A stretch of DNA of 64,000 nucleotides from positions 186,001-250,000 of the forward strand of contig NZ_CP016543.2 of the NCBI RefSeq assembly GCF_001687665.2, written 5' to 3'. Position numbers and translations under genes: made by a program. Below are positions 1 through 64,000 of this stretch, in pieces. The number at the start of each line of letters is the position of its first letter. Position 1 is the stretch's first letter. The notes under the pieces were generated by a model that was given only the letters and a program-made list of their open reading frames with translations, had not been told where the DNA came from and ran no database searches. The stretch is from Planococcus donghaensis. Its GTDB lineage: Bacteria > Bacillota > Bacilli > Bacillales_A > Planococcaceae.

Positions 1-1887
<1,887 letters not shown>

Positions 1888-1963
1888 AAAACCATGTACA
1901 CGAAGACTTGCCCGTTCCAATGTCGTTTATCCAGTTTTGAGTGAACAAGCACTCAACCAAATA

Positions 1964-2081
<118 letters not shown>

Positions 2082-2122
2082 ATTCTATGTTTATTTTTTA
2101 TTCCTAATGATTCTTTTACCTT

Positions 2123-2195
2123 GCTTCCATAGCTCAGCAGGTAGAGTGCTTCCATGGTAAGGAAGAGGTCACCGGTTCGAATCCGGTTGGAAGCT
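2123..2195 (+). tRNA. tRNA-Thr (anticodon GGT)
   Basis: The cloverleaf has acceptor GCTTCCA pairing with TGGAAGC. The anticodon stem CTTCC/GGAAG closes loop ATGGTAA, giving anticodon GGT. The T arm contains GGTTCGAATCC. The 3' CCA is not encoded. It is the first of seven tRNAs downstream of 5S. Confidence 0.95.
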
Positions 2196-2251
2196 TTTGT
2201 TTTTACAAGGTTTCTCTAATAGGGAATGAAATAAACGATTTTATTATGCAA

Positions 2252-2326
2252 GGCCCCTTGGTCAAGCGGTTAAGACACCGCCCTTTCACGGCGGTAACAC
2301 GGGTTCGAATCCCGTAGGGGTCACCA
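2252..2326 (+). tRNA. tRNA-Glu (anticodon TTC)
   Basis: Acceptor GGCCCCT pairs with AGGGGTC. Anticodon stem CCGCC/GGCGG closes loop CTTTCAC, giving anticodon TTC. The 3' CCA is encoded. It is the second tRNA of the rRNA-linked cluster. Confidence 0.95.
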
Positions 2327-2330
2327 TTTT

Positions 2331-2406
2331 GGAGGATTAGCTCAGCTGGGAGAGCATCTGCCTTACAAGCAGAGGGTCGGCGGTTCGATCCCGTCATCCT
2401 CCACCA
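2331..2406 (+). tRNA. tRNA-Val (anticodon TAC)
   Basis: Acceptor GGAGGAT pairs with ATCCTCC. Anticodon stem TCTGC/GCAGA closes loop CTTACAA, giving anticodon TAC. The 3' CCA is encoded. It lies only 4 nt after tRNA-Glu, so the two are very likely processed from one precursor. Confidence 0.95.
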
Positions 2407-2426
2407 TTCTTTTCATAACTGTATAC

Positions 2427-2510
2427 GGTGGGGTAGCGAAGTGGCTAAACGCGGCGGACTGTAAATCCGCTCCTTCGGGTTCGGCAGTTCGAATCTGCCC
2501 CCCACCACCA
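2427..2510 (+). tRNA. tRNA-Tyr (anticodon GTA)
   Basis: This 84-nt class II tRNA has a long variable arm. Acceptor GGTGGGG pairs with CCCCACC. The anticodon region GGACTGTAAATCC gives GTA. CCA is encoded. Confidence 0.95.
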
Positions 2511-2529
2511 GTTTTATTATGAGTACCGA

Positions 2530-2604
2530 TGGGGTATAGCCAAGCGGTAAGGCAACGGGTTTTGATCCCGTCATGCCCTGGTTCGAATCCAGGTACCCCA
2601 GCCA
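2530..2604 (+). tRNA. tRNA-Gln (anticodon TTG)
   Basis: Acceptor TGGGGTA pairs with TACCCCA. Anticodon stem ACGGG/CCCGT closes loop TTTTGAT, giving TTG. The discriminator base is G and the 3' CCA is encoded. Confidence 0.95.
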
Positions 2605-2615
2605 TTTTTTATTGT

Positions 2616-2688
2616 GAGCCATTAGCTCAGCTGGTAGAGCATCTGACTTTTAATCAGAGGGTCGAAGGTTCGAATCCTTCATGGCTCA
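2616..2688 (+). tRNA. tRNA-Lys (anticodon TTT)
   Basis: Acceptor GAGCCAT pairs with ATGGCTC. Anticodon stem TCTGA/TCAGA closes loop CTTTTAA, giving TTT. CCA is not encoded. Confidence 0.95.
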
Positions 2689-2719
2689 TTCTTTTAACAT
2701 CCTTGCGCCTGTTCAGCGC

Positions 2720-2792
2720 GGGGCCTTAGCTCAGCTGGGAGAGCGCGTCGCTGGCAGTGACGAGGTCAGGGGTTCGAGCCCCCTAGGCTCCA
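2720..2792 (+). tRNA. tRNA-Ala (anticodon GGC)
   Basis: Acceptor GGGGCCT pairs with AGGCTCC and contains the G3-U70 wobble that identifies alanine tRNAs. Anticodon loop CTGGCAG gives GGC. CCA is not encoded. It is the last tRNA before the operon terminator. Confidence 0.94.
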
Positions 2793-2825
2793 TTGTTCCA
2801 TGTGTATTTGTACTATCCATGTGTA

Positions 2826-2864
2826 AAAAACCCGTATCCATTCATTTGGATACGGGTTTTTTTT
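2826..2864. terminator. Bidirectional terminator of the rRNA/tRNA operon and citA
   Basis: The inverted repeat AACCCGTATCCA / TGGATACGGGTT is flanked by an A-run and a T-run, so it can act on both strands. It ends the tRNA cluster and touches the citA stop codon. Confidence 0.9.
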
Positions 2865-3942
2865 AGGTTCCGATGTATTCGGACTGTGGACGGAAGATGA
2901 CGTTGTTTTCTTGTTGTTCGATTGTATGAACTGTCCATCCCACGATGCGCGCCACACTGAAAGTGGGTGTAAACAATTGAGTCGGCATCTCAATAGATCG
3001 CATAATCGCTGCTGCATAAAATTCTACATTGGTGTAAAGTGCCCGACCAGGCTTTTGTTTATTGAGCTTTTTAACAATATAGGCTTCTGCTGTCACTGCT
3101 AAATCGAGCCACGCATCTTCTCCTTGAAGCGCTAGGCATTTTTTTCGAAGGATGATGGACCGTGGATCTTCTGTCCGGTAAACTCGGTGACCAAAGCCCA
3201 TAATTTTTTCTCCATTATTTAATTTTTCTTCAATAATTGGAGCGATGCGATCTTCCGTTTTTATCGTATCCAGTAAATCGATAACGCCTGACGGGGCACC
3301 CCCGTGAAGAGGGCCTTTCATGGTGCCAAGAGCTGAGGTGATGGCGGATACTAAGTCGGACTCCGTTGAAATGGTAACACGTGCCGCAAACGTTGAAGCA
3401 TTCATGCCATGTTCCATCGTTAGTTTTAAATACGTTTCGAGCGCTTCTGTTTGCACAGCAGAAGGCAGTTGTTCGTTGATCATCCAAAGATAATTAGCGG
3501 TGTGTCCTAAATCATCTCTCGGTTCAACGGGTTGCTGTCCATTTTGAATGCGGTAAAAAGCTGCGGTCATTACCGGTAACGCTGCTGTAAGTGCAATGGC
3601 TTGTTCTTGAGAAGATAAGGCTTGGAATTTGGTATGTGTATAAGCGGATACCAATGTTCGCATAGCATCCATTAATGAGATTTCTTTTGGCAAAAGCTCT
3701 GTAATTTGAACAATATGCTCAGGTAGTTTTCGGTAAAACAGCAATTGTTGTTGAAGTTGCTCGAGTTGTTGGACGTTTGGTGATTGACCGTACCAAAGAA
3801 AATAAGCTGTTTCCTCAAATGATTTCTCTTGGATAACCGCTTCAACCAGTTCACCACGATAGCGTAATTCCCCTAAGTCCCCGTCCACAGAAGCAATCGC
3901 AGTTTGAACAGCTACTACGCCTTTTAATCCTTTTTGAAACAT
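2863..3942 (-). CDS. citA: Citrate synthase, CitA type (minor citrate synthase)
   Basis: This 359-residue protein condenses acetyl-CoA and oxaloacetate to citrate in the cytoplasm. Visible citrate synthase motifs are MEHGMNAST (active-site His, about residue 180), GPLHGGAP, GFGHRVYR and the C-terminal LYTNVEFYAA. The last motif carries Glu where most citrate synthases have the catalytic Asp (NVDFY); as far as I recall, this matches B. subtilis CitA. The start is set by a strong AAGGAGG six bases upstream. It is divergent from a LysR-type gene, as in the B. subtilis citA-citR pair, where CitR represses citA. The product could be annotated simply as citrate synthase; the CitA call rests on the NVEFY motif and the neighbour. 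Confidence 0.9.
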   Translation of the reverse strand: MFQKGLKGVVAVQTAIASVDGDLGELRYRGELVEAVIQEKSFEETAYFLWYGQSPNVQQLEQLQQQLLFYRKLPEHIVQITELLPKEISLMDAMRTLVSAYTHTKFQALSSQEQAIALTAALPVMTAAFYRIQNGQQPVEPRDDLGHTANYLWMINEQLPSAVQTEALETYLKLTMEHGMNASTFAARVTISTESDLVSAITSALGTMKGPLHGGAPSGVIDLLDTIKTEDRIAPIIEEKLNNGEKIMGFGHRVYRTEDPRSIILRKKCLALQGEDAWLDLAVTAEAYIVKKLNKQKPGRALYTNVEFYAAAIMRSIEMPTQLFTPTFSVARIVGWTVHTIEQQENNVIFRPQSEYIGT

Positions 3943-3984
3943 GTGAATTCCTCCTTTTCTTTTAGTTTACTCCTAGCGATTGAT

Positions 3985-4020
3985 AATAAAAATTAAAGAT
4001 ATATAATTAAGACAATTAAA
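3985..4020. promoter_or_regulatory. citA-citR divergent regulatory region with AT-rich dyad
   Basis: The divergent gap holds AATTA-N8-TAATT (3991-4008), an inverted repeat of the T-N11-A type bound by LysR regulators. A CitR operator is expected here from the B. subtilis pair. The AT-richness makes a chance dyad possible. Confidence 0.35.
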
Positions 4021-4045
4021 AATATTAATCGAAATGAGGGATGTT

Positions 4046-4927
4046 ATGGAAGTTCAATGGTTGAGAACGTTTGTGGATGCGGCAGAAACCTTGAATTTCA
4101 GAAAAACGTCAGAGCGCTTGTTGATGTCGCAGCCAAGTGTAACGGTCCATATTCGATTATTGGAAGAAAATTTAGGACTCTCTTTATTTAAGCGCAGTCA
4201 TAATCGGGTATCGTTAACAGAAGAAGGCCGACATTTTAAAGAAAAAGCACAGAAAGTGTTAGAGCAACTAGATGGCAGTGTGGAAGAATTGCACGCTTTT
4301 GCTCAAGGCTACCGAAAGAAATGGACATTGGCGATTTCCCCGTTAATGGCCGAAACGGTTTTGCCTTATGTGCTGCGGTCTTTTACAGAACAACATCCAG
4401 AGGTTGAGCTAGTCATCCGGGTGGAAGAATCAGAAGCTATAGAGGATTTGGTTGAAACAGAAGAAGTATCGGCTGGAATTTCTGCTTTACCGTCTATTAG
4501 TCGTACGATTGAATCGCTTGTTGTATATGAGGATCCATTGTTATTTATTTTGCCAAGAGATGCTTATGACGATGAAACAGGACCAGCCATTTCAATAGAA
4601 GAAACTTTACGAAAATCGATTTTGTTTACGCATCATCATCCTGTTTTTTGGGAAGAGCTATTGGAAAAATTACGCCTCCAGATGCCTGGAATTCGAACAA
4701 TGAAAGTGACACAAGCACATATTGTGAAACGCTTTATACAAGAAGGGCTAGGGACATCGTTTTTGCCCAAATCCATAGTGCGGCGCGAATTGGTGGAAGG
4801 TCGCTTAATGGAAGCACATTTTGATTTGTTTCCGCTGCCCGCAGTTTCTACTTATTTTCTAACAAAACAAATGGGTGCACTTGAAGAAGATTTTGTAGAG
4901 CACATCCAGTCGGTATACTTTACGTAA
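4046..4927 (+). CDS. citR: LysR-family regulator CitR
   Basis: This 293-residue LysR-type transcriptional regulator has an N-terminal winged helix-turn-helix (about residues 1-60: MEVQWLRTFVDAAE, RKTSERLLMSQPSVTVHIRLLEENLG). A periplasmic-binding-like effector domain follows (about 90-293). The start is the second in-frame ATG at 4046, because ATGAGGG at 4034-4040 is its ribosome binding site and the product then begins like B. subtilis CitR. It is divergent from the citrate synthase gene, so repression of citA and autoregulation are the likely roles (inference from the pair). Confidence 0.88.
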   Translation: MEVQWLRTFVDAAETLNFRKTSERLLMSQPSVTVHIRLLEENLGLSLFKRSHNRVSLTEEGRHFKEKAQKVLEQLDGSVEELHAFAQGYRKKWTLAISPLMAETVLPYVLRSFTEQHPEVELVIRVEESEAIEDLVETEEVSAGISALPSISRTIESLVVYEDPLLFILPRDAYDDETGPAISIEETLRKSILFTHHHPVFWEELLEKLRLQMPGIRTMKVTQAHIVKRFIQEGLGTSFLPKSIVRRELVEGRLMEAHFDLFPLPAVSTYFLTKQMGALEEDFVEHIQSVYFT

Positions 4928-4942
4928 AAAGGAGAGATCGGG

Positions 4943-5506
4943 ATGATTATTGAATCAGATGGCATTCGTTTACGGTTATTAAAAAGAGATGATTTTGAAG
5001 CGTTATGGGCTTTGTATACACCGAAGATTTTTGAGCATATGCTCAATCAAGTCGAAAATTTTGAAGATATGGTGGCGTGGCTAGAAGCGGGAATGAATCA
5101 GTCAAATGTACTTATTTTTGCGGTGGAAAATCCGGAAACAGCAGAAGTTATCGGTACGACCCGTATATATGCAATTGATGATACGAATAAAAGCTGTGAA
5201 ATGGGAGCAACATTTTATGCGTTGTCAGCACAGCGGACGCATGTCAATACATCTGTTAAACGTGCGTTACTTAGCTATTGTTTTGAAGAACGTGGCATGA
5301 TTCGTGTTCAGTTTAAGACAGATGCTGAAAATGTGCGCTCGCAGAAGGCGATTGAACGGATCGGAGCGGTTAAAGAAGGAGTTCTTCGAAATGAGCGAAT
5401 TCGGTCAAATGGCAAACCGCGAGATGCAGTGGTCTATTCCATTATCGATAAAGAGTGGCCAAAAGTGAAAAAAGATTTGGCGAAAAAAGCGAATAAATAT
5501 ACGTGA
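4943..5506 (+). CDS. GNAT-family N-acetyltransferase (RimJ/RimL-like)
   Basis: This 187-residue protein is of the Gcn5-related acetyltransferase fold, RimJ/RimL-like type. It begins with the typical IRLRLLKRDDFEALWALY segment and has an EVIGTTRIY beta strand. It ends with the acetyl-CoA region NVRSQKAIERIGAVKEGVLRNERI followed by GKPRDAVVYSI. Acetyl-CoA is the donor; the acceptor (protein N-terminus, amino acid or small molecule) cannot be told. It begins 15 nt after citR behind a good AAGGAGAG site and may be co-transcribed with citR. Confidence 0.82.
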   Translation: MIIESDGIRLRLLKRDDFEALWALYTPKIFEHMLNQVENFEDMVAWLEAGMNQSNVLIFAVENPETAEVIGTTRIYAIDDTNKSCEMGATFYALSAQRTHVNTSVKRALLSYCFEERGMIRVQFKTDAENVRSQKAIERIGAVKEGVLRNERIRSNGKPRDAVVYSIIDKEWPKVKKDLAKKANKYT

Positions 5507-5516
5507 AATTGTACAG

Positions 5517-5546
5517 TTGAGCCAAAGAGACCTTAGCGGTTACAAT
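5517..5546 (+). promoter_or_regulatory. Putative SigA promoter of rocF
   Basis: TTGAGC at 5517-5522, an 18-nt spacer and TACAAT at 5541-5546 precede rocF. A 7-bp inverted repeat CCTTAGC (5531-5537) / GCTAAGG (5558-5564) straddles the -10 and reaches the ribosome binding site. Confidence 0.5.
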
Positions 5547-5576
5547 AAGTCTATCTTGCTAAGGGGGTATAAAATA

Positions 5577-6485
5577 ATGAATAAATTAAATATTTCTATT
5601 ATCGGAGTTCCAATGGACCACGGTCAAACTCGTCGTGGTGTTGATATGGGACCAAGCGCTATCCGTTATGCAGGTGTTGTAGACCGCATCGAAGAGTTAG
5701 GCCATCGCGTTACAGATGAAGGGGACATCCTGATTGGTCAAACAGACGGCAGTGTAGATACAGAAACAAACTTACGTAATTTGAAAGCGATTACTAAAGC
5801 AACAGAAGCGTTAGGCGATAAAGTATTTAACGTAGCAGAAGCTGGAAATTTCCCATTAGTATTAGGTGGCGATCACAGTATTGCGATTGGTACACTTGCT
5901 GGAATTTCAGAACGTCACGAAAACTTAGGCGTTATTTGGTATGATGCGCATGCAGATATGAACACAAGCGATACGTCACCATCAGGTAACATCCACGGCA
6001 TGCCGCTTGCAGCAAGCTTTGGACATGGTCATGAAAAATTGACGAACATTCGCGGGTATTCACCAAAAGTAAAACCTGAAAACATTGTCATCATCGGAGC
6101 TCGTTCAGTAGACCCTGGTGAGCGTGAATTGATCAAAGAACACGGCATTCGCGTTTATAGCATGCACGAAATTGATAAAATGGGCATGCATGCCGTAATC
6201 GAAGAATCGATTAAGTACTTAAAAGAAGAGCGCAACACAGATGCGGTTCACTTATCATTAGATCTTGATGGCATTGATCCAATGTACACGCCAGGCGTTG
6301 GGACACCCGTTCCAGGCGGCATTAGCTACCGTGAAAGCCATTTAGCAATGGAAATGTTGTTTGATGCAAACATCATTACGTCTGCTGAATTTGTAGAAGT
6401 AAACCCGATTCTTGATGAGAAAAACAAAACAGCTGATGTAGCAGTTGCGTTGATCGGTTCATTGTTCGGCGAAAAATTATTATAA
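5577..6485 (+). CDS. rocF: Arginase
   Basis: Arginase hydrolyses L-arginine to ornithine and urea with a dimanganese centre. All ligand motifs are present: GGDHS (about residue 99), WYDAHADMNT, a GNIHGMPLA substrate loop, and SLDLDGIDP near the C-terminus. Length is 302 residues, usual for bacilli. The start is ATG 5577, preceded by AAGGGGG, because MNKLNISIIGVPMDHGQ is the family N-terminus; a longer frame from 5517 is rejected. The gene precedes sigW, as it does in several bacilli, but has its own terminator, so it is probably a separate unit. An inverted repeat in front of it may be an operator or may mask the ribosome binding site. Confidence 0.95.
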   Translation: MNKLNISIIGVPMDHGQTRRGVDMGPSAIRYAGVVDRIEELGHRVTDEGDILIGQTDGSVDTETNLRNLKAITKATEALGDKVFNVAEAGNFPLVLGGDHSIAIGTLAGISERHENLGVIWYDAHADMNTSDTSPSGNIHGMPLAASFGHGHEKLTNIRGYSPKVKPENIVIIGARSVDPGERELIKEHGIRVYSMHEIDKMGMHAVIEESIKYLKEERNTDAVHLSLDLDGIDPMYTPGVGTPVPGGISYRESHLAMEMLFDANIITSAEFVEVNPILDEKNKTADVAVALIGSLFGEKLL

Positions 6486-6501
6486 GTTCTTTTAGGTGAA
6501 A

Positions 6502-6545
6502 GGATCGTAGAAAACTCCATGGAGTTGTCTACGATCTTTTTTTAT
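6502..6545 (+). terminator. rocF terminator
   Basis: GATCGTAGA (6503-6511) pairs with TCTACGATC (6528-6536). The loop contains the palindrome AACTCCATGGAGTT, and a T-run follows. Confidence 0.9.
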
Positions 6546-6677
6546 TAGACTCGCTTGAGCTATTATTTTTGTTATAAAAAATAACAATACGTCGCAACTT
6601 TTTCAAATCTAAATCGTTAAAAAATTAGTTGGATTTATTTGGGTATTGTCTGATACGATAGAATAAGAAAAAATAAG

Positions 6678-6703
6678 TGAAACTTTTTAAAGAGAGATAC
6701 GTA
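6678..6703 (+). promoter_or_regulatory. SigW-type ECF promoter (autoregulation of sigW)
   Basis: TGAAAC (6678-6683), a 16-nt spacer and CGTA (6700-6703) match the known SigW consensus TGAAAC-N16-CGTA exactly. It lies about 40 nt before sigW, so SigW very probably transcribes its own operon. Confidence 0.88.
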
Positions 6704-6741
6704 TATAAAGTACAGCCGCATAGGCGGAGGGAAATGAGATC

Positions 6742-7305
6742 ATGGATGCGTTAGTGAACAAACGAATAGCAAAAGTAATAAAAGGCGATCAGAACGCATT
6801 CGCCGAAATCGTGGAGCTTTACCAGCATCAGCTGTATCAAGTTTGCTTTCGTATGCTTGGTAACAAGCAGGAAGCAGAAGATATTGCGCAAGAAGCTTTT
6901 ATGCGTGCGTATGTAAATATTCATACGTTTGATCAGAATCGGAAATTTTCTACTTGGTTATACCGCATCGCCACCAATTTATGCATCGATCGAATCCGTA
7001 AGAAAAAGCCGGATTATCACTTGGATGCTGAAGTGCGCGGGACGGAAGGCTTGAATATGTATTCGAAAATTGCCAATGAGGATGAACTACCAGAAGAAGA
7101 GTTAATGCGGATGGAAGTTCAAGAGCGGGTACAGTACGAAATCAGCCGCTTGCCAGATAAGTACCGTGCCGCTATTGTATTAAAGTATATTGAAGAATTG
7201 CCACTTGCGGAAATCAGTGAAATTTTGGATTTGCCGTTAGGAACGGTAAAGACGCGTATACACCGAGGGCGAGAAGCTCTTCGTAAGCAATTGAGCAATT
7301 TGTAG
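6742..7305 (+). CDS. sigW: ECF RNA polymerase sigma factor SigW
   Basis: This 187-residue extracytoplasmic-function sigma factor has region 2 at about residues 20-90 (GNKQEAEDIAQEAFMRAYVN, FSTWLYRIATNLCIDRIR). Region 4 lies at about 130-185 (LPDKYRAAIVLKYIEELPLAEISEILDLPLGTVKTRIHRGREALR). In bacilli SigW drives the cell-envelope and antimicrobial-peptide stress regulon. It is followed after 12 nt by its anti-sigma gene rsiW and preceded by a perfect SigW promoter. The start ATG 6742 has GGCGGAGGG upstream. Confidence 0.95.
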   Translation: MDALVNKRIAKVIKGDQNAFAEIVELYQHQLYQVCFRMLGNKQEAEDIAQEAFMRAYVNIHTFDQNRKFSTWLYRIATNLCIDRIRKKKPDYHLDAEVRGTEGLNMYSKIANEDELPEEELMRMEVQERVQYEISRLPDKYRAAIVLKYIEELPLAEISEILDLPLGTVKTRIHRGREALRKQLSNL

Positions 7306-7317
7306 GAGGCGAGCACG

Positions 7318-7953
7318 ATGAATACGTGTCCGGAAAACGTGTTAGAGTTAATGAATCATTACCTCGACGGGGATCTTAATCCAAGCGAGGAACAACAGTT
7401 AAAAGAGCACTTGGAAAGCTGCCCTGACTGCAGAGAGCAGTACCAAGCTTTAAGCAAAACCGTTGCATTTGTCCAAAGTGCATCCCATATACAGGCTCCG
7501 TCTGATTTTGTCCAAAAGACAATGGAACGATTGCCGAAAGAAAGACAGCGCGCGGGCGTTCAGCGCTGGTTAAGAAGACATCCCATGCTTGCTGCTGCCG
7601 CGTTATTCTGTTTATTAATGAGCACAGCGTTGTTTACCAACTTTAACGACGACCAACAGTTTTCATTTACGAAACAACCGAATTTGGTTGTAGAAGGACA
7701 AACGGTTATTGTCCCTGAAGGGGAAACCGTGGTAGGCAACTTAACTATACGCAATGGCGATTTACGGGTAGAAGGTGAACTTCAAGGAGACGTCACGATT
7801 GTCAATGGTCAGTACATGGCATCAAGCGGTGTAATTACCGGAGAAATTGAAGAAATCGATCAAGCTTTTGAATGGCTATGGTTTACGATTAAAGAAGGAT
7901 TTAAAGATGCTGCCGCTATTTTTGAAACAAATGACAATCAAACAACCGATTAA
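7318..7953 (+). CDS. rsiW: Anti-sigma-W factor RsiW
   Basis: This 211-residue membrane anti-sigma factor holds SigW inactive until regulated proteolysis releases it. The N-terminal zinc-binding anti-sigma motif is H31-x3-C35-x2-C38, with an extra C4. One membrane segment lies at about residues 88-105 (PMLAAAALFCLLMSTALF). The extracytoplasmic part repeats short NGD/NGQ beta-type units (bactofilin-like spacing). GGAGGCGAG precedes the start. A terminator follows at once, so rsiW ends the sigW operon. Confidence 0.93.
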   Translation: MNTCPENVLELMNHYLDGDLNPSEEQQLKEHLESCPDCREQYQALSKTVAFVQSASHIQAPSDFVQKTMERLPKERQRAGVQRWLRRHPMLAAAALFCLLMSTALFTNFNDDQQFSFTKQPNLVVEGQTVIVPEGETVVGNLTIRNGDLRVEGELQGDVTIVNGQYMASSGVITGEIEEIDQAFEWLWFTIKEGFKDAAAIFETNDNQTTD

Positions 7954-7985
7954 ACCTATCCTCTCCTAAAGGATGGGTTTTTTCT
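7953..7985 (+). terminator. sigW-rsiW terminator
   Basis: AACCTATCCT pairs with AGGATGGGTT (one G-U) and is followed by a T-run, directly after the rsiW stop. Confidence 0.85.
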
Positions 7986-8009
7986 ATGAAGGCAAGCCTA
8001 ATTCACTTA

Positions 8010-8018
8010 TGATATACT
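8010..8018 (+). promoter_or_regulatory. Putative extended -10 promoter for cdaA
   Basis: TG-A-TATACT (8010-8018) is a good extended -10 element about 38 nt before cdaA. No clear -35 hexamer is seen. Confidence 0.4.
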
Positions 8019-8055
8019 TAATGCATATGCAGATGTAGAAAAGCGAGGGTTGCAG

Positions 8056-8892
8056 ATGCCTTTTTTGGAAAGTTTAACAGACCAAACACCATTTAGACTT
8101 CTAGGAAATATCATCGACATTTTATTGGTGTGGTTCGTTGTTTATAAATTGATAACGGTCATCAAAGGAACGAAAGCCGTTCAATTGCTGAAAGGAATCT
8201 TTGTCATTATTATTGCACGCCTCGTGACGCAAGCGCTCAACCTAGAAACATTAGGTTGGATTATGCAACAGGTATTGGAATGGGGCTTTTTAGCCATCAT
8301 TATCATATTCCAACCAGAGTTGCGTCGTGCACTTGAACAACTGGGACGCGGTAAACTGTTCTCAAGCAGTACGTTGAACGAAGAATCGGAACGCAATCGA
8401 CTGATTGAAGCCATGTCCAAGTCCGTCAGTTATATGGCAAAACGCCGAATCGGAGCACTCGTCTCAATTGAGCGTGAAACCGGTTTGAGCGAATACATTG
8501 AAACGGGAATTCCGATGAACTCGGACCTTACATCTGAATTGATGATTAATTTATTCATTCCGAATACACCGTTGCACGATGGAGCGGTAATTGTTCAAAA
8601 AAACCGGATTGCAGCAGCCGCTTGTTATTTGCCGCTGTCTGAAAGTCCGTTTATTTCCAAAGAGCTCGGAACACGTCATCGTGCCGCTCTTGGCATCAGT
8701 GAAGTAACCGATGCGATTACAATTGTCGTATCAGAAGAAACTGGGGCCATCAGCTTAACGGCAAATGGTGATTTGCACCGTAATTTATCACTTGAAGACT
8801 TCGAAGTAAAACTGCGCCGCATTTGGTTTGGCGTAGCCCAGCAAGAAGTCGCTTCTTCTTGGTGGAATTGGAGGAGGAAAAAGAATGGATAA
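8056..8892 (+). CDS. cdaA: Diadenylate cyclase CdaA (c-di-AMP synthase)
   Basis: CdaA makes cyclic di-AMP from two ATP; the messenger controls potassium and osmotic balance. The 278-residue protein has three N-terminal membrane helices (about residues 10-85), then the DAC domain with LHDGAV (about 172-177) and GTRHRAALG (about 206-214), the two nucleotide-binding motifs. ATG 8056 is preferred over the in-frame TTG at 8050 because GCGAGGG lies 7 nt before it. It overlaps cdaR by 8 nt, and the cdaA-cdaR-glmM order is the conserved Firmicutes arrangement linking c-di-AMP to peptidoglycan precursor supply. Confidence 0.95.
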   Translation: MPFLESLTDQTPFRLLGNIIDILLVWFVVYKLITVIKGTKAVQLLKGIFVIIIARLVTQALNLETLGWIMQQVLEWGFLAIIIIFQPELRRALEQLGRGKLFSSSTLNEESERNRLIEAMSKSVSYMAKRRIGALVSIERETGLSEYIETGIPMNSDLTSELMINLFIPNTPLHDGAVIVQKNRIAAAACYLPLSESPFISKELGTRHRAALGISEVTDAITIVVSEETGAISLTANGDLHRNLSLEDFEVKLRRIWFGVAQQEVASSWWNWRRKKNG

Positions 8893-9853
8893 AATGATGG
8901 ATAATCGCTGGTTTTTGCGAATTACGGCGCTGTTGTTAGCCTTCCTTTTGTTCTTCTCTGTACAAGCGGAAGATAATTCCTCGGGGTCGACGGACACTAG
9001 TCGAGTGTCGGAAGTGATTGAAGACGTAGAGATTGAGGTATACCATGACAATGACTTGATGGTTAGTGGCGTGCCGAAAACGGCCGACTTGCACTTAACA
9101 GGTCCGGTTAGTATTGTTCAAGCGGCACGTCAGTTAGAAGATTTTACGTTGTTTGTGGATTTGCGCAATTTGCCGCTTGGCGAACACCAAGTCCCCATCC
9201 AAACTGAAAACGTCTCGGAACAATTAACAACTCGAGTAGATCCTGCTTTTGTAAACGTCGTAATTGAAGAACGGGTGTCGCAAGAATTTCGAATTGACCC
9301 GGACATTAATGATCGTATGCTCGCAGAAGGCTTTGTTTTAGATAAAGTGACGGTTAATCCAGAAACCGTTATTGTAACCGGTCCTAAAAGTATGATTGAT
9401 GCCATTAGCTTTGTAAAAGCAACGGTTTCTGGAGAACAAGGTGTCAATGAATCTTTTACGACGGCAGCACGTGTACGGGTACTAGCAGAAGATTTGACGA
9501 AACTGGAAAATGCGGAAATCGAACCGGAAGAAGTTGAAGTGACTGTTAAAGTTGTCGAATACAGCAAAACAGTGCCTGTTAGAATTGAGCCAACTGGAAA
9601 AGTTCAAGCAGGTATTAGCATTAACAACTGGACCACATCCACGGAAGAAATCCGGATTTTCGGTCCGAAAACAGTCGTCGATGAAATGACTGAGTATGTA
9701 GTAGAAGTAGACGCTTCCAGCATCACCGCTGAAGATAGCACAGTAGACGTAGAGTTAAGCATTCCATCTGGTGCTTCAGCCGTTTCACCAGCTCAAGTAA
9801 CGGTGGAAGCAGAAGTAGTAAGCGATGATTCGGCACAGCTGCCAGTAGACTAA
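8885..9853 (+). CDS. cdaR: CdaA regulator CdaR (YbbR-domain protein)
   Basis: This 322-residue extracellular protein anchored by one N-terminal helix (about residues 9-26, FLRITALLLAFLLFFSV) carries several YbbR repeats. Each has the VTVNPETVIVTGPKSMID-like pattern (for example about 155-170, and FGPKTVVDEM at about 258). CdaR binds and modulates CdaA in bacilli. Its start overlaps the end of cdaA, so the two are translationally coupled. Confidence 0.92.
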   Translation: MDKMMDNRWFLRITALLLAFLLFFSVQAEDNSSGSTDTSRVSEVIEDVEIEVYHDNDLMVSGVPKTADLHLTGPVSIVQAARQLEDFTLFVDLRNLPLGEHQVPIQTENVSEQLTTRVDPAFVNVVIEERVSQEFRIDPDINDRMLAEGFVLDKVTVNPETVIVTGPKSMIDAISFVKATVSGEQGVNESFTTAARVRVLAEDLTKLENAEIEPEEVEVTVKVVEYSKTVPVRIEPTGKVQAGISINNWTTSTEEIRIFGPKTVVDEMTEYVVEVDASSITAEDSTVDVELSIPSGASAVSPAQVTVEAEVVSDDSAQLPVD

Positions 9854-9925
9854 TAAACAATCGTATAAAAGAGAAAAAATTGATTAAAAAAATAGTAGCA
9901 ACTGACTGAAGGAGCGAATATTGTA

Positions 9926-11275
9926 ATGGGAAAATATTTTGGAACAGATGGAGTACGGGGAGTTGCCAATAGCGAGCTAACACCTGAATTGGCTTTTAGA
10001 TTAGGTCGTATAGGCGGATATATTTTAACAAAAAGCGCAAAAGACAAACCGAAAGTGCTAATTGGCCGTGATACACGAATTTCAGGTGAAATGTTAGAAG
10101 GCGCTTTGGCTGCCGGATTACTTTCTGTTGGAGCGGAAGTTATGCGTCTTGGCGTTATTAGCACACCAGGCGTTTCGTATTTGACGCGTGTAATGAGTGC
10201 AGAAGCGGGCGTTATGATTTCAGCTTCGCATAATCCTGTAGAAGACAATGGCATCAAATTCTTCGGTTCAGACGGCTTTAAACTGTCGGATGCACAAGAA
10301 GCGGAAATTGAAGCGTTATTAGATAGCGATGAAGATCTATTGCCACGTCCAACTGGTGGCGATCTTGGAAGCATCACGGATTATTTTGAAGGCGGACAAA
10401 AATACCTTCAATACTTAAAACAAACAGTGGATGAAGAGTTTGACGGCATTTTAGTAGCGCTTGATTGTGCACACGGTGCCACGTCTACATTAGCAACGCA
10501 TGTATTTGCGGATTTAGATGCAGACATTACATCAATGGGTGCTTCGCCAAACGGCTTGAATATTAACGCGGGCGTAGGTTCTACGCACCCTGAGAAATTA
10601 GCAGAACTCGTTCTTGAAAAAGGGGCAGACATTGGCTTGGCGTTTGATGGCGACGGCGATCGTCTAATCGCAGTAGATGAAAAAGGCAATATTGTCGATG
10701 GCGATCAAATTATGTACATTTGTGCAAAGCATTTGCATTCAGAAGGTCGTTTGAAGAAAGATACTGTCGTTTCAACTGTAATGAGCAATATGGGCTTTTA
10801 CAAAGCATTGGAAAGCCACGGCATGAAGAGCAACAAAACAGCTGTTGGTGACCGTTATGTCGTAGAAGAAATGAAGAAAAATGAATACAACCTGGGCGGC
10901 GAACAATCAGGTCATATCATTTTCTTAGATTACAATACAACTGGCGATGGCTTGTTAACAGGGCTTCAGTTAGTAAACATCATGAAAATTACAGGCAAGA
11001 AATTGTCGGAATTGGCATCTGAAATGACGATTTTCCCGCAAAAACTTGTGAATATTCGTGTGACGGATAAACATGCGGTAACGGATAACGCAAAAGTGGC
11101 AGAAGTGATTTCTGAAGTTGAAGCAGAAATGAACGGCAACGGCCGTGTGCTTGTGCGTCCTTCAGGTACAGAGCCATTGGTACGTATTATGGTAGAAGCA
11201 GCTTCAGCAGAAGACTGCGAAAACTATGTAGAACGCATTGCAGTGGTTGTGCGTAGTGAAATGGGTTTAAGCTAA
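9926..11275 (+). CDS. glmM: Phosphoglucosamine mutase GlmM
   Basis: GlmM converts glucosamine-6-phosphate to glucosamine-1-phosphate, the second step to UDP-GlcNAc. The 449-residue protein has the phosphoserine loop ISASHNP with Ser101 as the phosphorylated residue, the metal-binding DGDGDR loop from residue 241, the sugar-binding GEQSGH motif and the C-terminal phosphate-binding [20 protein letters not shown] precedes the ATG. It lies 72 nt after cdaR and ends in a terminator. In B. subtilis, GlmM and CdaA interact. Confidence 0.96.
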
Positions 11276-11290
11276 TCAAATCAATGATTT

Positions 11291-11327
11291 CAAGTCCGTG
11301 AGCATCTTTGCTTACGGGCTTTTTTTA
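11291..11327 (+). terminator. cdaA-cdaR-glmM terminator
   Basis: AGTCCGTGAGC (11293-11303) pairs with GCTTACGGGCT (11310-11320), followed by a T-run. Confidence 0.9.
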
Positions 11328-11389
11328 TATTTTTTGATTTTGTGAAGGCGATTTGGGGTAAAGGAAAGGGAAGTGTGGGTGTATAAGAC

Positions 11390-11420
11390 GAAGAAAGCGC
11401 TACAGGCAGACGCTTTCTTC
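11390..11420. repeat. Perfect 10-bp inverted repeat
   Basis: GAAGAAAGCG (11390-11399) and CGCTTTCTTC (11411-11420) form a perfect stem with an 11-nt loop and no following T-run. It sits just before a family-1 palindromic repeat and may be part of the same composite element. Confidence 0.6.
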
Positions 11421-11432
11421 TAAGTATGGCTA

Positions 11433-11554
11433 GCTACTCCGCAAACTAGCTCTGCTTTCCTGCGGGCTTGCACCGAACTAACTCGGGCTACGTGCCCGAG
11501 TGGATTTCGGTACTTCGCTATCCCGCGGGAGTCTCCGCTAGTTTGCTGCGTAGC
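11433..11554. repeat. Palindromic intergenic repeat, family 1, copy A
   Basis: The layout is GCTAC, 3 nt, GCAAACTAGC, a conserved GCTTTCCTGCGGGCTTG block, an inner hairpin CTCGGGC-tacgt-GCCCGAG, a conserved GCGGGAGTCTCCG block, then GCTAGTTTGC, 3 nt, GTAGC. Related copies lie at 33396-33519 and 36707-36830, with an internally deleted copy at 27773-27831. It encodes no protein and has no transposase. Confidence 0.88.
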
Positions 11555-11710
11555 TTGCAGGTGAGTGGTTTGAGAAACAAAAAGCCATAAAACTAACAAC
11601 AGCCTGTTATTTATCAAATTTTTAAAGCTTTGAAAATGGATTTGGACAGACAAATAGACCAGTATACGGAAAAAGGTGATGAAATAGACCTAAATAACTA
11701 TTTGCTTTAA

Positions 11711-11739
11711 TTGACGGGATTGTGTTGAGACGGTATGAT
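11711..11739 (+). promoter_or_regulatory. SigA promoter of glmS
   Basis: TTGACG (11711-11716), a 17-nt spacer and TATGAT (11734-11739) lie about 65 nt before the glmS ribozyme cleavage site. Confidence 0.8.
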
Positions 11740-11800
11740 AGTAGAGTCGGTTTACGGCCACTGAAAAAGGAGGATAGAAGTAGAGTGAGAGGAAAACAAT

Positions 11801-11972
11801 TATAGCGCCTGTACTAGAGAAATTGGACGGACAAGTCATCTCTAGTAGACGAGGAGAAGGAGTATCGAATTTTCGGCGGATCCCTTCCGGCCATGAAGCC
11901 TGGTCGTGATGTCCATTCTTAAAACAGTCGAGTGATCGATTGGCCAACAAGATGGATAGGCTCATCACTTAT
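11801..11972 (+). ncRNA. glmS ribozyme-riboswitch
   Basis: This glucosamine-6-phosphate-activated self-cleaving RNA lies in the glmS leader. The cleavage-site sequence ATA/GCGCC puts the cut between 11804 and 11805. P2 is ACTAGAGA (11813-11820) with TCTCTAGT (11839-11846). The invariant core ATCGAATTTTCGGCGGAT is at about 11864-11881, and AGTGAT (11931-11936) pairs with ATCACT (11964-11969) as P4. Cleavage destabilises glmS mRNA when GlcN6P is plentiful, closing a feedback loop on the downstream enzyme. Confidence 0.95.
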
Positions 11973-12001
11973 ATGAACGAGACAAATGGAGGAATTTAAT
12001 T

Positions 12002-13804
12002 ATGTGTGGAATTGTAGGATATATTGGAGAAAATGATTCAAAGGAAATTTTGTTAAAAGGCTTAGAGCGTTTGGAATACCGCGGTTATGATTCAGCAGGA
12101 ATCGCTGTCCGCAACGGTAGTGGCGTGAAAGTGTTTAAAGAAAAAGGACGTATCGCAGATTTACGCGGCGTTGTAGAAAATGATGTTATGGGTTCAACTG
12201 GGATCGGTCATACGCGTTGGGCGACTCATGGTAAACCAACACGTGCAAATGCTCACCCACATCAAAACACATCTGACCGTTTCACACTTGTGCACAACGG
12301 TGTTATTGAAAACTACCACCACATTCAGCGCGATTATTTAGCTGACGTGGAAATGGAGTCAGATACGGATACAGAGATTATCGTTCAGTTGATCGGTAAA
12401 TTTGTTGGAGAAGGCATGACAACTCAAGAAGCATTTACTAAAACTCTTACTTTGCTAAAAGGTTCATATGCAATTGCGTTACTTGACGCTGAAGAAGAGC
12501 AAACGATTTTTGTAGCGAAAAACAAAAGCCCGTTATTAGTAGGACTTGGCGAAGATTTCAACGTTATCGCGTCTGATGCAATGGCAATGTTGCAATTGAC
12601 TGACCAGTTTGTTGAATTGATGGACCAAGAAATCGTTATTGTCCGCAAAGACAGCGTGGAAATTTTAACATTGGATGGCAAGTCGGTAAGCCGCCTACCA
12701 TTCACTGCAGAAATCGACATGAGCGATATTGAAAAAGGCACATACCCGCATTATATGTTGAAAGAAATTGACGAGCAGCCAGCAGTTGTCCGCAAAATCG
12801 TTCAAGCATACCAAGACGAAAATGATAAATTAACGATCAAACCAGAAATTTTAGAAGCAATGCAAGCGGCTGACCGCATTCACATCATTGCGGCTGGAAC
12901 AAGCTATCACGCTGGATTGATCGGTAAAGAATATATTGAAAAATTAGCTGGCATTCCAGTTGAAGTGCATGTATCAAGTGAATTTGGTTACAATATGCCA
13001 TTGTTGTCGGAAAACCCATTGTTCATCTTTATTTCTCAATCAGGGGAAACAGCGGATAGCCGTCAAGTATTGGTGAAAATCAAAGAACTAGGCCATGCGT
13101 CATTAACAGTAACAAACGTTGCAGGATCTACGTTATCTCGTGAGTCTGACCATACGTTATTGTTGCATGCAGGTCCAGAAATCGCGGTTGCTTCTACAAA
13201 AGCGTACACTGCACAATTGGCAGTCTTGTCTATTTTAGCAGCGGTAACAGCTGAAGCACGCGGCCTTGATATCGGTTTTGATTTGGTTCAAGAACTAGGA
13301 ATCGTTGCAAATGCTATTCAAGCACAAGTGGATTCGAAAGAAGAAATGGAACAAATTGCGACAGACTTCTTGTCGACAACACGTAACTGCTTCTTTATCG
13401 GTCGCGTAATGGATTATTTCGTTGGACTTGAAGGTTCATTGAAATTAAAAGAAATTTCGTATATCCAAGCTGAAGGCTTTGCAGGCGGCGAATTAAAACA
13501 CGGTACGATTGCGTTGATCGAAGAAGGAACACCGGTTATCGCACTTGCGACACAAGAAGCGGTTAACTTGAACATCCGTGGTAACGTGAAAGAAGTAGCG
13601 GCACGCGGTGCAAACCCATGTATCATCTCAATGGAAGGCTTACAAGAAGAAGGCGATAGCCTTGTCTTGCCAAAAGTGAACGAATTGCTATCACCACTCG
13701 TATCGGTTATCCCGATGCAGTTGATCAGCTATTACGCAGCGCTTCACCGCGACTGTGACGTTGACAAGCCACGTAACTTAGCAAAATCAGTAACAGTTGA
13801 ATAA
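12002..13804 (+). CDS. glmS: Glutamine-fructose-6-phosphate aminotransferase GlmS
   Basis: GlmS makes glucosamine-6-phosphate from fructose-6-phosphate and glutamine, the first committed step to UDP-GlcNAc. The 600-residue protein begins MCGIVGYIG, so the mature N-terminal Cys is the glutaminase nucleophile. The glutaminase domain (about 1-220) is followed by two SIS isomerase domains ([11 protein letters not shown] near 297, [10 protein letters not shown] near 346). The C-terminus is [18 protein letters not shown] precedes the ATG. Its mRNA carries the glmS ribozyme. Confidence 0.97.
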
Positions 13805-13814
13805 TAGCTTTTAG

Positions 13815-13855
13815 GAAAGACCCTTTTGGATAAATTCCAAAAGGGTCTTTCTGTT
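13815..13855 (+). terminator. glmS terminator
   Basis: AAAGACCCTTTTGGA (13816-13830) pairs with TCCAAAAGGGTCTTT (13836-13850), followed by a short T-rich stretch. Confidence 0.88.
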
Positions 13856-13901
13856 TTATAACAATAAATATTAAATTATTTCTTCGTCTTTAAATGGGCT
13901 T

Positions 13902-14014
13902 CTCCGCACTAAGCGGACGCTTTCCGCGGACGAAGTGCTGAGCCTCCTCGTCGCAAGCTCCTGCGGGGTCTCATCACTCCGTTCTTCCGCAGGAGTCGCC
14001 GCTTAGTGCTCCGA
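13902..14014. repeat. Palindromic intergenic repeat, family 2, copy F (inverse orientation)
   Basis: Terminal arms GCACTAAGCGG (13906-13916) and CCGCTTAGTGC (13999-14009) flank the blocks GGACGCTTTCCGC and GCAGGAGTCGCC. The blocks recur, reverse-complemented, at 27598-27722 and 33562-33686. It is markedly GC-richer than its surroundings and non-coding. Confidence 0.8.
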
Positions 14015-14131
14015 ATCCTTGAGTAACCGTAAAAAAGAGCATCTTTATTGTTTATAGTTTGGTGATTCGTTCTCATCTTCCCTCTTAGCCAATGATATAA
14101 TAGAGACAACATAAGAAAAGGTGTGAAACAA

Positions 14132-14950
14132 ATGTCTTCTTTTAAAGACTTTTCCAAATACATAAGTGAAAATGCTGGATCGTTATCAGCGGAAGTGGTT
14201 GAATCGGTGGTGCAGGAAATGAGCTTGACCATTCCTGAGTGGGAAAAAGAGCGGGCTGCTGGGATGTATGTTCAGTTGCTTGAGTTTTTTGGACAAGCGC
14301 TTCTCGAGAGTGGACAAATTGAAGTTCCGGACGCATTGATCGAATGGAGTAAAAAGAATGCGGAGATGCAAATCGCTTCGGGCGGTGCTCTTTCAATGAT
14401 TGCGATTCGGTACCCGGTAACGCGCAAAGTGTTTTCAGAAATTTTTACACGGCTGAGCGTAGAATTTGATTTAACGGTTGTTGAAAACGCTAAAGCGATT
14501 CAAGCCATTCATGCAGTTCTTGATGTAAGTTTAAATGAGACCATTTTTGCGTTTGAGCAGCTATCGGAAAGAAAGCAGGCAGAAACGCGTGTGGAGTTAC
14601 TGAATCTATCAGCGCCTATTGTGCCGGTATTAGAAGACGTCGTTGTGTTACCGCTTATTGGGGTGATAGACAGTTACCGAATTGCGCATATCATGAATAA
14701 CGTGATCCCAAAAATCGCTGAGAAAAAAGTTCTTCACGTCATTACGGATTTTTCAGGTGTTTTGACGATTGATGATCACGTGGCGTTGTCGCTTCAGCAA
14801 ATTGGCAGTACGCTTCAATTGATGGGCATTCATGTGGTCATTGCCGGATTAAGACCCGACCTTGTGCAAGCGATTGTTCACAGTGGCATTGATATGCTCG
14901 ATACAGAGTCGTACGCGACTGTAAAACAAGCGTTGGAAAGCGTGAAATAA
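14132..14950 (+). CDS. RsbR-like STAS-domain protein
   Basis: This 272-residue protein has an N-terminal helical region (about 1-145) of the RsbR co-antagonist type and a C-terminal STAS domain (about 155-272: VVVLPLIGVIDSYRIAHIMNNV, ITDFSGVLTIDDHVA, VVIAGLRPDLVQAIVHSGI). Such proteins are stressosome scaffolds that control SigB or other signalling outputs. By recalled alignment with B. subtilis RsbRA, the two RsbT-phosphorylated threonines correspond here to Ser (IDS) and Asp (IDD); this needs a real alignment. ATG 14132 is chosen over GTG 14123, which lies inside its ribosome binding site. It stands alone between a repeat and a terminator; no rsbS or rsbT is near. Confidence 0.75.
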   Translation: MSSFKDFSKYISENAGSLSAEVVESVVQEMSLTIPEWEKERAAGMYVQLLEFFGQALLESGQIEVPDALIEWSKKNAEMQIASGGALSMIAIRYPVTRKVFSEIFTRLSVEFDLTVVENAKAIQAIHAVLDVSLNETIFAFEQLSERKQAETRVELLNLSAPIVPVLEDVVVLPLIGVIDSYRIAHIMNNVIPKIAEKKVLHVITDFSGVLTIDDHVALSLQQIGSTLQLMGIHVVIAGLRPDLVQAIVHSGIDMLDTESYATVKQALESVK

Positions 14951-14994
14951 CAAAAAAAGCCAGGTTCCTTTTGCTGAGGAACCTGGCTTTTTTG
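14951..14994. terminator. Bidirectional terminator between convergent genes
   Basis: The stem GCCAGGTTCC / GGAACCTGGC is flanked by A and T runs. It serves the STAS gene and the convergent GGDEF-EAL gene. Confidence 0.9.
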
Positions 14995-14999
14995 TCGTT

Positions 15000-16817
15000 T
15001 TAATTTATTGGTGATGAGGCCGGTTGGTAAAGACGCTCGATTTCTTCAGGTGGCAACGGTCGGTTAAAGTAATAACCTTGCGCTTGGTCGCAATTTTTTT
15101 GTTGCAAAAATTGCAGTTGTTCTAAAGTTTCAACGCCTTCAGCAATAACGTTCAACCGTAAATTTTCGGCCATTTTGATAATGGTATCAACAAGTGCCGC
15201 GTCTTTCGGGTCGGTAATAATGTTGCGGATAAAGTATTGGTCGATTTTCAATGTATCGACTGGGAATAGCTTTAAATAGCGAAGCGATGAAAAGCCAGTC
15301 CCAAAATCATCTATCGACAAATGAATGCCCATAGCTTTTAAAGTTTGCATAGTTTCTATGGCGCTAGTAGAACTTTGGATAATGCTTTCCGTCAGTTCAA
15401 GTTCCAAGTATTTAGGATGTAGGCCGGATTCCGAAAGCGCCGTATGAACCGTTTCCATTAAATTGCACCGTGAAAACTGATGGGACGAAATATTAACCGC
15501 GACGCGGAAGTGCGGAAGTCCAGCATCTTGCCATGCTTTGTTTTGCAGGCAAGCTTGGCGTAAAACAAATTCACCGATTTGAATAATGCTCCCCGTATCT
15601 TCTGCCACGGGGATAAATTCAGCAGGTGAAATGTTCCCAAGTCTCGGATGTACCCAGCGAACTAAAGCTTCGAGACCCACTAGTTTGTTGGTTTTTAAAT
15701 CGATTTGCGGTTGGTAATGGATAAAGAATTCGCCTTTTTCCAAACCTTTCCGGATATCAATTGCCAATTTCGATTTTCGAAGTGCTGCTTGGTTGGTGCT
15801 TTCTGTGAAAAACTGAAAATTGTTTTTGCCTTGATTTTTTGCTTGAGAAAGGGCGATGTCTGCATTTTTTACTAACGTATCCAAGTCGATTCCGTCAGTC
15901 GGGAAAATGCTGATGCCGATAGAAGGAGTGACAAATAAATCTTCTTGTTGAAAGCGAAAAGGTTCTTTAAACAGCTCTAATATTTTTTGTGCATGAGCAG
16001 TCGCTTTGAAGCTATCAGTATTCGGCAATAATAGTATAAATTCATCTGCACCAAGACGAGAAATCGTATCTTCCGCATGCGCGATGCTTTGAAAACGCTT
16101 GGCTACTTCAATGAGCATTTGATCGCCAGCGTAATGTCCGTATGTGTCGTTGATCAATTTAAAATGGTCCAAATCGATGTATAGCAAGGAAAGGCTTTGT
16201 TTGTTGCTGCTCTGTTGCTTGATTTTCAGAGCCAGTTGATCACTAAACATCCGGCGGTTTGGCAAGCCCGTTAACGGATCTCGGTACACAAGGCTATTGA
16301 TTTTTGCTTCTGTTTCTTTTCGTTCGGTGATGTCCCGAATGATATTGCTGAAAAACAATCCTTCATCTGTTTTCCATGTTCCCACAGACATTTCAATCGG
16401 AATTTCCAGCCCATCTTTGCGGCGGCCAACCAATTCGACACGTCTGCCAATCACACTAGGGACACCCGTCTCCGAAAACTGTTGTAAGCCTTTACGGTGA
16501 CCATCTATTAAAGACTCCGGAATAATAATTTCTAAGTTAACCCCAATAGCTTCTTTTTTACTAAAGCCAAAAATGGTTTCAGCGCCTAAATTCCATTGCA
16601 AGATGGTTCCATGCTGATCAGCAACAATCACCGCATCCGAAGTCGATTCGAATACCGATTCAAACTTCAACTCTAATTCAGTGGAATTGCTTTTCTTCTG
16701 GAGTTTTTGTTTATTCCGTATATGTACAACAAGTAAACTAATAAATAAGATAAGAGCTAACAAAATAAACGATAGTAAGATAACAAATACAGTATTGGAA
16801 AGTAAAAAAGCAGCCAT
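15000..16817 (-). CDS. Membrane PAS-GGDEF-EAL protein (c-di-GMP turnover)
   Basis: This 605-residue protein has one N-terminal membrane helix (about residues 7-30), a PAS domain (about 50-165: DAVIVADQHGTILQWNLGAETIFGF), a GGDEF domain (about 175-330) and an EAL domain (about 345-600). The cyclase signature reads GADEF rather than GGDEF/GGEEF, so synthase activity is uncertain. The phosphodiesterase residues look intact (GLEALVRW, ELELTES, IDDFGTGFSSLRYLK, AEGVETLEQ), so it may mainly degrade c-di-GMP. The start is ATG 16817, behind AAAGGAGG and just before the hydrophobic segment; a longer frame from 16865 has no better signal. Confidence 0.88.
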   Translation of the reverse strand: MAAFLLSNTVFVILLSFILLALILFISLLVVHIRNKQKLQKKSNSTELELKFESVFESTSDAVIVADQHGTILQWNLGAETIFGFSKKEAIGVNLEIIIPESLIDGHRKGLQQFSETGVPSVIGRRVELVGRRKDGLEIPIEMSVGTWKTDEGLFFSNIIRDITERKETEAKINSLVYRDPLTGLPNRRMFSDQLALKIKQQSSNKQSLSLLYIDLDHFKLINDTYGHYAGDQMLIEVAKRFQSIAHAEDTISRLGADEFILLLPNTDSFKATAHAQKILELFKEPFRFQQEDLFVTPSIGISIFPTDGIDLDTLVKNADIALSQAKNQGKNNFQFFTESTNQAALRKSKLAIDIRKGLEKGEFFIHYQPQIDLKTNKLVGLEALVRWVHPRLGNISPAEFIPVAEDTGSIIQIGEFVLRQACLQNKAWQDAGLPHFRVAVNISSHQFSRCNLMETVHTALSESGLHPKYLELELTESIIQSSTSAIETMQTLKAMGIHLSIDDFGTGFSSLRYLKLFPVDTLKIDQYFIRNIITDPKDAALVDTIIKMAENLRLNVIAEGVETLEQLQFLQQKNCDQAQGYYFNRPLPPEEIERLYQPASSPIN

Positions 16818-17141
16818 GAAAAAAGAGGAGCCTCCTTTACAAATTAGGTAGTATAACGTGCTCAATCTAGAAGGTTAACCTGATAATAGCTTAGTGTTTA
16901 CATATCATATCACAAAAATATACACGAATTGATAAAAATTTTATTTCAAATTATTGGTAGTTTCCGTCATTGTTTGCAAGGCGAACTTTGCAAAATGCAG
17001 CGCTTACTTTAAGCACTAAACAGAAACTAGTATAGCCTACATTTATTTTAAAAGGGGAATGAAAATTAAAATTTCTTAAGGAACAAGCCAAGGCGAGGTT
17101 TAGGACAGATAGACTGGGCATACTTTTAATAATGGATAATA

Positions 17142-17170
17142 TTGCTTAATGTTTCACAACAAGATATGAT
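17142..17170 (+). promoter_or_regulatory. Putative SigA promoter of the HD-GYP operon
   Basis: TTGCTT (17142-17147), a 17-nt spacer and TATGAT (17165-17170) lie about 78 nt before the GAF-HD-GYP gene. The rest of the 16818-17247 gap is AT-rich and shows no gene. Confidence 0.5.
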
Positions 17171-17247
17171 CGACAAGAAATAGAAAAATACTAAACAAAA
17201 ACAATAAAATGCTAAATATTCAACCAATAAGCAACCGGAGGAACCGC

Positions 17248-18399
17248 ATGACGCACATAAAAGAATTGGAATTTAAAGTTCAAGAACTCGTTACCTTGTT
17301 AGAAGCGTCCAAGCAATTAAATTCAAACTTAGAAATGGGCGAAGTGCTAGAGAGCATTTTGTTGCAAATGGTGCAGATTGTCGGAGCGGAAGCCGGCACG
17401 TTATGGGTGCTCGATAAACAACGCCAAAAAATCAAAGTATCAGCGGCGTACGGACCATCAGCGGCTACGATTTTAAACATCGAATTGGATAAAGATGAAG
17501 GCATTGTCGGCAAAGTCATTCAGACCGGACAAGCGCAGTTAATCGAAAACGTGGCGGACAATCCAGATTGGACCGCACGCGTCGATCAGTCGAGTGGGTT
17601 TGTCACCAAATCAATGATTACCGTTCCACTCGCCGTTAAAGGCAAGGTTCTTGGAGCGATGCAGCTGTTAAACAAGCAGGACATCGCTTTTTTCTCTGAA
17701 CAAGACATTCGCTTAGCGGACGCGCTGTCGAGTCAGTCTGCGCTCGCGCTTCATAACAGTCAAATGTACGAAGAATTGCAGCAAATGTTACTAAGCATGA
17801 TTCGAACACTAGCAAAAGTGTTGGACGCGCGTGACCCGTATACGGCGGGACATTCAGAACGTGTCGCTAAATATTCGCTATGGATTGCGCAAAAGCTTGA
17901 GCTAAGTGCAGCAGATTGCGAAGAATTGTATAAAGCTGCCTTGCTGCACGATATCGGAAAAATTGGCATAACCGATGCCATTCTTCGAAAACCTGACCGT
18001 TTAACGACAGAAGAATATACGATAATCCAACAACACACAGTAATTGGCGCAGATATTTTATCAAATGTCGAACCAAAAGACGCCATGGTTCATGCCGTAG
18101 AAACCGCTTTGTCTCACCACGAACGACTTGACGGCACCGGTTATCCGCATGGGTTAGCTGGGGATGAGATTCCGTTGTTCGCACGCATTGTCGGAGTCGC
18201 GGATACATTTGATGCCATGACGACGGCTCGCTCTTATAGTAAGGGACTGTCTTATCAGTTAGGCGTAGAAGAGTTGCATCGCTGCAAAGAAACTTTGTTT
18301 GACGCTCAAGTAGTTGATGCGTTCGCGGCAATTTTAGAAGAATGCGATTACCAAATCGAGCAATACGAAGCAGGGCAGGAGAGAGGCTACCGACTATGA
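17248..18399 (+). CDS. GAF-HD-GYP protein (putative c-di-GMP phosphodiesterase)
   Basis: This 383-residue protein has an N-terminal coiled segment, a GAF sensor domain (about 20-175) and an HD-GYP domain (about 185-370). HD motifs are AGHSERVAKYS, LLHDIGKIGI and LSHHERLDGTGYP; the GYP signature is present, which favours c-di-GMP hydrolysis. ATG 17248 is set by CCGGAGGA just upstream; a longer frame from 17209 has none. Its stop overlaps the next start (ATGA), so it is translationally coupled to the DUF3307 gene. Confidence 0.88.
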   Translation: MTHIKELEFKVQELVTLLEASKQLNSNLEMGEVLESILLQMVQIVGAEAGTLWVLDKQRQKIKVSAAYGPSAATILNIELDKDEGIVGKVIQTGQAQLIENVADNPDWTARVDQSSGFVTKSMITVPLAVKGKVLGAMQLLNKQDIAFFSEQDIRLADALSSQSALALHNSQMYEELQQMLLSMIRTLAKVLDARDPYTAGHSERVAKYSLWIAQKLELSAADCEELYKAALLHDIGKIGITDAILRKPDRLTTEEYTIIQQHTVIGADILSNVEPKDAMVHAVETALSHHERLDGTGYPHGLAGDEIPLFARIVGVADTFDAMTTARSYSKGLSYQLGVEELHRCKETLFDAQVVDAFAAILEECDYQIEQYEAGQERGYRL

Positions 18400-18740
18400 G
18401 TCAGTTTGATGTGTTATTGATTGGGCATTTAATCGGGGACTTTTTGCTGCAAACAAGTTGGATGGCCAAACACAAAGCGACAAAATGGCTGCCGTTATTA
18501 ACGCATGTATCGATTTATACCGCTGTCATCGCCCTGTTTGGTGAGTTTTCAGGCGGACTATCGTTGCCCGCAATTCTCATTGTTTTTCTAGGCCATATTG
18601 TTTTAGACCGAAAAACCTTTGTTATGTTTTGGGTAGAACGCGTTCAAATGGCTAAGGGTCCAGAAAAAGGTTGGTTGTCGATTATGGCAGACCAAATTTT
18701 CCACATCATATTACTGGCCATTGCTATCGCAATTTCTTAG
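18396..18740 (+). CDS. DUF3307 family membrane protein
   Basis: This small (114-residue) hydrophobic protein of the DUF3307 type begins FDVLLIGHLIGDFLLQTSWMAKHK. It has about three membrane segments and the conserved HxxxD pattern in LIGHLIGDFLLQ and GHIVLDRKTF. Its function is unknown. It starts within the stop of the HD-GYP gene and is followed closely by the nucleotide cyclase gene, so it probably belongs to the same signalling operon. Confidence 0.75.
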   Translation: MSQFDVLLIGHLIGDFLLQTSWMAKHKATKWLPLLTHVSIYTAVIALFGEFSGGLSLPAILIVFLGHIVLDRKTFVMFWVERVQMAKGPEKGWLSIMADQIFHIILLAIAIAIS

Positions 18741-18750
18741 GAGTGAAAAA

Positions 18751-20580
18751 ATGAAATTTAAAACGAAAACATACGTGTTAGAAAAAGACATAGCGTTGGA
18801 CCGAAAAACCGCTTGGCAATTGTTAGCGGATAATAACCGAATGAACTTGTATATCGGGTTGTTCCCTGTAACGTTCAGCCCGACAAAGCAAGACGGAACG
18901 GAAATCTTTTACCGCGAAGCTTATGCGAAAGCTTTGGGTCTTGTGCCGATCAAATGGCAAGAGTTTCCGTTCCAGTGGCAGAAATACGATAGCTACACCG
19001 TTGAACGCCGTTATTTATCCGGACCACTCAAACAGTACAGCATGCAAGCCGAACTGTTCGATACAGTGGACAACGGTACGCGCATCAAATTAACGGCTCG
19101 TTTTTTACCGCTCAATCCGATTGGCTACGCAGGCGTGTTGATCAGCGGAATTCCCGCCGTGAAGAAAATGATGACCTACTTGAACGATTATTTGCAGTCT
19201 GGAGCGGAAAAAATATCCGAAGCGCCGCAAAAGCCGAGTAAGGGTAAGATTAACTTACCGGAACTCGAGCGGATGGCAGCGTTACTCGCGAAGTCGCCGG
19301 TTGACGACAAGTTTGTCGAGTTGTTGCATCGCTATTTAGCCGAGCGTGACGACCGAGACGTGGCGCAAATCGAGCCTGTCCAATTAGCCCATCATTGGGG
19401 AGCTGATTTAGACGAGACCTTACGTGTTTTGCTGTATGCCACAAAAGCAGGTATGTTAAATCTGAGTTGGAATGTCATTTGTCCAAATTGCCGCGTCTCA
19501 AAAGTTGAACACAATTCACTGTCGCAACTAGAAGAGCAGTTTCACTGTGATTTATGCGGCGTGAATTACGACGCGGATTTTGATCAGTTTGTGGAATTGA
19601 ACTTCTCCGTTCATGAAGCGGTCCGAACAGCTTACGCAGAAGTGTATTGCATCGGTGGGCCAACGATCACGCCACATGTCCAAGCCCAACAAATTATCGA
19701 GTCGGGCGAGTCTAAGAGCTTTATGATTCCTCAAAGCGAAAAAGCATTGCGCTTTCGTGTGATTCAAGCAAATGACCGGGTAGTGGTAGACACTGGCGCG
19801 GAATCAAACGAACTTGTTTACTCTGATCTGGGTTGGTCGCATGATTCGGTGGCGGGATCGAGTGATGTTTCGGTCACAAACTCCAGTAGCGCAGACATCG
19901 TCGTGGCGTTAGAAAACGCAGACTGGACGACACAAACCGTAACCGCCGCAAAAGTGACAGCGATGCAAGAGTTTCGCGATTTGTTTTCTTCAGAAGTATT
20001 GTCTCCTGGACAGAAAATCGATATTGGCCACGTGACGATTTTGTTTACTGATTTAAAAGGCTCGACAATGTTGTACGAAACAGTCGGCGATTCGAGTGCT
20101 TACGGACAAGTACGCAACCATTTTGAATTTTTAACTGGACACATTGCCGGAAATTCTGGCAGTATTGTCAAAACGATTGGTGACGCGGTCATGGCCGTTT
20201 TCCACAAACCCGAAGATGCACTGCGAGCAGCACTCGCCATTCAAGAAAACTTAGCCGTGTTTAATCAAAGCGCTAAAGAAGAAGTTGTCTTGCGAATCGG
20301 ATTATATAGCGGAGCGGCGATTGCGGTAAATTCTAATGATCGACTTGATTATTTTGGACGCACCGTGAACATTGCTGCGCGCATTCAAGGGCAAGGTGAA
20401 GGCGGCGACATTGTCATTAGTCGGGATGTGTTGGCGCAACCGATGTCGGCGAGCTTGCTTGCAAGTGACGATTTAAAGTTGGAAGAATTTTCAGCTATGT
20501 TAAAAGGAATTGATGGGGAAGTAGATTTGGTCAGAGTACGGCTAAGAGAAGGTTTGGTTGCTGAAGAGCAAGTTGGATAA
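18751..20580 (+). CDS. Class III nucleotide cyclase with N-terminal SRPBCC-like domain
   Basis: This 609-residue multidomain protein starts with an SRPBCC/polyketide-cyclase-like module at about residues 1-150 (KDIALDRKTAWQLLADNNRMN). A middle region with a four-cysteine zinc-ribbon (CPNC-x20-CDLC, about 244-271) resembles the DUF5939 segment of bacterial cyclases. A class III adenylate/guanylate cyclase domain lies at about 425-600. Catalytic features are the metal Asp in LFTDLKGST and in IKTIGDAVMAVF, and the transition-state Asn/Arg in GRTVNIAARIQG. ATP versus GTP preference is not decided. ATG 18751 follows TAGGAGTG. It lies 10 nt after the DUF3307 gene. Confidence 0.85.
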   Translation: MKFKTKTYVLEKDIALDRKTAWQLLADNNRMNLYIGLFPVTFSPTKQDGTEIFYREAYAKALGLVPIKWQEFPFQWQKYDSYTVERRYLSGPLKQYSMQAELFDTVDNGTRIKLTARFLPLNPIGYAGVLISGIPAVKKMMTYLNDYLQSGAEKISEAPQKPSKGKINLPELERMAALLAKSPVDDKFVELLHRYLAERDDRDVAQIEPVQLAHHWGADLDETLRVLLYATKAGMLNLSWNVICPNCRVSKVEHNSLSQLEEQFHCDLCGVNYDADFDQFVELNFSVHEAVRTAYAEVYCIGGPTITPHVQAQQIIESGESKSFMIPQSEKALRFRVIQANDRVVVDTGAESNELVYSDLGWSHDSVAGSSDVSVTNSSSADIVVALENADWTTQTVTAAKVTAMQEFRDLFSSEVLSPGQKIDIGHVTILFTDLKGSTMLYETVGDSSAYGQVRNHFEFLTGHIAGNSGSIVKTIGDAVMAVFHKPEDALRAALAIQENLAVFNQSAKEEVVLRIGLYSGAAIAVNSNDRLDYFGRTVNIAARIQGQGEGGDIVISRDVLAQPMSASLLASDDLKLEEFSAMLKGIDGEVDLVRVRLREGLVAEEQVG

Positions 20581-20612
20581 TTAAGAAACTCAAATAAAAA
20601 TTGATTGTTAAT

Positions 20613-20652
20613 AAATGTCTTGTAAGATATCTTTATCTTACAAGGCATTTAG
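20613..20652. terminator. Inverted repeat between cyclase gene and fliW, probable terminator
   Basis: AATGTCTTGTAAGAT pairs with ATCTTACAAGGCATT (one mismatch or wobble). The following T content is modest, so termination may be partial. Confidence 0.55.
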
Positions 20653-20673
20653 TTGTTACGGAGGGAGTCGGAC

Positions 20674-21129
20674 ATGAAAATTCAAACAGAACAATTCGGA
20701 GAAATCGAACTAGCAGAAGATCGTGTCATTACATTTGATAAAGGAATTCCAGGATTTGAAGAGGTTAAAGACTATGTATTAATCCAAGCAGACGCAGAAG
20801 GCGAATCGCCATTCTTTTTCTTGCAGTCGGTAGAACACGTGGAAGTGAGCTTTTTCTTAGTCGATCCATTTACGTTTTTCAAAGACTATGACATTAAACT
20901 AGAAGAGCAAATGGTGGAGCGACTGCAGTTAGAAGAGCCGACTGACGCCATTGTCTTAACAACGGTAACAGTCAAAGGTGACATTAGCAGCGCAACAACA
21001 AACTTAAAAGCACCACTTGTGATAAACAATAAAAAACAACAAGGCATGCAAATCGTGTTGAACAATAAAGACTATCAAATCAAGCAGGCGTTATTTCAAG
21101 CAGACAACACCGCTGCAAGGCAGGTGTAA
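20674..21129 (+). CDS. fliW: Flagellar assembly factor FliW
   Basis: This 151-residue FliW binds flagellin and, when free, antagonises CsrA, so flagellin level controls its own translation. The family N-terminus MKIQTEQFGEIEL, the FDKGIPGFEEVKDYVLI stretch and the FFFLQSVEHVEVSFFLVDPF core are present. The start is ATG 20674 behind GGAGGGAG. Next come csrA (3 nt gap) and hag, the complete FliW-CsrA-Hag control unit. Confidence 0.95.
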   Translation: MKIQTEQFGEIELAEDRVITFDKGIPGFEEVKDYVLIQADAEGESPFFFLQSVEHVEVSFFLVDPFTFFKDYDIKLEEQMVERLQLEEPTDAIVLTTVTVKGDISSATTNLKAPLVINNKKQQGMQIVLNNKDYQIKQALFQADNTAARQV

Positions 21130-21132
21130 ACG

Positions 21133-21357
21133 ATGCTAGTACTCGGACGCAAAAAAGGCGAAACCATCGTCATCAACGACGACATTGAAATCACGGTAAC
21201 TTCGATCGAAGGCGACATGGTGCGTCTTGGCATTAACGCACCAAAGCAAATTACCATTCACCGAAAAGAAGTGTATTTAGAAATTCAAGAAGAAAACAAA
21301 CAAGCCACGTCAAATGTTATTAACTTGAGTGATTTTTTGAGTATGCGAAAAAAATAG
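21133..21357 (+). CDS. csrA: Translational regulator CsrA
   Basis: This 74-residue RNA-binding repressor starts [22 protein letters not shown] and carries the [15 protein letters not shown] core with the RNA-contacting Arg. CsrA dimers bind GGA motifs and block translation of hag. A hairpin with ACGGAG in its loop covers the hag ribosome binding site (21510-21525). It lies directly after fliW and has its own terminator before hag. Confidence 0.96.
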
Positions 21358-21361
21358 AACG

Positions 21362-21391
21362 AAAGCCTGCAGAATGTGCAGGCTTTTTTGG
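21362..21391 (+). terminator. fliW-csrA terminator
   Basis: AGCCTGCA pairs with TGCAGGCT and is followed by TTTTTT. Confidence 0.88.
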
Positions 21392-21428
21392 TGAATAAAA
21401 ATAAATAAGAAATTTTTTCAAAAAACAC

Positions 21429-21455
21429 TAAACATTTAGTAAAGCCCTCCGATAA
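21429..21455 (+). promoter_or_regulatory. SigD promoter of hag
   Basis: TAAA (21429-21432), a 15-nt spacer and TCCGATAA (21448-21455) match the SigD consensus TAAA-N15-GCCGATAT with small deviation. Transcription should start near 21462. Confidence 0.85.
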
Positions 21456-21509
21456 TAACTTATGTAAGGCAGTGCAAAAGGATTTGGACGCTTACAAAAA
21501 ACAAAAAAC

Positions 21510-21525
21510 ATTACACGGAGGTAAT
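21510..21525 (+). promoter_or_regulatory. CsrA-type hairpin over the hag ribosome binding site
   Basis: ATTAC (21510-21514) pairs with GTAAT (21521-21525), leaving loop ACGGAG, a classic ANGGA CsrA target that includes the Shine-Dalgarno GGAGG (21517-21521). Two further GGA triplets lie at 21480-21482 and 21486-21488. Confidence 0.75.
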
Positions 21526-21530
21526 ACACA

Positions 21531-22355
21531 ATGATTATTAATCACAATATCGCAGCACTAAACACACACAGACAAATGGGCAATGCACAAAGTGCACAAA
21601 TGGGTAATATGGAAAAGTTATCTTCAGGACTTCGTATCAATAGAGCGGCAGACGATGCAGCTGGACTTACAATTTCTGAGAAAATGCGCGGGCAAATTCG
21701 TGGATTAGAACAAGGCTCTCGTAATGCTCAAGATGGTATTTCAATGATTCAAACTGCAGAAGGTGCTTTAAGTGAAACTCATGATATTCTTCAGCGTATG
21801 AGAGAGTTAGCTGTACAATCAGCATCAGATACTAATACAGCTGATGATAGAGCGCAAATTCAAAAAGAAAATGCTGCTTTAATTACAGAGATTGATCGAA
21901 TTGCAACGACAACCGCTTTTAACACTCAAAAATTATTGAATGCAACTGGCGGTACTGCTGGGGTATTCTCAATTCAAACCGGAGCTGAAGCAACACAAAA
22001 GATGGATTTGACTTTTGCTGATATGCAAGCAACTGCATTAGGAGTTAATGCTGTTGATTTAAGTACAAGTGCAGCAGCATCTTCAACTGCTATCACAACA
22101 ATTGATGCAGCGATCAAACTGGTTTCAGACGAACGCTCAACTATGGGTGCAAATCAAAACCGTCTAGAACACACAATCAACAACTTGAATACATCTTCTG
22201 AAAACCTAACAGCTGCGGAATCAAGAATCCGTGACGTTGACATGGCGAAAGAAATGATGGAACAAACGAAAAATTCGATTCTTGCACAAGCATCACAAGC
22301 AATGCTGGCTCAATCCAATCAAATGACTCAATCAGTATTACAACTGTTGAGATAA
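21531..22355 (+). CDS. hag: Flagellin Hag, continuous reading frame (exon 1 plus intron-encoded tail)
   Basis: Flagellin is the filament subunit, secreted by the flagellar export apparatus. The conserved N-terminal D0/D1 (MIINHNIAALNTHRQMGNAQ, GLRINRAADDAAGLTISEKM) and C-terminal D1/D0 (AESRIRDVDMAKEMMEQTK, NSILAQASQAMLAQ) are present around a short variable centre; 274 residues is compact. Exon 1 ends at 22310, after codon 260. Reading on into the intron gives QSNQMTQSVLQLLR and a stop; splicing instead gives join(21531..22310, 22682..22726) with tail QANQAPQQVLQLLR. Both products are 274 residues. Regulation is read as a SigD promoter plus CsrA control. Confidence 0.95.
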   Translation: MIINHNIAALNTHRQMGNAQSAQMGNMEKLSSGLRINRAADDAAGLTISEKMRGQIRGLEQGSRNAQDGISMIQTAEGALSETHDILQRMRELAVQSASDTNTADDRAQIQKENAALITEIDRIATTTAFNTQKLLNATGGTAGVFSIQTGAEATQKMDLTFADMQATALGVNAVDLSTSAAASSTAITTIDAAIKLVSDERSTMGANQNRLEHTINNLNTSSENLTAAESRIRDVDMAKEMMEQTKNSILAQASQAMLAQSNQMTQSVLQLLR

Positions 22356-22681
22356 TTGGTTTTAGGGCGTCTGACCGGGTAACGGGTTAGAGTACAACTG
22401 GGTGAATTGCTGGAACTTCCTAAAGCCCCATCAACCACAACGTAACTGGAAACGGTCGGCGTGACGGTTTGAAAATGATGAGGATGCACCAATGGATAAT
22501 CAGCAGCCAAGCTCCTGTGAGGAAACTCTGGGGAAGGTTCAACGACTAGGATAAACCGTCTAAGGCAGAAGCTATGGCGATGAAATCCGTAGGGTGGCAA
22601 GCGCCATTCGAAGTGCCCAGCCCCTCAAATGTGAGGGTGAAGATATAGTCTATTCTATGATCGAAAGACATAGTGGCAAAG
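22311..22681 (+). ncRNA. Group I self-splicing intron (subgroup IA type) in hag
   Basis: This 371-nt intron has a core that can be drawn by hand. P1 is exon CTGGCT (22305-22310) with guide GGTTAG (22385-22390), giving the U-G pair at the 5' splice site. P3 is CTGGGT (22398-22403) with GCCCAG (22615-22620). P4 is TTGCTG (22407-22412) with CAGCAG (22501-22506). P7 is GACTA (22544-22548) with TAGTC (22646-22650). P8 is CCCTC with GAGGG (22622-22637), and P9 is CTATG with CATAG (22655-22673). The terminal G is 22681. The long stretch between P7 5' and P3 3' fits the P7.1/P7.2 insert of subgroup IA. P1 carries a 74-nt loop that holds the alternative flagellin tail. No ORF lies in the core. Confidence 0.9.
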
Positions 22682-22726
22682 CAAGCCAACCAAGCACCAC
22701 AGCAAGTACTACAATTGCTACGTTAA
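22682..22726 (+). CDS. hag: Flagellin exon 2 (C-terminal 14 residues and stop)
   Basis: Fifteen codons encode QANQAPQQVLQLLR and TAA, the canonical flagellin D0 C-terminus. They are in frame with exon 1 after removal of 22311-22681. There is no start codon or ribosome binding site, so the segment only makes sense as a spliced exon. Confidence 0.88.
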   Translation, partial: QANQAPQQVLQLLR

Positions 22727-22737
22727 TTTTAAGAAAT

Positions 22738-22768
22738 CAAAGGAGCCTGAATTTAGGCTCCTTTTTCT
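22738..22768 (+). terminator. hag terminator
   Basis: AGGAGCCT (22741-22748) pairs with AGGCTCCT (22755-22762), followed by a T-run. It lies after exon 2, consistent with the pre-mRNA including the whole intron. Confidence 0.9.
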
Positions 22769-22784
22769 ATAAGGAGGCGAGTCC

Positions 22785-22961
22785 ATGGATATCGCTGCGT
22801 TATCAATGGCCATGAGTCAGGCGAGCATGAGAACTGAAGCGAATGTTTCGGTGATGAAAAAGACGATTGATCAAGCGGAAACGAATGGTCAAGAGGTTGT
22901 AAAGATGCTTGAGCAGTCTGTTCAACCTCATATGGGAAGTTCAATTGATTTTAGAGCTTAA
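22785..22961 (+). CDS. YjfB-like putative motility peptide
   Basis: This 58-residue protein, MDIAALSMAMSQASMRTEAN..., ends MLEQSVQPHMGSSIDFRA and matches the YjfB-type family of small putative motility proteins. AAGGAGGCG precedes ATG 22785. It lies right after the hag terminator and before its own bidirectional terminator, among flagellar genes. No function is established from the sequence. Confidence 0.7.
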   Translation: MDIAALSMAMSQASMRTEANVSVMKKTIDQAETNGQEVVKMLEQSVQPHMGSSIDFRA

Positions 22962-22965
22962 TAAG

Positions 22966-22998
22966 GAAAAGGATCTCATGTTTTTGAGATCCTTTTTT
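22966..22998. terminator. Bidirectional terminator
   Basis: AAAGGATCTCA pairs with TGAGATCCTTT around a short T-rich loop, with A and T runs on the outside. It serves the YjfB-like gene and, on the other strand, the endonuclease pseudogene. Confidence 0.85.
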
Positions 22999-23867
22999 CA
23001 ATCTAAATATGGAAATGTAGCATTAGTTTTTCGTAACTCTCTCCATTTATAAACAACAGACCAGTAAGTGCGGTTTAAGTGAGAAGCTATTTCTTTATCT
23101 GTTTTTCCTTCCTTTTTCATTTTGAATATCATCTCGCATTCTTCGTTAGTATAATTTTTATGTCGATCTGAAGAGCTCACAATTACTTCGTATTCTGGAT
23201 GAGATTCTTGGTAACGAGCTATTTCTTTTTGAAAACGAAAATTCTAATCTGTTTTGTGGTACATAGAGGGACAGTCTTTTGAGGCATCACCAACTATTTT
23301 CAAGAATTTCATGGTTTCACTCACTTTTATCGTTTTTAATATATAACCAAAGCCATCAGGTCTCTTACTAGTATTAAATTCGACCGCTAAATGAGTAGTG
23401 ATATGCAATTTCAATTTGTCTAAATCTTCAAAGGAAAAAGATTGTAAGTACAAGTAAATATGAGGTGTTAAATAAATAGTTTTCTTTCTTTCATTTTTAC
23501 TAACAGAAATGGACAGTGAGCCGTCATCTAAATACAAAGTCGTGAGAAATAAAGGGGATTTACATAGCTCAAGCATTGTTAATGAGATAATTTTATCTCC
23601 ACTGGAATTGTAAAAGTGATCAAACATTTGTGTTAACAAGGGAAGCGATGGAGAAAGAAGCAAAGAATTTGATTGGTTAAAGTAAAAAGTAGAAGGCAGT
23701 AAATTCAATTTCCAAATTCGGTAGTCTAATTGTTGAATACTAAAATGTTCTCAGTAACTATTGTTTTTTCGGCGAGAACCTGGATATCTTTTGGTAATTT
23801 CTCCATCTCCTAAAATACTTGCAATTAAGACATTTTGTTCAGTAGAAGTTAGAGAGAACAAATTCAT
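22998..23867 (-). pseudogene. LAGLIDADG homing endonuclease gene with two in-frame stops
   Basis: One minus-strand frame runs from ATG 23867 (AGGAG upstream) to TGA at 22998, about 289 codons, broken by TGA at 23751-23753 (codon 39) and TAG at 23244-23246. The N-terminus has the first LAGLIDADG-type helix (LIASILGDGEITKR, then SRRKNNSY*EHFSIQQLDYRIWKL). The second, LTTLYLDDGSL, is of the LAGLIDADG_2 type. The C-terminus (NYTNEECEMIFKMKKEGKTD, IASHLNRTYWSVVYKWREL) looks like a helix-turn-helix DNA-binding tail. The frame is otherwise intact, so decay appears recent. It probably spread with or alongside the flagellin intron, but it lies outside the intron on the opposite strand. Confidence 0.85.
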
Positions 23868-23879
23868 AAACTCAGCTCC

Positions 23880-23905
23880 TTATTAAGAACATACGTTCTT
23901 AATAA
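23880..23905. promoter_or_regulatory. LexA/SOS-type operator dyad upstream of the endonuclease gene
   Basis: A perfect 11-bp inverted repeat TTATTAAGAAC-ATAC-GTTCTTAATAA is centred on GAAC-N4-GTTC, the core of the Gram-positive LexA (DinR) box. It lies 13 nt before the endonuclease start and overlaps the expected promoter and leader on the minus strand. Confidence 0.6.
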
Positions 23906-24058
23906 TATACTGTAAAATAGCTATTAATATCTATTTTGAGTCTGAGTTTTCTGATTTTTATTTAAAATCTTTTTTACTACCACAATTATCCTATTCTTTT
24001 TTCACGCATTATCTTGTAAACTAAACAAGATTACTCTAACAAAGGGTGTGAGAACCGA

Positions 24059-24796
24059 TTGACCAGTCCAATTTCTTCTAATTTCCTTTTATATAATACA
24101 ATCGCCACGATGGCAAAAACGATGCCTGTTATGGGTCAAACTGGTAGTGATAGTAGTTCTATCAGCAGTTCAACAAGTCCGAGTACGTTTTTTGCGATGC
24201 TGATGAACGCCATGATGGAAAGCATCGAAGAAAACAATTCCACGGCTTCTCAAACAGGAGCTCAAGTTTCATTGCCAACTTTAACAACGCCATTAACCGC
24301 TCCACTAACAAACTCGTATAATCCAGCAATTTCAATACCGCCGCTTAATACAAAAGAAGTTCCAACAGCTGCGACGGATACGAGCGACTTAAAATTCAAG
24401 CCTACACAATTTATCAAGTTGGACAACACCTTAAAAGGTAAATTGAGTGGAACGGCAGCTCATTTTATCAATGCTGGTAAAAAATACGATTTGGATCCGA
24501 ATTTATTGTCCGCCATTGCGATTCATGAAACTGGTAATGGTTCATCGAGTGCCGCGAAGGATAAAAATAATGTCGCTGGCATGATGGGCAAAAACGGTTT
24601 GCGTAGCTACGCATCTGTAGAAGACAGCATTTTTGATATGGCGCGTAATTTACGTCAAAATTATTTAAATCAAGGCAAAGACACCATTGCAAAAATCGGA
24701 GCGAAATACGCACCAGTCGGAGCAGCTAACGATCCAACCGGGCTAAACAACCACTGGACGAAAGGTGTTAGCAACCAATATTCCAAACTGACATAA
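24059..24796 (+). CDS. Glucosaminidase-family peptidoglycan hydrolase (possible FlgJ-like rod hydrolase)
   Basis: This 245-residue protein has a disordered Ser/Thr/Pro-rich N-terminal half and a C-terminal glucosaminidase domain (about 110-245: LDPNLLSAIAIHETGNGSS, NNVAGMMGKNGLRSYASVEDSIFDMARNLRQNYL, KYAPVGAANDPTGLNNHW). The likely catalytic Glu is in IHETG. There is no signal peptide, so export through the flagellar secretion system and local wall opening for the rod is plausible (inference from context). The start is TTG 24059, with AAAGGG about 12 nt upstream; this is less certain than the rest. Confidence 0.78.
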   Translation: MTSPISSNFLLYNTIATMAKTMPVMGQTGSDSSSISSSTSPSTFFAMLMNAMMESIEENNSTASQTGAQVSLPTLTTPLTAPLTNSYNPAISIPPLNTKEVPTAATDTSDLKFKPTQFIKLDNTLKGKLSGTAAHFINAGKKYDLDPNLLSAIAIHETGNGSSSAAKDKNNVAGMMGKNGLRSYASVEDSIFDMARNLRQNYLNQGKDTIAKIGAKYAPVGAANDPTGLNNHWTKGVSNQYSKLT

Positions 24797-24797
24797 A

Positions 24798-24834
24798 ATA
24801 AGGCAGGTTTTCACAAACCTGTCTTATTTTTTTT
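24798..24834 (+). terminator. Terminator after the glucosaminidase gene
   Basis: AATAAGGCAGGTTT pairs with AAACCTGTCTTATT, followed by a run of T. Confidence 0.9.
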
Positions 24835-24845
24835 TGCTTTTTTGC

Positions 24846-24872
24846 TAAAAAAATCGGTTTTTCTGCCGATAA
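24846..24872 (+). promoter_or_regulatory. SigD promoter of the flaG-fliD operon
   Basis: TAAA (24846-24849), a 15-nt spacer and GCCGATAA (24865-24872) are a near-perfect SigD promoter about 50 nt before flaG. Confidence 0.92.
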
Positions 24873-24922
24873 CTACTATATAGAACCCTTTAGTTTACCT
24901 AAAGGCCGAGGAGTGTAACCAC

Positions 24923-25267
24923 ATGGAAGTAACAAAACTACCTTCAATAGAATTTCCAAGAGTCAGCGAACCAAATCCAATAGGTCCTAAAAAGCCTATC
25001 GCTGCAGAAGAAAAACAAAATAAAGAAGTTGATAACCCAATTACTAAAGAAGCACTCAACGATAAAGTAGACAGCATGAACAAATTTTTAGAGTCAGCTA
25101 CGACGAATGTGAAATTTCAGTTCCATGAAGAGTTGAATGTTTATTATGTTCAGGTAGTTAATTCTTTAACAGAGGAAATTCTGCGAGAAATTCCAAACAA
25201 GAAATTTTTAGATATGTACGCCTCAATGGCTGATTTGGCAGGCTTAATGGTGGATGAGAAATTATAA
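24923..25267 (+). CDS. flaG: FlaG family flagellar protein
   Basis: This 114-residue FlaG protein has an unstructured Pro/Lys-rich N-terminus (1-45) and a conserved C-terminal beta domain VKFQFHEELNVYYVQVVNSLTEEILREIPNKKFLDMYASM. FlaG proteins are linked to filament length. It is the first gene of the flaG-fliD-fliT-fliS operon, behind a SigD promoter. GAGGAG precedes the ATG. Confidence 0.9.
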   Translation: MEVTKLPSIEFPRVSEPNPIGPKKPIAAEEKQNKEVDNPITKEALNDKVDSMNKFLESATTNVKFQFHEELNVYYVQVVNSLTEEILREIPNKKFLDMYASMADLAGLMVDEKL

Positions 25268-25285
25268 GATCGGAGTGAATAATAT

Positions 25286-26779
25286 ATGCGTATTGGCGGA
25301 TTAGCATCAGGTATGGATACTGAATCAATCGTTAAAGATATGATGACTGTCCAAAAAATGCCATTAGATAAATTGATGCAACAAAAAACATTCACAGAAT
25401 GGCAACAAGAAGCAATGCGTGATCAAAATCTTGCTTTCTCTAATTTGCGTACAAGCGCTAGTAGTATGCGTTTGCAATCGACATTCAATGCATTCAGTGC
25501 TGAGACCACAGGCTCTGGGAGTGCAAAAGTTACAACTACACCACAAGCGATGAATGGAAGTTATCAAGTAAGTGTCAATTCGCTTGCTACTTCAGCAAAA
25601 ATGACATCTGAAGTTGGAATTAAAAATATGGATGGACTTTCTGCAAAATCAACTGATGCAATCGGCATCGCTGGAACAATCACTATACAAGGAACTTCAA
25701 ATGTCGCTGTCGAGATAACTGCAGATATGACATATGCGGATGTTGCAAAAAAAATGCAGGATGCAACTGCAGGAAGCGAACCAGCTTTACGTGTAAATTT
25801 TGATAACACGACTTCCCGCTTTTTTATGGCTTCGAAAGAACTTGGCTCAGAACAAAATTTTACACTCGCTTTTACGGATGACAAAGGAAAGAAAAGCGAT
25901 GACCTAGGTCTGCAAATTACCGGGAAAGCTCAAGATGAATTCACGTCAACAGTAGCTACTAACGGTTCGGTAACAATAGATGGCATTAGAGTTGATGGAC
26001 TTAAAAGCAACCAGACAGTCATTAATGGCTTATCCATTCAACTGCAGTCAGTTGATCCAGCTGGTAGTTCAACGACTGTCCGTGTTCAATCAGATCCCAC
26101 AAAGCCTGTTCAAGTAATAAAAGATTTTGTCGATTCTTATAATAAAGCAATCGATGACTTGCAAAAGAAAATCATTGAAAAGCGCTATCCAGATTTCCAA
26201 CCATTATCTGATGAACAGAAAAAAGAACTAACAGAAACTGAAATTGAGTTATGGGAAGAAAAAGCGCGGAGTGGATTATTACGAAATGACCCAATAATGA
26301 AGTCGGCCTTGCAAGATTTACGAAGAGCCTTTATGGATACCGTAACAGGAGTTGCAGATGGAAATATCAATCATTTATCGCAAATTGGTATCAATACTGG
26401 TTCCTATACAGAAGGCGGTAAGTTATTCATCGATGAGGAAAAATTAAAAGATGCGTTAACGAAAAAACCGGATGAAGTAATGGCACTCTTTACGACAAGA
26501 GACGCAGCAGGCGATGGAGTAGGAGCACGTGTCTACGATACATTGAATGCGGTTATCAAAAATCTGAGTGCTAAAGCGGGAAGCCCTTCAAGTTCAATAG
26601 ATAATAGCACGCTTTCTCAAAAACTGAAACGAATGGATACGGAAATTAGTCGCTGGCAAGACCGACTAGCAAGTATTGAAGATCGCTACTGGAAGCAATT
26701 TACCGCGATGGAAAAAGCATTGAGCAAGATGAACTCACAAAGCACATGGATGCAACAAAGCTTATTCGGTGGTTCGTGA
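25286..26779 (+). CDS. fliD: Flagellar filament cap protein FliD
   Basis: This 497-residue cap protein folds flagellin at the filament tip. The N-terminal MRIGGLASGMDTESIVKDMM is diagnostic. FliD_N (about 1-100) and FliD_C (about 215-480) are recognisable, and the C-terminus is helical, as needed for FliT or FliS binding and export. CGGAGTG precedes the ATG. Its stop overlaps the next start (TGATG). Confidence 0.95.
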   Translation: MRIGGLASGMDTESIVKDMMTVQKMPLDKLMQQKTFTEWQQEAMRDQNLAFSNLRTSASSMRLQSTFNAFSAETTGSGSAKVTTTPQAMNGSYQVSVNSLATSAKMTSEVGIKNMDGLSAKSTDAIGIAGTITIQGTSNVAVEITADMTYADVAKKMQDATAGSEPALRVNFDNTTSRFFMASKELGSEQNFTLAFTDDKGKKSDDLGLQITGKAQDEFTSTVATNGSVTIDGIRVDGLKSNQTVINGLSIQLQSVDPAGSSTTVRVQSDPTKPVQVIKDFVDSYNKAIDDLQKKIIEKRYPDFQPLSDEQKKELTETEIELWEEKARSGLLRNDPIMKSALQDLRRAFMDTVTGVADGNINHLSQIGINTGSYTEGGKLFIDEEKLKDALTKKPDEVMALFTTRDAAGDGVGARVYDTLNAVIKNLSAKAGSPSSSIDNSTLSQKLKRMDTEISRWQDRLASIEDRYWKQFTAMEKALSKMNSQSTWMQQSLFGGS

Positions 26780-27168
26780 TGAGTGATTCAAAGCCAATCA
26801 TGTATGCTTTTCTCAAACAGGCTCGTGAGATTTATGAAAAAGCGCAACAGGTCAATTCCCGAATGGAAGACAACGAAGAAGGAATCGTCGAATCGCTTGA
26901 AAGCTTGTTTACCCAACGCGAAAATACCATTCGACAATTGGAAACTTTCATGAAACAACGAAATTTCCGTTGGTCAGAAGAAGAACATTCGATTATTGAA
27001 CAACTAAAAGAAGTTGACCAAAAGCTTCAACCGTTGATCAACGGGTTGCATCAATCCTTTTTTACGCAAATTACACGTATTACTCAAACAAAAGAAATCT
27101 CCAAAAAATACGGCGGGGCCTATCAAACCGTAGCAACAGCAGGTTCATTTATCGACAAGCGCAATTAA
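26779..27168 (+). CDS. fliT: FliT-like flagellar chaperone
   Basis: This 129-residue all-helical protein is coupled by TGATG to fliD. Size, helical content and position suggest a FliT-type FliD chaperone, though sequence identity to known FliT proteins is not obvious by eye. The order here is fliD-fliT-fliS, whereas B. subtilis has fliD-fliS-fliT. ATG 26779 is preferred to the frame opening at 26746 inside fliD. Confidence 0.65.
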   Translation: MSDSKPIMYAFLKQAREIYEKAQQVNSRMEDNEEGIVESLESLFTQRENTIRQLETFMKQRNFRWSEEEHSIIEQLKEVDQKLQPLINGLHQSFFTQITRITQTKEISKKYGGAYQTVATAGSFIDKRN

Positions 27169-27186
27169 TATCAAGGGGGAAAAAGA

Positions 27187-27561
27187 ATGGTCACCATCAA
27201 TCCGTACCAGACTTACCAGCAAAACTCAGTCATGACAGCATCACCTCAAGAACTAACATTAATGCTTTATAACGGCTGTCTAAAATTCATGAAACTAGCA
27301 AAACGTGCTATGGCTGATAAAAAAATCGAAGAAAAAAATACCAATATCATTAAAGCTCAAAACATTATTCAAGAACTGCGCAGCACATTAAAAGCAGACA
27401 TCGAAATGTCAGCTGGCCTTGAGCAAATGTACGAATACATGTATAGCCGCCTAGTAGAAGCCAACATGAAGAATGACGTAACAGCACTAGAAGAAGTAGA
27501 AGAGCTGATGACAGATATTCGTAATACATGGAAACAAGCTATGGCTTTGATGAAGAAATAA
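27187..27561 (+). CDS. fliS: Flagellin export chaperone FliS
   Basis: This 124-residue chaperone binds the C-terminus of flagellin before export. The family N-terminus NPYQTYQQNSVMTASPQELTLMLYNGCLKFM and the four-helix body are clear. FliS recognises the flagellin tail, the same segment that exists in two versions at hag. AAGGGGGAAAAAG precedes the ATG. It ends the flaG operon; no strong terminator is seen before the repeat that follows. Confidence 0.95.
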   Translation: MVTINPYQTYQQNSVMTASPQELTLMLYNGCLKFMKLAKRAMADKKIEEKNTNIIKAQNIIQELRSTLKADIEMSAGLEQMYEYMYSRLVEANMKNDVTALEEVEELMTDIRNTWKQAMALMKK

Positions 27562-27597
27562 ATAAAAAATATTATTTGAATATACCTTCACTATTTA

Positions 27598-27722
27598 GAA
27601 GAAAGAGCGTAAGGCGGCGACTCCTGGGGGAATAGTACGAGCTGAAGACCCTGGACTGAGCATAGCGAGGGAAGCGGCTGAAGCCGTACCCCCGGAAAGC
27701 GTCCGCCTGAAGCGAATTCTTC
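27598..27722. repeat. Palindromic intergenic repeat, family 2, copy D
   Basis: Outer arms GAAGAA (27598-27603) and TTCTTC (27717-27722), inner arms AGGCGG and CCGCCT, and the core CGACTCCTGGGGG ... CCCCCGGAAAGCGTCCGCC are shared with copy E at 33562-33686. It contains AGCGGCTGAAGCCGT as a small hairpin and encodes nothing. Confidence 0.85.
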
Positions 27723-27772
27723 AAGAACCTCTAAACTTAAGTAAAAGAATGAGGTTGCTATTTTGAAAATTA

Positions 27773-27831
27773 GATATTTCGTAAAACAACGGAGACTCTC
27801 GCAGGAAAGTGGAGTTGTTTTACGGAATATC
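27773..27831. repeat. Internally deleted family-1 repeat (short hairpin)
   Basis: Arms GATAT-ttc-GTAAAACAAC and GTTGTTTTAC-gga-ATATC enclose only GGAGACTC and GCAGGAAAGTGGA. Those two blocks are the ends of a full family-1 element in reverse orientation; the central part with the CTCGGGC hairpin is missing. Confidence 0.7.
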
Positions 27832-27878
27832 ATGCATACAATAATGAAACTACACAAGTAATGAAATGAGGTATAAAC

Positions 27879-28679
27879 GTGGACAAGACATCTTGGATAG
27901 GAGTCATCATGGGATTTGTCGTGTTGATCGGCGGGATGATCCTAAAAGGATCAAATCCGATTGCACTTTACAATCCAGCGGCGCTAGTCATTATCTTTGC
28001 GGGTACCATCGCCTGTCTTCTTGTTGCCTTTCCTATGGATGAAATTAAAAAAATCCCGAGCTTGTTCAAAGTGATTTTCAGCGAACAGAAGAAAATTCCC
28101 GTTAAGGAAATGATTCCGATGTTCACGGGATGGGCAATGCTGGCACGAAAAGAAGGCTTATTGGCATTAGAAGAAAAATCAGAAGAAGTAGAAGATCCGT
28201 TTTTGCAACGCGGCTTGAAAATGGTGGTAGATGGTCAGTCACAAGAACATATTCGTGATTTGATGGAAGAAGAAATCGCCGCTATGGAAGAACGTCATGA
28301 ACTGGGAGCGAAGATTTTTGCACAAGCCGGTACATACGCTCCGACACTAGGTGTACTGGGTGCCGTTATCGGACTCGTTGCGGCACTTGGTCACTTAGAC
28401 GATGTAGCACTTCTTGGTAAATCCATCTCCGCTGCTTTTATCGCAACACTATTCGGGATTTTCTCAGGTTATGTATTATGGCATCCATTTGCCAATAAAC
28501 TAAAACGGAAATCAGAAGCCGAAGTAAAAACGAAAATGATTATGCTAGAAGGCTTGCTTGCCGTTCAAGAAGGCTTGCCAGTTCGAACCGTAGAAGAAAA
28601 ACTATTAACGTACTTACCAGCGAAAGACCGTAACCTTGAATCTGACGAAGAAGAGAGCGGTGTTCAAGTTGAAGCGTAA
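27879..28679 (+). CDS. motA: Flagellar motor stator MotA
   Basis: MotA is the 266-residue stator subunit with four membrane helices that forms the ion channel with MotB and drives the rotor via FliG. The N-terminus MDKTSWIGVIMGFVVLIGGM and the loop motifs FTQAGTYAPTLGVLGAVIGL-like (here FAQAGTYAPTLGVLG) and GYVLWHPFANKLKRKS are close to B. subtilis MotA rather than MotP. The start is GTG 27879 behind ATGAGG. It overlaps motB, and fliL follows. Confidence 0.93.
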   Translation: MDKTSWIGVIMGFVVLIGGMILKGSNPIALYNPAALVIIFAGTIACLLVAFPMDEIKKIPSLFKVIFSEQKKIPVKEMIPMFTGWAMLARKEGLLALEEKSEEVEDPFLQRGLKMVVDGQSQEHIRDLMEEEIAAMEERHELGAKIFAQAGTYAPTLGVLGAVIGLVAALGHLDDVALLGKSISAAFIATLFGIFSGYVLWHPFANKLKRKSEAEVKTKMIMLEGLLAVQEGLPVRTVEEKLLTYLPAKDRNLESDEEESGVQVEA

Positions 28680-29433
28680 AAAAAAGCATGAAGAACATGT
28701 AGATGAAGCATGGCTATTGCCTTATGCAGACGTGCTAACCTTGTTGCTTGCATTGTTTATCGTTTTGTTTGCCTCGAGCCAAGTAGATGCTCAAAAATTT
28801 AATGCGATCGCGGAATCATTTAATAGCGAGTTGCAAGGCGGATCTGGCGTATTAGATGAACAAGCACCCGTTGAAAGTTTTGAGACATCGCCAACTGCAG
28901 AGTTGAGTGAAGATCCGGTTACTGGCGAAAGTCCAGAAGAAGTATTTGAAGCAAAAGATCAGCAAGAATTGCTGGATTTTCAAACAAAAATTGATGCGTA
29001 TATTGACGACAAAGGGTTAGCCCCTCGCTTGCAAACCGATATGACGCGAAAAGGCTTGAAAATTATTATTAAAGAAGGGGTGCTGTTCGAATCGGGAAGC
29101 GCCACTATTCTAAAGGGATCTGAGAAAATTACAGACGAGATATCGAATTTATTGATCACGGATCCTCCGCGAATGATTTTTATCGAAGGCCATACGGACA
29201 ATGTCCCAGCTGGCACAGCGGAATATCCAACCAACTGGGAGTTGAGTTCAGCGCGTGCGATTAACTTTATGAGAAACCTTCTTGAAAACGATAAACTGAG
29301 TCCGCAGAAGTTCAGTGCGACGGGCTATAGTCAATATCAGCCAATCGCGTCAAATGATACTCCTGAAGGACGTGCGGAAAATCGCCGCGTCGAAGTATTG
29401 ATCTCACCTTTTGAAATAGAAACCGAAGAATAA
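28669..29433 (+). CDS. motB: Flagellar motor stator MotB
   Basis: This 254-residue stator has one membrane helix (about 19-37) in which Asp of PYADVLTLLLALFIVLFASS is the ion-binding residue, a plug region, and a C-terminal OmpA-like peptidoglycan-binding domain (IEGHTDNVPAG, NWELSSARA, NRRVEVLI). The start is ambiguous: TTG 28669 gives MKRKKKHEEHVDEAW as in B. subtilis, while GTG 28660 is an alternative. Either way it overlaps the motA end and is coupled. Confidence 0.92.
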   Translation: MKRKKKHEEHVDEAWLLPYADVLTLLLALFIVLFASSQVDAQKFNAIAESFNSELQGGSGVLDEQAPVESFETSPTAELSEDPVTGESPEEVFEAKDQQELLDFQTKIDAYIDDKGLAPRLQTDMTRKGLKIIIKEGVLFESGSATILKGSEKITDEISNLLITDPPRMIFIEGHTDNVPAGTAEYPTNWELSSARAINFMRNLLENDKLSPQKFSATGYSQYQPIASNDTPEGRAENRRVEVLISPFEIETEE

Positions 29434-29443
29434 GAGGTGCATT

Positions 29444-29869
29444 ATGGGGAAAATAATAAAAATAATTGTCGCTTTTGTCGTGGTGGCAGCGATTGGTGCA
29501 GGTGCTTATTTGTACTTTATGCCTAAAGAGGAAAAAGCTGAAGAGCATAAATCGTTAAGTGCTGAAGAAATAGCAGAAATGAGCATCGACACGGATATTA
29601 TCACCACCAACTTGGCATCAGCTGGGAATTTCGGGGTTGTGCAGTTTAATATTTTGTTGAGTGACAAAGATACAAAAGAAGAAGCTGAAAAGCGTACTGC
29701 TGAAGTTCGTGCCGCTGTGATTTCGACAGTTGCAAGTTTTACAAAGGAAGAATTGATTGGAGAAAGTGGCATTTCTATGATTGAGGAAGAACTCGTAACG
29801 CGATTAGCCGAAGTGTTTGAAAAAGGCACGGTTGAACGCGTACTCGTAACGGAATTTAAATTGCAATAA
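29444..29869 (+). CDS. fliL: Flagellar basal body-associated protein FliL
   Basis: This 141-residue protein has an N-terminal membrane helix (about 4-24) and a periplasm-side FliL domain (SAGNFGVVQFNILLSD, RAAVISTVASFTKEEL, VTRLAEVFEKGTVERVLVTEFKLQ). FliL associates with stators. Here it follows motB by 11 nt, whereas in B. subtilis it sits between swrD and fliM; that site in this window lacks it. AAGAGGTG precedes the ATG. Confidence 0.9.
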   Translation: MGKIIKIIVAFVVVAAIGAGAYLYFMPKEEKAEEHKSLSAEEIAEMSIDTDIITTNLASAGNFGVVQFNILLSDKDTKEEAEKRTAEVRAAVISTVASFTKEELIGESGISMIEEELVTRLAEVFEKGTVERVLVTEFKLQ

Positions 29870-29882
29870 TATTAAATTTCGC

Positions 29883-29909
29883 TAAACATTTTGGCAAAGT
29901 TGCCGATAT
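29883..29909 (+). promoter_or_regulatory. SigD promoter of the yvyF-flgM-flgN-flgK-flgL operon
   Basis: TAAA (29883-29886), a 15-nt spacer and GCCGATAT (29902-29909) match the SigD consensus exactly. Confidence 0.93.
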
Positions 29910-29939
29910 AAATAGATAGAGAAGGTCAGGTGAGTACAT

Positions 29940-30356
29940 GTGGGAGCAAATCAGCTGGATAATTGCCGATTTTGCGGTATATTATTCCTAAAGGACTACA
30001 CTGACTATTGCATAGACTGTTTTAAAGAAATTGAAAATAATTTTAATGCAATAAATGATTTTCTAAAAGATAGCAGCAATCACGACAAAGATATTTACGA
30101 AATTAGTCAGGCTACAAACATATCGGTACGACAAATTACGGATTTTATCCGCAATGGCCGGATTTACGCAGAGGATTTTCCCAATCTAGGGTATCCTTGC
30201 CAACATTGTGGTGAGCTCATAAAAAGACAGATGCTTTGCCATAATTGCTTTGATTCGTTTTCAACAGAAATCGAACGAACATTAAAGTTTGAGGGCTCGC
30301 CAGAAATGTCCGGGGAGCCACAACTATGGAAAATGCGACAAGGCACCAAAAAATAA
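29940..30356 (+). CDS. yvyF: YvyF-like flagellar operon protein
   Basis: This 138-residue protein with paired cysteines (CRFCG, YCIDCF, CQHCGE, CHNCF), probably zinc-binding, and a helix-turn-helix-like middle (YEISQATNISVRQITDFIRNGRI) matches the flagellar operon protein YvyF. Its role is poorly known. The start is GTG 29940 because AGGTGA lies 6 nt before it; the ATG two bases earlier is out of frame. It is the first gene after the SigD promoter. Confidence 0.85.
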   Translation: MGANQLDNCRFCGILFLKDYTDYCIDCFKEIENNFNAINDFLKDSSNHDKDIYEISQATNISVRQITDFIRNGRIYAEDFPNLGYPCQHCGELIKRQMLCHNCFDSFSTEIERTLKFEGSPEMSGEPQLWKMRQGTKK

Positions 30357-30375
30357 AAGACAGGGTGGTGAAGGA

Positions 30376-30645
30376 ATGAATATCGATAAAACAAATAGTT
30401 CTTCCTTTATTCAATCTTATCAAAAAATGCAAGTAACTCCGGCAGCTAAGACCAAGCCGTTACAAAAAGAAGACGAGCTGCAGATTTCAAATGAGGCGAA
30501 AGCGATGTTCGAGAAAAATGCCAGTGTAGACGTTGAAAGACAAGAAAAAATTGAGTTTTTAAAAGCACAAGTAGCATCAGGTGAATACAAAGTAGATGCG
30601 GGGAAAGTCGCAGATAAAGTGCATCAATTTTGGTTTGATAAATAA
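30376..30645 (+). CDS. flgM: Anti-sigma-D factor FlgM
   Basis: This 89-residue FlgM binds and inhibits SigD until the hook is finished and FlgM is removed. The C-terminal SigD-binding part (EKIEFLKAQVASGEYKVDAGKVADKVHQFW) is clear. ATG 30376 has AAGGA at close spacing; an ORF extending upstream to 30289 is an artefact. SigD is encoded at 54856 in the same cluster and drives this operon, so the feedback loop is contained in the window. Confidence 0.93.
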   Translation: MNIDKTNSSSFIQSYQKMQVTPAAKTKPLQKEDELQISNEAKAMFEKNASVDVERQEKIEFLKAQVASGEYKVDAGKVADKVHQFWFDK

Positions 30646-30675
30646 GTTAGCGCATGCAAAAGAGGAGGGTATCGG

Positions 30676-31161
30676 ATGCTGAACTTAGTAGTAAACACGC
30701 TGGACGAATTGATCAGCATACAAAAACAGCTTATCCGTTATGCCGAGCGCAAACAGACGGTGTTGATCGAACGAAAAGTCGATGAACTGACAGAGCTTGT
30801 AAAAGAAGAAGCAAAACTGGTCAAACAACTTGGCCAACTAGAAGATGAGCGGCAGCAACTTGTAGCCGACGTATTGGAAGAGCATCCAGGGTTAACTTTT
30901 AGCCAGTTTGCCGAACAAATTCCAGATGAAGCTGTAAAACAAGATCTTCACTTACAATTGAAAACCTTACAAACGCTTTTGACTGAACTTCAAGCAAAAA
31001 ACAAAACCAACGAAAAACTGCTTGAAGATTCGATGAGCTTTGTTCAACATATGATTACGGAAGTCACAAAAACAAAACAACAACATTTTAACTACCAATC
31101 ACCAGCAGGGCAACAAAAACCACAATCAAACAATCAAGGCTTTTTCGATACAAGAGCTTAG
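30676..31161 (+). CDS. flgN: FlgN flagellar chaperone
   Basis: This 161-residue helical FlgN-family protein (NLVVNTLDELISIQKQLIRYAERKQ) is the export chaperone for the hook-filament junction proteins FlgK and FlgL, whose genes follow. AGAGGAGGG precedes the ATG. The tail after about residue 135 is Gln-rich and likely disordered. Confidence 0.9.
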   Translation: MLNLVVNTLDELISIQKQLIRYAERKQTVLIERKVDELTELVKEEAKLVKQLGQLEDERQQLVADVLEEHPGLTFSQFAEQIPDEAVKQDLHLQLKTLQTLLTELQAKNKTNEKLLEDSMSFVQHMITEVTKTKQQHFNYQSPAGQQKPQSNNQGFFDTRA

Positions 31162-31184
31162 AAATTGTTGGGAGGCAAAGAATC

Positions 31185-32453
31185 ATGGTTTCAACATTTC
31201 ATGGATTAGAATTAGGAAAACGCGGCTTATCCGTTGGTCAGGCGAGCCTTTCAACGACTGGACAGAACATTGCCAACGTAAACACGAAAGGCTATTCACG
31301 TCAGCAAGTAAATTCAAGCGCATCTCCTTCTTTAAGCGTTTGGACAGCCCAAGGCGCGAACACAGGCCAGCTTGGAACCGGCGTTACGATCGATTCGATT
31401 ACCCGTGTGAGAGACCGCTTTCTCGACCAGCAATTTCGTGACCATTCCGAAACACTCGGACAATGGCAAGCAAAACAAACAACGCTCGATCGTTTGGAAA
31501 CCATCGTCAACGAACCGAGTGATAGTGGGTTAAACAGTGCAATGAATAGCTTAAATAGCGCTTGGCAAGACTTGGCGAATGAGCCGGATAGTTTATCTGC
31601 ACAAGCAATTGTGAAAGAACGTGCTCAAGGGTTCGTAGAAGTAGCTCAGTCGATGAACAAATCGATGACGAATTTAAAAAGTGAACTTACTCAGCAAACA
31701 CAAGAAGCAGTAGCTGAAGCTAATGATTATTTAAAGCAAATCACAGAACTCAATAAAAGCATCGTCCGCAACGGCAATCAGTCAAATGACTTGAAAGATA
31801 AGCGGGACGCTCTAGTAGAAGATCTGTCGAAATTGATGGCTGTCAAAGTGGATGAAAAATCAGATGGCAGTTATTCAATTAGCCTTTCTTCAAACAAACA
31901 AGCATTGGTTGCAGGTGAAAAAGTTTCTGAAATCGATGTGGACAGTGTTACCACTAATCCGAAAAGTTACGGTGGTAAATTGGCTGGATTAGGCGCGTCA
32001 ATGGACAGCGCAATCCATTATCAAGACAAATTGATAAGTGTAGTTAAAAACTTTACGCAAGCAAACACGATGACAAAAACAGGTGGCGCAGATCAAGCTT
32101 TGTTTATCGGGGATGCTGACAACTTCAACCTATCAGAGCTAAAAGTAAATTACGCAGCAAAGCCGTTAAAACAACCGGCGGCAACGGATAAACCATCAGA
32201 AGACGCACAAAGTTACTTTAGAGAACTGGTAAGTGAACTGGGTGCAGAAAGTCAGGCAGCAATTAGCTCGGTTACCAATCACGAAGCAACTCTTCAAGCC
32301 ACAGAAAACCGGAGACAATCGGTAACGGGTGTTTCGCTCGATGAAGAAATGGCCAACTTAGTAAAATACCAACATTCCTATAATGCCGCAGCACGGTTAG
32401 TATCAATGACGGATCAAATGCTGGATACCATTATTAACCGAATGGCGAACTGA
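31185..32453 (+). CDS. flgK: Hook-filament junction protein FlgK
   Basis: FlgK (HAP1) has the rod/hook-type N-terminus FHGLELGKRGLSVGQASL followed by TTGQNIANVNTKGYSRQ and the matching C-terminus GVSLDEEMANLVKYQHSYNAAARLVSMTDQMLDTIINRM. At 422 residues it is shorter than B. subtilis FlgK (about 507), the difference lying in the central surface domain. GGGAGGC precedes the ATG. Confidence 0.95.
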   Translation: MVSTFHGLELGKRGLSVGQASLSTTGQNIANVNTKGYSRQQVNSSASPSLSVWTAQGANTGQLGTGVTIDSITRVRDRFLDQQFRDHSETLGQWQAKQTTLDRLETIVNEPSDSGLNSAMNSLNSAWQDLANEPDSLSAQAIVKERAQGFVEVAQSMNKSMTNLKSELTQQTQEAVAEANDYLKQITELNKSIVRNGNQSNDLKDKRDALVEDLSKLMAVKVDEKSDGSYSISLSSNKQALVAGEKVSEIDVDSVTTNPKSYGGKLAGLGASMDSAIHYQDKLISVVKNFTQANTMTKTGGADQALFIGDADNFNLSELKVNYAAKPLKQPAATDKPSEDAQSYFRELVSELGAESQAAISSVTNHEATLQATENRRQSVTGVSLDEEMANLVKYQHSYNAAARLVSMTDQMLDTIINRMAN

Positions 32454-32480
32454 TAGCAGAAGGAACGTGGAGGGAAAAAC

Positions 32481-33362
32481 ATGAGAGTCACGCAACAGAT
32501 GCTGAACCAGAATTCCATACGCAATATGAGCCAAAACTTGAGCCGCTTTGAAAAAACCAACAGTCAAGTATCGAGTGGCAAATTACTTCACCGACCGTCA
32601 GATGACCCAAACGGTGTCAGTAAAGCGATGAACTTGAAAAGCACGCTGGCAGCGAATGTTCAGTTTGAACGCAATACTAGCGAATCAAAGTTATGGATGG
32701 ACGAAACCGGTCAAAACGTTGATTCAATGGTGAGTGCCATGCAACGTGTACGCGAATTTGTTGTTCAAGGCAATAACGGTACGTATTCTGAACTTGATCG
32801 TCAGGCAATTGATGCTGAAATTGGAGAACTAACTGAGCAAATGCGAGGATTAGCCAATGCAAAAGTTAATGGCCGTTCATTATTCAATGGTCAAAAAACA
32901 GGTGAATCACCGTTTCCTGTAAAAGGAAATTTTGATTTTGACAGTACAGGCTTAGAAGCTCGCAAGTTTACTATCGGAGAAGGCATCAACATTAAATCGA
33001 GTGTCTTACCAGATGAACTATTCGGAGCTTCGGATGAAGAAACAAACCTTTTCAAAACATTGGAAAGCATTTCTGCTAACTTAAAAGCTGGAAATGCCAG
33101 TGACGTATCCAAAGTTGATGCAGCAATTGACCGGTTATTATCAGTAGGCGCAGAAAACGGTGCACGTCAAAATCGTGTAGAAGCCGTTGAAAATCGCTTG
33201 CTTGATAGTAACTTGGACCTTCAATCGATGTTATCAAGAGTTGAAGATGTCGATTACGCAGAAGCGGTTATCAGATTAAAGAGTGAGGAAAGTGTTTACC
33301 AAGCAAGCCTCGCAGCAACATCAAAAATCATTCAACCAAGTTTAATGGACTTTTTGAGATAA
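32481..33362 (+). CDS. flgL: Hook-filament junction protein FlgL
   Basis: This 293-residue flagellin-like HAP3 has the N-terminal MRVTQQMLNQNSIRNMSQNL, then SSGKLLHRPSDDPNGVSKAM, and the C-terminal flagellin-type helix YAEAVIRLKSEESVYQASLAATSKIIQPSLMDFLR. It ends the yvyF operon; two palindromic repeats and a terminator follow. The fliW-csrA pair that follows flgL in B. subtilis is located upstream of hag here. Confidence 0.95.
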   Translation: MRVTQQMLNQNSIRNMSQNLSRFEKTNSQVSSGKLLHRPSDDPNGVSKAMNLKSTLAANVQFERNTSESKLWMDETGQNVDSMVSAMQRVREFVVQGNNGTYSELDRQAIDAEIGELTEQMRGLANAKVNGRSLFNGQKTGESPFPVKGNFDFDSTGLEARKFTIGEGINIKSSVLPDELFGASDEETNLFKTLESISANLKAGNASDVSKVDAAIDRLLSVGAENGARQNRVEAVENRLLDSNLDLQSMLSRVEDVDYAEAVIRLKSEESVYQASLAATSKIIQPSLMDFLR

Positions 33363-33395
33363 TGAGTGAGTAGTTTAATAAGTAGTAGTTGACTT

Positions 33396-33519
33396 GGATA
33401 TTCCGCAAACCAACTACGCTTTCCTGCGGGCTTGCGCCGAACTAACTCGGGCTCGATGCCCGAGTGGATTTCGGCACTTCGCTATCCCGCGGGAGTCTCC
33501 GTTGTTTTGCTCCATATCC
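33396..33519. repeat. Palindromic intergenic repeat, family 1, copy B
   Basis: GGATAT-tcc-GCAAACCAAC and GTTGTTTTGC-tcc-ATATCC form the outer stem (one mismatch). The inner hairpin is CTCGGGC-tcgat-GCCCGAG. The conserved core is as in copies A and C. Confidence 0.88.
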
Positions 33520-33561
33520 TACTAGTTCGAAGTTGAACCTTTTATTATTTTGTTACTCTTA

Positions 33562-33686
33562 GAAGAAAGAGTGGAAGGCGGCGACTCCTGGGGGACAGCG
33601 CGAGCTGAAGACCCTGGACTGAGCGCAGCGAGGGAAGCGGCTGAAGCCGTGCCCCCCGGAAAGCGTCCGCCTGGAGCGATTTCTTT
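33562..33686. repeat. Palindromic intergenic repeat, family 2, copy E
   Basis: It is nearly the same as copy D (27598-27722), with CGACTCCTGGGGG and CCCCCCGGAAAGCGTCCGCC ends and the same GAAGACCCTGGACTGAGC centre. It is placed 42 nt after family-1 copy B between flgL and flhP. Confidence 0.85.
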
Positions 33687-33703
33687 AATTATGAAATTAA
33701 ATC

Positions 33704-33740
33704 AAAAAAAGCATGCACCCCGCGGGGTGCATGCTTTTTT
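33704..33740. terminator. Bidirectional terminator between flgL and flhP
   Basis: GCATGCACCCC (33711-33721) pairs perfectly with GGGGTGCATGC (33724-33734), flanked by an A-run and a T-run. Confidence 0.93.
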
Positions 33741-33742
33741 AT

Positions 33743-34585
33743 TTATCCTTTAATGGTATTGACTAAGCCCATCATATCATCTGCGTAAGAAATGGCTCTA
33801 CCTTGTGATTGAAATAATCGTTGAGTGGTAATCAGTTCAGTCATTTCGTCGCTCAAATCGACATTGGACATTTCCAAAAAGTTTTGCTTAATTTGGATAG
33901 CTCCGTCATTGGGTTGAGACAAATTGATAAACTGCAAATTGCCGTTTGCAAGTTGTTCAGCTTCTGTTCCGTTTAAGCGGAATCGATTTTCACCGATTTT
34001 CGCTAATGAATCTTGTCGGTTAATTTGGGCAACGCCCATTTGAATTTCAGTTGGTTGCTTGTCAGAGTCTTTATAAGAAATCTCTAAAGTTCCTTGTCCA
34101 TTCAAGCGGATGTTTTCGAAATCAGCGTCGAAAACAATCGGTTGGTTATCAGCGCCTAATACGGCATCACCGTTCGCTGTTACTAAGCCAACTTGTGTTG
34201 AATTCAAAATCGGCTGAACTTGGAAAGATCCATCTTTTGTATAAAGTGTTTCGCCATCGGATGCAATACGAAAGTAAGCCGATTCGCCTTGAATCATGAA
34301 ATCTAATGGGCGACCTGTTTCTTTAATAGACCCAGGATCGTTGCGGACGGCTGTTTGTGAAAGAATCGCACCGGCACCGATGCGTAACCCATTAGGTGTA
34401 ATGCGCCCAACTTCGTTTTTTTGTCCGACTTGTTTTTCAAGAGACAGAACGAGCGCGTCAGAGAAGCTAGCTTCTTGTCGCTTATACCCGTTAGTATTGA
34501 CGTTCGCGATATTATTGCCGATCAAATCTAATTTTTTTTGCAACTCACTCATTGTGTTGCTGGCTGTATTCATCTGGATATTCAA
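33743..34585 (-). CDS. flhP: Flagellar rod/hook-basal body protein FlhP
   Basis: This 280-residue FlgG-family rod protein has the N-terminal motif ASNTMSELQKKLDLIGNNIANVNTNGYKR and the C-terminal EMSNVDLSDEMTELITTQRLFQSQGRAISYADDMMGLV. FlhO and FlhP form the distal rod in B. subtilis. The start is taken as TTG 34585, since AAGGAGGA lies 10 nt upstream and the rest of the longer frame overlaps flhO. It is 16 nt behind flhO on the minus strand. Confidence 0.88.
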   Translation of the reverse strand: MNIQMNTASNTMSELQKKLDLIGNNIANVNTNGYKRQEASFSDALVLSLEKQVGQKNEVGRITPNGLRIGAGAILSQTAVRNDPGSIKETGRPLDFMIQGESAYFRIASDGETLYTKDGSFQVQPILNSTQVGLVTANGDAVLGADNQPIVFDADFENIRLNGQGTLEISYKDSDKQPTEIQMGVAQINRQDSLAKIGENRFRLNGTEAEQLANGNLQFINLSQPNDGAIQIKQNFLEMSNVDLSDEMTELITTQRLFQSQGRAISYADDMMGLVNTIKG

Positions 34586-34601
34586 CTTGTCAAATTCCTC
34601 C

Positions 34602-35438
34602 TTATACGCGCCCGATTTCATTGACGGCTTTTTCCATGCTGCGATCATATGCTTGAATTACTTTTTGGTTGGATTCAAATCCGCGGTAGGTGGTCATCAT
34701 GTCTGTCATGGTCTTTGTCAGATCCACATTCGATTGTTCTACAAATCCTTGTTTCATGAAGCTAGGTGTTCCATCAAGTAAATCGACGTTGTCGATAAAT
34801 TGAGGAGAGGCTTCAGGAGCTCCCGCCCAGCGTAAAAGATTTTGGCCTTCTTTTACAAACTGTTGAGGATTTTCAGTATAACCCACCCATAAGCGATCCC
34901 CTTGAGCGCCGTTGGCTAAAATAATTTCGCCATTATCTTGTACCGTAAAGTCAGCAGACCCGACTTGAATCGGTTGCAAGTCTTCACCTAACACAGAGAA
35001 ACCATCACTCGTAGTTAAGAAACCTTGAGTATCAACAGCAAACGATCCATTTTTGGTATAGCGCACTTCGCCATCTTCCGCAGCTACCGCAAAAACCATC
35101 GAACCTTTTTGTTGGGTGTCGGGATTTGTTGGCAATAACTCATCAAGCAAGGCGATATCTGTTTCGTTTCCGGTTTCTTTCAAAGGACCTTGAAGAAATG
35201 AGGGAATTCCTTCTTGCGTATACACTCCAGTAGTTAAAGTGCCAATATTATGAGGGACTATTGTACCTTTTTTGCTGTTTTCAACTGCTTTAATTAACTG
35301 TTCTGGAAAAGCCCGGAAAACGGTTTGATCTTCTTTAAAACCAGGAGTATTTGCATTTGAGAGATTATTCGTCAATATTTGTTGTTGCCTGTTATTCGCC
35401 ATCATTCCTGATGTAGCAGTATATAACCCACGAAACAT
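34602..35438 (-). CDS. flhO: Flagellar rod/hook-basal body protein FlhO
   Basis: This 278-residue FlgG-family rod protein begins MFRGLYTATSGMMANNRQQQ, then NNLSNANTPGFKED, and ends with VEQSNVDLTKTMTDMMTTYRGFESNQKVIQAYDRSMEKAVNEIGRV. ATG 35438 has AAAGGAAG upstream and gives the family N-terminus. In B. subtilis flhO-flhP sit elsewhere, near mbl; here they are divergent from flgB inside the flagellar region. Confidence 0.92.
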   Translation of the reverse strand: MFRGLYTATSGMMANNRQQQILTNNLSNANTPGFKEDQTVFRAFPEQLIKAVENSKKGTIVPHNIGTLTTGVYTQEGIPSFLQGPLKETGNETDIALLDELLPTNPDTQQKGSMVFAVAAEDGEVRYTKNGSFAVDTQGFLTTSDGFSVLGEDLQPIQVGSADFTVQDNGEIILANGAQGDRLWVGYTENPQQFVKEGQNLLRWAGAPEASPQFIDNVDLLDGTPSFMKQGFVEQSNVDLTKTMTDMMTTYRGFESNQKVIQAYDRSMEKAVNEIGRV

Positions 35439-35760
35439 GTCGTTTCTTCCTTTCAAAATCGATTCTTATATTTACCGCGTATCATAACATTTTAAATATA
35501 AAAAAAATAGTGATTTTTATATTAATATGGAAAAATTAGCATTAAAAATTTTAAAAAGAAAAATATACAAAATTATTGAAACATGATACTATCACTTTGA
35601 TATAACATTTCCGAAAATAGTACAAAATAATTAGTTTAACCATAAAATAGATCAGTTTCATTGTAGAAATGGCAAAAATATTTAAGAGATCCAAGCTATT
35701 CCCTATCATTCTTATTAAACATTATACTAGAGAATGAGGGACGGTGATCGACAGATTTTT
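35439..35760. promoter_or_regulatory. Divergent flhO/flgB intergenic region
   Basis: This AT-rich gap between two flagellar operons shows no gene. On the plus strand TATACT (35723-35728) is a candidate -10 for flgB. On the minus strand TATGAT (complement of 35481-35486) is a candidate -10 for flhO. Neither has a convincing -35, and no SigD-type GCCGATAT is seen. Confidence 0.35.
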
Positions 35761-35762
35761 GA

Positions 35763-35794
35763 TCCATCTTTTCCCAAAGGTGGATTTTTGTTTT
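35763..35794 (+). terminator. Terminator-like hairpin in the flgB leader
   Basis: TCCATCTTT (35763-35771) pairs with AAAGGTGGA (35776-35784, one wobble) over a TCCC tetraloop, followed by TTTTTGTTTT. It lies only 32 nt before the flgB start, so it could attenuate the whole operon or block read-through. Confidence 0.65.
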
Positions 35795-35825
35795 AATGAT
35801 AAATGTTAAAAAAAGGAGTTTATCA

Positions 35826-36227
35826 ATGAATATATTCCCTAAGTCAATTGAATCGATGGAGCAAGCGTTATCAGCTGCGACTCTTAAACAGCGCGTTCAT
35901 TCAGCGAATATTGCCAACGTGGATACGGCCAATTACAAAAGTAAAAAAGTCGATTTCCAAGCAGCTTTGGATACAGCTATGTCCAATCAAAACTTGTCTA
36001 GCTACAAAACAGACAATCGCCACGTATCATTTAGCAACGAATCGTTAGTAGGCACAACAAGAGTTTTGACCAACAACTCAACTCAATACAATAACAACGG
36101 CAATAATGTCGACATGGATTTAGAAATGGCCGAACTGGCGAAAAACCAATTATGGTATAACGCCGTGACGGAACGCGTCAATGGTAAACTCAACAGTCTC
36201 AGTTCAGTTATTAATGGAGGGAGATAA
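35826..36227 (+). CDS. flgB: Flagellar basal body rod protein FlgB
   Basis: This 133-residue proximal rod protein has the family segment ALSAATLKQRVHSANIANVDTANYK and a C-terminal NNNGNNVDMDLEMAELAKNQLWYNAV. ATG 35826 follows AAAAGGAG. It is the first gene of the long fla operon that runs without a terminator to the PilZ gene at 56890. Confidence 0.95.
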   Translation: MNIFPKSIESMEQALSAATLKQRVHSANIANVDTANYKSKKVDFQAALDTAMSNQNLSSYKTDNRHVSFSNESLVGTTRVLTNNSTQYNNNGNNVDMDLEMAELAKNQLWYNAVTERVNGKLNSLSSVINGGR

Positions 36228-36232
36228 AAAGG

Positions 36233-36688
36233 ATGAGCTTATTTACGGGATTTAATATTAGTTCATCGGGGCTGACAGCAAACCGGCTTCGTATGGATGT
36301 AGTATCCGCCAATATTGCCAATGCCAACACCAATCGCGCCGAATTAGTCGACGGTGAATGGATGCCTTATCGCCGAAAAACGGTGGAATTGTCTCAAAGC
36401 GGCACATCCCCTTTTTCCAATCAGTTGCAATCCGCCATTAATAGAGGGAACACGGCTGTGACGGGTGTTAAAGCCTCAGGAATTAAAGAAGATCAAACGC
36501 CTTTTACATTAAGATATGACCCAGAACATCCAGATGCGGGAGAAGACGGTTATGTCCGCATGTCCAATGTCGATCCATTGCAAGAAATGGTGGATTTGAT
36601 GTCCGCAACTCGTTCTTATGAAGCCAACGTTACTGCACTAAATGCTTCAAAAAGCATGTTTATGAAAGCATTGGAAATCGGAAAATAA
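36233..36688 (+). CDS. flgC: Flagellar basal body rod protein FlgC
   Basis: This 151-residue rod protein begins SLFTGFNISSSGLTANRLRMD, with ANIANANT and C-terminal VRMSNVDPLQEMVDLMSATRSYEANVTALNASKSMFMKALEI. It lies 5 nt after flgB behind GGAGGGAG. A family-1 palindromic repeat follows before fliE. Confidence 0.95.
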   Translation: MSLFTGFNISSSGLTANRLRMDVVSANIANANTNRAELVDGEWMPYRRKTVELSQSGTSPFSNQLQSAINRGNTAVTGVKASGIKEDQTPFTLRYDPEHPDAGEDGYVRMSNVDPLQEMVDLMSATRSYEANVTALNASKSMFMKALEIGK

Positions 36689-36706
36689 TTCATAAATTCC
36701 CATCAG

Positions 36707-36830
36707 TGATATTACGCAAAACAGCTGCGCTTTCCTGCGGGCTTGCGCCGAACTAACTCGGGCTGACCGCCCGAGTGGATTTCGGCACTTCGCTATCCCG
36801 CGGGAGTCTCCGCTGTTTTGCTTCATATCA
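36707..36830. repeat. Palindromic intergenic repeat, family 1, copy C, inside the fla operon
   Basis: TGATAT-tac-GCAAAACAGC and GCTGTTTTGC-ttc-ATATCA form a perfect outer stem around a 3-nt internal loop. The inner hairpin is CTCGGGC-tgacc-GCCCGAG. It is placed between flgC and fliE, where the B. subtilis operon has only a short gap. Confidence 0.9.
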
Positions 36831-36917
36831 ATATTTTAATAAGAAATTAGTAATGACTTCGTGATTTATAAAATGGAAGATTATTTCAACCACCTACAGA
36901 ACATTAAGGAGGCACTT

Positions 36918-37214
36918 ATGGAGAAAATAAGTGGGATTCAAACGCCTTTTATTCAAAATCAATTGTTCAACAACGTAAAACCCGAGAACAAAGTTGAAGG
37001 ATTTGGCCAGATATTTAAAGATGCGTTACAAGAAGTGAGTGCTGCACAAAACGAATCCGATAAATTGACCAATCAGTTGATAACAGGAGAAGTGCAAGAC
37101 GTTCATGAAGTGATGATTGCTTCGCAAAAAGCCAGCTTGTCATTGCAAATGACGATGCAGGTACGCAATAAAGTGGTTGAAGCTTATCAAGAAGTTATGA
37201 GAATGCAAGTATGA
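36918..37214 (+). CDS. fliE: Flagellar hook-basal body protein FliE
   Basis: FliE (98 residues) joins the MS ring to the rod. The diagnostic C-terminal GEVQDVHEVMIASQKASLSLQMTMQVRNKVVEAYQEVMRMQV is present. The start is ATG 36918 behind AAGGAGG; a longer frame from 36861 is not needed. Confidence 0.94.
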   Translation: MEKISGIQTPFIQNQLFNNVKPENKVEGFGQIFKDALQEVSAAQNESDKLTNQLITGEVQDVHEVMIASQKASLSLQMTMQVRNKVVEAYQEVMRMQV

Positions 37215-37239
37215 TGAAAACCGGTAGGATGTTGATGAA

Positions 37240-38880
37240 ATGAAAGAAAAGATTTCGGTATACAAATCAAAAATGAGTGAATCATGGACCAGTTTTTCTC
37301 CTGTTACAAAGTGGTCTGTAATTGGCTCCTTTTTTCTCACGTTAATTATTCTTGGTGTCTTTGTATTTTTCAGCAATCAATCTAATTTTTCCGTATTATA
37401 TTCTGATTTGACACCAGCTGAAGCCGGCGAGATTAAGACAGCTATTGAAGCACAAGCGATTCCAGTAGAAGTATCGAGTGACGGCAAAACCATTAGCGTA
37501 CCCGAAGAGCATTTAGCCAATTTGAAAGTCAGTTTGGCGGCAGAAGGCATTCCGAAAAACGGCAATGTCAATTACGGGACATTTAGTGAAAATATGGGAC
37601 TGGGTATGACCGATCGTCATTTTGATGTGGTTGAACGCGATGCTATGCAAAACGAGCTGGCGTATTTGATCAAGCAAATTGATGGGGTAACTGAAGCCAA
37701 TGTCATGATTACGCTTCCAAAAGAAAATATTTGGATTACGGATGAAGAACAAACTTCAACTGCTTCTATTGTAGTGAAGGGTGATTCGACGTTGCAGTTG
37801 GATCAAAAGCAGATTAATGGCTTGTACCATTTAATCAGTAAATCCGTTCCGAGCTTGCCGGCAGATCAAATTGTTATTATGGATCAAAACGGGCAAGTGT
37901 TTGAAGTGCAAGATGAAAATCAGTTAGATACTAATTTATCGGTTTATCAGCAGCACCGCGAAATCCAAAAAGGCATCGAGCAAGATATTCAACGTGAATT
38001 GCAGCAAATGCTTGGGTTATTGCTTGGGCAGGATAAAGTGGTTGTTTCCGTTATGACAAATATCGATTTTACAAAAGAAAAACGAGAAGAGCAATTGGTT
38101 GAACCAGTTGATGTTGAAAACAATGAAGGATTGGATATTAGCGTTGAACGAATTATTGAAACCTATTCAAGTGAAGGGGTAGTTATTGAAGATGCGGCAG
38201 GAACTGGTGAAACAGAAGTTGCCAATTATCCAGGTGTCGACGGCACGGGCAATAGCGAATCTGAACGGACAGAAGAGCGGATCAATAGTGAAGTCAATCG
38301 GATCAACCGACAAATCGAAATGAGTCCTTATGTTATTGACGATATTACGATTAATGTAGGGGTAGAACCACCAATTCCTGACAATCCAGCGAGTTTATCA
38401 CAAGAAAATATTACAGATATAAGTAATTTACTAAAAAACGCTGTGAGTACATCATTGAGTATGAATGAAGTTCAAGCGACTGAGATTGAACTAGAAGATC
38501 GAATTTCTGTCTTTGCGACAGAATTCCAGGGACGTCCGGATATTGTAGAAGAAGAACCGGAAGTAACATTCTTAACAGGTATTCCAAATAATTTACTTAT
38601 GGTAATTATTGCAGCAATTGTATTGGTAATCATTATTGTAGTTGCCTTGTTATTGCTTCGCAAAAAGAAAAAAGTAGATGTAGAAGAAGAAGAATATAGC
38701 TTTGAAGGTTTTGAACAGGCACTAGCTAAATCAAATCAAGTAGAGATAGAAGAGGAAGAAATCGATTTGTCCGAATTTAGTAGCAGGTCGAATCCTAAAC
38801 GGAAAACGATTGAAAAGCTTGCCAAAGGTCGACCTGAAGACTTTACAAAATTGTTGCGGTCATGGATGGCGGATGACTAG
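37240..38880 (+). CDS. fliF: Flagellar MS-ring protein FliF
   Basis: This 546-residue protein has two membrane helices (about 24-46, SVIGSFFLTLIILGVFVFFS, and about 447-469) around a large extracytoplasmic region with RBM domains (FSVLYSDLTPAEAGEIKTAI, IDGVTEANVMITLP). A C-terminal cytoplasmic tail (RKTIEKLAKGRPEDFTKLLRSWMADD) binds FliG, whose gene follows after 11 nt. Confidence 0.95.
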   Translation: MKEKISVYKSKMSESWTSFSPVTKWSVIGSFFLTLIILGVFVFFSNQSNFSVLYSDLTPAEAGEIKTAIEAQAIPVEVSSDGKTISVPEEHLANLKVSLAAEGIPKNGNVNYGTFSENMGLGMTDRHFDVVERDAMQNELAYLIKQIDGVTEANVMITLPKENIWITDEEQTSTASIVVKGDSTLQLDQKQINGLYHLISKSVPSLPADQIVIMDQNGQVFEVQDENQLDTNLSVYQQHREIQKGIEQDIQRELQQMLGLLLGQDKVVVSVMTNIDFTKEKREEQLVEPVDVENNEGLDISVERIIETYSSEGVVIEDAAGTGETEVANYPGVDGTGNSESERTEERINSEVNRINRQIEMSPYVIDDITINVGVEPPIPDNPASLSQENITDISNLLKNAVSTSLSMNEVQATEIELEDRISVFATEFQGRPDIVEEEPEVTFLTGIPNNLLMVIIAAIVLVIIIVVALLLLRKKKKVDVEEEEYSFEGFEQALAKSNQVEIEEEEIDLSEFSSRSNPKRKTIEKLAKGRPEDFTKLLRSWMADD

Positions 38881-38891
38881 GAGAGTGTCAA

Positions 38892-39905
38892 ATGGTTAGA
38901 GGAATGAATGAATTGACGGGGATTCAAAAAGTGGCCATTTTATTGGTTGGCTTAGGACCTGAAGTCTCAATTGAAATATTTAAACAACTGACAGAACCCG
39001 AAATTGATCAATTGACTATGGAAATTTCGAATGTTCGAAAGTTGAGAAATAGCCAAACTGAAAGAGTCATAAATGAATTTTACGAAATGATCTTGGCGCA
39101 GGATTATATGAACGAGGGCGGGTTGGTTTATGCCCGCAATATTCTTGAGCAAGCGCTAGGAAAAGACAAGGCGATGGACACCATTAGCCGGTTGTCGAAC
39201 CGACTTCAAGTTAAGCCGTTTAACTTTGCCAGAAAAGCGGATCCTACTCAGATTTTGAACATACTTCAACATGAGCAAGCGCAGACGATTGCATTGGTCC
39301 TGTCTTATTTGGATGCCAAGCAGTCGTCGAAGATTTTATCTGAGTTACCGAGCGACAAGCAGGCGGAAGTCGCAAGGCGAATCGCGTTGATGGAAAGTAC
39401 ATCTCCGGATGTTATTCATCAAGTGGAGCAAATTTTAGAGCGCAAACTGACAGCTACAGGGAACCAAGATTATGCAGCAACAGGTGGCGTGGAAGCGATT
39501 GTGCGCGTATTGAGTAATGTAGACCGTGGTACGGAAAAATCCATTTTGTCTGAACTTGAAAAAGACAATCCAGATCTGGTTTCAGAGATCAAAAAACGCA
39601 TGTTTGTTTTCGAAGATATTGTCAATTTGGAAAGTCGCTCGGTTCAACGTATTGTGCGTGAAGTGAGTGACGCTGATTTGACGTTTGCATTGAAAGTCGC
39701 AAGCGAAGAAGTCAAAGAGGCTATTTACCGCAATATGTCTTCACGTAGATCTGAAGTGATTCGCGAAGAAATTGATGTAATGGGTCCTGTGAAGTTGAAA
39801 GATGTGGAAAATGCACAAACGAACATTGTTGGATTGATCCGAAACATGGAAGAAAAAGGAGAAATCGATGTGTCGCGTGGAGAAGGAGAGGAAATGATTG
39901 TCTAA
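38892..39905 (+). CDS. fliG: Flagellar motor switch protein FliG
   Basis: This 337-residue rotor protein couples stator torque and switching. N domain (TGIQKVAILLVGLGPEVS), middle domain (the EHPQ-type motif appears here as LQHEQAQTIALVLSYLD) and C domain (FVFEDIVNLESRSVQRIVREV) are in order. AGGAG precedes ATG 38892; ATG 38904 is an alternative. It overlaps fliH by 8 nt. Confidence 0.95.
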   Translation: MVRGMNELTGIQKVAILLVGLGPEVSIEIFKQLTEPEIDQLTMEISNVRKLRNSQTERVINEFYEMILAQDYMNEGGLVYARNILEQALGKDKAMDTISRLSNRLQVKPFNFARKADPTQILNILQHEQAQTIALVLSYLDAKQSSKILSELPSDKQAEVARRIALMESTSPDVIHQVEQILERKLTATGNQDYAATGGVEAIVRVLSNVDRGTEKSILSELEKDNPDLVSEIKKRMFVFEDIVNLESRSVQRIVREVSDADLTFALKVASEEVKEAIYRNMSSRRSEVIREEIDVMGPVKLKDVENAQTNIVGLIRNMEEKGEIDVSRGEGEEMIV

Positions 39906-40695
39906 TATCATTCGTCTTTCGAACGCTCATTCTACTGAAAAGAAAATTATCCAAACGCGAAAAATTGAAGCAAAAAAAGCAGTCTTTGCTGAAGAAGATT
40001 TTGATCCGAAAAAGCAACGGCAACAATTGCTTCAAGAAATTCATGGATTGGAATCACGCCGCGAAGAATTGCAGGCGCAATTAATAAGCGAGCAAGAACA
40101 TGCACAACAGGAAATAAATGATTGGTGGCATGAAAAACAACTCGAATCACAGCAATATGCTGAAAAACTCGGGCAAGAAGCAACGCAAAAAGGATTTCAA
40201 GAAGGCTATGAAAAAGGATTGCTATTGGCTGAGCAAGAAAGTGCCGAACAAAGAACCGAGATGAACCGGTTGCTTGAAATGGCCTATGAAGAAAAAGCGA
40301 ATATTATTCAGCAGGCAGAGCCTTTCTTATTGTCGTTAAGTGTGACGATTGCCGAAAAAGTGATTCACAATGAGTTGGGTCAAAACACGCAGCAATTATT
40401 AAGCATTGTGCAGCGAGCATTAAAACAAGTAGAAGAAGCAGAAGACGTCACGATGCAAGTGTCTCCTGAAGATTACCCAATCATCATTCCCTTTTTAGAG
40501 GAATTGAAAACCTATATTAAAGCAGATTCAGAACTAAAACTAATTCCCGTAGCGAACTTAACGCCAGGTGGTTGCCGAATTCATACAGCGAGCGGTTCTT
40601 ATGATGCCATGGTTGATAATCAGCTCGAAGAAATTAAAAACAAATTACTCGCTTACTGTGAGGAGAAAACCAACGATGAACTTGTGGGAAGATGA
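39898..40695 (+). CDS. fliH: Flagellar export apparatus protein FliH
   Basis: This 265-residue regulator of the export ATPase FliI has a long charged coiled coil (about 45-135) and a C-terminal FliH/HrpE domain (SVTIAEKVIHNELGQ, LTPGGCRIHTASGSYDAMVDNQLEEIKNKLL). The start is TTG 39898, with GAAGGAGAGG upstream and overlap with the fliG end. It overlaps fliI by 20 nt. Confidence 0.92.
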   Translation: MSNIIRLSNAHSTEKKIIQTRKIEAKKAVFAEEDFDPKKQRQQLLQEIHGLESRREELQAQLISEQEHAQQEINDWWHEKQLESQQYAEKLGQEATQKGFQEGYEKGLLLAEQESAEQRTEMNRLLEMAYEEKANIIQQAEPFLLSLSVTIAEKVIHNELGQNTQQLLSIVQRALKQVEEAEDVTMQVSPEDYPIIIPFLEELKTYIKADSELKLIPVANLTPGGCRIHTASGSYDAMVDNQLEEIKNKLLAYCEEKTNDELVGR

Positions 40696-41992
40696 ATACC
40701 TGGAATTGATGAGTGACATTGAACCAATTAAAAAACACGGCAAAGTAATTCAAGTAATTGGTTTAACCATTGAATCACGTGGCCCGAATGCAAAAATTGG
40801 TGAACTTTGTTTGCTTTATCCAAATCGCAACGAGCCGCCGATTGAAGCAGAGGTTGTGGGATTTAAAGAAAATAGAATTATGCTCATGCCATTACAGGAT
40901 CTATCACAAGTCGGGCCAGGATGTTTGGTCGTTGCGACGGGAGGTCCACTCCAGATTAAAGTAGGGCCGTCTATTTTAGGAAAAGTTTTGGACGGAACCG
41001 GAATGCCGCTTGACGAAAGTTTATTGCCTCGAGGGTTAAAAAAGTATTCTACCAATAACGCACCACCAAATCCATTAAAACGCCCAAGAATCGATAAACC
41101 GTTAGAAGTGGGTGTTCGTGCAATTGACGGCTTGTTGACTGTTGGCCAAGGCCAACGTATTGGGGTTTTTGCTGGGAGTGGTGTCGGAAAAAGTACGTTG
41201 ATGGGCATGATTGCTCGCAATACCGAAGCGGATATTAACGTGATCGCTTTAGTAGGAGAGCGTGGTCGAGAAGTGCGTGACTTTATTGAACGTGATTTAG
41301 GTCCAGAGGGACTAAAAAAATCTGTGGTCGTCGCTGCTACTTCCGATCAAACACCAATGCAACGGATCAAGGCAGCGTTAACCGCAACCGCTATTGCAGA
41401 GTATTTTCGCGATCAAGGCAAAAATGTCATGTTAATGATGGATTCGGTGACGCGTTTTGCAATGGCGCAGCGGGAAGTGGGTCTTGCAGTAGGGGAACCA
41501 CCAACTAGTAAAGGCTACACTCCAAGTGTATTTGCGCTACTGCCAAAGCTATTAGAGCGATCTGGTACTTCCAGCAAAGGTTCCATTACAGCTTTTTATA
41601 CAGTTTTAGTCGATGGCGATGACATGAACGAACCGATTGCCGATGCGGTTCGCGGAATTTTAGATGGCCATATTGTGTTAGATCGTAAAATTGCTCAAAA
41701 AGGTCAATTTCCAGCGATCAACGTAATGGCCAGTGTAAGCCGTGTTATGCACGAAGTAGTCTCGCATGAACACCAACTAGCGGCGCGCGACTTTAAACGC
41801 CTGCTGGCAGCGTACGAGACGTCTGAAGACCTGATCAACATTGGAGCTTATAAAAGTGGCGCTAACAAAGAAATTGATGACGCCATTCGCGCATATCCTG
41901 TGATTAAAGAATACTTGCAACAAGACATTTATGAGAAAGCCAAAATAGAAGAAAGCGTCGAACGGCTATCAGCACAATTTGGAGGGGTTTAA
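40676..41992 (+). CDS. fliI: Flagellar export ATPase FliI
   Basis: This 438-residue F1-beta-like ATPase energises export. Walker A is GVFAGSGVGKSTLMG (about 163-177), Walker B is NVMLMMDSVTRFA (about 253-265), and PTSKGYTPSVFALLPKLLERSG is typical. ATG 40676 is chosen (AGGAG upstream, family N-terminus MNLWEDEYLELM); a frame from 40568 lies inside fliH. Confidence 0.96.
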   Translation: MNLWEDEYLELMSDIEPIKKHGKVIQVIGLTIESRGPNAKIGELCLLYPNRNEPPIEAEVVGFKENRIMLMPLQDLSQVGPGCLVVATGGPLQIKVGPSILGKVLDGTGMPLDESLLPRGLKKYSTNNAPPNPLKRPRIDKPLEVGVRAIDGLLTVGQGQRIGVFAGSGVGKSTLMGMIARNTEADINVIALVGERGREVRDFIERDLGPEGLKKSVVVAATSDQTPMQRIKAALTATAIAEYFRDQGKNVMLMMDSVTRFAMAQREVGLAVGEPPTSKGYTPSVFALLPKLLERSGTSSKGSITAFYTVLVDGDDMNEPIADAVRGILDGHIVLDRKIAQKGQFPAINVMASVSRVMHEVVSHEHQLAARDFKRLLAAYETSEDLINIGAYKSGANKEIDDAIRAYPVIKEYLQQDIYEKAKIEESVERLSAQFGGV

Positions 41993-41993
41993 A

Positions 41994-42464
41994 CTGACAC
42001 AATTCAATTTTCGATTTCAAAAAATATTGGATTTAAAAGAAAATGAAAAAGGCTTTGCGCAGATCCAAATGGCTGAAGCCATGAAACAACATGAAGTAGG
42101 ACACCAGCAAAAAAGAATGATCCAGAAAAAAATATCAGATGCAGAACAATTAAAAATTGCCAAACAGCTGAGTGGCGTCAATATTTCAGAGCTCCGAATG
42201 TTGGAAGATTATATTTACCAGCTTCAAGATCAATCGCTTTCTTCTGAAAGAGAATTAGAGTATTTGCAGAAGAAAGTTTCAGCATCTCAAGGGGTGTTGC
42301 AAGAAAAGGCCAAGGAAGAAAAAACATGGGAAAACTTGAAACAACAAAAGTTAACTCATTTTCGAGAAGAAAACAAAGCTGTTGAACAAAACTTTTTCGA
42401 TGAAATGGCAAGTACGCGGTTTTATCGCTTAACCAAAGCGAATAACTTAGCGGAAGGAATATAA
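41994..42464 (+). CDS. fliJ: Flagellar protein FliJ, probable CTG start
   Basis: This 156-residue coiled-coil stalk protein of the export ATPase (FRFQKILDLKENEKGFAQIQM) begins here. GGAGGGG (41981-41987) lies 6 nt before CTG 41994, which would give M-T-Q-F-N-F-R-F, in line with the short N-terminus of other FliJ proteins. The alternative TTG 41979 overlaps that ribosome binding site and has none of its own. So either a rare CTG start is used or TTG with a weak signal. Confidence 0.85.
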   Translation: MTQFNFRFQKILDLKENEKGFAQIQMAEAMKQHEVGHQQKRMIQKKISDAEQLKIAKQLSGVNISELRMLEDYIYQLQDQSLSSERELEYLQKKVSASQGVLQEKAKEEKTWENLKQQKLTHFREENKAVEQNFFDEMASTRFYRLTKANNLAEGI

Positions 42465-42468
42465 CGAC

Positions 42469-43722
42469 ATGGAAGCGCTAAAGCCTGTTTCTCAACAAAC
42501 CATTAGCCTCTCCCCCAAAACATCTGCTGGACCAGTTGCACCTAAAGCAATGTTTGCTTCTTTACTCGATTCGTTAAATGCAGAAACAGCAGTGCCTAAT
42601 GCTAGCGCAGAAAAAGCATCGATAGAAGAGTTAATCACAAGTTTAGAATCCTTTTTAGCATCTTTGGAAGAAGTGCCTGTCGAAGAGGAATCAGCTGAAC
42701 AACTGGAAATTCAGTACGCGATTTTTCAGCTACAAGAGTTTCAAGCTGAAAACAAACAAAGTGGAGTAATCGGAATTAGCCAGGCAGACGTGAAAGCATC
42801 CGGCGATTCTAGTGAAGTAGTTAAGCTGCTCGAGAAAATTCAAGAGACACTACAAACTTTAGTCGGTAAATCAACGGTGGAAACCGATAAACCTCTAGTA
42901 GTTAACGACTTAGCACGTATCACGAAACAACTAGACGAATTAATCGGGATGTTTGAAAAACCACAGTCTGCAATCAAAGCGGCCTCATTGCTAAAAACAA
43001 TGGAACAAGAAATACCGATTTTTTCAGTAACTGAAGAAAATCGTTTAGTAAAAGAAATTCCTAAGCTGGTAAGTGAGCTGCTAGAACCGGTAAAAGACAC
43101 TCCAAAATTAGCTGTTGAAAACAAAGAACTAGTAAAAGAAAGTGGAGCACCCGAAGTGAAAGTGGCTCAAGAACCTCCTTCTCAGCCTTTGTCTATGGCA
43201 GCAGATGCCGGTAAATCTGGAGCAACTCTTAGTAAAGCAGAAGCTGCTACACAACCTGTACCAGTTGTGCGATTACCGAATCTTTTAGAAGATTTGAGTG
43301 GGATGCTGAAAAACTCAATGCGAATGATAGAAAGCCAAGAAGGCACCAAAATGCGAGTCAATATTTTCCCGGAACATTTGGGTCATTTAGAAATTTTATT
43401 GACATCAACAAATGGCAAGTTGGCCGCTCAAATCATGGCAAGCACGCCAATGGCAAAAGAAGCACTTGAACTCCAGTTAAATCAGCTTCGAGTTTCGCTA
43501 ATTCAACAAGGTGTAGAAGTAGAAAAAATTGAAGTATTAGAGCAAAGTTCGCAGCAAGCTTTTAGTCAGCAACAACCTCGTGAACAACAACAATTCACAC
43601 AACAACAGCATGGCAAAACTACACGCACCAATAATAGCTATTTTCAATCTGAAGATGAACTGGTTAGAGAAGCGAGAAAACCACTGTCTGAAGGCTTTAT
43701 GAAAGTGGATTACACCGTATAG
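42469..43722 (+). CDS. fliK: Flagellar hook-length control protein FliK
   Basis: This 417-residue protein has a long low-complexity N-terminal ruler region (about 1-260) and a C-terminal hook-length domain (TKMRVNIFPEHLGHLEILLTSTNGKLAAQIM, LRVSLIQQGVEVEKIEV). A Gln-rich stretch follows. It starts 4 nt after fliJ; the B. subtilis ylxF (motE) gene that lies between fliJ and fliK is missing. Confidence 0.9.
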   Translation: MEALKPVSQQTISLSPKTSAGPVAPKAMFASLLDSLNAETAVPNASAEKASIEELITSLESFLASLEEVPVEEESAEQLEIQYAIFQLQEFQAENKQSGVIGISQADVKASGDSSEVVKLLEKIQETLQTLVGKSTVETDKPLVVNDLARITKQLDELIGMFEKPQSAIKAASLLKTMEQEIPIFSVTEENRLVKEIPKLVSELLEPVKDTPKLAVENKELVKESGAPEVKVAQEPPSQPLSMAADAGKSGATLSKAEAATQPVPVVRLPNLLEDLSGMLKNSMRMIESQEGTKMRVNIFPEHLGHLEILLTSTNGKLAAQIMASTPMAKEALELQLNQLRVSLIQQGVEVEKIEVLEQSSQQAFSQQQPREQQQFTQQQHGKTTRTNNSYFQSEDELVREARKPLSEGFMKVDYTV

Positions 43723-43738
43723 AAGAAAGGGTGTTTAG

Positions 43739-44170
43739 ATGAATATTTCGACAGCAACAAGTGGAATAGCTACTGCGTCAGCTTCGGCTACTAAAGAAGA
43801 ACCGACAAATGCACTTGGACAAGATGCTTTTTTGAAAATTTTAGTGACTCAAATGAAACACCAAGATCCAATGGAACCTTTGAAAGACACGGAATTTATT
43901 GGCCAAATGGCACAGTTTACAAGCTTAGAGCAATTGACCAACTTAAATAAGACGATGACGCAATTTGTTAGCAGTCAAGGAAGTTCTTCGTTAGCAGATT
44001 ATGCGCATTTAATCGGAACATCCGTTAAATGGGAGTCGGAAACCGGATCAGGCGAAGGAATGGTCAAGGCTTTGTCTAGCAAGAATGGGGAATTGTTAGC
44101 TGAACTTGAAGGGTCGGATACAAAGGTACCAATCGCTTCTATTATTCACATTGAAAAAACCGAAGGATAA
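43739..44170 (+). CDS. flgD: Flagellar hook capping protein FlgD
   Basis: This 143-residue hook scaffold has the diagnostic [43 protein letters not shown]. At this length the beta-rich C-terminal domain of larger FlgD proteins is short, as in bacilli. AGAAAGGG precedes the ATG. An intergenic hairpin follows before flgE. Confidence 0.93.
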
Positions 44171-44179
44171 GTAAATGAA

Positions 44180-44209
44180 CAAGAAACTAGGTGATAAACC
44201 TAGTTCTTG
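44180..44209 (+). promoter_or_regulatory. Intergenic hairpin between flgD and flgE
   Basis: CAAGAA(a)CTAGG pairs with CCTAGTTCTTG with one bulged A and a 7-nt loop. It has no T-run, so it is not a terminator. It ends 15 nt before flgE. Confidence 0.6.
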
Positions 44210-44224
44210 AAAGGGGAAAATTAA

Positions 44225-44992
44225 ATGTTACGTTCAATGTACTCAGGTGTGTCAGGTATGAAAAATTTCCAAACAAAATTAGATGTTATTGGTAACAATA
44301 TCGCCAACGTCAACACAATCGGTTATAAAAAAAGCACAATCAACTTTCAAGATTTACTCAGCCAAAATATGTCGAATAGCGGCACGAACCCGATGCAAGT
44401 TGGACTGGGAACAACTACTTCTGCCATTAACGTAAATCATAACCCAGGTTCAGTTATGTCTACGGGTATTGAAACAGACTTAGCCATTATGGGGAATGGA
44501 TTTTTTGTAGTACAAGATCCAGAAGCACCCGGTGCAGATGGTCAGTTTCTAACTCGCTCGGGCAGTTTTAGTGTCACAACAGCTGGTAATTTAGTTACAG
44601 CTCAAGGGTATAACGTGTTAAATAGCGCAGGAGCACCAATCAACGTAGCGGGCTATGATTCGTTCAGCATCAATCGTTCGGGTGAAGTAGTGGGAAGACA
44701 AGCAGACGGTACAGAAACGACAATTGCATTTGTTGGTATATCGAACCCTGAAAATCCTGAAGGTTTGAAAAAAGTCGGAGGTTCGATGTACGAAGTGCCA
44801 CCAAATACGCCAACACAAACAGCTGCACTAGCGAATACAGAAATTGGCTCGGGTATGTTGGAAATGTCGAACGTTGACTTAACAGAAGAATTCACAGAAA
44901 TGATCATTGCACAGCGTGGCTTCCAAGCAAATTCACGAACCATAACTACTTCTGATGAGATTTTACAGGAAGTTATGAACTTGAAACGTTAA
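44225..44992 (+). CDS. flgE: Flagellar hook protein FlgE (FlgG-type)
   Basis: This 255-residue protein has the rod/hook N-terminus MLRSMYSGVSGMKNFQTKLDVIGNNIANVNTIGYKK and C-terminus EIGSGMLEMSNVDLTEEFTEMIIAQRGFQANSRTITTSDEILQEVMNLKR. By position after flgD and before swrD it is the hook gene, comparable to the B. subtilis protein of about 264 residues. AAAGGGG precedes the ATG. Confidence 0.92.
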   Translation: MLRSMYSGVSGMKNFQTKLDVIGNNIANVNTIGYKKSTINFQDLLSQNMSNSGTNPMQVGLGTTTSAINVNHNPGSVMSTGIETDLAIMGNGFFVVQDPEAPGADGQFLTRSGSFSVTTAGNLVTAQGYNVLNSAGAPINVAGYDSFSINRSGEVVGRQADGTETTIAFVGISNPENPEGLKKVGGSMYEVPPNTPTQTAALANTEIGSGMLEMSNVDLTEEFTEMIIAQRGFQANSRTITTSDEILQEVMNLKR

Positions 44993-45015
44993 TAGAGGAG
45001 GCTTAGCAAATCGAT

Positions 45016-45231
45016 ATGATTCAATTAACTAGGTTAAACCGATCTGCTATCGTTTTAAACGCAATTTATATTGAACGAATAGAATCGACACCCGATACAT
45101 TGGTGACGTTAACAACAGGAAAGAAACTCCATGTATTGGAAACAGTAGAGGAAGTTATGGATAAAGTAACGGTTTATTACCGGAAACTGAACATTTTACC
45201 TCGTTTGCATGAGCCGAACTTGGACGAATGA
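45016..45231 (+). CDS. swrD: FlbD family protein SwrD
   Basis: This 71-residue FlbD/SwrD protein starts MIQLTRLNRSAIVLNAIYIERIESTPDTLVTL, TTGKKLHVLETVEEV. In B. subtilis SwrD raises motor torque and swarming. GAGGAGG precedes the ATG. It is followed directly by fliM rather than fliL. Confidence 0.88.
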   Translation: MIQLTRLNRSAIVLNAIYIERIESTPDTLVTLTTGKKLHVLETVEEVMDKVTVYYRKLNILPRLHEPNLDE

Positions 45232-45244
45232 GGGGGCGAGCAAG

Positions 45245-46228
45245 TTGACAGATGTTTTATCAGACAAAAATATGGAAGCCATTCTTTCAACCTTAGGAGA
45301 AAAAAGCCCAAAAGGGGTTGAAAAGAAAAGAAATGTGCAAGCATACGATTTCAAAAAAGCTTTACGTTTCTCACAAGATCAGATTCGTACTTTGTCTCGT
45401 ATTCACGAGAACTTTTCTCGCTTATTGTCCTCTTATTTTTCAGCCCAACTTCGCACGTATGTCCAAGTTGGGGTGGAAGTTGTAGCGGAGATTTCTTATC
45501 ACGAGTTTGTTGATAATGTCCAGAAAAAATCAATGTTAGGAGTTTTCGAAGCCGCACCGCTACAAGGCAGTATGGTAATGGAATTTTCTCCAAACGTGGT
45601 CCATGTCATGTTCGATCGACTTTTAGGTGGACAAGGACATGTTTTAGAAAAAGACAGCGAATTAACAGAAATCGAAATCAGCGTTATTGAACGTGTATTT
45701 GCTAAAGCACTGGATTGTTTTCAAGAAGCTTGGTTATCGGTAGTGAAACTGTCACCAGAACTTAAAGAGATTGAAGTCAACTCACAATTTTTGACTACCT
45801 CTCCACCCAACGAAACGGTTATTCTGGTCAAGTTGCAAACAAAGATAGGAAATGTAGAAGGCGTTATTAATATTTGCTTACCCCACGTTGTGCTGGAGCA
45901 GATTTTGCCGAAGTTATCAGCAAAACATTGGTTAGCAAATCAGAAAAAAGCGATCGAAGCGCATGAAGTGATTGCTTTGGAAGAAAAGCTTCATGGCACC
46001 AAAATGGAAATTAAAGCTGTACTGGGCCAATCCATGATAGAGTTTGGGGATTTTTTGAATTTGAAAAAAGGGGATGTGATTCGTTTGGACGAATCGTACG
46101 ATTCTCCTGTAACACTACAGGTAGATAATAAGTTGAAATTTTATGCACAGCCCGGTGTTTCAAAAGGGCGAATGGCTATACAAGTAACAGAAGTATCCGC
46201 GCAAGGAATTTTCTTCAATGACGAATAG
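45245..46228 (+). CDS. fliM: Flagellar motor switch protein FliM
   Basis: This 327-residue C-ring protein has a variable N-terminus, a CheC-like middle domain (about 45-240) and a C-terminal SpoA/FliN-like domain (about 250-320: [18 protein letters not shown]). The usual N-terminal LSQ(D/E)EIDALL peptide that binds phosphorylated CheY is not obvious: the N-terminus reads [17 protein letters not shown]. The start is TTG 45245 behind GAGGGGG. It overlaps fliY. Confidence 0.9.
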
Positions 46229-47273
46229 CCAAAATTCCTTAGAAGAAATCGCGAGCTTACTGAATCAAAAAGAGACGGGGGTGACGACCATGTCAGAAAG
46301 TTCATTGACGAAAACAGAAAAAGAAGCAGTCACTGAGCTGTTGAATACTTCACTAGGCGGGTCTGCTGCCGTGCTGTCTTCACTACTTTCCGAACAGGTT
46401 TTTGTGACTTCACCAACGTTGAAGATCAAGGAAAAAGATGAGATTTTCGCTTCTGCTACTGCACCGTTTTACGTAGCACTTGGAGAATACACGGGCGCTG
46501 CTACTGGAATGCAAATTTTAGCTGTTTCAAAAAGAGAACTCGATGTAGCACTAGTAACTGGGCAGGATCTTACAGAAGAAGACACCAAGTTTAAAGCAGT
46601 TCAAGAACTAATTGAACAAATGTTTGTCGCGGTTGCGCAGTCGATGTCTACATTAATGGAAAAAGAAATGGCTCACTCTTTAACGGGCGTAGATATTGTT
46701 AACCAAATTGAAGATTTTTCTGTAAATAATTTCACAAAAGAGCAGTGGTTTACGGAATCAGAATTCCAGATAAATGTTAGCAGCAAGCAAAACATTCGCT
46801 TGCATCTGTACCTGCCTGTGCTATTTGTTAAAGTTTTAGTATCTATGTTAAATGAACAGTTTGATGAAGAAGAACAAGGAACGAAGGAGGCAGGTGAAAT
46901 GCCAAAACAGTCAGCGTCAGGCTTCCAATCAGAAGAACAAAGTCCAGAAGCACCAACAGTACAAAATGTTCAATTTTCAAGCTTTGACAACACAGATGTC
47001 GCGTCTTCAGAAACGAACAACCTAAACTTGTTACTGGATATTCCACTTCAAGTTACAGTGGAGTTGGGCCGGACAAAACGCATGGTTAAAGACATACTGG
47101 AAATTTCACAAGGGTCTATCATAGAACTGGATAAATTAGCGGGTGAACCCGTCGATATTTTAATCAATAACAAGCTAATTGCAGTCGGAGAAGTCGTTGT
47201 CATCGATGAGAATTTCGGTGTGCGTGTGACAGATGTACTGAGCACAGCTGAACGAATTTCAAAACTGCGGTAA
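46218..47273 (+). CDS. fliY: Flagellar motor switch protein FliY/FliN
   Basis: This 351-residue protein has a short N-terminus ([17 protein letters not shown]), a CheC-like domain (about 30-215: [25 protein letters not shown]), an acidic linker and a C-terminal FliN domain (about 270-345: [58 protein letters not shown]). In B. subtilis FliY dephosphorylates CheY-P. No cheY follows, in contrast to B. subtilis. Confidence 0.92.
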
Positions 47274-47299
47274 TGACTGATAAAAGGGGTTTATGAAGA

Positions 47300-47941
47300 G
47301 TGAACAAATTATTCTATGTCTACATGTCGCTACTCATGGCAGTTCTACTTTTTAGTGTATTGTCGCTACCGTTAGCTGCTCAAGCCAGCCCCAATGTTGT
47401 GGAATGGCTAAACAACGAAACACCGACAGAAGAAGTGCCGGCGGAGTCTGTAGAAGAAACAACTGTAAAAGAAAACAGTCTAGCAGGCATTATCGGTCAG
47501 TTAGCACTTTATACATTATTGATCGTAGTGTTGATTTATGGACTCATTAAGTTTTTGGCAGCACGTCAAAAAAATCTTCAACCCAATCAAGCAGTCCAGT
47601 TAATGGGCGGAACACCTCTTGGCAACAACAAATCAGTGCAATTGATAAAAGTAGGTGGCCAAATCTACTTGATCGGTGTTGGGGATGAAGTTACGTTGAT
47701 CAAGGAGTTTTCAGTAGCATCAGAGATTACCACGATTGAACAAGATTTTGAACAGCAATCTGGACTCTCCAAAAATCTTCGCGCTTTTAGAAAGAAAAAG
47801 AATAAAAATCTAAAAAGCGATCATGAAGAAGGCTTAGAACAATTGTTCAGTCAAAGTTTAAACAAACAAAAGACCAAACAGCAGTCACTAGAAAAAGAGT
47901 TTGGGCAAGGACTGTATGAACGGGAAGGACGTCGGTTATGA
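47300..47941 (+). CDS. fliO: Flagellar biosynthetic protein FliO/FliZ
   Basis: This 213-residue protein has a probable N-terminal signal segment (about 4-28), a second membrane helix (about 66-87: LALYTLLIVVLIYGLIKFL) and a FliO domain (LMGGTPLGNNKSVQLIKVGGQIYLIGVGDEVTLIKEF). A basic tail follows. The start is GTG 47300. It overlaps fliP by 4 nt. FliO helps to assemble the FliP export gate. Confidence 0.85.
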   Translation: MNKLFYVYMSLLMAVLLFSVLSLPLAAQASPNVVEWLNNETPTEEVPAESVEETTVKENSLAGIIGQLALYTLLIVVLIYGLIKFLAARQKNLQPNQAVQLMGGTPLGNNKSVQLIKVGGQIYLIGVGDEVTLIKEFSVASEITTIEQDFEQQSGLSKNLRAFRKKKNKNLKSDHEEGLEQLFSQSLNKQKTKQQSLEKEFGQGLYEREGRRL

Positions 47942-48627
47942 TTCCGGAAATTTTATCTTCTATCAATATTCCGGGGATTGACTTTGGCGCAGAATCACCT
48001 GAAGATGTCTCCTCCACGCTCCAACTGCTGGCGTTATTAACAGTTTTATCGTTAGCGCCAGGCATTCTCATCATGATGACCAGCTTTACACGCATTATTA
48101 TCGTCTTATCATTTGTCCGCACAGGACTCGGGACACAGTCGATGCCGCCGAACCAAGTGCTGGTCGGCTTAGCACTCTTTCTAACATTTTTTATTATGTC
48201 GCCTATAGTCGTGGAGATGAACGACACGGCACTCCAACCTTATTTGGACGGAGAGATGGAACAACAAGAAGCATTAGATACAGCTGTTGTGCCATTAAAA
48301 GAATTTATGGCAAAAAATACGCGAGAAAAAGATTTGGCCCTGTTTTTTAAATACGCAGAGCTAGAAAAACCGGATAGCATTGAAGAGATTCCACTCACTT
48401 CTTTAGTTCCGGCATTTGCTATTAGTGAAATGAAAACCGCTTTCCAGATCGGCTTTGTGATTTTTATTCCTTTTTTGATTATCGATATGGTGGTGGCGAG
48501 TACACTCATGGCGATGGGGATGATGATGTTGCCGCCAGTTATGATTTCGTTGCCATTTAAAATTCTATTGTTCGTCTTAGTGGATGGCTGGTACTTAATA
48601 ATCGAATCGCTGCTGGTCAGCTTTTGA
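47938..48627 (+). CDS. fliP: Flagellar export gate protein FliP
   Basis: This 229-residue export gate protein has four membrane helices and the diagnostic SFTRIIIVLSFVRTGLGTQSMPPNQVLVGLALFLTFF, AFQIGFVIFIPFLIIDMVVASTLMAMGMMMLPPVMISLPFK. ATG 47938 overlaps the fliO stop, indicating coupling. Confidence 0.96.
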   Translation: MIPEILSSINIPGIDFGAESPEDVSSTLQLLALLTVLSLAPGILIMMTSFTRIIIVLSFVRTGLGTQSMPPNQVLVGLALFLTFFIMSPIVVEMNDTALQPYLDGEMEQQEALDTAVVPLKEFMAKNTREKDLALFFKYAELEKPDSIEEIPLTSLVPAFAISEMKTAFQIGFVIFIPFLIIDMVVASTLMAMGMMMLPPVMISLPFKILLFVLVDGWYLIIESLLVSF

Positions 48628-48643
48628 CGAAAGGAAGAAAACA

Positions 48644-48913
48644 ATGACTCCAGATATGGTGATCAAACTAGCCGAACAATCGATTTTTACTGTTATTCTT
48701 ATATCTGCTCCGATGCTATTAATCGCGTTAGCGGTCGGGTTATTGGTCAGTGTTTTCCAAGCCATGACGCAAATTCAAGAACAAACACTGGCGTTTATTC
48801 CAAAAATATTGGCGGTCTTTATCGCACTGGTGGTCTTTGGACCGTGGATGTTGACCTTGCTGCTAGATTACACACGAGATTTGTTTGAGCAGCTGCCAAG
48901 AATTATCGGGTAA
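48644..48913 (+). CDS. fliQ: Flagellar export gate protein FliQ
   Basis: This 89-residue protein has two membrane helices and the family motif LLISVFQAMTQIQEQTLAFIPKI (here LLVSVFQAMTQIQEQTL). AAAGGAAG precedes the ATG. It lies between fliP and fliR. Confidence 0.95.
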   Translation: MTPDMVIKLAEQSIFTVILISAPMLLIALAVGLLVSVFQAMTQIQEQTLAFIPKILAVFIALVVFGPWMLTLLLDYTRDLFEQLPRIIG

Positions 48914-48919
48914 TCGGGT

Positions 48920-49699
48920 ATGAATGAAATTTTTGACATCCTGCCTTATTTTTTACTTATGCTTGTTCGGTTGACAAGCTTTTTCTTACTAGCTCCCGTA
49001 TTTTCCATGCGAGGTGTACCGACGCAATTTAAAGTCGGAATCGCTGCTTTTTTAGCCTTTGTGGCCGTTTCGACCTTGCCAATCGGAGAAACAATTTTAC
49101 TGGACTCATCTTATTTCTTATTAATTATTAAAGAGTTAGCAACCGGTTTGGCACTTGGCTTTACCGCAGCGCTTGTGTTGTATACGGTGCAAATTGCAGG
49201 AGCGTTTATCGATTTTCAAATGGGATTCTCGATGGCAAACGTACTAGATCCACAAACAGGTGCACAAGTACCGATTATCGGTCATTTCAAGTACATGATG
49301 GCGTTGTTGTTCTTATTGACTGTAAACGGTCACCATTTGATGCTTGATGGCGTTATGCAGAGTTTGCGTGTATTTCCTGTAGAACGGTTAGCCATTTCGG
49401 TGGAAGCTGGGGATATTGCCCAGTTTATGACAAGCTTATTTGTAGAAATGTTCATGATTGCACTACAAATTGCGTTGCCAATTGTGGGCGCGTTATTTTT
49501 AGTAGATATTGCGCTTGGTATTTTAGCGAAAACCGTGCCTCAGTTAAATATTTTTGCTGTTGGGTTGCCGTTGAAAATTTTTGTGGGCTTTATCATGCTT
49601 TTTCTAACCATGCCGGTGTTTTTCTATATCTTGCAGATTCTCTTTGAGAAACTCTTGGTGAGCATGGCTCAACTGATCAGTTTATTAGGAGGAACATAA
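48920..49699 (+). CDS. fliR: Flagellar export gate protein FliR
   Basis: This 259-residue polytopic export gate protein has typical segments FFLLAPVFSMRGVPTQFKVGIAAFLAF, FTAALVLYTVQIAGAFIDFQMGFSMANVLDPQTGAQVPIIG and LGILAKTVPQLNIFAVGLPLKI. Its stop codon abuts the GTG start of flhB. Confidence 0.95.
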   Translation: MNEIFDILPYFLLMLVRLTSFFLLAPVFSMRGVPTQFKVGIAAFLAFVAVSTLPIGETILLDSSYFLLIIKELATGLALGFTAALVLYTVQIAGAFIDFQMGFSMANVLDPQTGAQVPIIGHFKYMMALLFLLTVNGHHLMLDGVMQSLRVFPVERLAISVEAGDIAQFMTSLFVEMFMIALQIALPIVGALFLVDIALGILAKTVPQLNIFAVGLPLKIFVGFIMLFLTMPVFFYILQILFEKLLVSMAQLISLLGGT

Positions 49700-50788
49700 G
49701 TGGTAAAACGATATCCCTTAGATCTGCAATTTTTTGCTGGTGAGAAAACTGAAAAAGCGACGCCGCAAAAACGTCAGGAATCTAAGCGGAAGGGCCAAGT
49801 AGCGAAAAGTCCGGAAGTCGCCGCTGCCATGATTATTATTGGTGGAATCGTATTGCTAAATTCAATGGGTGGCTGGATGATGGACCGGATTTTAGCTATT
49901 TACCGCATCCATTTTACGCAATATATTTCCTGGGAAATAACACCCGCGACGATTCGAACTTTGTTTGAACAAATGGCAATGAATGCATTTTTGTTAATGT
50001 TGCCTATCATGCTAGTTGGGATGATTTTTGGTTTTCTAGGGAACTTTATCCAAGTAGGCGCGATTTTCACGGCAGACCCCATTATGGCAAAGTTTGAACG
50101 GCTAGATCCGATAAAAGGGGCTAAGCGAATTTTCGCCCTTCGCGCTTTAGTCGAACTGGGAAAATCACTTTTGAAAATTGCCATCATCGGAGGTGCTGCA
50201 TTCGGCGTACTCTGGGTTGGCAAAGATGAATTGTTTACGTTATCACAGAAAAGCATTGGTTATTCATTTTCCTTTATTGGCTCACTGGTTTTTCAAATGG
50301 GCTTGATTGCAGGGCTAATTTTGTTGAGTTTATCCGTCCTGGATTACATTTATCAAAAATACGAATTTGAAAAAGGCATTAAGATGTCAAAACAAGACAT
50401 TAAAGATGAATACAAAAAAGCGGAAGGCGATCCGCTGATTAAATCCAAAATAAAAGACAAGCAACGTCAAATGAGTATGAACCGCATGATTCAAGATTTG
50501 CCAAGTGCCGATGTGTTAATCACCAACCCTACACATTACGCCATAGCGATTAAGTACGACGCCGAAACGATGGAGGCTCCGGTCATCATTGCAATGGGGA
50601 AAGATTACTTAGCGTTAAAGATTAAAGAAAAAGCAAAAGAATTTGGCATTGTGACGATGGAAAACAAACCTCTTGCACGAGCGCTTTATGCTCAAGTTGA
50701 AGTTGGAGACGTGGTGCCAGAAGAATTATTTCTGGCTGTGGCCGAGGTTTTAGCATATATTTACCGATTAAAAGGAAAAGTTCGATAA
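49700..50788 (+). CDS. flhB: Flagellar export switch protein FlhB
   Basis: This 362-residue protein has four membrane helices and a cytoplasmic domain. The autocleavage motif NPTH is present (Asn276-Pro277). N-terminal KTEKATPQKRQESKRKGQVAKSPEV is typical. Cleavage switches export specificity after the hook is complete, together with FliK. The start is GTG immediately after the fliR stop. Confidence 0.96.
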   Translation: MVKRYPLDLQFFAGEKTEKATPQKRQESKRKGQVAKSPEVAAAMIIIGGIVLLNSMGGWMMDRILAIYRIHFTQYISWEITPATIRTLFEQMAMNAFLLMLPIMLVGMIFGFLGNFIQVGAIFTADPIMAKFERLDPIKGAKRIFALRALVELGKSLLKIAIIGGAAFGVLWVGKDELFTLSQKSIGYSFSFIGSLVFQMGLIAGLILLSLSVLDYIYQKYEFEKGIKMSKQDIKDEYKKAEGDPLIKSKIKDKQRQMSMNRMIQDLPSADVLITNPTHYAIAIKYDAETMEAPVIIAMGKDYLALKIKEKAKEFGIVTMENKPLARALYAQVEVGDVVPEELFLAVAEVLAYIYRLKGKVR

Positions 50789-50812
50789 TAAAGGATAGAG
50801 GAGGGGACCCGC

Positions 50813-52852
50813 GTGAAATTCAGAGATTATGCCATCATGGTAGCCGTTATCATGATTGTGGTGATGATGGTCATCCCTCTTCCGCCGCTCTTGTTAGATG
50901 TATTAATCATGATCAATATCAGTCTTGCCTTAACCATTCTATTGGTGGCAATGAATACAAAAGAACCGCTGCAATTTTCTATTTTTCCTACATTACTATT
51001 ATTAACAACGTTGTTTCGATTAGGATTAAACGTTTCAACGACTCGTTCGATTTTAACCAATCAAACAGGTGGGCAAGTGATTGAGACATTTGGTTCATTC
51101 GTGGTCGGGGGAAGCGCCATTATTGGTATTTTGGTCTTCCTAATCTTAGTGATTATCCAGTTTCTTGTTATCACAAAAGGGTCTGAGCGAGTAGCCGAAG
51201 TTGCTGCACGTTTTACGCTTGACTCGATGCCAGGTAAACAAATGAGTATTGACGCTGATCTTGGTGCGGGTATGATTTCGGACCAAGAAGCCAAACACCG
51301 TCGTGAAAAAGTCGGCTCAGAAGCGGATTTCTACGGGGCTATGGACGGTGCCAGTAAATTTGTTAAAGGAGATGCCATTGCCGGTATCATTATTACCATC
51401 ATCAATATTATTGGTGGTCTATTAATTGGTGTCATGGTCCATGGTTTGCCGTTTGGAGAAGCTGCTCAGCTGTTTGCACTGTTATCTATTGGAGATGGTT
51501 TGGTTTCACAAATTCCTGCGCTCTTGATTTCAACAGCGATGGGTATTGTTGTGACACGTGCCGTATCCGACGGTAATTTAGGTTCAGATATTACGAAGCA
51601 ACTTTTTGCGTATCCAAAGATGTTGTACATTGTTGCCGGAACGTTAATGATGTTTGCAGTCTTTACGCCGATTAGCCCGATGTTAGTAGGTCCGATTGCG
51701 GCCGTTATTGCTTATGGCGCATTCCAAATGCAACGAACATTAACGTCTGAAGAAAAACAGGAAGTTGAAATAGGCAAAGACGATAAAGAAATAGAGGGCA
51801 TGAAAAGTCCTGAAAGTGTCATCGACTTGTTGCACGTAGATGCCATTGAATTTGAATTTGGTTACGGCCTTATCCCGATTGCCGATAAAAATCAAGGAGG
51901 CGATTTGCTCGATCGTGTCATTATGATTCGTCGTCAATGTGCGATGGAGTTAGGCATAGTTGTTCCAGTTATTCGAATACGTGACAATATCCAATTGCAA
52001 CCAAACGAATATGTGATTAAGATCAAAGGCAACCGTGTGGCATCAGGCGAAATCATGCTGGATCATTATTTAGCGATGAGCCCGGGTGTTGACGATGAAT
52101 CAGTAGAAGGCATTGAAACGGTTGAACCCGCCTTTGGCATGCCCGCCTTATGGGTAGATGAAGACATGAAAGAAGAAGCAGAAATGGCGGGCTACGCCAT
52201 TGTCGATCCACCGTCTGTTGTGTCGACTCATTTAACCGAAGTGATCAAACGTCATGCCCATGAATTGATCGGCAGACAAGAAGTGAAATCACTCATTGAA
52301 AACATGCGTGAAACGGCACCAGCAGTAGTCGAAGAATTGGTGCCAAACTTAATGACTATTGGTGAAGTTCAAAAAGTGCTGATGAAATTATTAAAAGAAA
52401 AAGTATCGATTCGCAATTTGTTGGCAATTTTAGAAACACTAGCCGATTATTCCTCGCAGACAAAAGACACTGATTTATTGACTGAGTATGTTCGCCAAGC
52501 TTTATCTCGACAAATCACTTTGCAATACGCAACACCAAAAGAACCGCTGCAAGTCATCACAGCAGGAGCAAGTCTTGAAAAGAAATTCGCTGATTCGGTG
52601 CACCGGACAGAGCAAGGTAATTTCTTGTCTATTGACCCGGAATCTTCCCAGACGATTTTTCAGAGAATCACAGAACAAGCAGCGCAGCTTCAGCAAAGCG
52701 GCGTTCAACCCATTTTACTGACGTCTCCTGCCATTCGCATTTACATGAGACAATTTGTTGAACGTTTTGCACCGGACCTGCCCATCTTGTCCTATAATGA
52801 ATTAGAACCGGAAATCGAAATTCAAAGTGTTGGAGTGGTGAACATCTCATGA
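50813..52852 (+). CDS. flhA: Flagellar export component FlhA
   Basis: This 679-residue protein has about eight N-terminal membrane helices (1-310), the conserved FHIPEP-type region ARFTLDSMPGKQMSIDADLGAGMI, RREKVGSEADFYGAMDGASKFVKGDA, and a C-terminal cytoplasmic domain that docks chaperone-substrate complexes. The start is GTG 50813 behind GAGGGGAC. The stop overlaps flhF (ATGA). Confidence 0.96.
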   Translation: MKFRDYAIMVAVIMIVVMMVIPLPPLLLDVLIMINISLALTILLVAMNTKEPLQFSIFPTLLLLTTLFRLGLNVSTTRSILTNQTGGQVIETFGSFVVGGSAIIGILVFLILVIIQFLVITKGSERVAEVAARFTLDSMPGKQMSIDADLGAGMISDQEAKHRREKVGSEADFYGAMDGASKFVKGDAIAGIIITIINIIGGLLIGVMVHGLPFGEAAQLFALLSIGDGLVSQIPALLISTAMGIVVTRAVSDGNLGSDITKQLFAYPKMLYIVAGTLMMFAVFTPISPMLVGPIAAVIAYGAFQMQRTLTSEEKQEVEIGKDDKEIEGMKSPESVIDLLHVDAIEFEFGYGLIPIADKNQGGDLLDRVIMIRRQCAMELGIVVPVIRIRDNIQLQPNEYVIKIKGNRVASGEIMLDHYLAMSPGVDDESVEGIETVEPAFGMPALWVDEDMKEEAEMAGYAIVDPPSVVSTHLTEVIKRHAHELIGRQEVKSLIENMRETAPAVVEELVPNLMTIGEVQKVLMKLLKEKVSIRNLLAILETLADYSSQTKDTDLLTEYVRQALSRQITLQYATPKEPLQVITAGASLEKKFADSVHRTEQGNFLSIDPESSQTIFQRITEQAAQLQQSGVQPILLTSPAIRIYMRQFVERFAPDLPILSYNELEPEIEIQSVGVVNIS

Positions 52853-53958
52853 GATTAAAAACATATATCGTCAGCACAATGGCTGAAGCAATTCCAATGA
52901 TCAAACGGGATTTGGGTGAAGACGCGTTAATACTAAATACGAAAAAGATCAAAACGGGTGGATTTCTAGGGCTTTTCAAAAAAAACAAGCTAGAAGTTAC
53001 GGCTGCTATCGATCCAGGAGCAGCTAAAAAACGCAAACAAATCGAAGAATTAGAAGCGGAACCCCCAGCAGCTTCACATGTGCAGCAAGATGCCTCAGCT
53101 GACTTGATCAATGAACTAAAAAACATTAAGCAGTTTATGGTGCACCAAATCAATCAAGAAAATCTTCCGAAAGAATTACAAGTAGTGAGAGAGCGATTAA
53201 CACAACAAGAAGTTGTCGTTGATGTTCAAGAAAAATTAATTGAAAAGTTAATGACAAGAGACGAGTCAGAGACAGCACCTGCTATGGAGAATACGTGGCA
53301 AGTAGCTCGCGAAAAGCTAATCAGCATGATCGTAGAAAACCAAACCCAACTTGCTACTGAAAACCCAAGAATTACGTGTTTTATTGGGCCGACCGGTGTT
53401 GGGAAAACGACGACAATTGCTAAAATTGCAGCGAGTCATACATTAAATAGTGATAAAAAAGTAGGATTGATAACAGCTGATACGTACCGTATCGCGGCTG
53501 TTGAGCAATTGAAAACTTACGGTGGCATTTTGAATATTCCAGTCCAAGTGATTGAATCGGCAGCGGATTTAACAAAAGCAATTGAGGATTTTGAGGATTG
53601 TGACATTATTTTAATTGATACTGCAGGACGCAATTATCAACAAACGGAATATGTCGAAGAGTTAAAGAATTTGTTGCCGGCTGACAGCAATGTGCAAGTG
53701 CATTTAGTGCTGAGCCTCACCGCTAAGTACGAAGACATGAAAAGAATTATAGACAACTTCCAATCGATTTCGCCGAATGAGTTGCTACTAACTAAAAAAG
53801 ATGAAACAGGCTCTTCAGGAGCCATATTGAACTTGATTTGTCATTACGATATTCCAATCCGTTATATTGCAAATGGACAAAATGTGCCAGATGATTTATT
53901 GGCACTCACTCCTGAATTGGTAGCGGATTTTGTCATGGGGGAAGAAAATCATGCTTGA
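52849..53958 (+). CDS. flhF: SRP-like GTPase FlhF
   Basis: This 369-residue GTPase helps to set flagellar position. It has an N-terminal basic domain (1-60), a variable linker, then NG domains: G1 CFIGPTGVGKTTTIAKIA (about 178-195), LITADTYRIAAVEQLKTYG, G3 LIDTAGRNYQQ, and G4 TKKDE. It overlaps flhG, the ATPase that stimulates it. Confidence 0.94.
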   Translation: MRLKTYIVSTMAEAIPMIKRDLGEDALILNTKKIKTGGFLGLFKKNKLEVTAAIDPGAAKKRKQIEELEAEPPAASHVQQDASADLINELKNIKQFMVHQINQENLPKELQVVRERLTQQEVVVDVQEKLIEKLMTRDESETAPAMENTWQVAREKLISMIVENQTQLATENPRITCFIGPTGVGKTTTIAKIAASHTLNSDKKVGLITADTYRIAAVEQLKTYGGILNIPVQVIESAADLTKAIEDFEDCDIILIDTAGRNYQQTEYVEELKNLLPADSNVQVHLVLSLTAKYEDMKRIIDNFQSISPNELLLTKKDETGSSGAILNLICHYDIPIRYIANGQNVPDDLLALTPELVADFVMGEENHA

Positions 53959-54820
53959 CCAAGTGAGCCAGTTAAGAGAAAAAATGTTGAAGAAGAAGTC
54001 TGGAGTCCTTGATTTAAAGCCCATAAAGAAAACTAGAGTATTAGCCGTTACGAGTGGCAAAGGCGGAGTGGGGAAAACCAATTTCGCGTTAAACTTTGGT
54101 TTAAGTCTCGTCGAACAAAATAAAAAAGTCTTGATTTTTGATGTGGATCTTGGCTTTGCCAATATTGATGTGTTGCTCGGGCAAATGCCACGGGAAACGA
54201 TTGCTACCATGATTGAAAAAGATTTAACGGTTTACGACATTATTGAAGAAGGTCCGAATGGCTTACTGTTTATTTCAGGCGGGAACGGCTTTAATGAGTT
54301 GTTTCGAATGGATGATTTGAAACTTAAGAAGTTTTTCCAAGAATTAGGGACGCTTCAAGGTCAAGTTGACTACATCATATTGGATACAGGTGCCGGATTG
54401 TCTTATGAGAATCTTCGATATATTTTGGCTGCAGATGATGTGATTTTAGTAACCACTCCCGAGCCAACTTCGATTACCGATGCGTATTCGATTGTAAAAA
54501 TGGTCCATGGAAAAGATCCCAACGTTCACATGAAGCTAGTGGTAAATCAATGCGTTAGTTTGAAAGAAGGACAGCGAACAGCTGCCAATTTCAAGCAAGC
54601 AGCTGAGCAGTTTTTAGGGAAAGAAATTGGAACGTTAGGATCTATTCCTAACGACTCCCATATTCCAGAAGCGGTGAAAAAGCAGCAACCGCTTATGTTG
54701 GCCTACCCATCTAGTGAATCGGCAATAGCCATTCGCCAAATGACTGGAGAATTTCTACAACTTCGGATGCCTTATAAATTAGGCCTGAAAGGGTTTATCA
54801 TGAAAATGTTATTTAAATAA
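53951..54820 (+). CDS. flhG: MinD-like ATPase FlhG (YlxH)
   Basis: This 289-residue deviant-Walker ATPase has VTSGKGGVGKTNFALNFG at about 32-49, switch DVDLGFANIDVLLG and YIILDTGAGLS. It partners FlhF in flagellar number and pattern. ATG 53951 is preferred to the frame from 53930, since AGGGGGAAG-type purines precede it inside the flhF end. In B. subtilis cheB, cheA, cheW, cheC and cheD follow; here sigD is next, 35 nt on. Confidence 0.93.
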   Translation: MLDQVSQLREKMLKKKSGVLDLKPIKKTRVLAVTSGKGGVGKTNFALNFGLSLVEQNKKVLIFDVDLGFANIDVLLGQMPRETIATMIEKDLTVYDIIEEGPNGLLFISGGNGFNELFRMDDLKLKKFFQELGTLQGQVDYIILDTGAGLSYENLRYILAADDVILVTTPEPTSITDAYSIVKMVHGKDPNVHMKLVVNQCVSLKEGQRTAANFKQAAEQFLGKEIGTLGSIPNDSHIPEAVKKQQPLMLAYPSSESAIAIRQMTGEFLQLRMPYKLGLKGFIMKMLFK

Positions 54821-54855
54821 GAGCGGCTTATCGCTTGGAAATGGTGGTGAAAATC

Positions 54856-55614
54856 ATGCTGAATCATAAATTATCAAAAGAAGAGCTTGTTTGTTGGAGT
54901 GACTGGCAACAACACCGTGACCCAGATGCTGGTGAATACCTAGTGGAACAGTATCTTCCTTTGGTCGATTACGTGATTCAACGATTCATGATCAGTTTGC
55001 CCAAGACTGTCGAAAAAGATGACGTTCGCAGTTATGCTTATGAGGGATTGCTCGATGCTCTCAGCAAATTCAACATTGAGAGAGATTTGAAATTTGAAAC
55101 TTATGCTTCTTGGCGTATTAAAGGAGCCATCATTGACGGGCTTCGTCAAAGTGACTGGCTACCGAGGTCCGTTAGAGACAAAGTAAAAAAAATTGAAAAA
55201 GCCTTTCTGTTATTAGAGCAACAAAGCAGTGCTTCAGTTTCTGATGAGGAAGTCAGCTCTTATTTAGGGATTACAAAAGCAGAACTCAATAAAACAGTTT
55301 CTGAAGCGGCTTTATCAACAATGATATCAATGGACGACGAGAATTTTGAAGAACAAGGAAAGCTGGTAAATTACCACGTGGCTTCACCAGAGCGTCATTT
55401 ATCAGAACAAATAATGAAAGAATCATTGGTCCGTGCGATTGAACGCCTGCCAGAAAAAGAAAAAATTACAGTGTCCTTGTGTTATTTTGAAGAAATGAAG
55501 TTAACGGAAATCGCCGAAATTCTAAACGTTAGCGTCTCGAGAGTATCTCAACTTCACTCAAAAGCGATGCTCCGATTACACGCTTCAGTTTTATCTGTAC
55601 ATGACAATTACTAA
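54856..55614 (+). CDS. sigD: Flagellar sigma factor SigD
   Basis: This 252-residue FliA/WhiG-type sigma factor has region 2 (VEKDDVRSYAYEGLLDALSKFNIERDLKFETYASWRIKGAIIDGLRQSDWLPRSVRDK), region 3 and region 4 (LPEKEKITVSLCYFEEMKLTEIAEILNVSVSRVSQLHSKAMLRL) in order. It would read the SigD promoters at hag, flaG and yvyF and is held by FlgM. ATG 54856 with GGTGGTG upstream is preferred to TTG 54835. Confidence 0.94.
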   Translation: MLNHKLSKEELVCWSDWQQHRDPDAGEYLVEQYLPLVDYVIQRFMISLPKTVEKDDVRSYAYEGLLDALSKFNIERDLKFETYASWRIKGAIIDGLRQSDWLPRSVRDKVKKIEKAFLLLEQQSSASVSDEEVSSYLGITKAELNKTVSEAALSTMISMDDENFEEQGKLVNYHVASPERHLSEQIMKESLVRAIERLPEKEKITVSLCYFEEMKLTEIAEILNVSVSRVSQLHSKAMLRLHASVLSVHDNY

Positions 55615-55643
55615 AAGTAAAAAACAGATTGGAGGCCAAAGTG

Positions 55644-56081
55644 ATGACAATGGAATATTTATTAATTGCGGGGAGTATTTTTCTGTTGTTGCTAAATCTC
55701 TTGTTGATGCTGACAGTCAAAAGTAAGAGAAACGATGAAGGCTCAGATGGAGTCTATGAAAGTATGGCCAATTTTGTAACGCAACTCGAAGAAGAAAACA
55801 ATGAACTTTACGATAAATTAATCACCTATATAAAAAATAGTGAAATGCAACTATCAGAACGAATTAAGCAATTGGAAAAAAAAGATGTTTCAACGTTTCT
55901 TGAGCAAGCTATGCCTTATGAAACGTCTATAGAAATAGAAAAGATTATGCAGCTTTCTAAACAAGGGTTTTCTTCTAAGCAAATTGCTAAAGTGCTGCAA
56001 ATCGATTATGGCAAAGTAGATCTTATTGTTCATATGAATAGCATGAAGCGAAGCAATTACAAAGGGAATGGAGTGTTGTAA
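55644..56081 (+). CDS. swrB: SwrB-like protein
   Basis: This 145-residue protein has one N-terminal membrane helix (about 4-24), a coiled coil (about 40-75) and a C-terminal helix-turn-helix-like region (KIMQLSKQGFSSKQIAKVLQIDYGKVDLIV). Position directly after sigD and architecture match SwrB, an activator of flagellar export and swarming in B. subtilis. ATG 55644 has GGAGG 7 nt upstream. Confidence 0.75.
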   Translation: MTMEYLLIAGSIFLLLLNLLLMLTVKSKRNDEGSDGVYESMANFVTQLEEENNELYDKLITYIKNSEMQLSERIKQLEKKDVSTFLEQAMPYETSIEIEKIMQLSKQGFSSKQIAKVLQIDYGKVDLIVHMNSMKRSNYKGNGVL

Positions 56082-56519
56082 TTGCGTATTGATAGCCAAA
56101 CGACTATTTCAAACGACAGGGTTTCTAAACAATTAACCAATAGCAAAACGAATACTCCTTTTGCCTCTGCTATGAACAAGTCTCAGTCAAAATTACATCA
56201 CGACTCGTTAAATCGTTTAATGGAACATGTAGATAAACAAGGCCAAAAGCTAGCAAATCAGCGAACCTTTGAAAACTTGGTTAGTTATAAACAAGCAGTA
56301 AAGAAATTTGTTAGTGAATCGGTTCAATATGGTCTGCATCTATCAGATGAACAAAGCTTTACTTCAGACGGTAGTATAAAGCCCCAACAAATTGTAAAAA
56401 TTATCGATAAAAAACTAATTGAAATCCAAGACCAAATATTGGATAATGAAAAAGAAGGTATCGGTACTTTAGATCTAGTTGGTGAAATCAAAGGGTTGCT
56501 CATTAACTTATACATGTGA
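56082..56519 (+). CDS. YaaR-like (DUF327) protein
   Basis: This 145-residue protein resembles the YaaR/DUF327 family: a disordered N-terminus, then LNRLMEHVDKQGQKLANQRTFENLVSYKQAVKKFVSESVQYGL and a C-terminal helical part. Function is unknown. The start TTG 56082 follows directly on the swrB stop, so it is part of the fla operon, an unusual place for this family, which in B. subtilis is elsewhere. Confidence 0.75.
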   Translation: MRIDSQTTISNDRVSKQLTNSKTNTPFASAMNKSQSKLHHDSLNRLMEHVDKQGQKLANQRTFENLVSYKQAVKKFVSESVQYGLHLSDEQSFTSDGSIKPQQIVKIIDKKLIEIQDQILDNEKEGIGTLDLVGEIKGLLINLYM

Positions 56520-56539
56520 GTAAGGATGGAGAGGGCGAA

Positions 56540-56890
56540 ATGTCGGATAATCGTCGAGAGTTTTTTCGAGTTAGTTTCAATCAAGCTTTAAGTGGAAAAG
56601 TTTCAGTGTACGGAGGCAGTTTTTTACCGATTCAAATTTATGATGTAAGTGCAGGGGGCCTAGTATTTTCTTCTCCTCTCAATCTCCCAATCGGAGAAAG
56701 CGTATCTTGTAGCTTTGAATTATTAGAGAAAGACTTTTTACTTGAAGGATCGATTGTACGAAAGGCAACAGGAGTAGATGTAGTGGAATGCGGAGTAGAA
56801 TTTTCTGTGAGCCAAGGAGCATCTTCGGAATTATTCAAGCAACTAAACTACTATCAAATTCGTCAGCGAAAAAGTTTATTGGATGATTAA
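56540..56890 (+). CDS. PilZ-domain protein (probable c-di-GMP receptor)
   Basis: This 116-residue single PilZ domain has the c-di-GMP-binding RxxxR as RREFFR (about 5-10) and the D-x-S-x-x-G motif as DVSAGG (about 35-40), both intact. It is the last gene of the fla operon, next to a terminator, suggesting a c-di-GMP-responsive motor or export effector (inference). Enzymes for c-di-GMP turnover are encoded at 15000-18399. ATG 56540 has GGAGAGGG upstream. Confidence 0.8.
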   Translation: MSDNRREFFRVSFNQALSGKVSVYGGSFLPIQIYDVSAGGLVFSSPLNLPIGESVSCSFELLEKDFLLEGSIVRKATGVDVVECGVEFSVSQGASSELFKQLNYYQIRQRKSLLDD

Positions 56891-56902
56891 CTTCACCACC
56901 TC

Positions 56903-56938
56903 AAAAAAGAGCAGGCCATGTGCCTGTTCTTTTTTATT
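56903..56938 (+). terminator. fla operon terminator
   Basis: AGAGCAGGC pairs with GCCTGTTCT (one wobble), flanked by A and T runs. It is the first clear terminator after flgB other than the leader hairpin. Confidence 0.88.
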
Positions 56939-57035
56939 TCGTAAAATTAGATAGAAAGTGGTTTTCCTTGCGAGAAGGAATTTCAAAAGAAAAAATAGAA
57001 GTAATAGCCAAGCGAATAAGAAAAAGAAGGTGGAT

Positions 57036-57800
57036 ATGATAGAAGCACCAGCAGCAATTCTTACGGTATGGCACCAGTTTGATGGCTTTCCAGTGGAGAC
57101 GTTGACCAAGGCTTGGTACTACCAGCGCTCAGGAGAGAATAAGCAACGTAGCGTGGAACAAATGCAGAAACATTACCATCAGTACAAGATCACAGGAAAT
57201 TGTTTTGATTTGGCGATTTGGTTGCTGTCAGCTTTTGATGCGGAGGGTGTTAAAGCGTATCCAATAGGCAGCCACTTGAAAACAGTACAAGCTCATGCAG
57301 CCATACTTGCTGAAGATCAATCTGGTCGGAGATTTTTATGTGATTTGGGGGACCAATGGATTCAACCAATTTTAATCGACTTTACGAGTAAAGCGTTTGA
57401 TAGCAATAAACAGACGGGTTTTTTCCCGGGAGCGGAAGTGCAAGTACGGCCGGTTGAAAAAGGATTTGAGATTGTGTATTTTCGACCGAATGGCAAAAAG
57501 TCTAGTCAAGTTTATATGACAGAACCCATTGAACGTGATTACTTTTGGGAAGCAGCCGAATATTCTCAACATCACATTCACCCGGAGCCGCTGGTGGAAG
57601 TTCGGTTACAGGAAAAAGGTGAAACGGTTCATTGGGAATTTGATAATTGGCATAGCTTTCGGAGTACGAAAACGGGACTGTATCGGGATTCAAATGTTGA
57701 GACCTTACAAGAATGGGTAGCAAGAATTCATGAAAAAACACAGTATGATAAAGAATTTTTACTAGAAGCTTTAAGTTACTATGAAGATTTAAAACAATGA
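57036..57800 (+). CDS. Unknown protein with possible NAT/transglutaminase-like Cys-His-Asp triad
   Basis: I do not recognise this 254-residue protein by name. A candidate papain-like triad is visible: Cys in ITGNCFDLAIWLL, His in QAHAAILAEDQ and Asp in RFLCDLGDQWIQP. This order and spacing recall arylamine N-acetyltransferases and transglutaminase-like folds, but substrate and activity cannot be assigned. ATG 57036 follows GAAGGTGGAT; a longer frame from 56958 has no signal. It probably shares an operon with the two genes that follow. Confidence 0.6.
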   Translation: MIEAPAAILTVWHQFDGFPVETLTKAWYYQRSGENKQRSVEQMQKHYHQYKITGNCFDLAIWLLSAFDAEGVKAYPIGSHLKTVQAHAAILAEDQSGRRFLCDLGDQWIQPILIDFTSKAFDSNKQTGFFPGAEVQVRPVEKGFEIVYFRPNGKKSSQVYMTEPIERDYFWEAAEYSQHHIHPEPLVEVRLQEKGETVHWEFDNWHSFRSTKTGLYRDSNVETLQEWVARIHEKTQYDKEFLLEALSYYEDLKQ

Positions 57801-57847
57801 ACAATAGTATTGATAAGCTGCAATAAAAAAGGGCAGGTGACACATGT

Positions 57848-58312
57848 ATGGAACTTAAAACACAATTGCAGTTTGAACTGACAGAGTTTGTAGACAATCG
57901 AGGAGAAGAACGAATCCCGGTTATTGGTAATTATGATTATTGGCTCTTGCTAATGGAATATTTTCTGGCCAAATCCGATAGTTTTGAAATTCATTGTTGG
58001 AACGAAGAAGTGGTCGCCATTGAAGAATTTACGTCAAATGTGCCAGGGCTTTTTGAAATTACAGTAAAAGATGGCATGACGATTTTTACGGGTTTACTAA
58101 CTGTAGAAATCGCTGAATTTTTGATCACGCGTCCTATGAAGCGAGAAAGAAGGCTGGCTTGGTTTGCCGTGTTTTTAAGTAATGGCGAGCAACATGTTTT
58201 TTCTTCCGAGCAGTGGGGAACGGAATTTTTTGTGCCGGATGTAACCGAAGAAGATTTGTTGTTTATTAAACATGTTGCACCTGATGGCACTCTTTTTAAT
58301 CAATATACTTAA
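57848..58312 (+). CDS. Hypothetical protein
   Basis: This 154-residue soluble protein is rich in aromatic and acidic residues (NYDYWLLLMEYFLAKSDSFEIHCWNEE, VTEEDLLFIKHVAPDGTLF). No family is recognised, and there is no signal peptide or membrane helix. AAAGGGCAGGTG precedes ATG 57848. It lies between the triad protein and a Nudix hydrolase. Confidence 0.6.
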   Translation: MELKTQLQFELTEFVDNRGEERIPVIGNYDYWLLLMEYFLAKSDSFEIHCWNEEVVAIEEFTSNVPGLFEITVKDGMTIFTGLLTVEIAEFLITRPMKRERRLAWFAVFLSNGEQHVFSSEQWGTEFFVPDVTEEDLLFIKHVAPDGTLFNQYT

Positions 58313-58337
58313 TACTATGGAAAACGAGGCAATAAAA

Positions 58338-58967
58338 ATGGAAACGGAAAACTTACGTATTTACGATGAACACCGAGTGGCACAAGGCGTAGCGAGTCGG
58401 CAGGTGGTACATGAAAAAGGTTACTGGCATGAAACTTTTCATTGTTGGGTGGTTAGTCGCGAGAAGGATAGAGATATGATTTATCTGCAGTTGCGCAGTA
58501 ATGACAAAAAAGATTTTCCTGGTCTGTTTGATATTACAGCTGCAGGACATTTGTTAGCAGATGAAACAGTTAAAGACGGAGTTCGAGAAGTACGAGAAGA
58601 GCTTGGACTCAGAGTGGAGTTTAACGAACTCTTCCCTCTTGGTACCATTCAAGATCAACTAGCTATAGGAAATTTCGTCGACAATGAGCATTGCCATTGC
58701 TTTTTATATCGCAAAAAAGACAACTATGACGAAACGTTCGAGTTACAAAAAGAAGAAGTTGCGGGTATGGCAAAAGTTGATTTTAGAGAATTGGCGGCGT
58801 TAATTGCAAGAGAGAACGAGAGAATAGAAGTGGAAGGGTTTTTGTCAACGTTAGAAGAAAGACAATATTTTAAGAAAGAGATTAGCTTAACGGATTTGGT
58901 GCCGCACAGCACCGGCTATCTAGAAAAGATTATAGAGCAAATCGAAATCGCCTTAACCGGAGAATAA
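58338..58967 (+). CDS. Nudix hydrolase (IPP-isomerase-like subgroup)
   Basis: This 209-residue Nudix protein has the WHETFHCWVV entry typical of the subgroup related to isopentenyl-diphosphate isomerase and YfcD. The Nudix box GHLLADETVKDGVREVREEL follows. The catalytic REVREELGL half is intact, while the spacing between the first Glu and the RE pair is one residue shorter than in GX5EX7REUXEEXGU. Substrate is unknown. ATG 58338 has GAGG 8 nt upstream. Confidence 0.82.
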   Translation: METENLRIYDEHRVAQGVASRQVVHEKGYWHETFHCWVVSREKDRDMIYLQLRSNDKKDFPGLFDITAAGHLLADETVKDGVREVREELGLRVEFNELFPLGTIQDQLAIGNFVDNEHCHCFLYRKKDNYDETFELQKEEVAGMAKVDFRELAALIARENERIEVEGFLSTLEERQYFKKEISLTDLVPHSTGYLEKIIEQIEIALTGE

Positions 58968-58978
58968 GATCTTTGTAA

Positions 58979-59019
58979 TGGAAAACGGCAACGCCTTTTG
59001 GAGGCGTTGCCGTTTTTTA
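58979..59019. terminator. Bidirectional terminator between convergent genes
   Basis: AAAACGGCAACGCC pairs with GGCGTTGCCGTTTT and is followed by a T-run. It ends the Nudix unit and the opposite DUF3899 gene. Confidence 0.9.
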
Positions 59020-59027
59020 CTAGTCGA

Positions 59028-59399
59028 TTAAGTTAAAAAATAGATAGCAGATGAGATCAATAAACTCCCAATGCAAAAGAGTAAGCCAACTTGTAGAAAA
59101 GATGCGCGATCAGGAAATTCTTTACGGAAACTTACGGATTCTAACGAACGTTTTTCACTTTCTCGAATGAGTTGATCTTTTTTATTTGTTTTTGCAAAAA
59201 AGTTTCGAGTGCTTTTTAAAAACGCTGTAAAAAACTGTCCTTCGACTAATACCATCACGGAATAAATCATTAATAATAATAGGCCAATCAAAAATAATGC
59301 GTCAAACCAAGCTACGAGAGTCCATTGCTTATATAGAAGGAAGGGTGAAACAAGTGAAACACTCAACGAAATAAATAATAAAATAAGTTTGAAATTCAT
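59028..59399 (-). CDS. DUF3899 family membrane protein
   Basis: This 123-residue protein has three predicted membrane helices (about 4-22, 30-52 and 101-121) and a charged cytoplasmic loop with KSTRNFFAKTNKKDQLIRESEKRSLESVSFRKEFP; it looks like a DUF3899 member. Function is unknown. AAAGGAA lies 10 nt before the ATG. It is divergent from oppA. Confidence 0.72.
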   Translation of the reverse strand: MNFKLILLFISLSVSLVSPFLLYKQWTLVAWFDALFLIGLLLLMIYSVMVLVEGQFFTAFLKSTRNFFAKTNKKDQLIRESEKRSLESVSFRKEFPDRASFLQVGLLFCIGSLLISSAIYFLT

Positions 59400-59471
59400 G
59401 AGGTATATTCCTTTCTAGTCTTAATTAAAGATTACCATGCCATATATATATTTGAAAATTTAAACATCTTG

Positions 59472-59500
59472 TTGCCTATTTGTACAATAACAATTATGAT
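59472..59500 (+). promoter_or_regulatory. SigA promoter of oppA
   Basis: TTGCCT (59472-59477), a 17-nt spacer and TATGAT (59495-59500) lie about 36 nt before oppA. Confidence 0.7.
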
Positions 59501-59535
59501 TAATAAGAATTATCAAAATAATTGGGGGTAGGAAT

Positions 59536-61179
59536 ATGTGGAGAGAAAGAAAAACACAAATTTTCATGATCATGATTGCATTTGTTTTATTCTTAGCAGG
59601 CTGTAACTTTAATTCTTCAGACAGTTCGAATGAAGAAAGTGGCGGCTCAGAAGGGGAAGCTGGACAAGTATTAAACATCTCAACTGCAGCAGATATCCCT
59701 ACGTTAGATTCTACAAAAGCACATGACGGCATCGCCTTTACGGTATTGAATAACGTCAACGAAGGTCTTTACCGCCAAGACGAAAACCATGAACCAATTG
59801 AAGCTTTAGTAACAGACCATACAGAAAATGAAGACAAAACTGTTCATACGTTTACATTGCGCGATTCAAACTGGAGTAATGGAGAACCGGTTACTGCACA
59901 AGATTTCGAATTCGCTTGGAAACGTGTAATGAAAGATGCAAGCCCATATAGCTTTATGTTTGTTACAGCAGGCATTAAAAACGCTGAAGCGATCATGAAC
60001 GAAGAAATGGACGCAGAAGATTTAGGGGTTAAAGCACTTGATGAAAAAACGTTGGAAGTTACATTGGAAGCAGCTAACCCATTGTTCCAATCATTAATGA
60101 CGTTCCCAACCTTCTTGCCTCAAAACCAGAAGTTTGTTGAAGAGCAAGGTGATCAATATGCATTAGAAGCAGAAAACATCCTATTCAACGGACCATTCAC
60201 ATTAGTAGACTGGACGCATGAGCAAGGTTGGAACTACGAAAAGAACGAAGACTACTGGGATGCAGATGCAGTTAAGTTAGACGCGATTAATGCATATGTA
60301 GTAAAAGACCCGGCAGCAGGTATCAACTTATACGAAACAAACAAAGTGGACCGCGTCGTATTAAGTTCAGAAGCAGTTGATCAAAACAAAGGCGACGAAA
60401 ACTTTGAAACAATTTTAGAGCCGGAAATCTTTTTCCTACGCTTTAATCACAACCATCCGGTACTAGGTAATAAAAACATCCGTAAAGCCGTTAACATGGC
60501 AATCGACAAAGAAAGTTTAACAGAAGTTATTTTGAAAGACGGTTCTACAGCTTTAAACGGTGTGGTTCCAAAAGGATTCTTCCAATCGCCAGCAGGTGAA
60601 GATTTCCGCGACTTAAACGGAGATTTCAACACAGGCACAGTAGAAGAAGCACAGAAACTGTGGGAAGAAGGGCTTAAAGAAACTGGTGCAACAGATGTAG
60701 CGGTTTCGATTAACATTGCAGACTCAGAAGACCACAAAAAAGTGGCTGAGTATATTCAAGCACAATTGGAAGACAACCTTCCTGGATTTAAATTGAATAT
60801 TAAAGCTGTACCATTTGCGCAACGTTTAGAAATCGAAAAAGCGATTGAATACGATTTGTCTCTATCTTCATGGGGACCAGATTACAGCGATCCAATGACT
60901 TACTTGGATATGTGGTTAGAAGGCGGATCTGCTAACCGTATGGATTATTCAAATGAAAAAATTCAAGAATTGGTTGCATCAGCAAGAACGGAAACGGATG
61001 CTGAGAAACGTTACCAAATGTTGTTGGAGATTGAAAAAGTCTTGCTAGAAGAAGATGCAGCAATCGCACCTCTTTACCAAGGTGGAACAGCTGTATTGAT
61101 GAGAAGCAAAATTAAAAATCTATTAGTGCACCCAACAGGCGCTTCATTCTCGTACAAATGGGTGACGATCGAAGAATAA
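59536..61179 (+). CDS. oppA: Oligopeptide ABC transporter substrate-binding lipoprotein OppA
   Basis: This 547-residue lipoprotein binds peptides for import. The signal peptide ends in the lipobox LAGC (Cys23), then a Ser/Glu/Gly linker and a family 5 solute-binding domain (LDSTKAHDGIAFTVLNNVNEGLYR, FTLRDSNWSNGEPVTAQDFEFAWKR, NIRKAVNMAIDKESL, LSSWGPDYSDPMTYLDMW). GGGGGTAGG precedes the ATG. A strong terminator and repeats separate it from oppBCD, which would favour high oppA expression. Confidence 0.94.
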   Translation: MWRERKTQIFMIMIAFVLFLAGCNFNSSDSSNEESGGSEGEAGQVLNISTAADIPTLDSTKAHDGIAFTVLNNVNEGLYRQDENHEPIEALVTDHTENEDKTVHTFTLRDSNWSNGEPVTAQDFEFAWKRVMKDASPYSFMFVTAGIKNAEAIMNEEMDAEDLGVKALDEKTLEVTLEAANPLFQSLMTFPTFLPQNQKFVEEQGDQYALEAENILFNGPFTLVDWTHEQGWNYEKNEDYWDADAVKLDAINAYVVKDPAAGINLYETNKVDRVVLSSEAVDQNKGDENFETILEPEIFFLRFNHNHPVLGNKNIRKAVNMAIDKESLTEVILKDGSTALNGVVPKGFFQSPAGEDFRDLNGDFNTGTVEEAQKLWEEGLKETGATDVAVSINIADSEDHKKVAEYIQAQLEDNLPGFKLNIKAVPFAQRLEIEKAIEYDLSLSSWGPDYSDPMTYLDMWLEGGSANRMDYSNEKIQELVASARTETDAEKRYQMLLEIEKVLLEEDAAIAPLYQGGTAVLMRSKIKNLLVHPTGASFSYKWVTIEE

Positions 61180-61197
61180 AACAGGTTTGCAGCTTAT

Positions 61198-61240
61198 AGA
61201 TACGAGGGTGTAGCCGGTTTCCCGGGCACCCTCGTATTTT
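61198..61240 (+). terminator. oppA terminator
   Basis: ATACGAGGGTG pairs with CACCCTCGTAT, followed by TTTTT. Confidence 0.9.
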
Positions 61241-61304
61241 TGATGGTTTAAGAGAAACTAAATTTGTTAGCTTTTATTTAGAAAATGAACAAAGTGAGGT
61301 TCTA

Positions 61305-61440
61305 CAACTGGTACTTCCAGTAAACTAAATTAGCGACGGCGCGTCCACGGGCTAGGCGAAGCTATGAGACGAGGGGTTTTCTCGGCTCGTAGCGGGAGCC
61401 ATGCCCAAAGCGGCCGGAGCGATGTATAACAGGTAGCTTG
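61305..61440. repeat. GC-rich structured non-coding segment between oppA and oppB
   Basis: This GC-rich block (GCGTCCACGGGCTAGGCGAAGC, GAGACGAGGGG, CCCAAAGCGGCCGGAGCG type sequence) differs from its AT-rich flanks, with a small palindrome ACTGG-tactt-CCAGT at its start. It resembles the dispersed intergenic repeats in base composition but occurs once in this window. Confidence 0.45.
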
Positions 61441-61479
61441 TTACTTGAGTTTTCTTATATATCATTTTTTGCATCTTGT

Positions 61480-61602
61480 TTGTCTAGCTACAGCTGCCAG
61501 ATTCTCGGGGTCATAAGCCACCTCGGCTGTGCGACTGAAACCATGTCGCTTCGCCAATGCATCTTATGCCCGTCGAATCTAAACGGCAGCTTGCGCTTTT
61601 CA
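61480..61602. repeat. Structured repeat, family 3, copy 1
   Basis: This copy begins TGTCTAGCTACAGCTGCC, contains GGGTCATAAG and CTTATGCCCGTCGA, and ends GGCAGCTTGCGCTTTTCAT. The ends CAGCTGCC and GGCAGCTTG pair, as do GGGTCATAAG and CTTATGCCC. A second copy follows in direct tandem. Confidence 0.85.
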
Positions 61603-61720
61603 TGTCTAGCTCCAGCACCCAGCTCTTAGGGTCATAAGTCAACCCAGCGGCGTGGCAAAGAACGCCACTCTGCTGGTCTGTCTTATGCCCGTCAGAGCTA
61701 CATGGGTGCTTGCGCTTTTC
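61603..61720. repeat. Structured repeat, family 3, copy 2
   Basis: This copy begins TGTCTAGCTCCAGCACCCA, contains GGGTCATAAG, an inner stem with GGCGTGG...CCACTCTGCTGG, CTTATGCCCGTC, and ends TGGGTGCTTGCGCTTTTC. The terminal arms CAGCACCCA and TGGGTGCTTG have changed together relative to copy 1. Confidence 0.85.
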
Positions 61721-61749
61721 ATTTCACCCTATAGAACTGAGGTGTTCAT

Positions 61750-62679
61750 ATGACACGTTATTTACTGCAGCGAATTGGCTTTATGCTTATTACGCTTTTC
61801 ATTATTGTCACAGCGACGTTTTTCTTAATGCAGCTCTTACCAGGAACACCGTTTACTAATCCAGAAAAATTAACGGATAGCCAATTAGCGATTTTAAATG
61901 CTAAATATGGACTGGACCAACCTGTTGCTATGCAATACATACAGTACATTGGGAACTTGCTTCAAGGGGATTTGGGGTATTCGTTCCAACATGAAGGACG
62001 GACGGTTACAAGTATGATTAGCGACCGGATTGGACCTTCTGCATTTATCGGCCTCCAAGCTTTAGTGTTTGGTGCTGTTGTTGGATTGTTACTCGGAATT
62101 GTTTCAGCTTTAAAACATAACTCGATTTTGGATTATGGTTCCGTAACCTTGGCTGTATTGGGAATGTCGATTCCGTCATTCGTCTTTGCGGCGTTATTGC
62201 AATATTACGTTGGCGTTAAATTGGGTTGGCTGCCTGTTGCTTTATGGGAAGGTTACTCCAGTACGCTGTTACCATCCATCGCTTTGTCCGTGACGGTCAC
62301 AGCGACTGTTGCCAGGTTTATCCGCAGTGAGATGCTTGAAGTAATCGGACAAGATTATATCATCACAGCGAGAGCAAAAGGATTAAAAGAAAACCAAGTA
62401 ATGGTCAAACACGTAATCCGCAATGCGCTAATTCCGGTTGTGACGATGTTAGGGCCACTGGCGGTTTCAATCATGACAGGTACGTTAGTGATCGAAAAGA
62501 TATTCGCCGTACCAGGACTAGGTGAACAATTCACGTTATCGATTCTTGTGCTCGACTACAGCGTAATTATGGGAATCACCATCTTTTATAGTGCGTTGTT
62601 TATTTTTGTGGTCTTTGTTGTAGATATCATTTACAGCTTATTGGATCCACGTATTAACTATAAGGGGGGAGCGGCATGA
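61750..62679 (+). CDS. oppB: Oligopeptide ABC transporter permease OppB
   Basis: This 309-residue permease has six membrane helices and the binding-protein-dependent transport signature with the EAA-type loop DYIITARAKGLKENQVMVKHVIRNALIPV (about 200-228). N-terminal RIGFMLITLFIIVTATFFLMQLLPGTPF is typical of OppB. It overlaps oppC by 4 nt. Confidence 0.95.
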   Translation: MTRYLLQRIGFMLITLFIIVTATFFLMQLLPGTPFTNPEKLTDSQLAILNAKYGLDQPVAMQYIQYIGNLLQGDLGYSFQHEGRTVTSMISDRIGPSAFIGLQALVFGAVVGLLLGIVSALKHNSILDYGSVTLAVLGMSIPSFVFAALLQYYVGVKLGWLPVALWEGYSSTLLPSIALSVTVTATVARFIRSEMLEVIGQDYIITARAKGLKENQVMVKHVIRNALIPVVTMLGPLAVSIMTGTLVIEKIFAVPGLGEQFTLSILVLDYSVIMGITIFYSALFIFVVFVVDIIYSLLDPRINYKGGAA

Positions 62680-63734
62680 CCAAAAATACACCAAACCTTC
62701 CTCCGCACCAAGATTTGCAAGTACAAAACCAATATGCGTATGATGAAATTCCATCAGACTTATTTGTGAAAGCACCGCTTGACCAACGAAAAAGTGAAGA
62801 AATTGGAACGCCTGCTGTTTCTTTTTGGAAAGAAGCGTTTCAACGTCTCATTAAAAACAAGGGAGCGATGATTTCATTAATTTTGCTGGTCTTCTTAATT
62901 GTTTTAGCGTTAATTGGACCCGGAATGAACGAATTTTCTTATCGCGAACAAAACTTAGCACATTCTAATTTGCCACCAAAAATTGAAGGGTTAGAGTGGA
63001 TGGGCTTTAACGGATTAAACTCACAAGGCGTCGATCAATACGCGGAGCGAGATGTTCAGATCAATTATTGGTTTGGAACTGATGAATTTGGACGCGATCT
63101 TTGGACGCGTGTGTGGAGAGGAACGCAGATTTCGCTGTTTATCGCTTTAGTAGCAGCGGCCCTCGATTTGGTGATAGGTGTGATTTATGGCGGTATTTCT
63201 TCTTTTTATGGAGGGCGTATCGATAATGTGATGCAGCGAATCATTGAAATTTTAATGGGGATTCCAAACTTGATCGTTATTATTTTATTTATATTGGTGC
63301 TAGAACCTGGAATTACATCGATTATTTTGGCGATGGTCATAACGGGATGGGTTGGAATGGCGCGTGTGGTGCGTGGCCAAGTGCTGCAGTTGAAAGGTCA
63401 GGAGTTTGTATTGGCTTCACGGACACTCGGAGCTTCAAACCCAAGGCTTATTTCCAAGCATCTTTTGCCGAATGTTATGGGACCGATTATTGTCACGGTG
63501 ATGTTCACGATTCCAACGGCGATTTTCTTTGAAGCCTTTTTAAGTTTTATCGGACTGGGGCTACAAGCACCACTGGCATCTCTTGGGGTACTCATTGAAG
63601 ATGGATACAAATCGATGCGTTATTTCCCATATAAATTAATTTTCCCGGCGTTAGTGATCAGCATTATCATGATTTCTTTCAATTTGCTTGGCGATGGACT
63701 GCGTGATGCACTCGATCCGAAAATGAGAAAATAA
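62676..63734 (+). CDS. oppC: Oligopeptide ABC transporter permease OppC
   Basis: This 352-residue permease has a hydrophilic N-terminal extension (about 1-55), a first helix (GAMISLILLVFLIVLALIGPG), then the GTDEFGRDLWTRVWRGTQISL motif and EAA loop QEFVLASRTLGASNPRLISKHLLPNVMGPI. ATG 62676 overlaps oppB. Confidence 0.95.
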   Translation: MTKNTPNLPPHQDLQVQNQYAYDEIPSDLFVKAPLDQRKSEEIGTPAVSFWKEAFQRLIKNKGAMISLILLVFLIVLALIGPGMNEFSYREQNLAHSNLPPKIEGLEWMGFNGLNSQGVDQYAERDVQINYWFGTDEFGRDLWTRVWRGTQISLFIALVAAALDLVIGVIYGGISSFYGGRIDNVMQRIIEILMGIPNLIVIILFILVLEPGITSIILAMVITGWVGMARVVRGQVLQLKGQEFVLASRTLGASNPRLISKHLLPNVMGPIIVTVMFTIPTAIFFEAFLSFIGLGLQAPLASLGVLIEDGYKSMRYFPYKLIFPALVISIIMISFNLLGDGLRDALDPKMRK

Positions 63735-63748
63735 AGGAGTTCCGACCA

Positions 63749-64000
63749 TGACCAATACCATTTTGACAGTCGAAGATTTGCATGTAGCGTTTAAAACTCA
63801 ACACGGTAAACTGACAGCGGTACGGGGCGTGAACTTTGAGTTGAAAAAAGGAGAAACACTCGCAATTGTTGGGGAATCGGGTTCGGGTAAATCGGTAACC
63901 GCGAAATCCATTATGCAGTTGTTGCCGAAAGCGACAACGGAAGTGACAAAAGGAGATATTACCTATAAAAGTGAAAGTTTATTGAAAATGACGAAAAACC
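63749..64000 (+). CDS. oppD: Oligopeptide ABC transporter ATPase OppD (cut by window end)
   Basis: The first 84 codons of an ATP-binding subunit are seen: LTVEDLHVAFKTQHGKLTAV, then the Walker A motif GESGSGKS (about residues 44-51) and KSIMQLLP. ATG 63749 has AAAGGAG upstream, 14 nt after oppC. The gene continues outside the window; oppF is expected next. Confidence 0.92.

Follow-up and report, generated by a model that had tools for sequence, protein, structure and literature searches.

Introduction

Self-splicing introns in bacterial protein genes are usually deemed tolerated because they remove themselves. In the group I introns of such genes, an in-frame stop codon soon after the 5′ splice site is usual (excerpts of PMC3073962 and PMC3984707). 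Flagellin genes with group I introns are known in thermophilic Bacillus and Geobacillus (Hayakawa and Ishizuka 2009, 2012, as cited in an excerpt of PMC3984707). In the psbA gene of cyanophage S-PM2d, a group I intron displays condition-dependent splicing (excerpt of PMC5931967). The group II intron C.te.I1 resides in a surface layer protein gene of Clostridium tetani where, according to an excerpt of PMC3919590, precursor and spliced mRNAs encode isoforms, with the unspliced RNA being the most abundant.

The intron described here interrupts the flagellin gene hag of Planococcus donghaensis and, like the usual early-stop introns, has a stop codon just past its 5′ splice site. In those introns (and in introns at another flagellin site, site A, see below), nothing resembling a gene end precedes the stop, whereas most of the introns at the present site, site B, contain a complete C-terminus, apparently under selection.

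The hag gene and its two ends

The window (the whole stretch of 64,000 nt that was analyzed) contains the following features around hag, with the exact intron borders taken directly from the window sequence.

20653..21357, + strand: fliW and csrA, flagellin regulators, directly upstream of hag (fliW ORF 20653–21129, csrA 21133–21357)
21531..22310, + strand: hag (flagellin) exon 1, from the ORF, codons 1–260, ending ...AUG CUG GCU at the splice site
22311..22681, + strand: group I intron, 371 nt, final base G, following GGCU
22311..22355, + strand: intronic tail, 14 codons QSNQMTQSVLQLLR and TAA at 22353–22355, in the frame of exon 1
22682..22726, + strand: exon 2, QANQAPQQVLQLLR and TAA
22739..22764, strand not assigned: terminator-like stem 3′ of exon 2, from a simple scan of 22200–23020

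The unspliced hag product is above the Pfam cut-offs for both Flagellin_N and Flagellin_C, and the two upstream ORFs are above those for FliW and CsrA. The Rfam model Intron_gpI (RF00028) matches 22344–22673 with 71.6 bits, above the gathering score of 50; this match is the only one in the whole genome at E 0.001 or better. Elsewhere, the genome contains a second flagellin-like gene (a distant match, 28%), and the window a glmS ribozyme-riboswitch at 11793–11967 (110.3 bits, Rfam).

The intron sits 45 nt before the end of the gene. Without splicing, the ORF 21531–22355 encodes 274 residues, ends with ...MLAQSNQMTQSVLQLLR before the stop, and reads as a normal complete gene. Spliced hag also encodes 274 residues and ends with ...QANQAPQQVLQLLR. 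Thus, the second complete tail of identical length that a preliminary description had placed at the 5′ end of the intron is present to the base, and precursor and spliced mRNA each encode a full-length flagellin, as it had claimed. A script recovers the likeness reported there between the two tails (29 of 45 nt, 10 of 14 residues, and different codons at 6 of the 10 shared residues). The C-terminal peptides, ...SNQMTQSVLQLLR and ...ANQAPQQVLQLLR, are distinguishable from each other.

The scan calls the terminator-like stem on the minus strand, and the plus strand likewise presents a stem followed by a T run. It is the single site found in 22200–23020; this simple scan detects no terminator from the intronic tail to exon 2, and the intron and exon 2 should therefore share one transcript.

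Distribution of the intronic tail

Relatives were first gathered by a DNA search (60 genomes, 29 with a match) and by a pattern scan for the intron end followed by exon 2 (at least 117 stretches). Among the matches listed, 107 introns are at the same point, the AMLA site, with both exons parsed, and all but three (L017, L053, L058) open with the tail; the 107 include L043 and L149, doubtful as introns. Further loci come from a covariance model restricted to the guide, P2 and P3, in which both tails are ignored. The model was trained on 46 loci, most of them from the pattern scan, which demands the exon-2 tail and not the intronic tail. It matches 50 of 398 genomes in the class Bacilli, 123 of 397 in the order of genome G216 (in 55 of 135 genera), and 10 of 391 in the class of a Clostridium genome. 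The loci retained from the G216-order search are 28 new automatic ones and 60 hand-picked regions, chiefly with at least 58 bits, among the matches listed; the weaker matches, with scores like those of site-A introns, lie outside the counts.

Flagellin introns occur mainly at two sites, the AMLA site of the window intron (site B) and a second one before MAKEMM (site A). Among the matches listed, the survey comprises 170 distinct introns, with 121 at site B, 43 at site A, and 6 elsewhere (in L212, L313, and L315, no intron was parsed). Alignment with homologous introns had been proposed as the check on the tail; among the matches listed, 116 of the 121 site-B survey introns keep it, complete and in frame, versus none of the 43 at site A. 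With the window and four centre loci picked beforehand (L241–L244), all omitted from the survey count, the site-B figure becomes 121 of 126. This conservation rules out a chance origin of the intronic tail. The site-A introns listed stop after a few codons, with ..AA, ..VA, ..AV, or ..VS before the stop codon. Both introns occur together in genomes of the same genus (L005–L009, L011–L013, L033), and the window gene has no site-A intron.

When all site-B introns examined are taken together, window included, 191 distinct loci share the insertion point and a homologous core, and 184 of them carry a complete tail, of exactly 14 codons in 183 and of 15 codons in one. The tail-bearing named records cover 37 named genera across Bacilli, Clostridia, and Tissierellia. 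Homologous introns without an intact in-frame tail, which would have spoken against the preliminary description, amount to seven (L017, L037, L053, L058, L121, L190, L233); in L053, the tail is still recognizable and holds two stops. In a quick and partly unresolved tree of intron cores (in which rows L035, L037, L050, and L061 are labeled site A and are actually site B), five tailless rows are scattered and need five changes. Such a scatter fits losses and not a tailless ancestral form; the tail thus probably arose early in the history of the family, with several later losses.

Some site-B introns are enlarged (L134, L311, L104, and L137, at 472 to 604 nt); in their three forward frames, the longest open stretch does not exceed 49 codons. 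In a search of phage DNA, the core of the window intron (22392–22548) resembles phage introns, with matching stretches in Staphylococcus, Flavobacterium, and Listeria phages, for example 76.4% over 22405–22548 for one Flavobacterium phage.

Selection on the two tails

The selection tests use the 169 loci of the first pattern search, all with both tails intact and with introns up to about 560 nt, either thinned to 68 diverse loci or matched into 73 close pairs; tailless and decayed loci are thus absent from these tests. In the close pairs, among which no locus recurs, 222 synonymous versus 81 nonsynonymous differences separate the intronic tails, or a pN/pS of 0.109 (0.060 for codons 6–14), with 0.053 for the exon-2 tail and 0.094 for the end of exon 1 as comparison regions. 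In the 68 diverse loci, the values are 0.274 for the intronic tail (0.155 for codons 6–14), 0.115 for the exon-2 tail, and 0.212 for the end of exon 1; in the two shifted frames of the intronic tail, pN/pS rises to 0.83 and 3.15. The third codon position is the most variable in these 68 loci (0.522 vs. 0.286 and 0.120), and without the condition of an intact tail (186 loci, tailless and decayed ones included) the diversities at the three positions are 0.30, 0.14, and 0.51. By these measures, the intronic tail evolves as a coding sequence under purifying selection on its amino acids, and the long-term selection on protein sequence suggested in the preliminary description is recovered in close pairs and diverse loci alike.

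Structure of the P1 and P2 regions

The 5′ part of the intron is organized as follows.

22317..22322, + strand: 5′ strand of the extended P1, AAUCAA, tail codons 3–4
22356..22361, + strand: 3′ strand of the extended P1, UUGGUU, adjoining the stop codon
22327..22351, + strand: apical hairpin, tail codons 6–14, predicted fold of 22327–22336 with 22343–22351 and one bulge
22365..22368, + strand: internal guide GGGC, pairing in the predicted fold with GCU/C across the 5′ splice site, with a U–G wobble 22310/22366
22370..22390, + strand: P2 hairpin, the 3′ strand of which had earlier been taken for the guide

The guide had been put 29 nt after the stop codon; the real one is at 9 nt, with the former segment being the 3′ strand of P2. 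The GGG of the guide is invariant in the 46 aligned loci, and the spacer between stop and guide is 7–12 nt in 63 of 68 loci, with a full range of 7 to 44 nt. In the same 46 loci, 97.3% of the cells of the P2 hairpin are paired, and for each of its eight pairs there is a locus in which both bases are changed. The 12-pair structure, although derived from the very alignment on which it is scored, has a covariation of 0.612 versus 0.199 after shuffling (0 of 500 shuffles reach the score). The tail does belong to the P1 domain, as previously described, but not as an open loop, since its bases contribute to the P1 stem and to an apical hairpin. The codon of residue 5 (22323–22325) is outside both pairings, in the window as in relatives.

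For the extended P1, the two strands of a given locus pair with an energy of −6.4 kcal/mol in the 68 loci versus −3.3 with exchanged partners (0 of 10000 permutations as low). The apical hairpin we hold with moderate confidence. Under synonymous shuffling, the mean folding z is −1.17 for intronic tails versus −0.58 for exon-2 tails, and at codon 12 leucine is written CTN in 63/68 versus 29/68; taken one by one, only 15 of the 68 loci rank among the best 5% of their shuffles, and no pairs emerge from a consensus fold of all 68 intronic tails.

The covariation in the extended P1 and a codon choice that favors the hairpin are what one would expect if only the P1 stem and hairpin were conserved as RNA, with the likeness in protein inherited incidentally from a duplicated exon. 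This reading is very unlikely, and as a sole explanation it is rejected on the pN/pS and frame tests, with third positions the most variable and shifted frames unconstrained. Also, the tail keeps its 14 codons in 183 of 184 loci despite the variable spacer that follows the stop, its residue 14 tracks that of exon 2 (see below), and the site-A introns as well as seven site-B introns manage without an intact tail.

Likenesses and differences between the tails

Exon 2 ends with Q or G in place of R in 11 loci, and in all of them the last intronic residue is the same one. At position 8, the intronic residue is identical in 9 of the 11 loci where exon 2 has no G. On the quick intron-core tree, position 14 gives seven independent pairs, on average 6.6 concordant and none opposed (median p 0.016), and position 8 gives five (median p 0.125), which is not significant after correction for relatedness. 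At third codon positions, the identity of the two tails is 0.421 when they come from the same locus and 0.409 when they come from different loci; these nearly equal values indicate that the tracking of residues does not come from recent copying. Positions 7 and 14, counting back from residue 304, are Q297 and R304 of the B. subtilis Hag. In that protein, FliS is wrapped by residues 275–300, and swarming is almost abolished in variants, Q297A and R304E among them, at residues that face away from FliS (excerpt of PMC6070490).

Single loci fit the view that the gene end was recently duplicated, or converted, and has no function. In L075, sequence resembling the 3′ UTR of the gene itself (z 8.1, 40 shuffles) comes after the intronic tail, the mark of a local re-duplication of the gene end, and in L149 the two tails are identical in DNA. 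As a general explanation this view is scarcely credible: in the 68 loci, tails of the same locus average 71% DNA identity with a maximum of 82%, their third positions are no closer than between loci, and the tail spans Bacilli, Clostridia, and Tissierellia. For the family, then, the earlier statement that the duplication is not a fresh one holds, L075 and L149 being exceptions.

The N-terminal part of the tail behaves differently. The two tails of a locus agree at position 5 in 18/68 and at position 2 in 34/68. Position 2 is S in 35/68 intronic versus 1/68 exon-2 tails, and residue 5 is Q in 55/68 exon-2 versus 13/68 intronic tails (the rest being mostly L, M, A, S, I, and T). Such systematic differences would suit a regulated switch between isoforms, in which splicing varies with temperature or growth state, the tails differ in binding to FliS or FlhA or in filament properties, and the intron tunes export. 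The title of a paper on flagellin introns of thermophilic Bacillus, as cited in an excerpt of PMC3984707, contains the phrase "temperature-dependent self-splicing," and light-dependent splicing of a group I intron is described for a cyanophage (excerpt of PMC5931967). We nevertheless consider such a switch unlikely: positions 8 and 14 covary toward tails that are alike, which argues for equivalence and not contrast (with only position 14 significant when relatedness is allowed for), and the differences at positions 2–5 fall partly in or beside the P1 pairing.

Conservation of the splicing signals

In group I introns, the U that ends the 5′ exon pairs with a G of the guide, and the last base of the intron is a G. 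The window intron has both features, the U–G wobble 22310/22366 and the terminal G. All 184 tail-bearing loci have a T as the last base of exon 1, whereas in genes with a site-A but no site-B intron the same base is T in 17/27. The exon-2 tail could be parsed in 181 of the 184 loci, and in all 181 the last intron base is G. To judge from these bases, the capacity of site-B introns to splice is kept alongside the tail. Intron lengths fall freely into the three classes modulo 3 (43, 60, and 78 loci), so that the frame of the precursor is ended by the intronic stop and not continued by read-through.

A dead intron, with the intronic tail as the true gene end and exon 2 as a fossil, would describe L043 and L149: by eye, a terminator-like stem follows the first tail, the core beyond is degenerate, and the second tail lies 600–900 nt farther on. 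Thanks to the spare tail, these two loci appear to have kept the gene while the intron died. For the family, this is highly improbable in view of the invariant T and G at the splice sites, the pN/pS of 0.053 in exon 2, and the scan without a terminator between the two ends in the window. Taken together, the coding-type evolution, the tracking of residues, and the conserved splice-site bases indicate that both tails are very probably translated.

A probable fail-safe role for the spare tail

The spare segment is in frame, of near-fixed length, selected as protein, matched to the host at two variable residues, and folded into the P1 domain. We consider it probable that the intron holds, inside P1, an alternative last coding segment of the host gene, with as its main effect a fail-safe that would make flagellin output independent of splicing; such a fail-safe appears to be the most likely role of the spare tail. 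Bacterial ribosomes trail the polymerase, and some would arrive at the splice site while the ~370-nt ribozyme was still incomplete or unfolded. These early ribosomes would continue past the splice site, finish the protein with the spare tail, and terminate 9 nt before the guide. Once they have left, P1 could form, the intron would splice, and later ribosomes would add the exon-2 tail. From either form of the RNA, ribosomes would thus make flagellin of 274 residues whose D0 tail, wrapped by FliS, is complete, and the device would serve an abundant, assembly-critical protein.

In the preliminary description, translation of the unspliced RNA was thought to spare the core. With the guide 9 nt after the stop, a terminating ribosome would probably cover it, and translation of the tail and splicing should therefore alternate on each molecule.

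Several observations qualify the fail-safe. A site-A intron, which has no spare tail, is also present in 51 of the 145 tail-bearing loci with enough upstream sequence, so that the fail-safe would be incomplete there. The persistence of site-A introns without a tail implies that a truncated product is tolerated to some degree, and the 7/191 site-B introns without an intact tail imply that the spare tail is not indispensable. Against the fail-safe, one can also put the drift of intronic residues 2–5 away from the exon-2 tail, as pure redundancy would predict drift only where RNA pairing constrains.

With a different tail sequence for each form of the mRNA, regulation is possible. Going further, a mobile ribozyme family might have domesticated its own insertion by carrying a spare host-gene end in its splice-site helix, with the ratio of spliced to unspliced RNA (set, for example, by temperature) deciding between two flagellin tails with different export or filament properties; this we offer tentatively, as unlikely.

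Comparison with known systems

In the widespread site-B family, removal of the intron need not matter to the protein, since the intron would supply an equivalent end. At the level of sequence, a bacterial gene here possesses two alternative final coding segments, both apparently kept by selection. Such introns are easily overlooked because a gene finder that ignores introns sees a normal flagellin gene, and the flagellin ending deduced from a genome may differ from that present in the filament. Cultured, motile bacteria allow a direct test of the proposal, and other introns near gene ends could be searched for in the same manner. In the open-licence literature searched, we did not find a conserved, protein-selected spare gene end in a group I intron.

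Some mobile elements bring a replacement gene end with them, such as the integrases of tRNA genes and fungal mitochondrial elements with a substitute C-terminus. The site-B intron shares with these elements the replacement end, but they act at the DNA level, whereas with the site-B intron both ends seem to remain in use through splicing.

The flagellin introns of thermophilic Bacillus and Geobacillus, known here through the citation in an excerpt of PMC3984707, are likewise group I introns in a bacillar flagellin gene and probably belong to the same family. The psbA intron of S-PM2d, like the window intron, belongs to group I and interrupts a protein gene; according to the excerpt of PMC5931967, its unspliced RNA is unlikely to give a functional D1. 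A parallel in output is C.te.I1, which, as described in the excerpt of PMC3919590, gives an isoform from each form of the RNA, as would the site-B intron, known here from its sequence. According to the same excerpt, C.te.I1 is a group II intron with several downstream exons and five distinct isoforms in one organism; the site-B intron, by contrast, belongs to group I and offers two near-equivalent tails of 14 residues in many genera.
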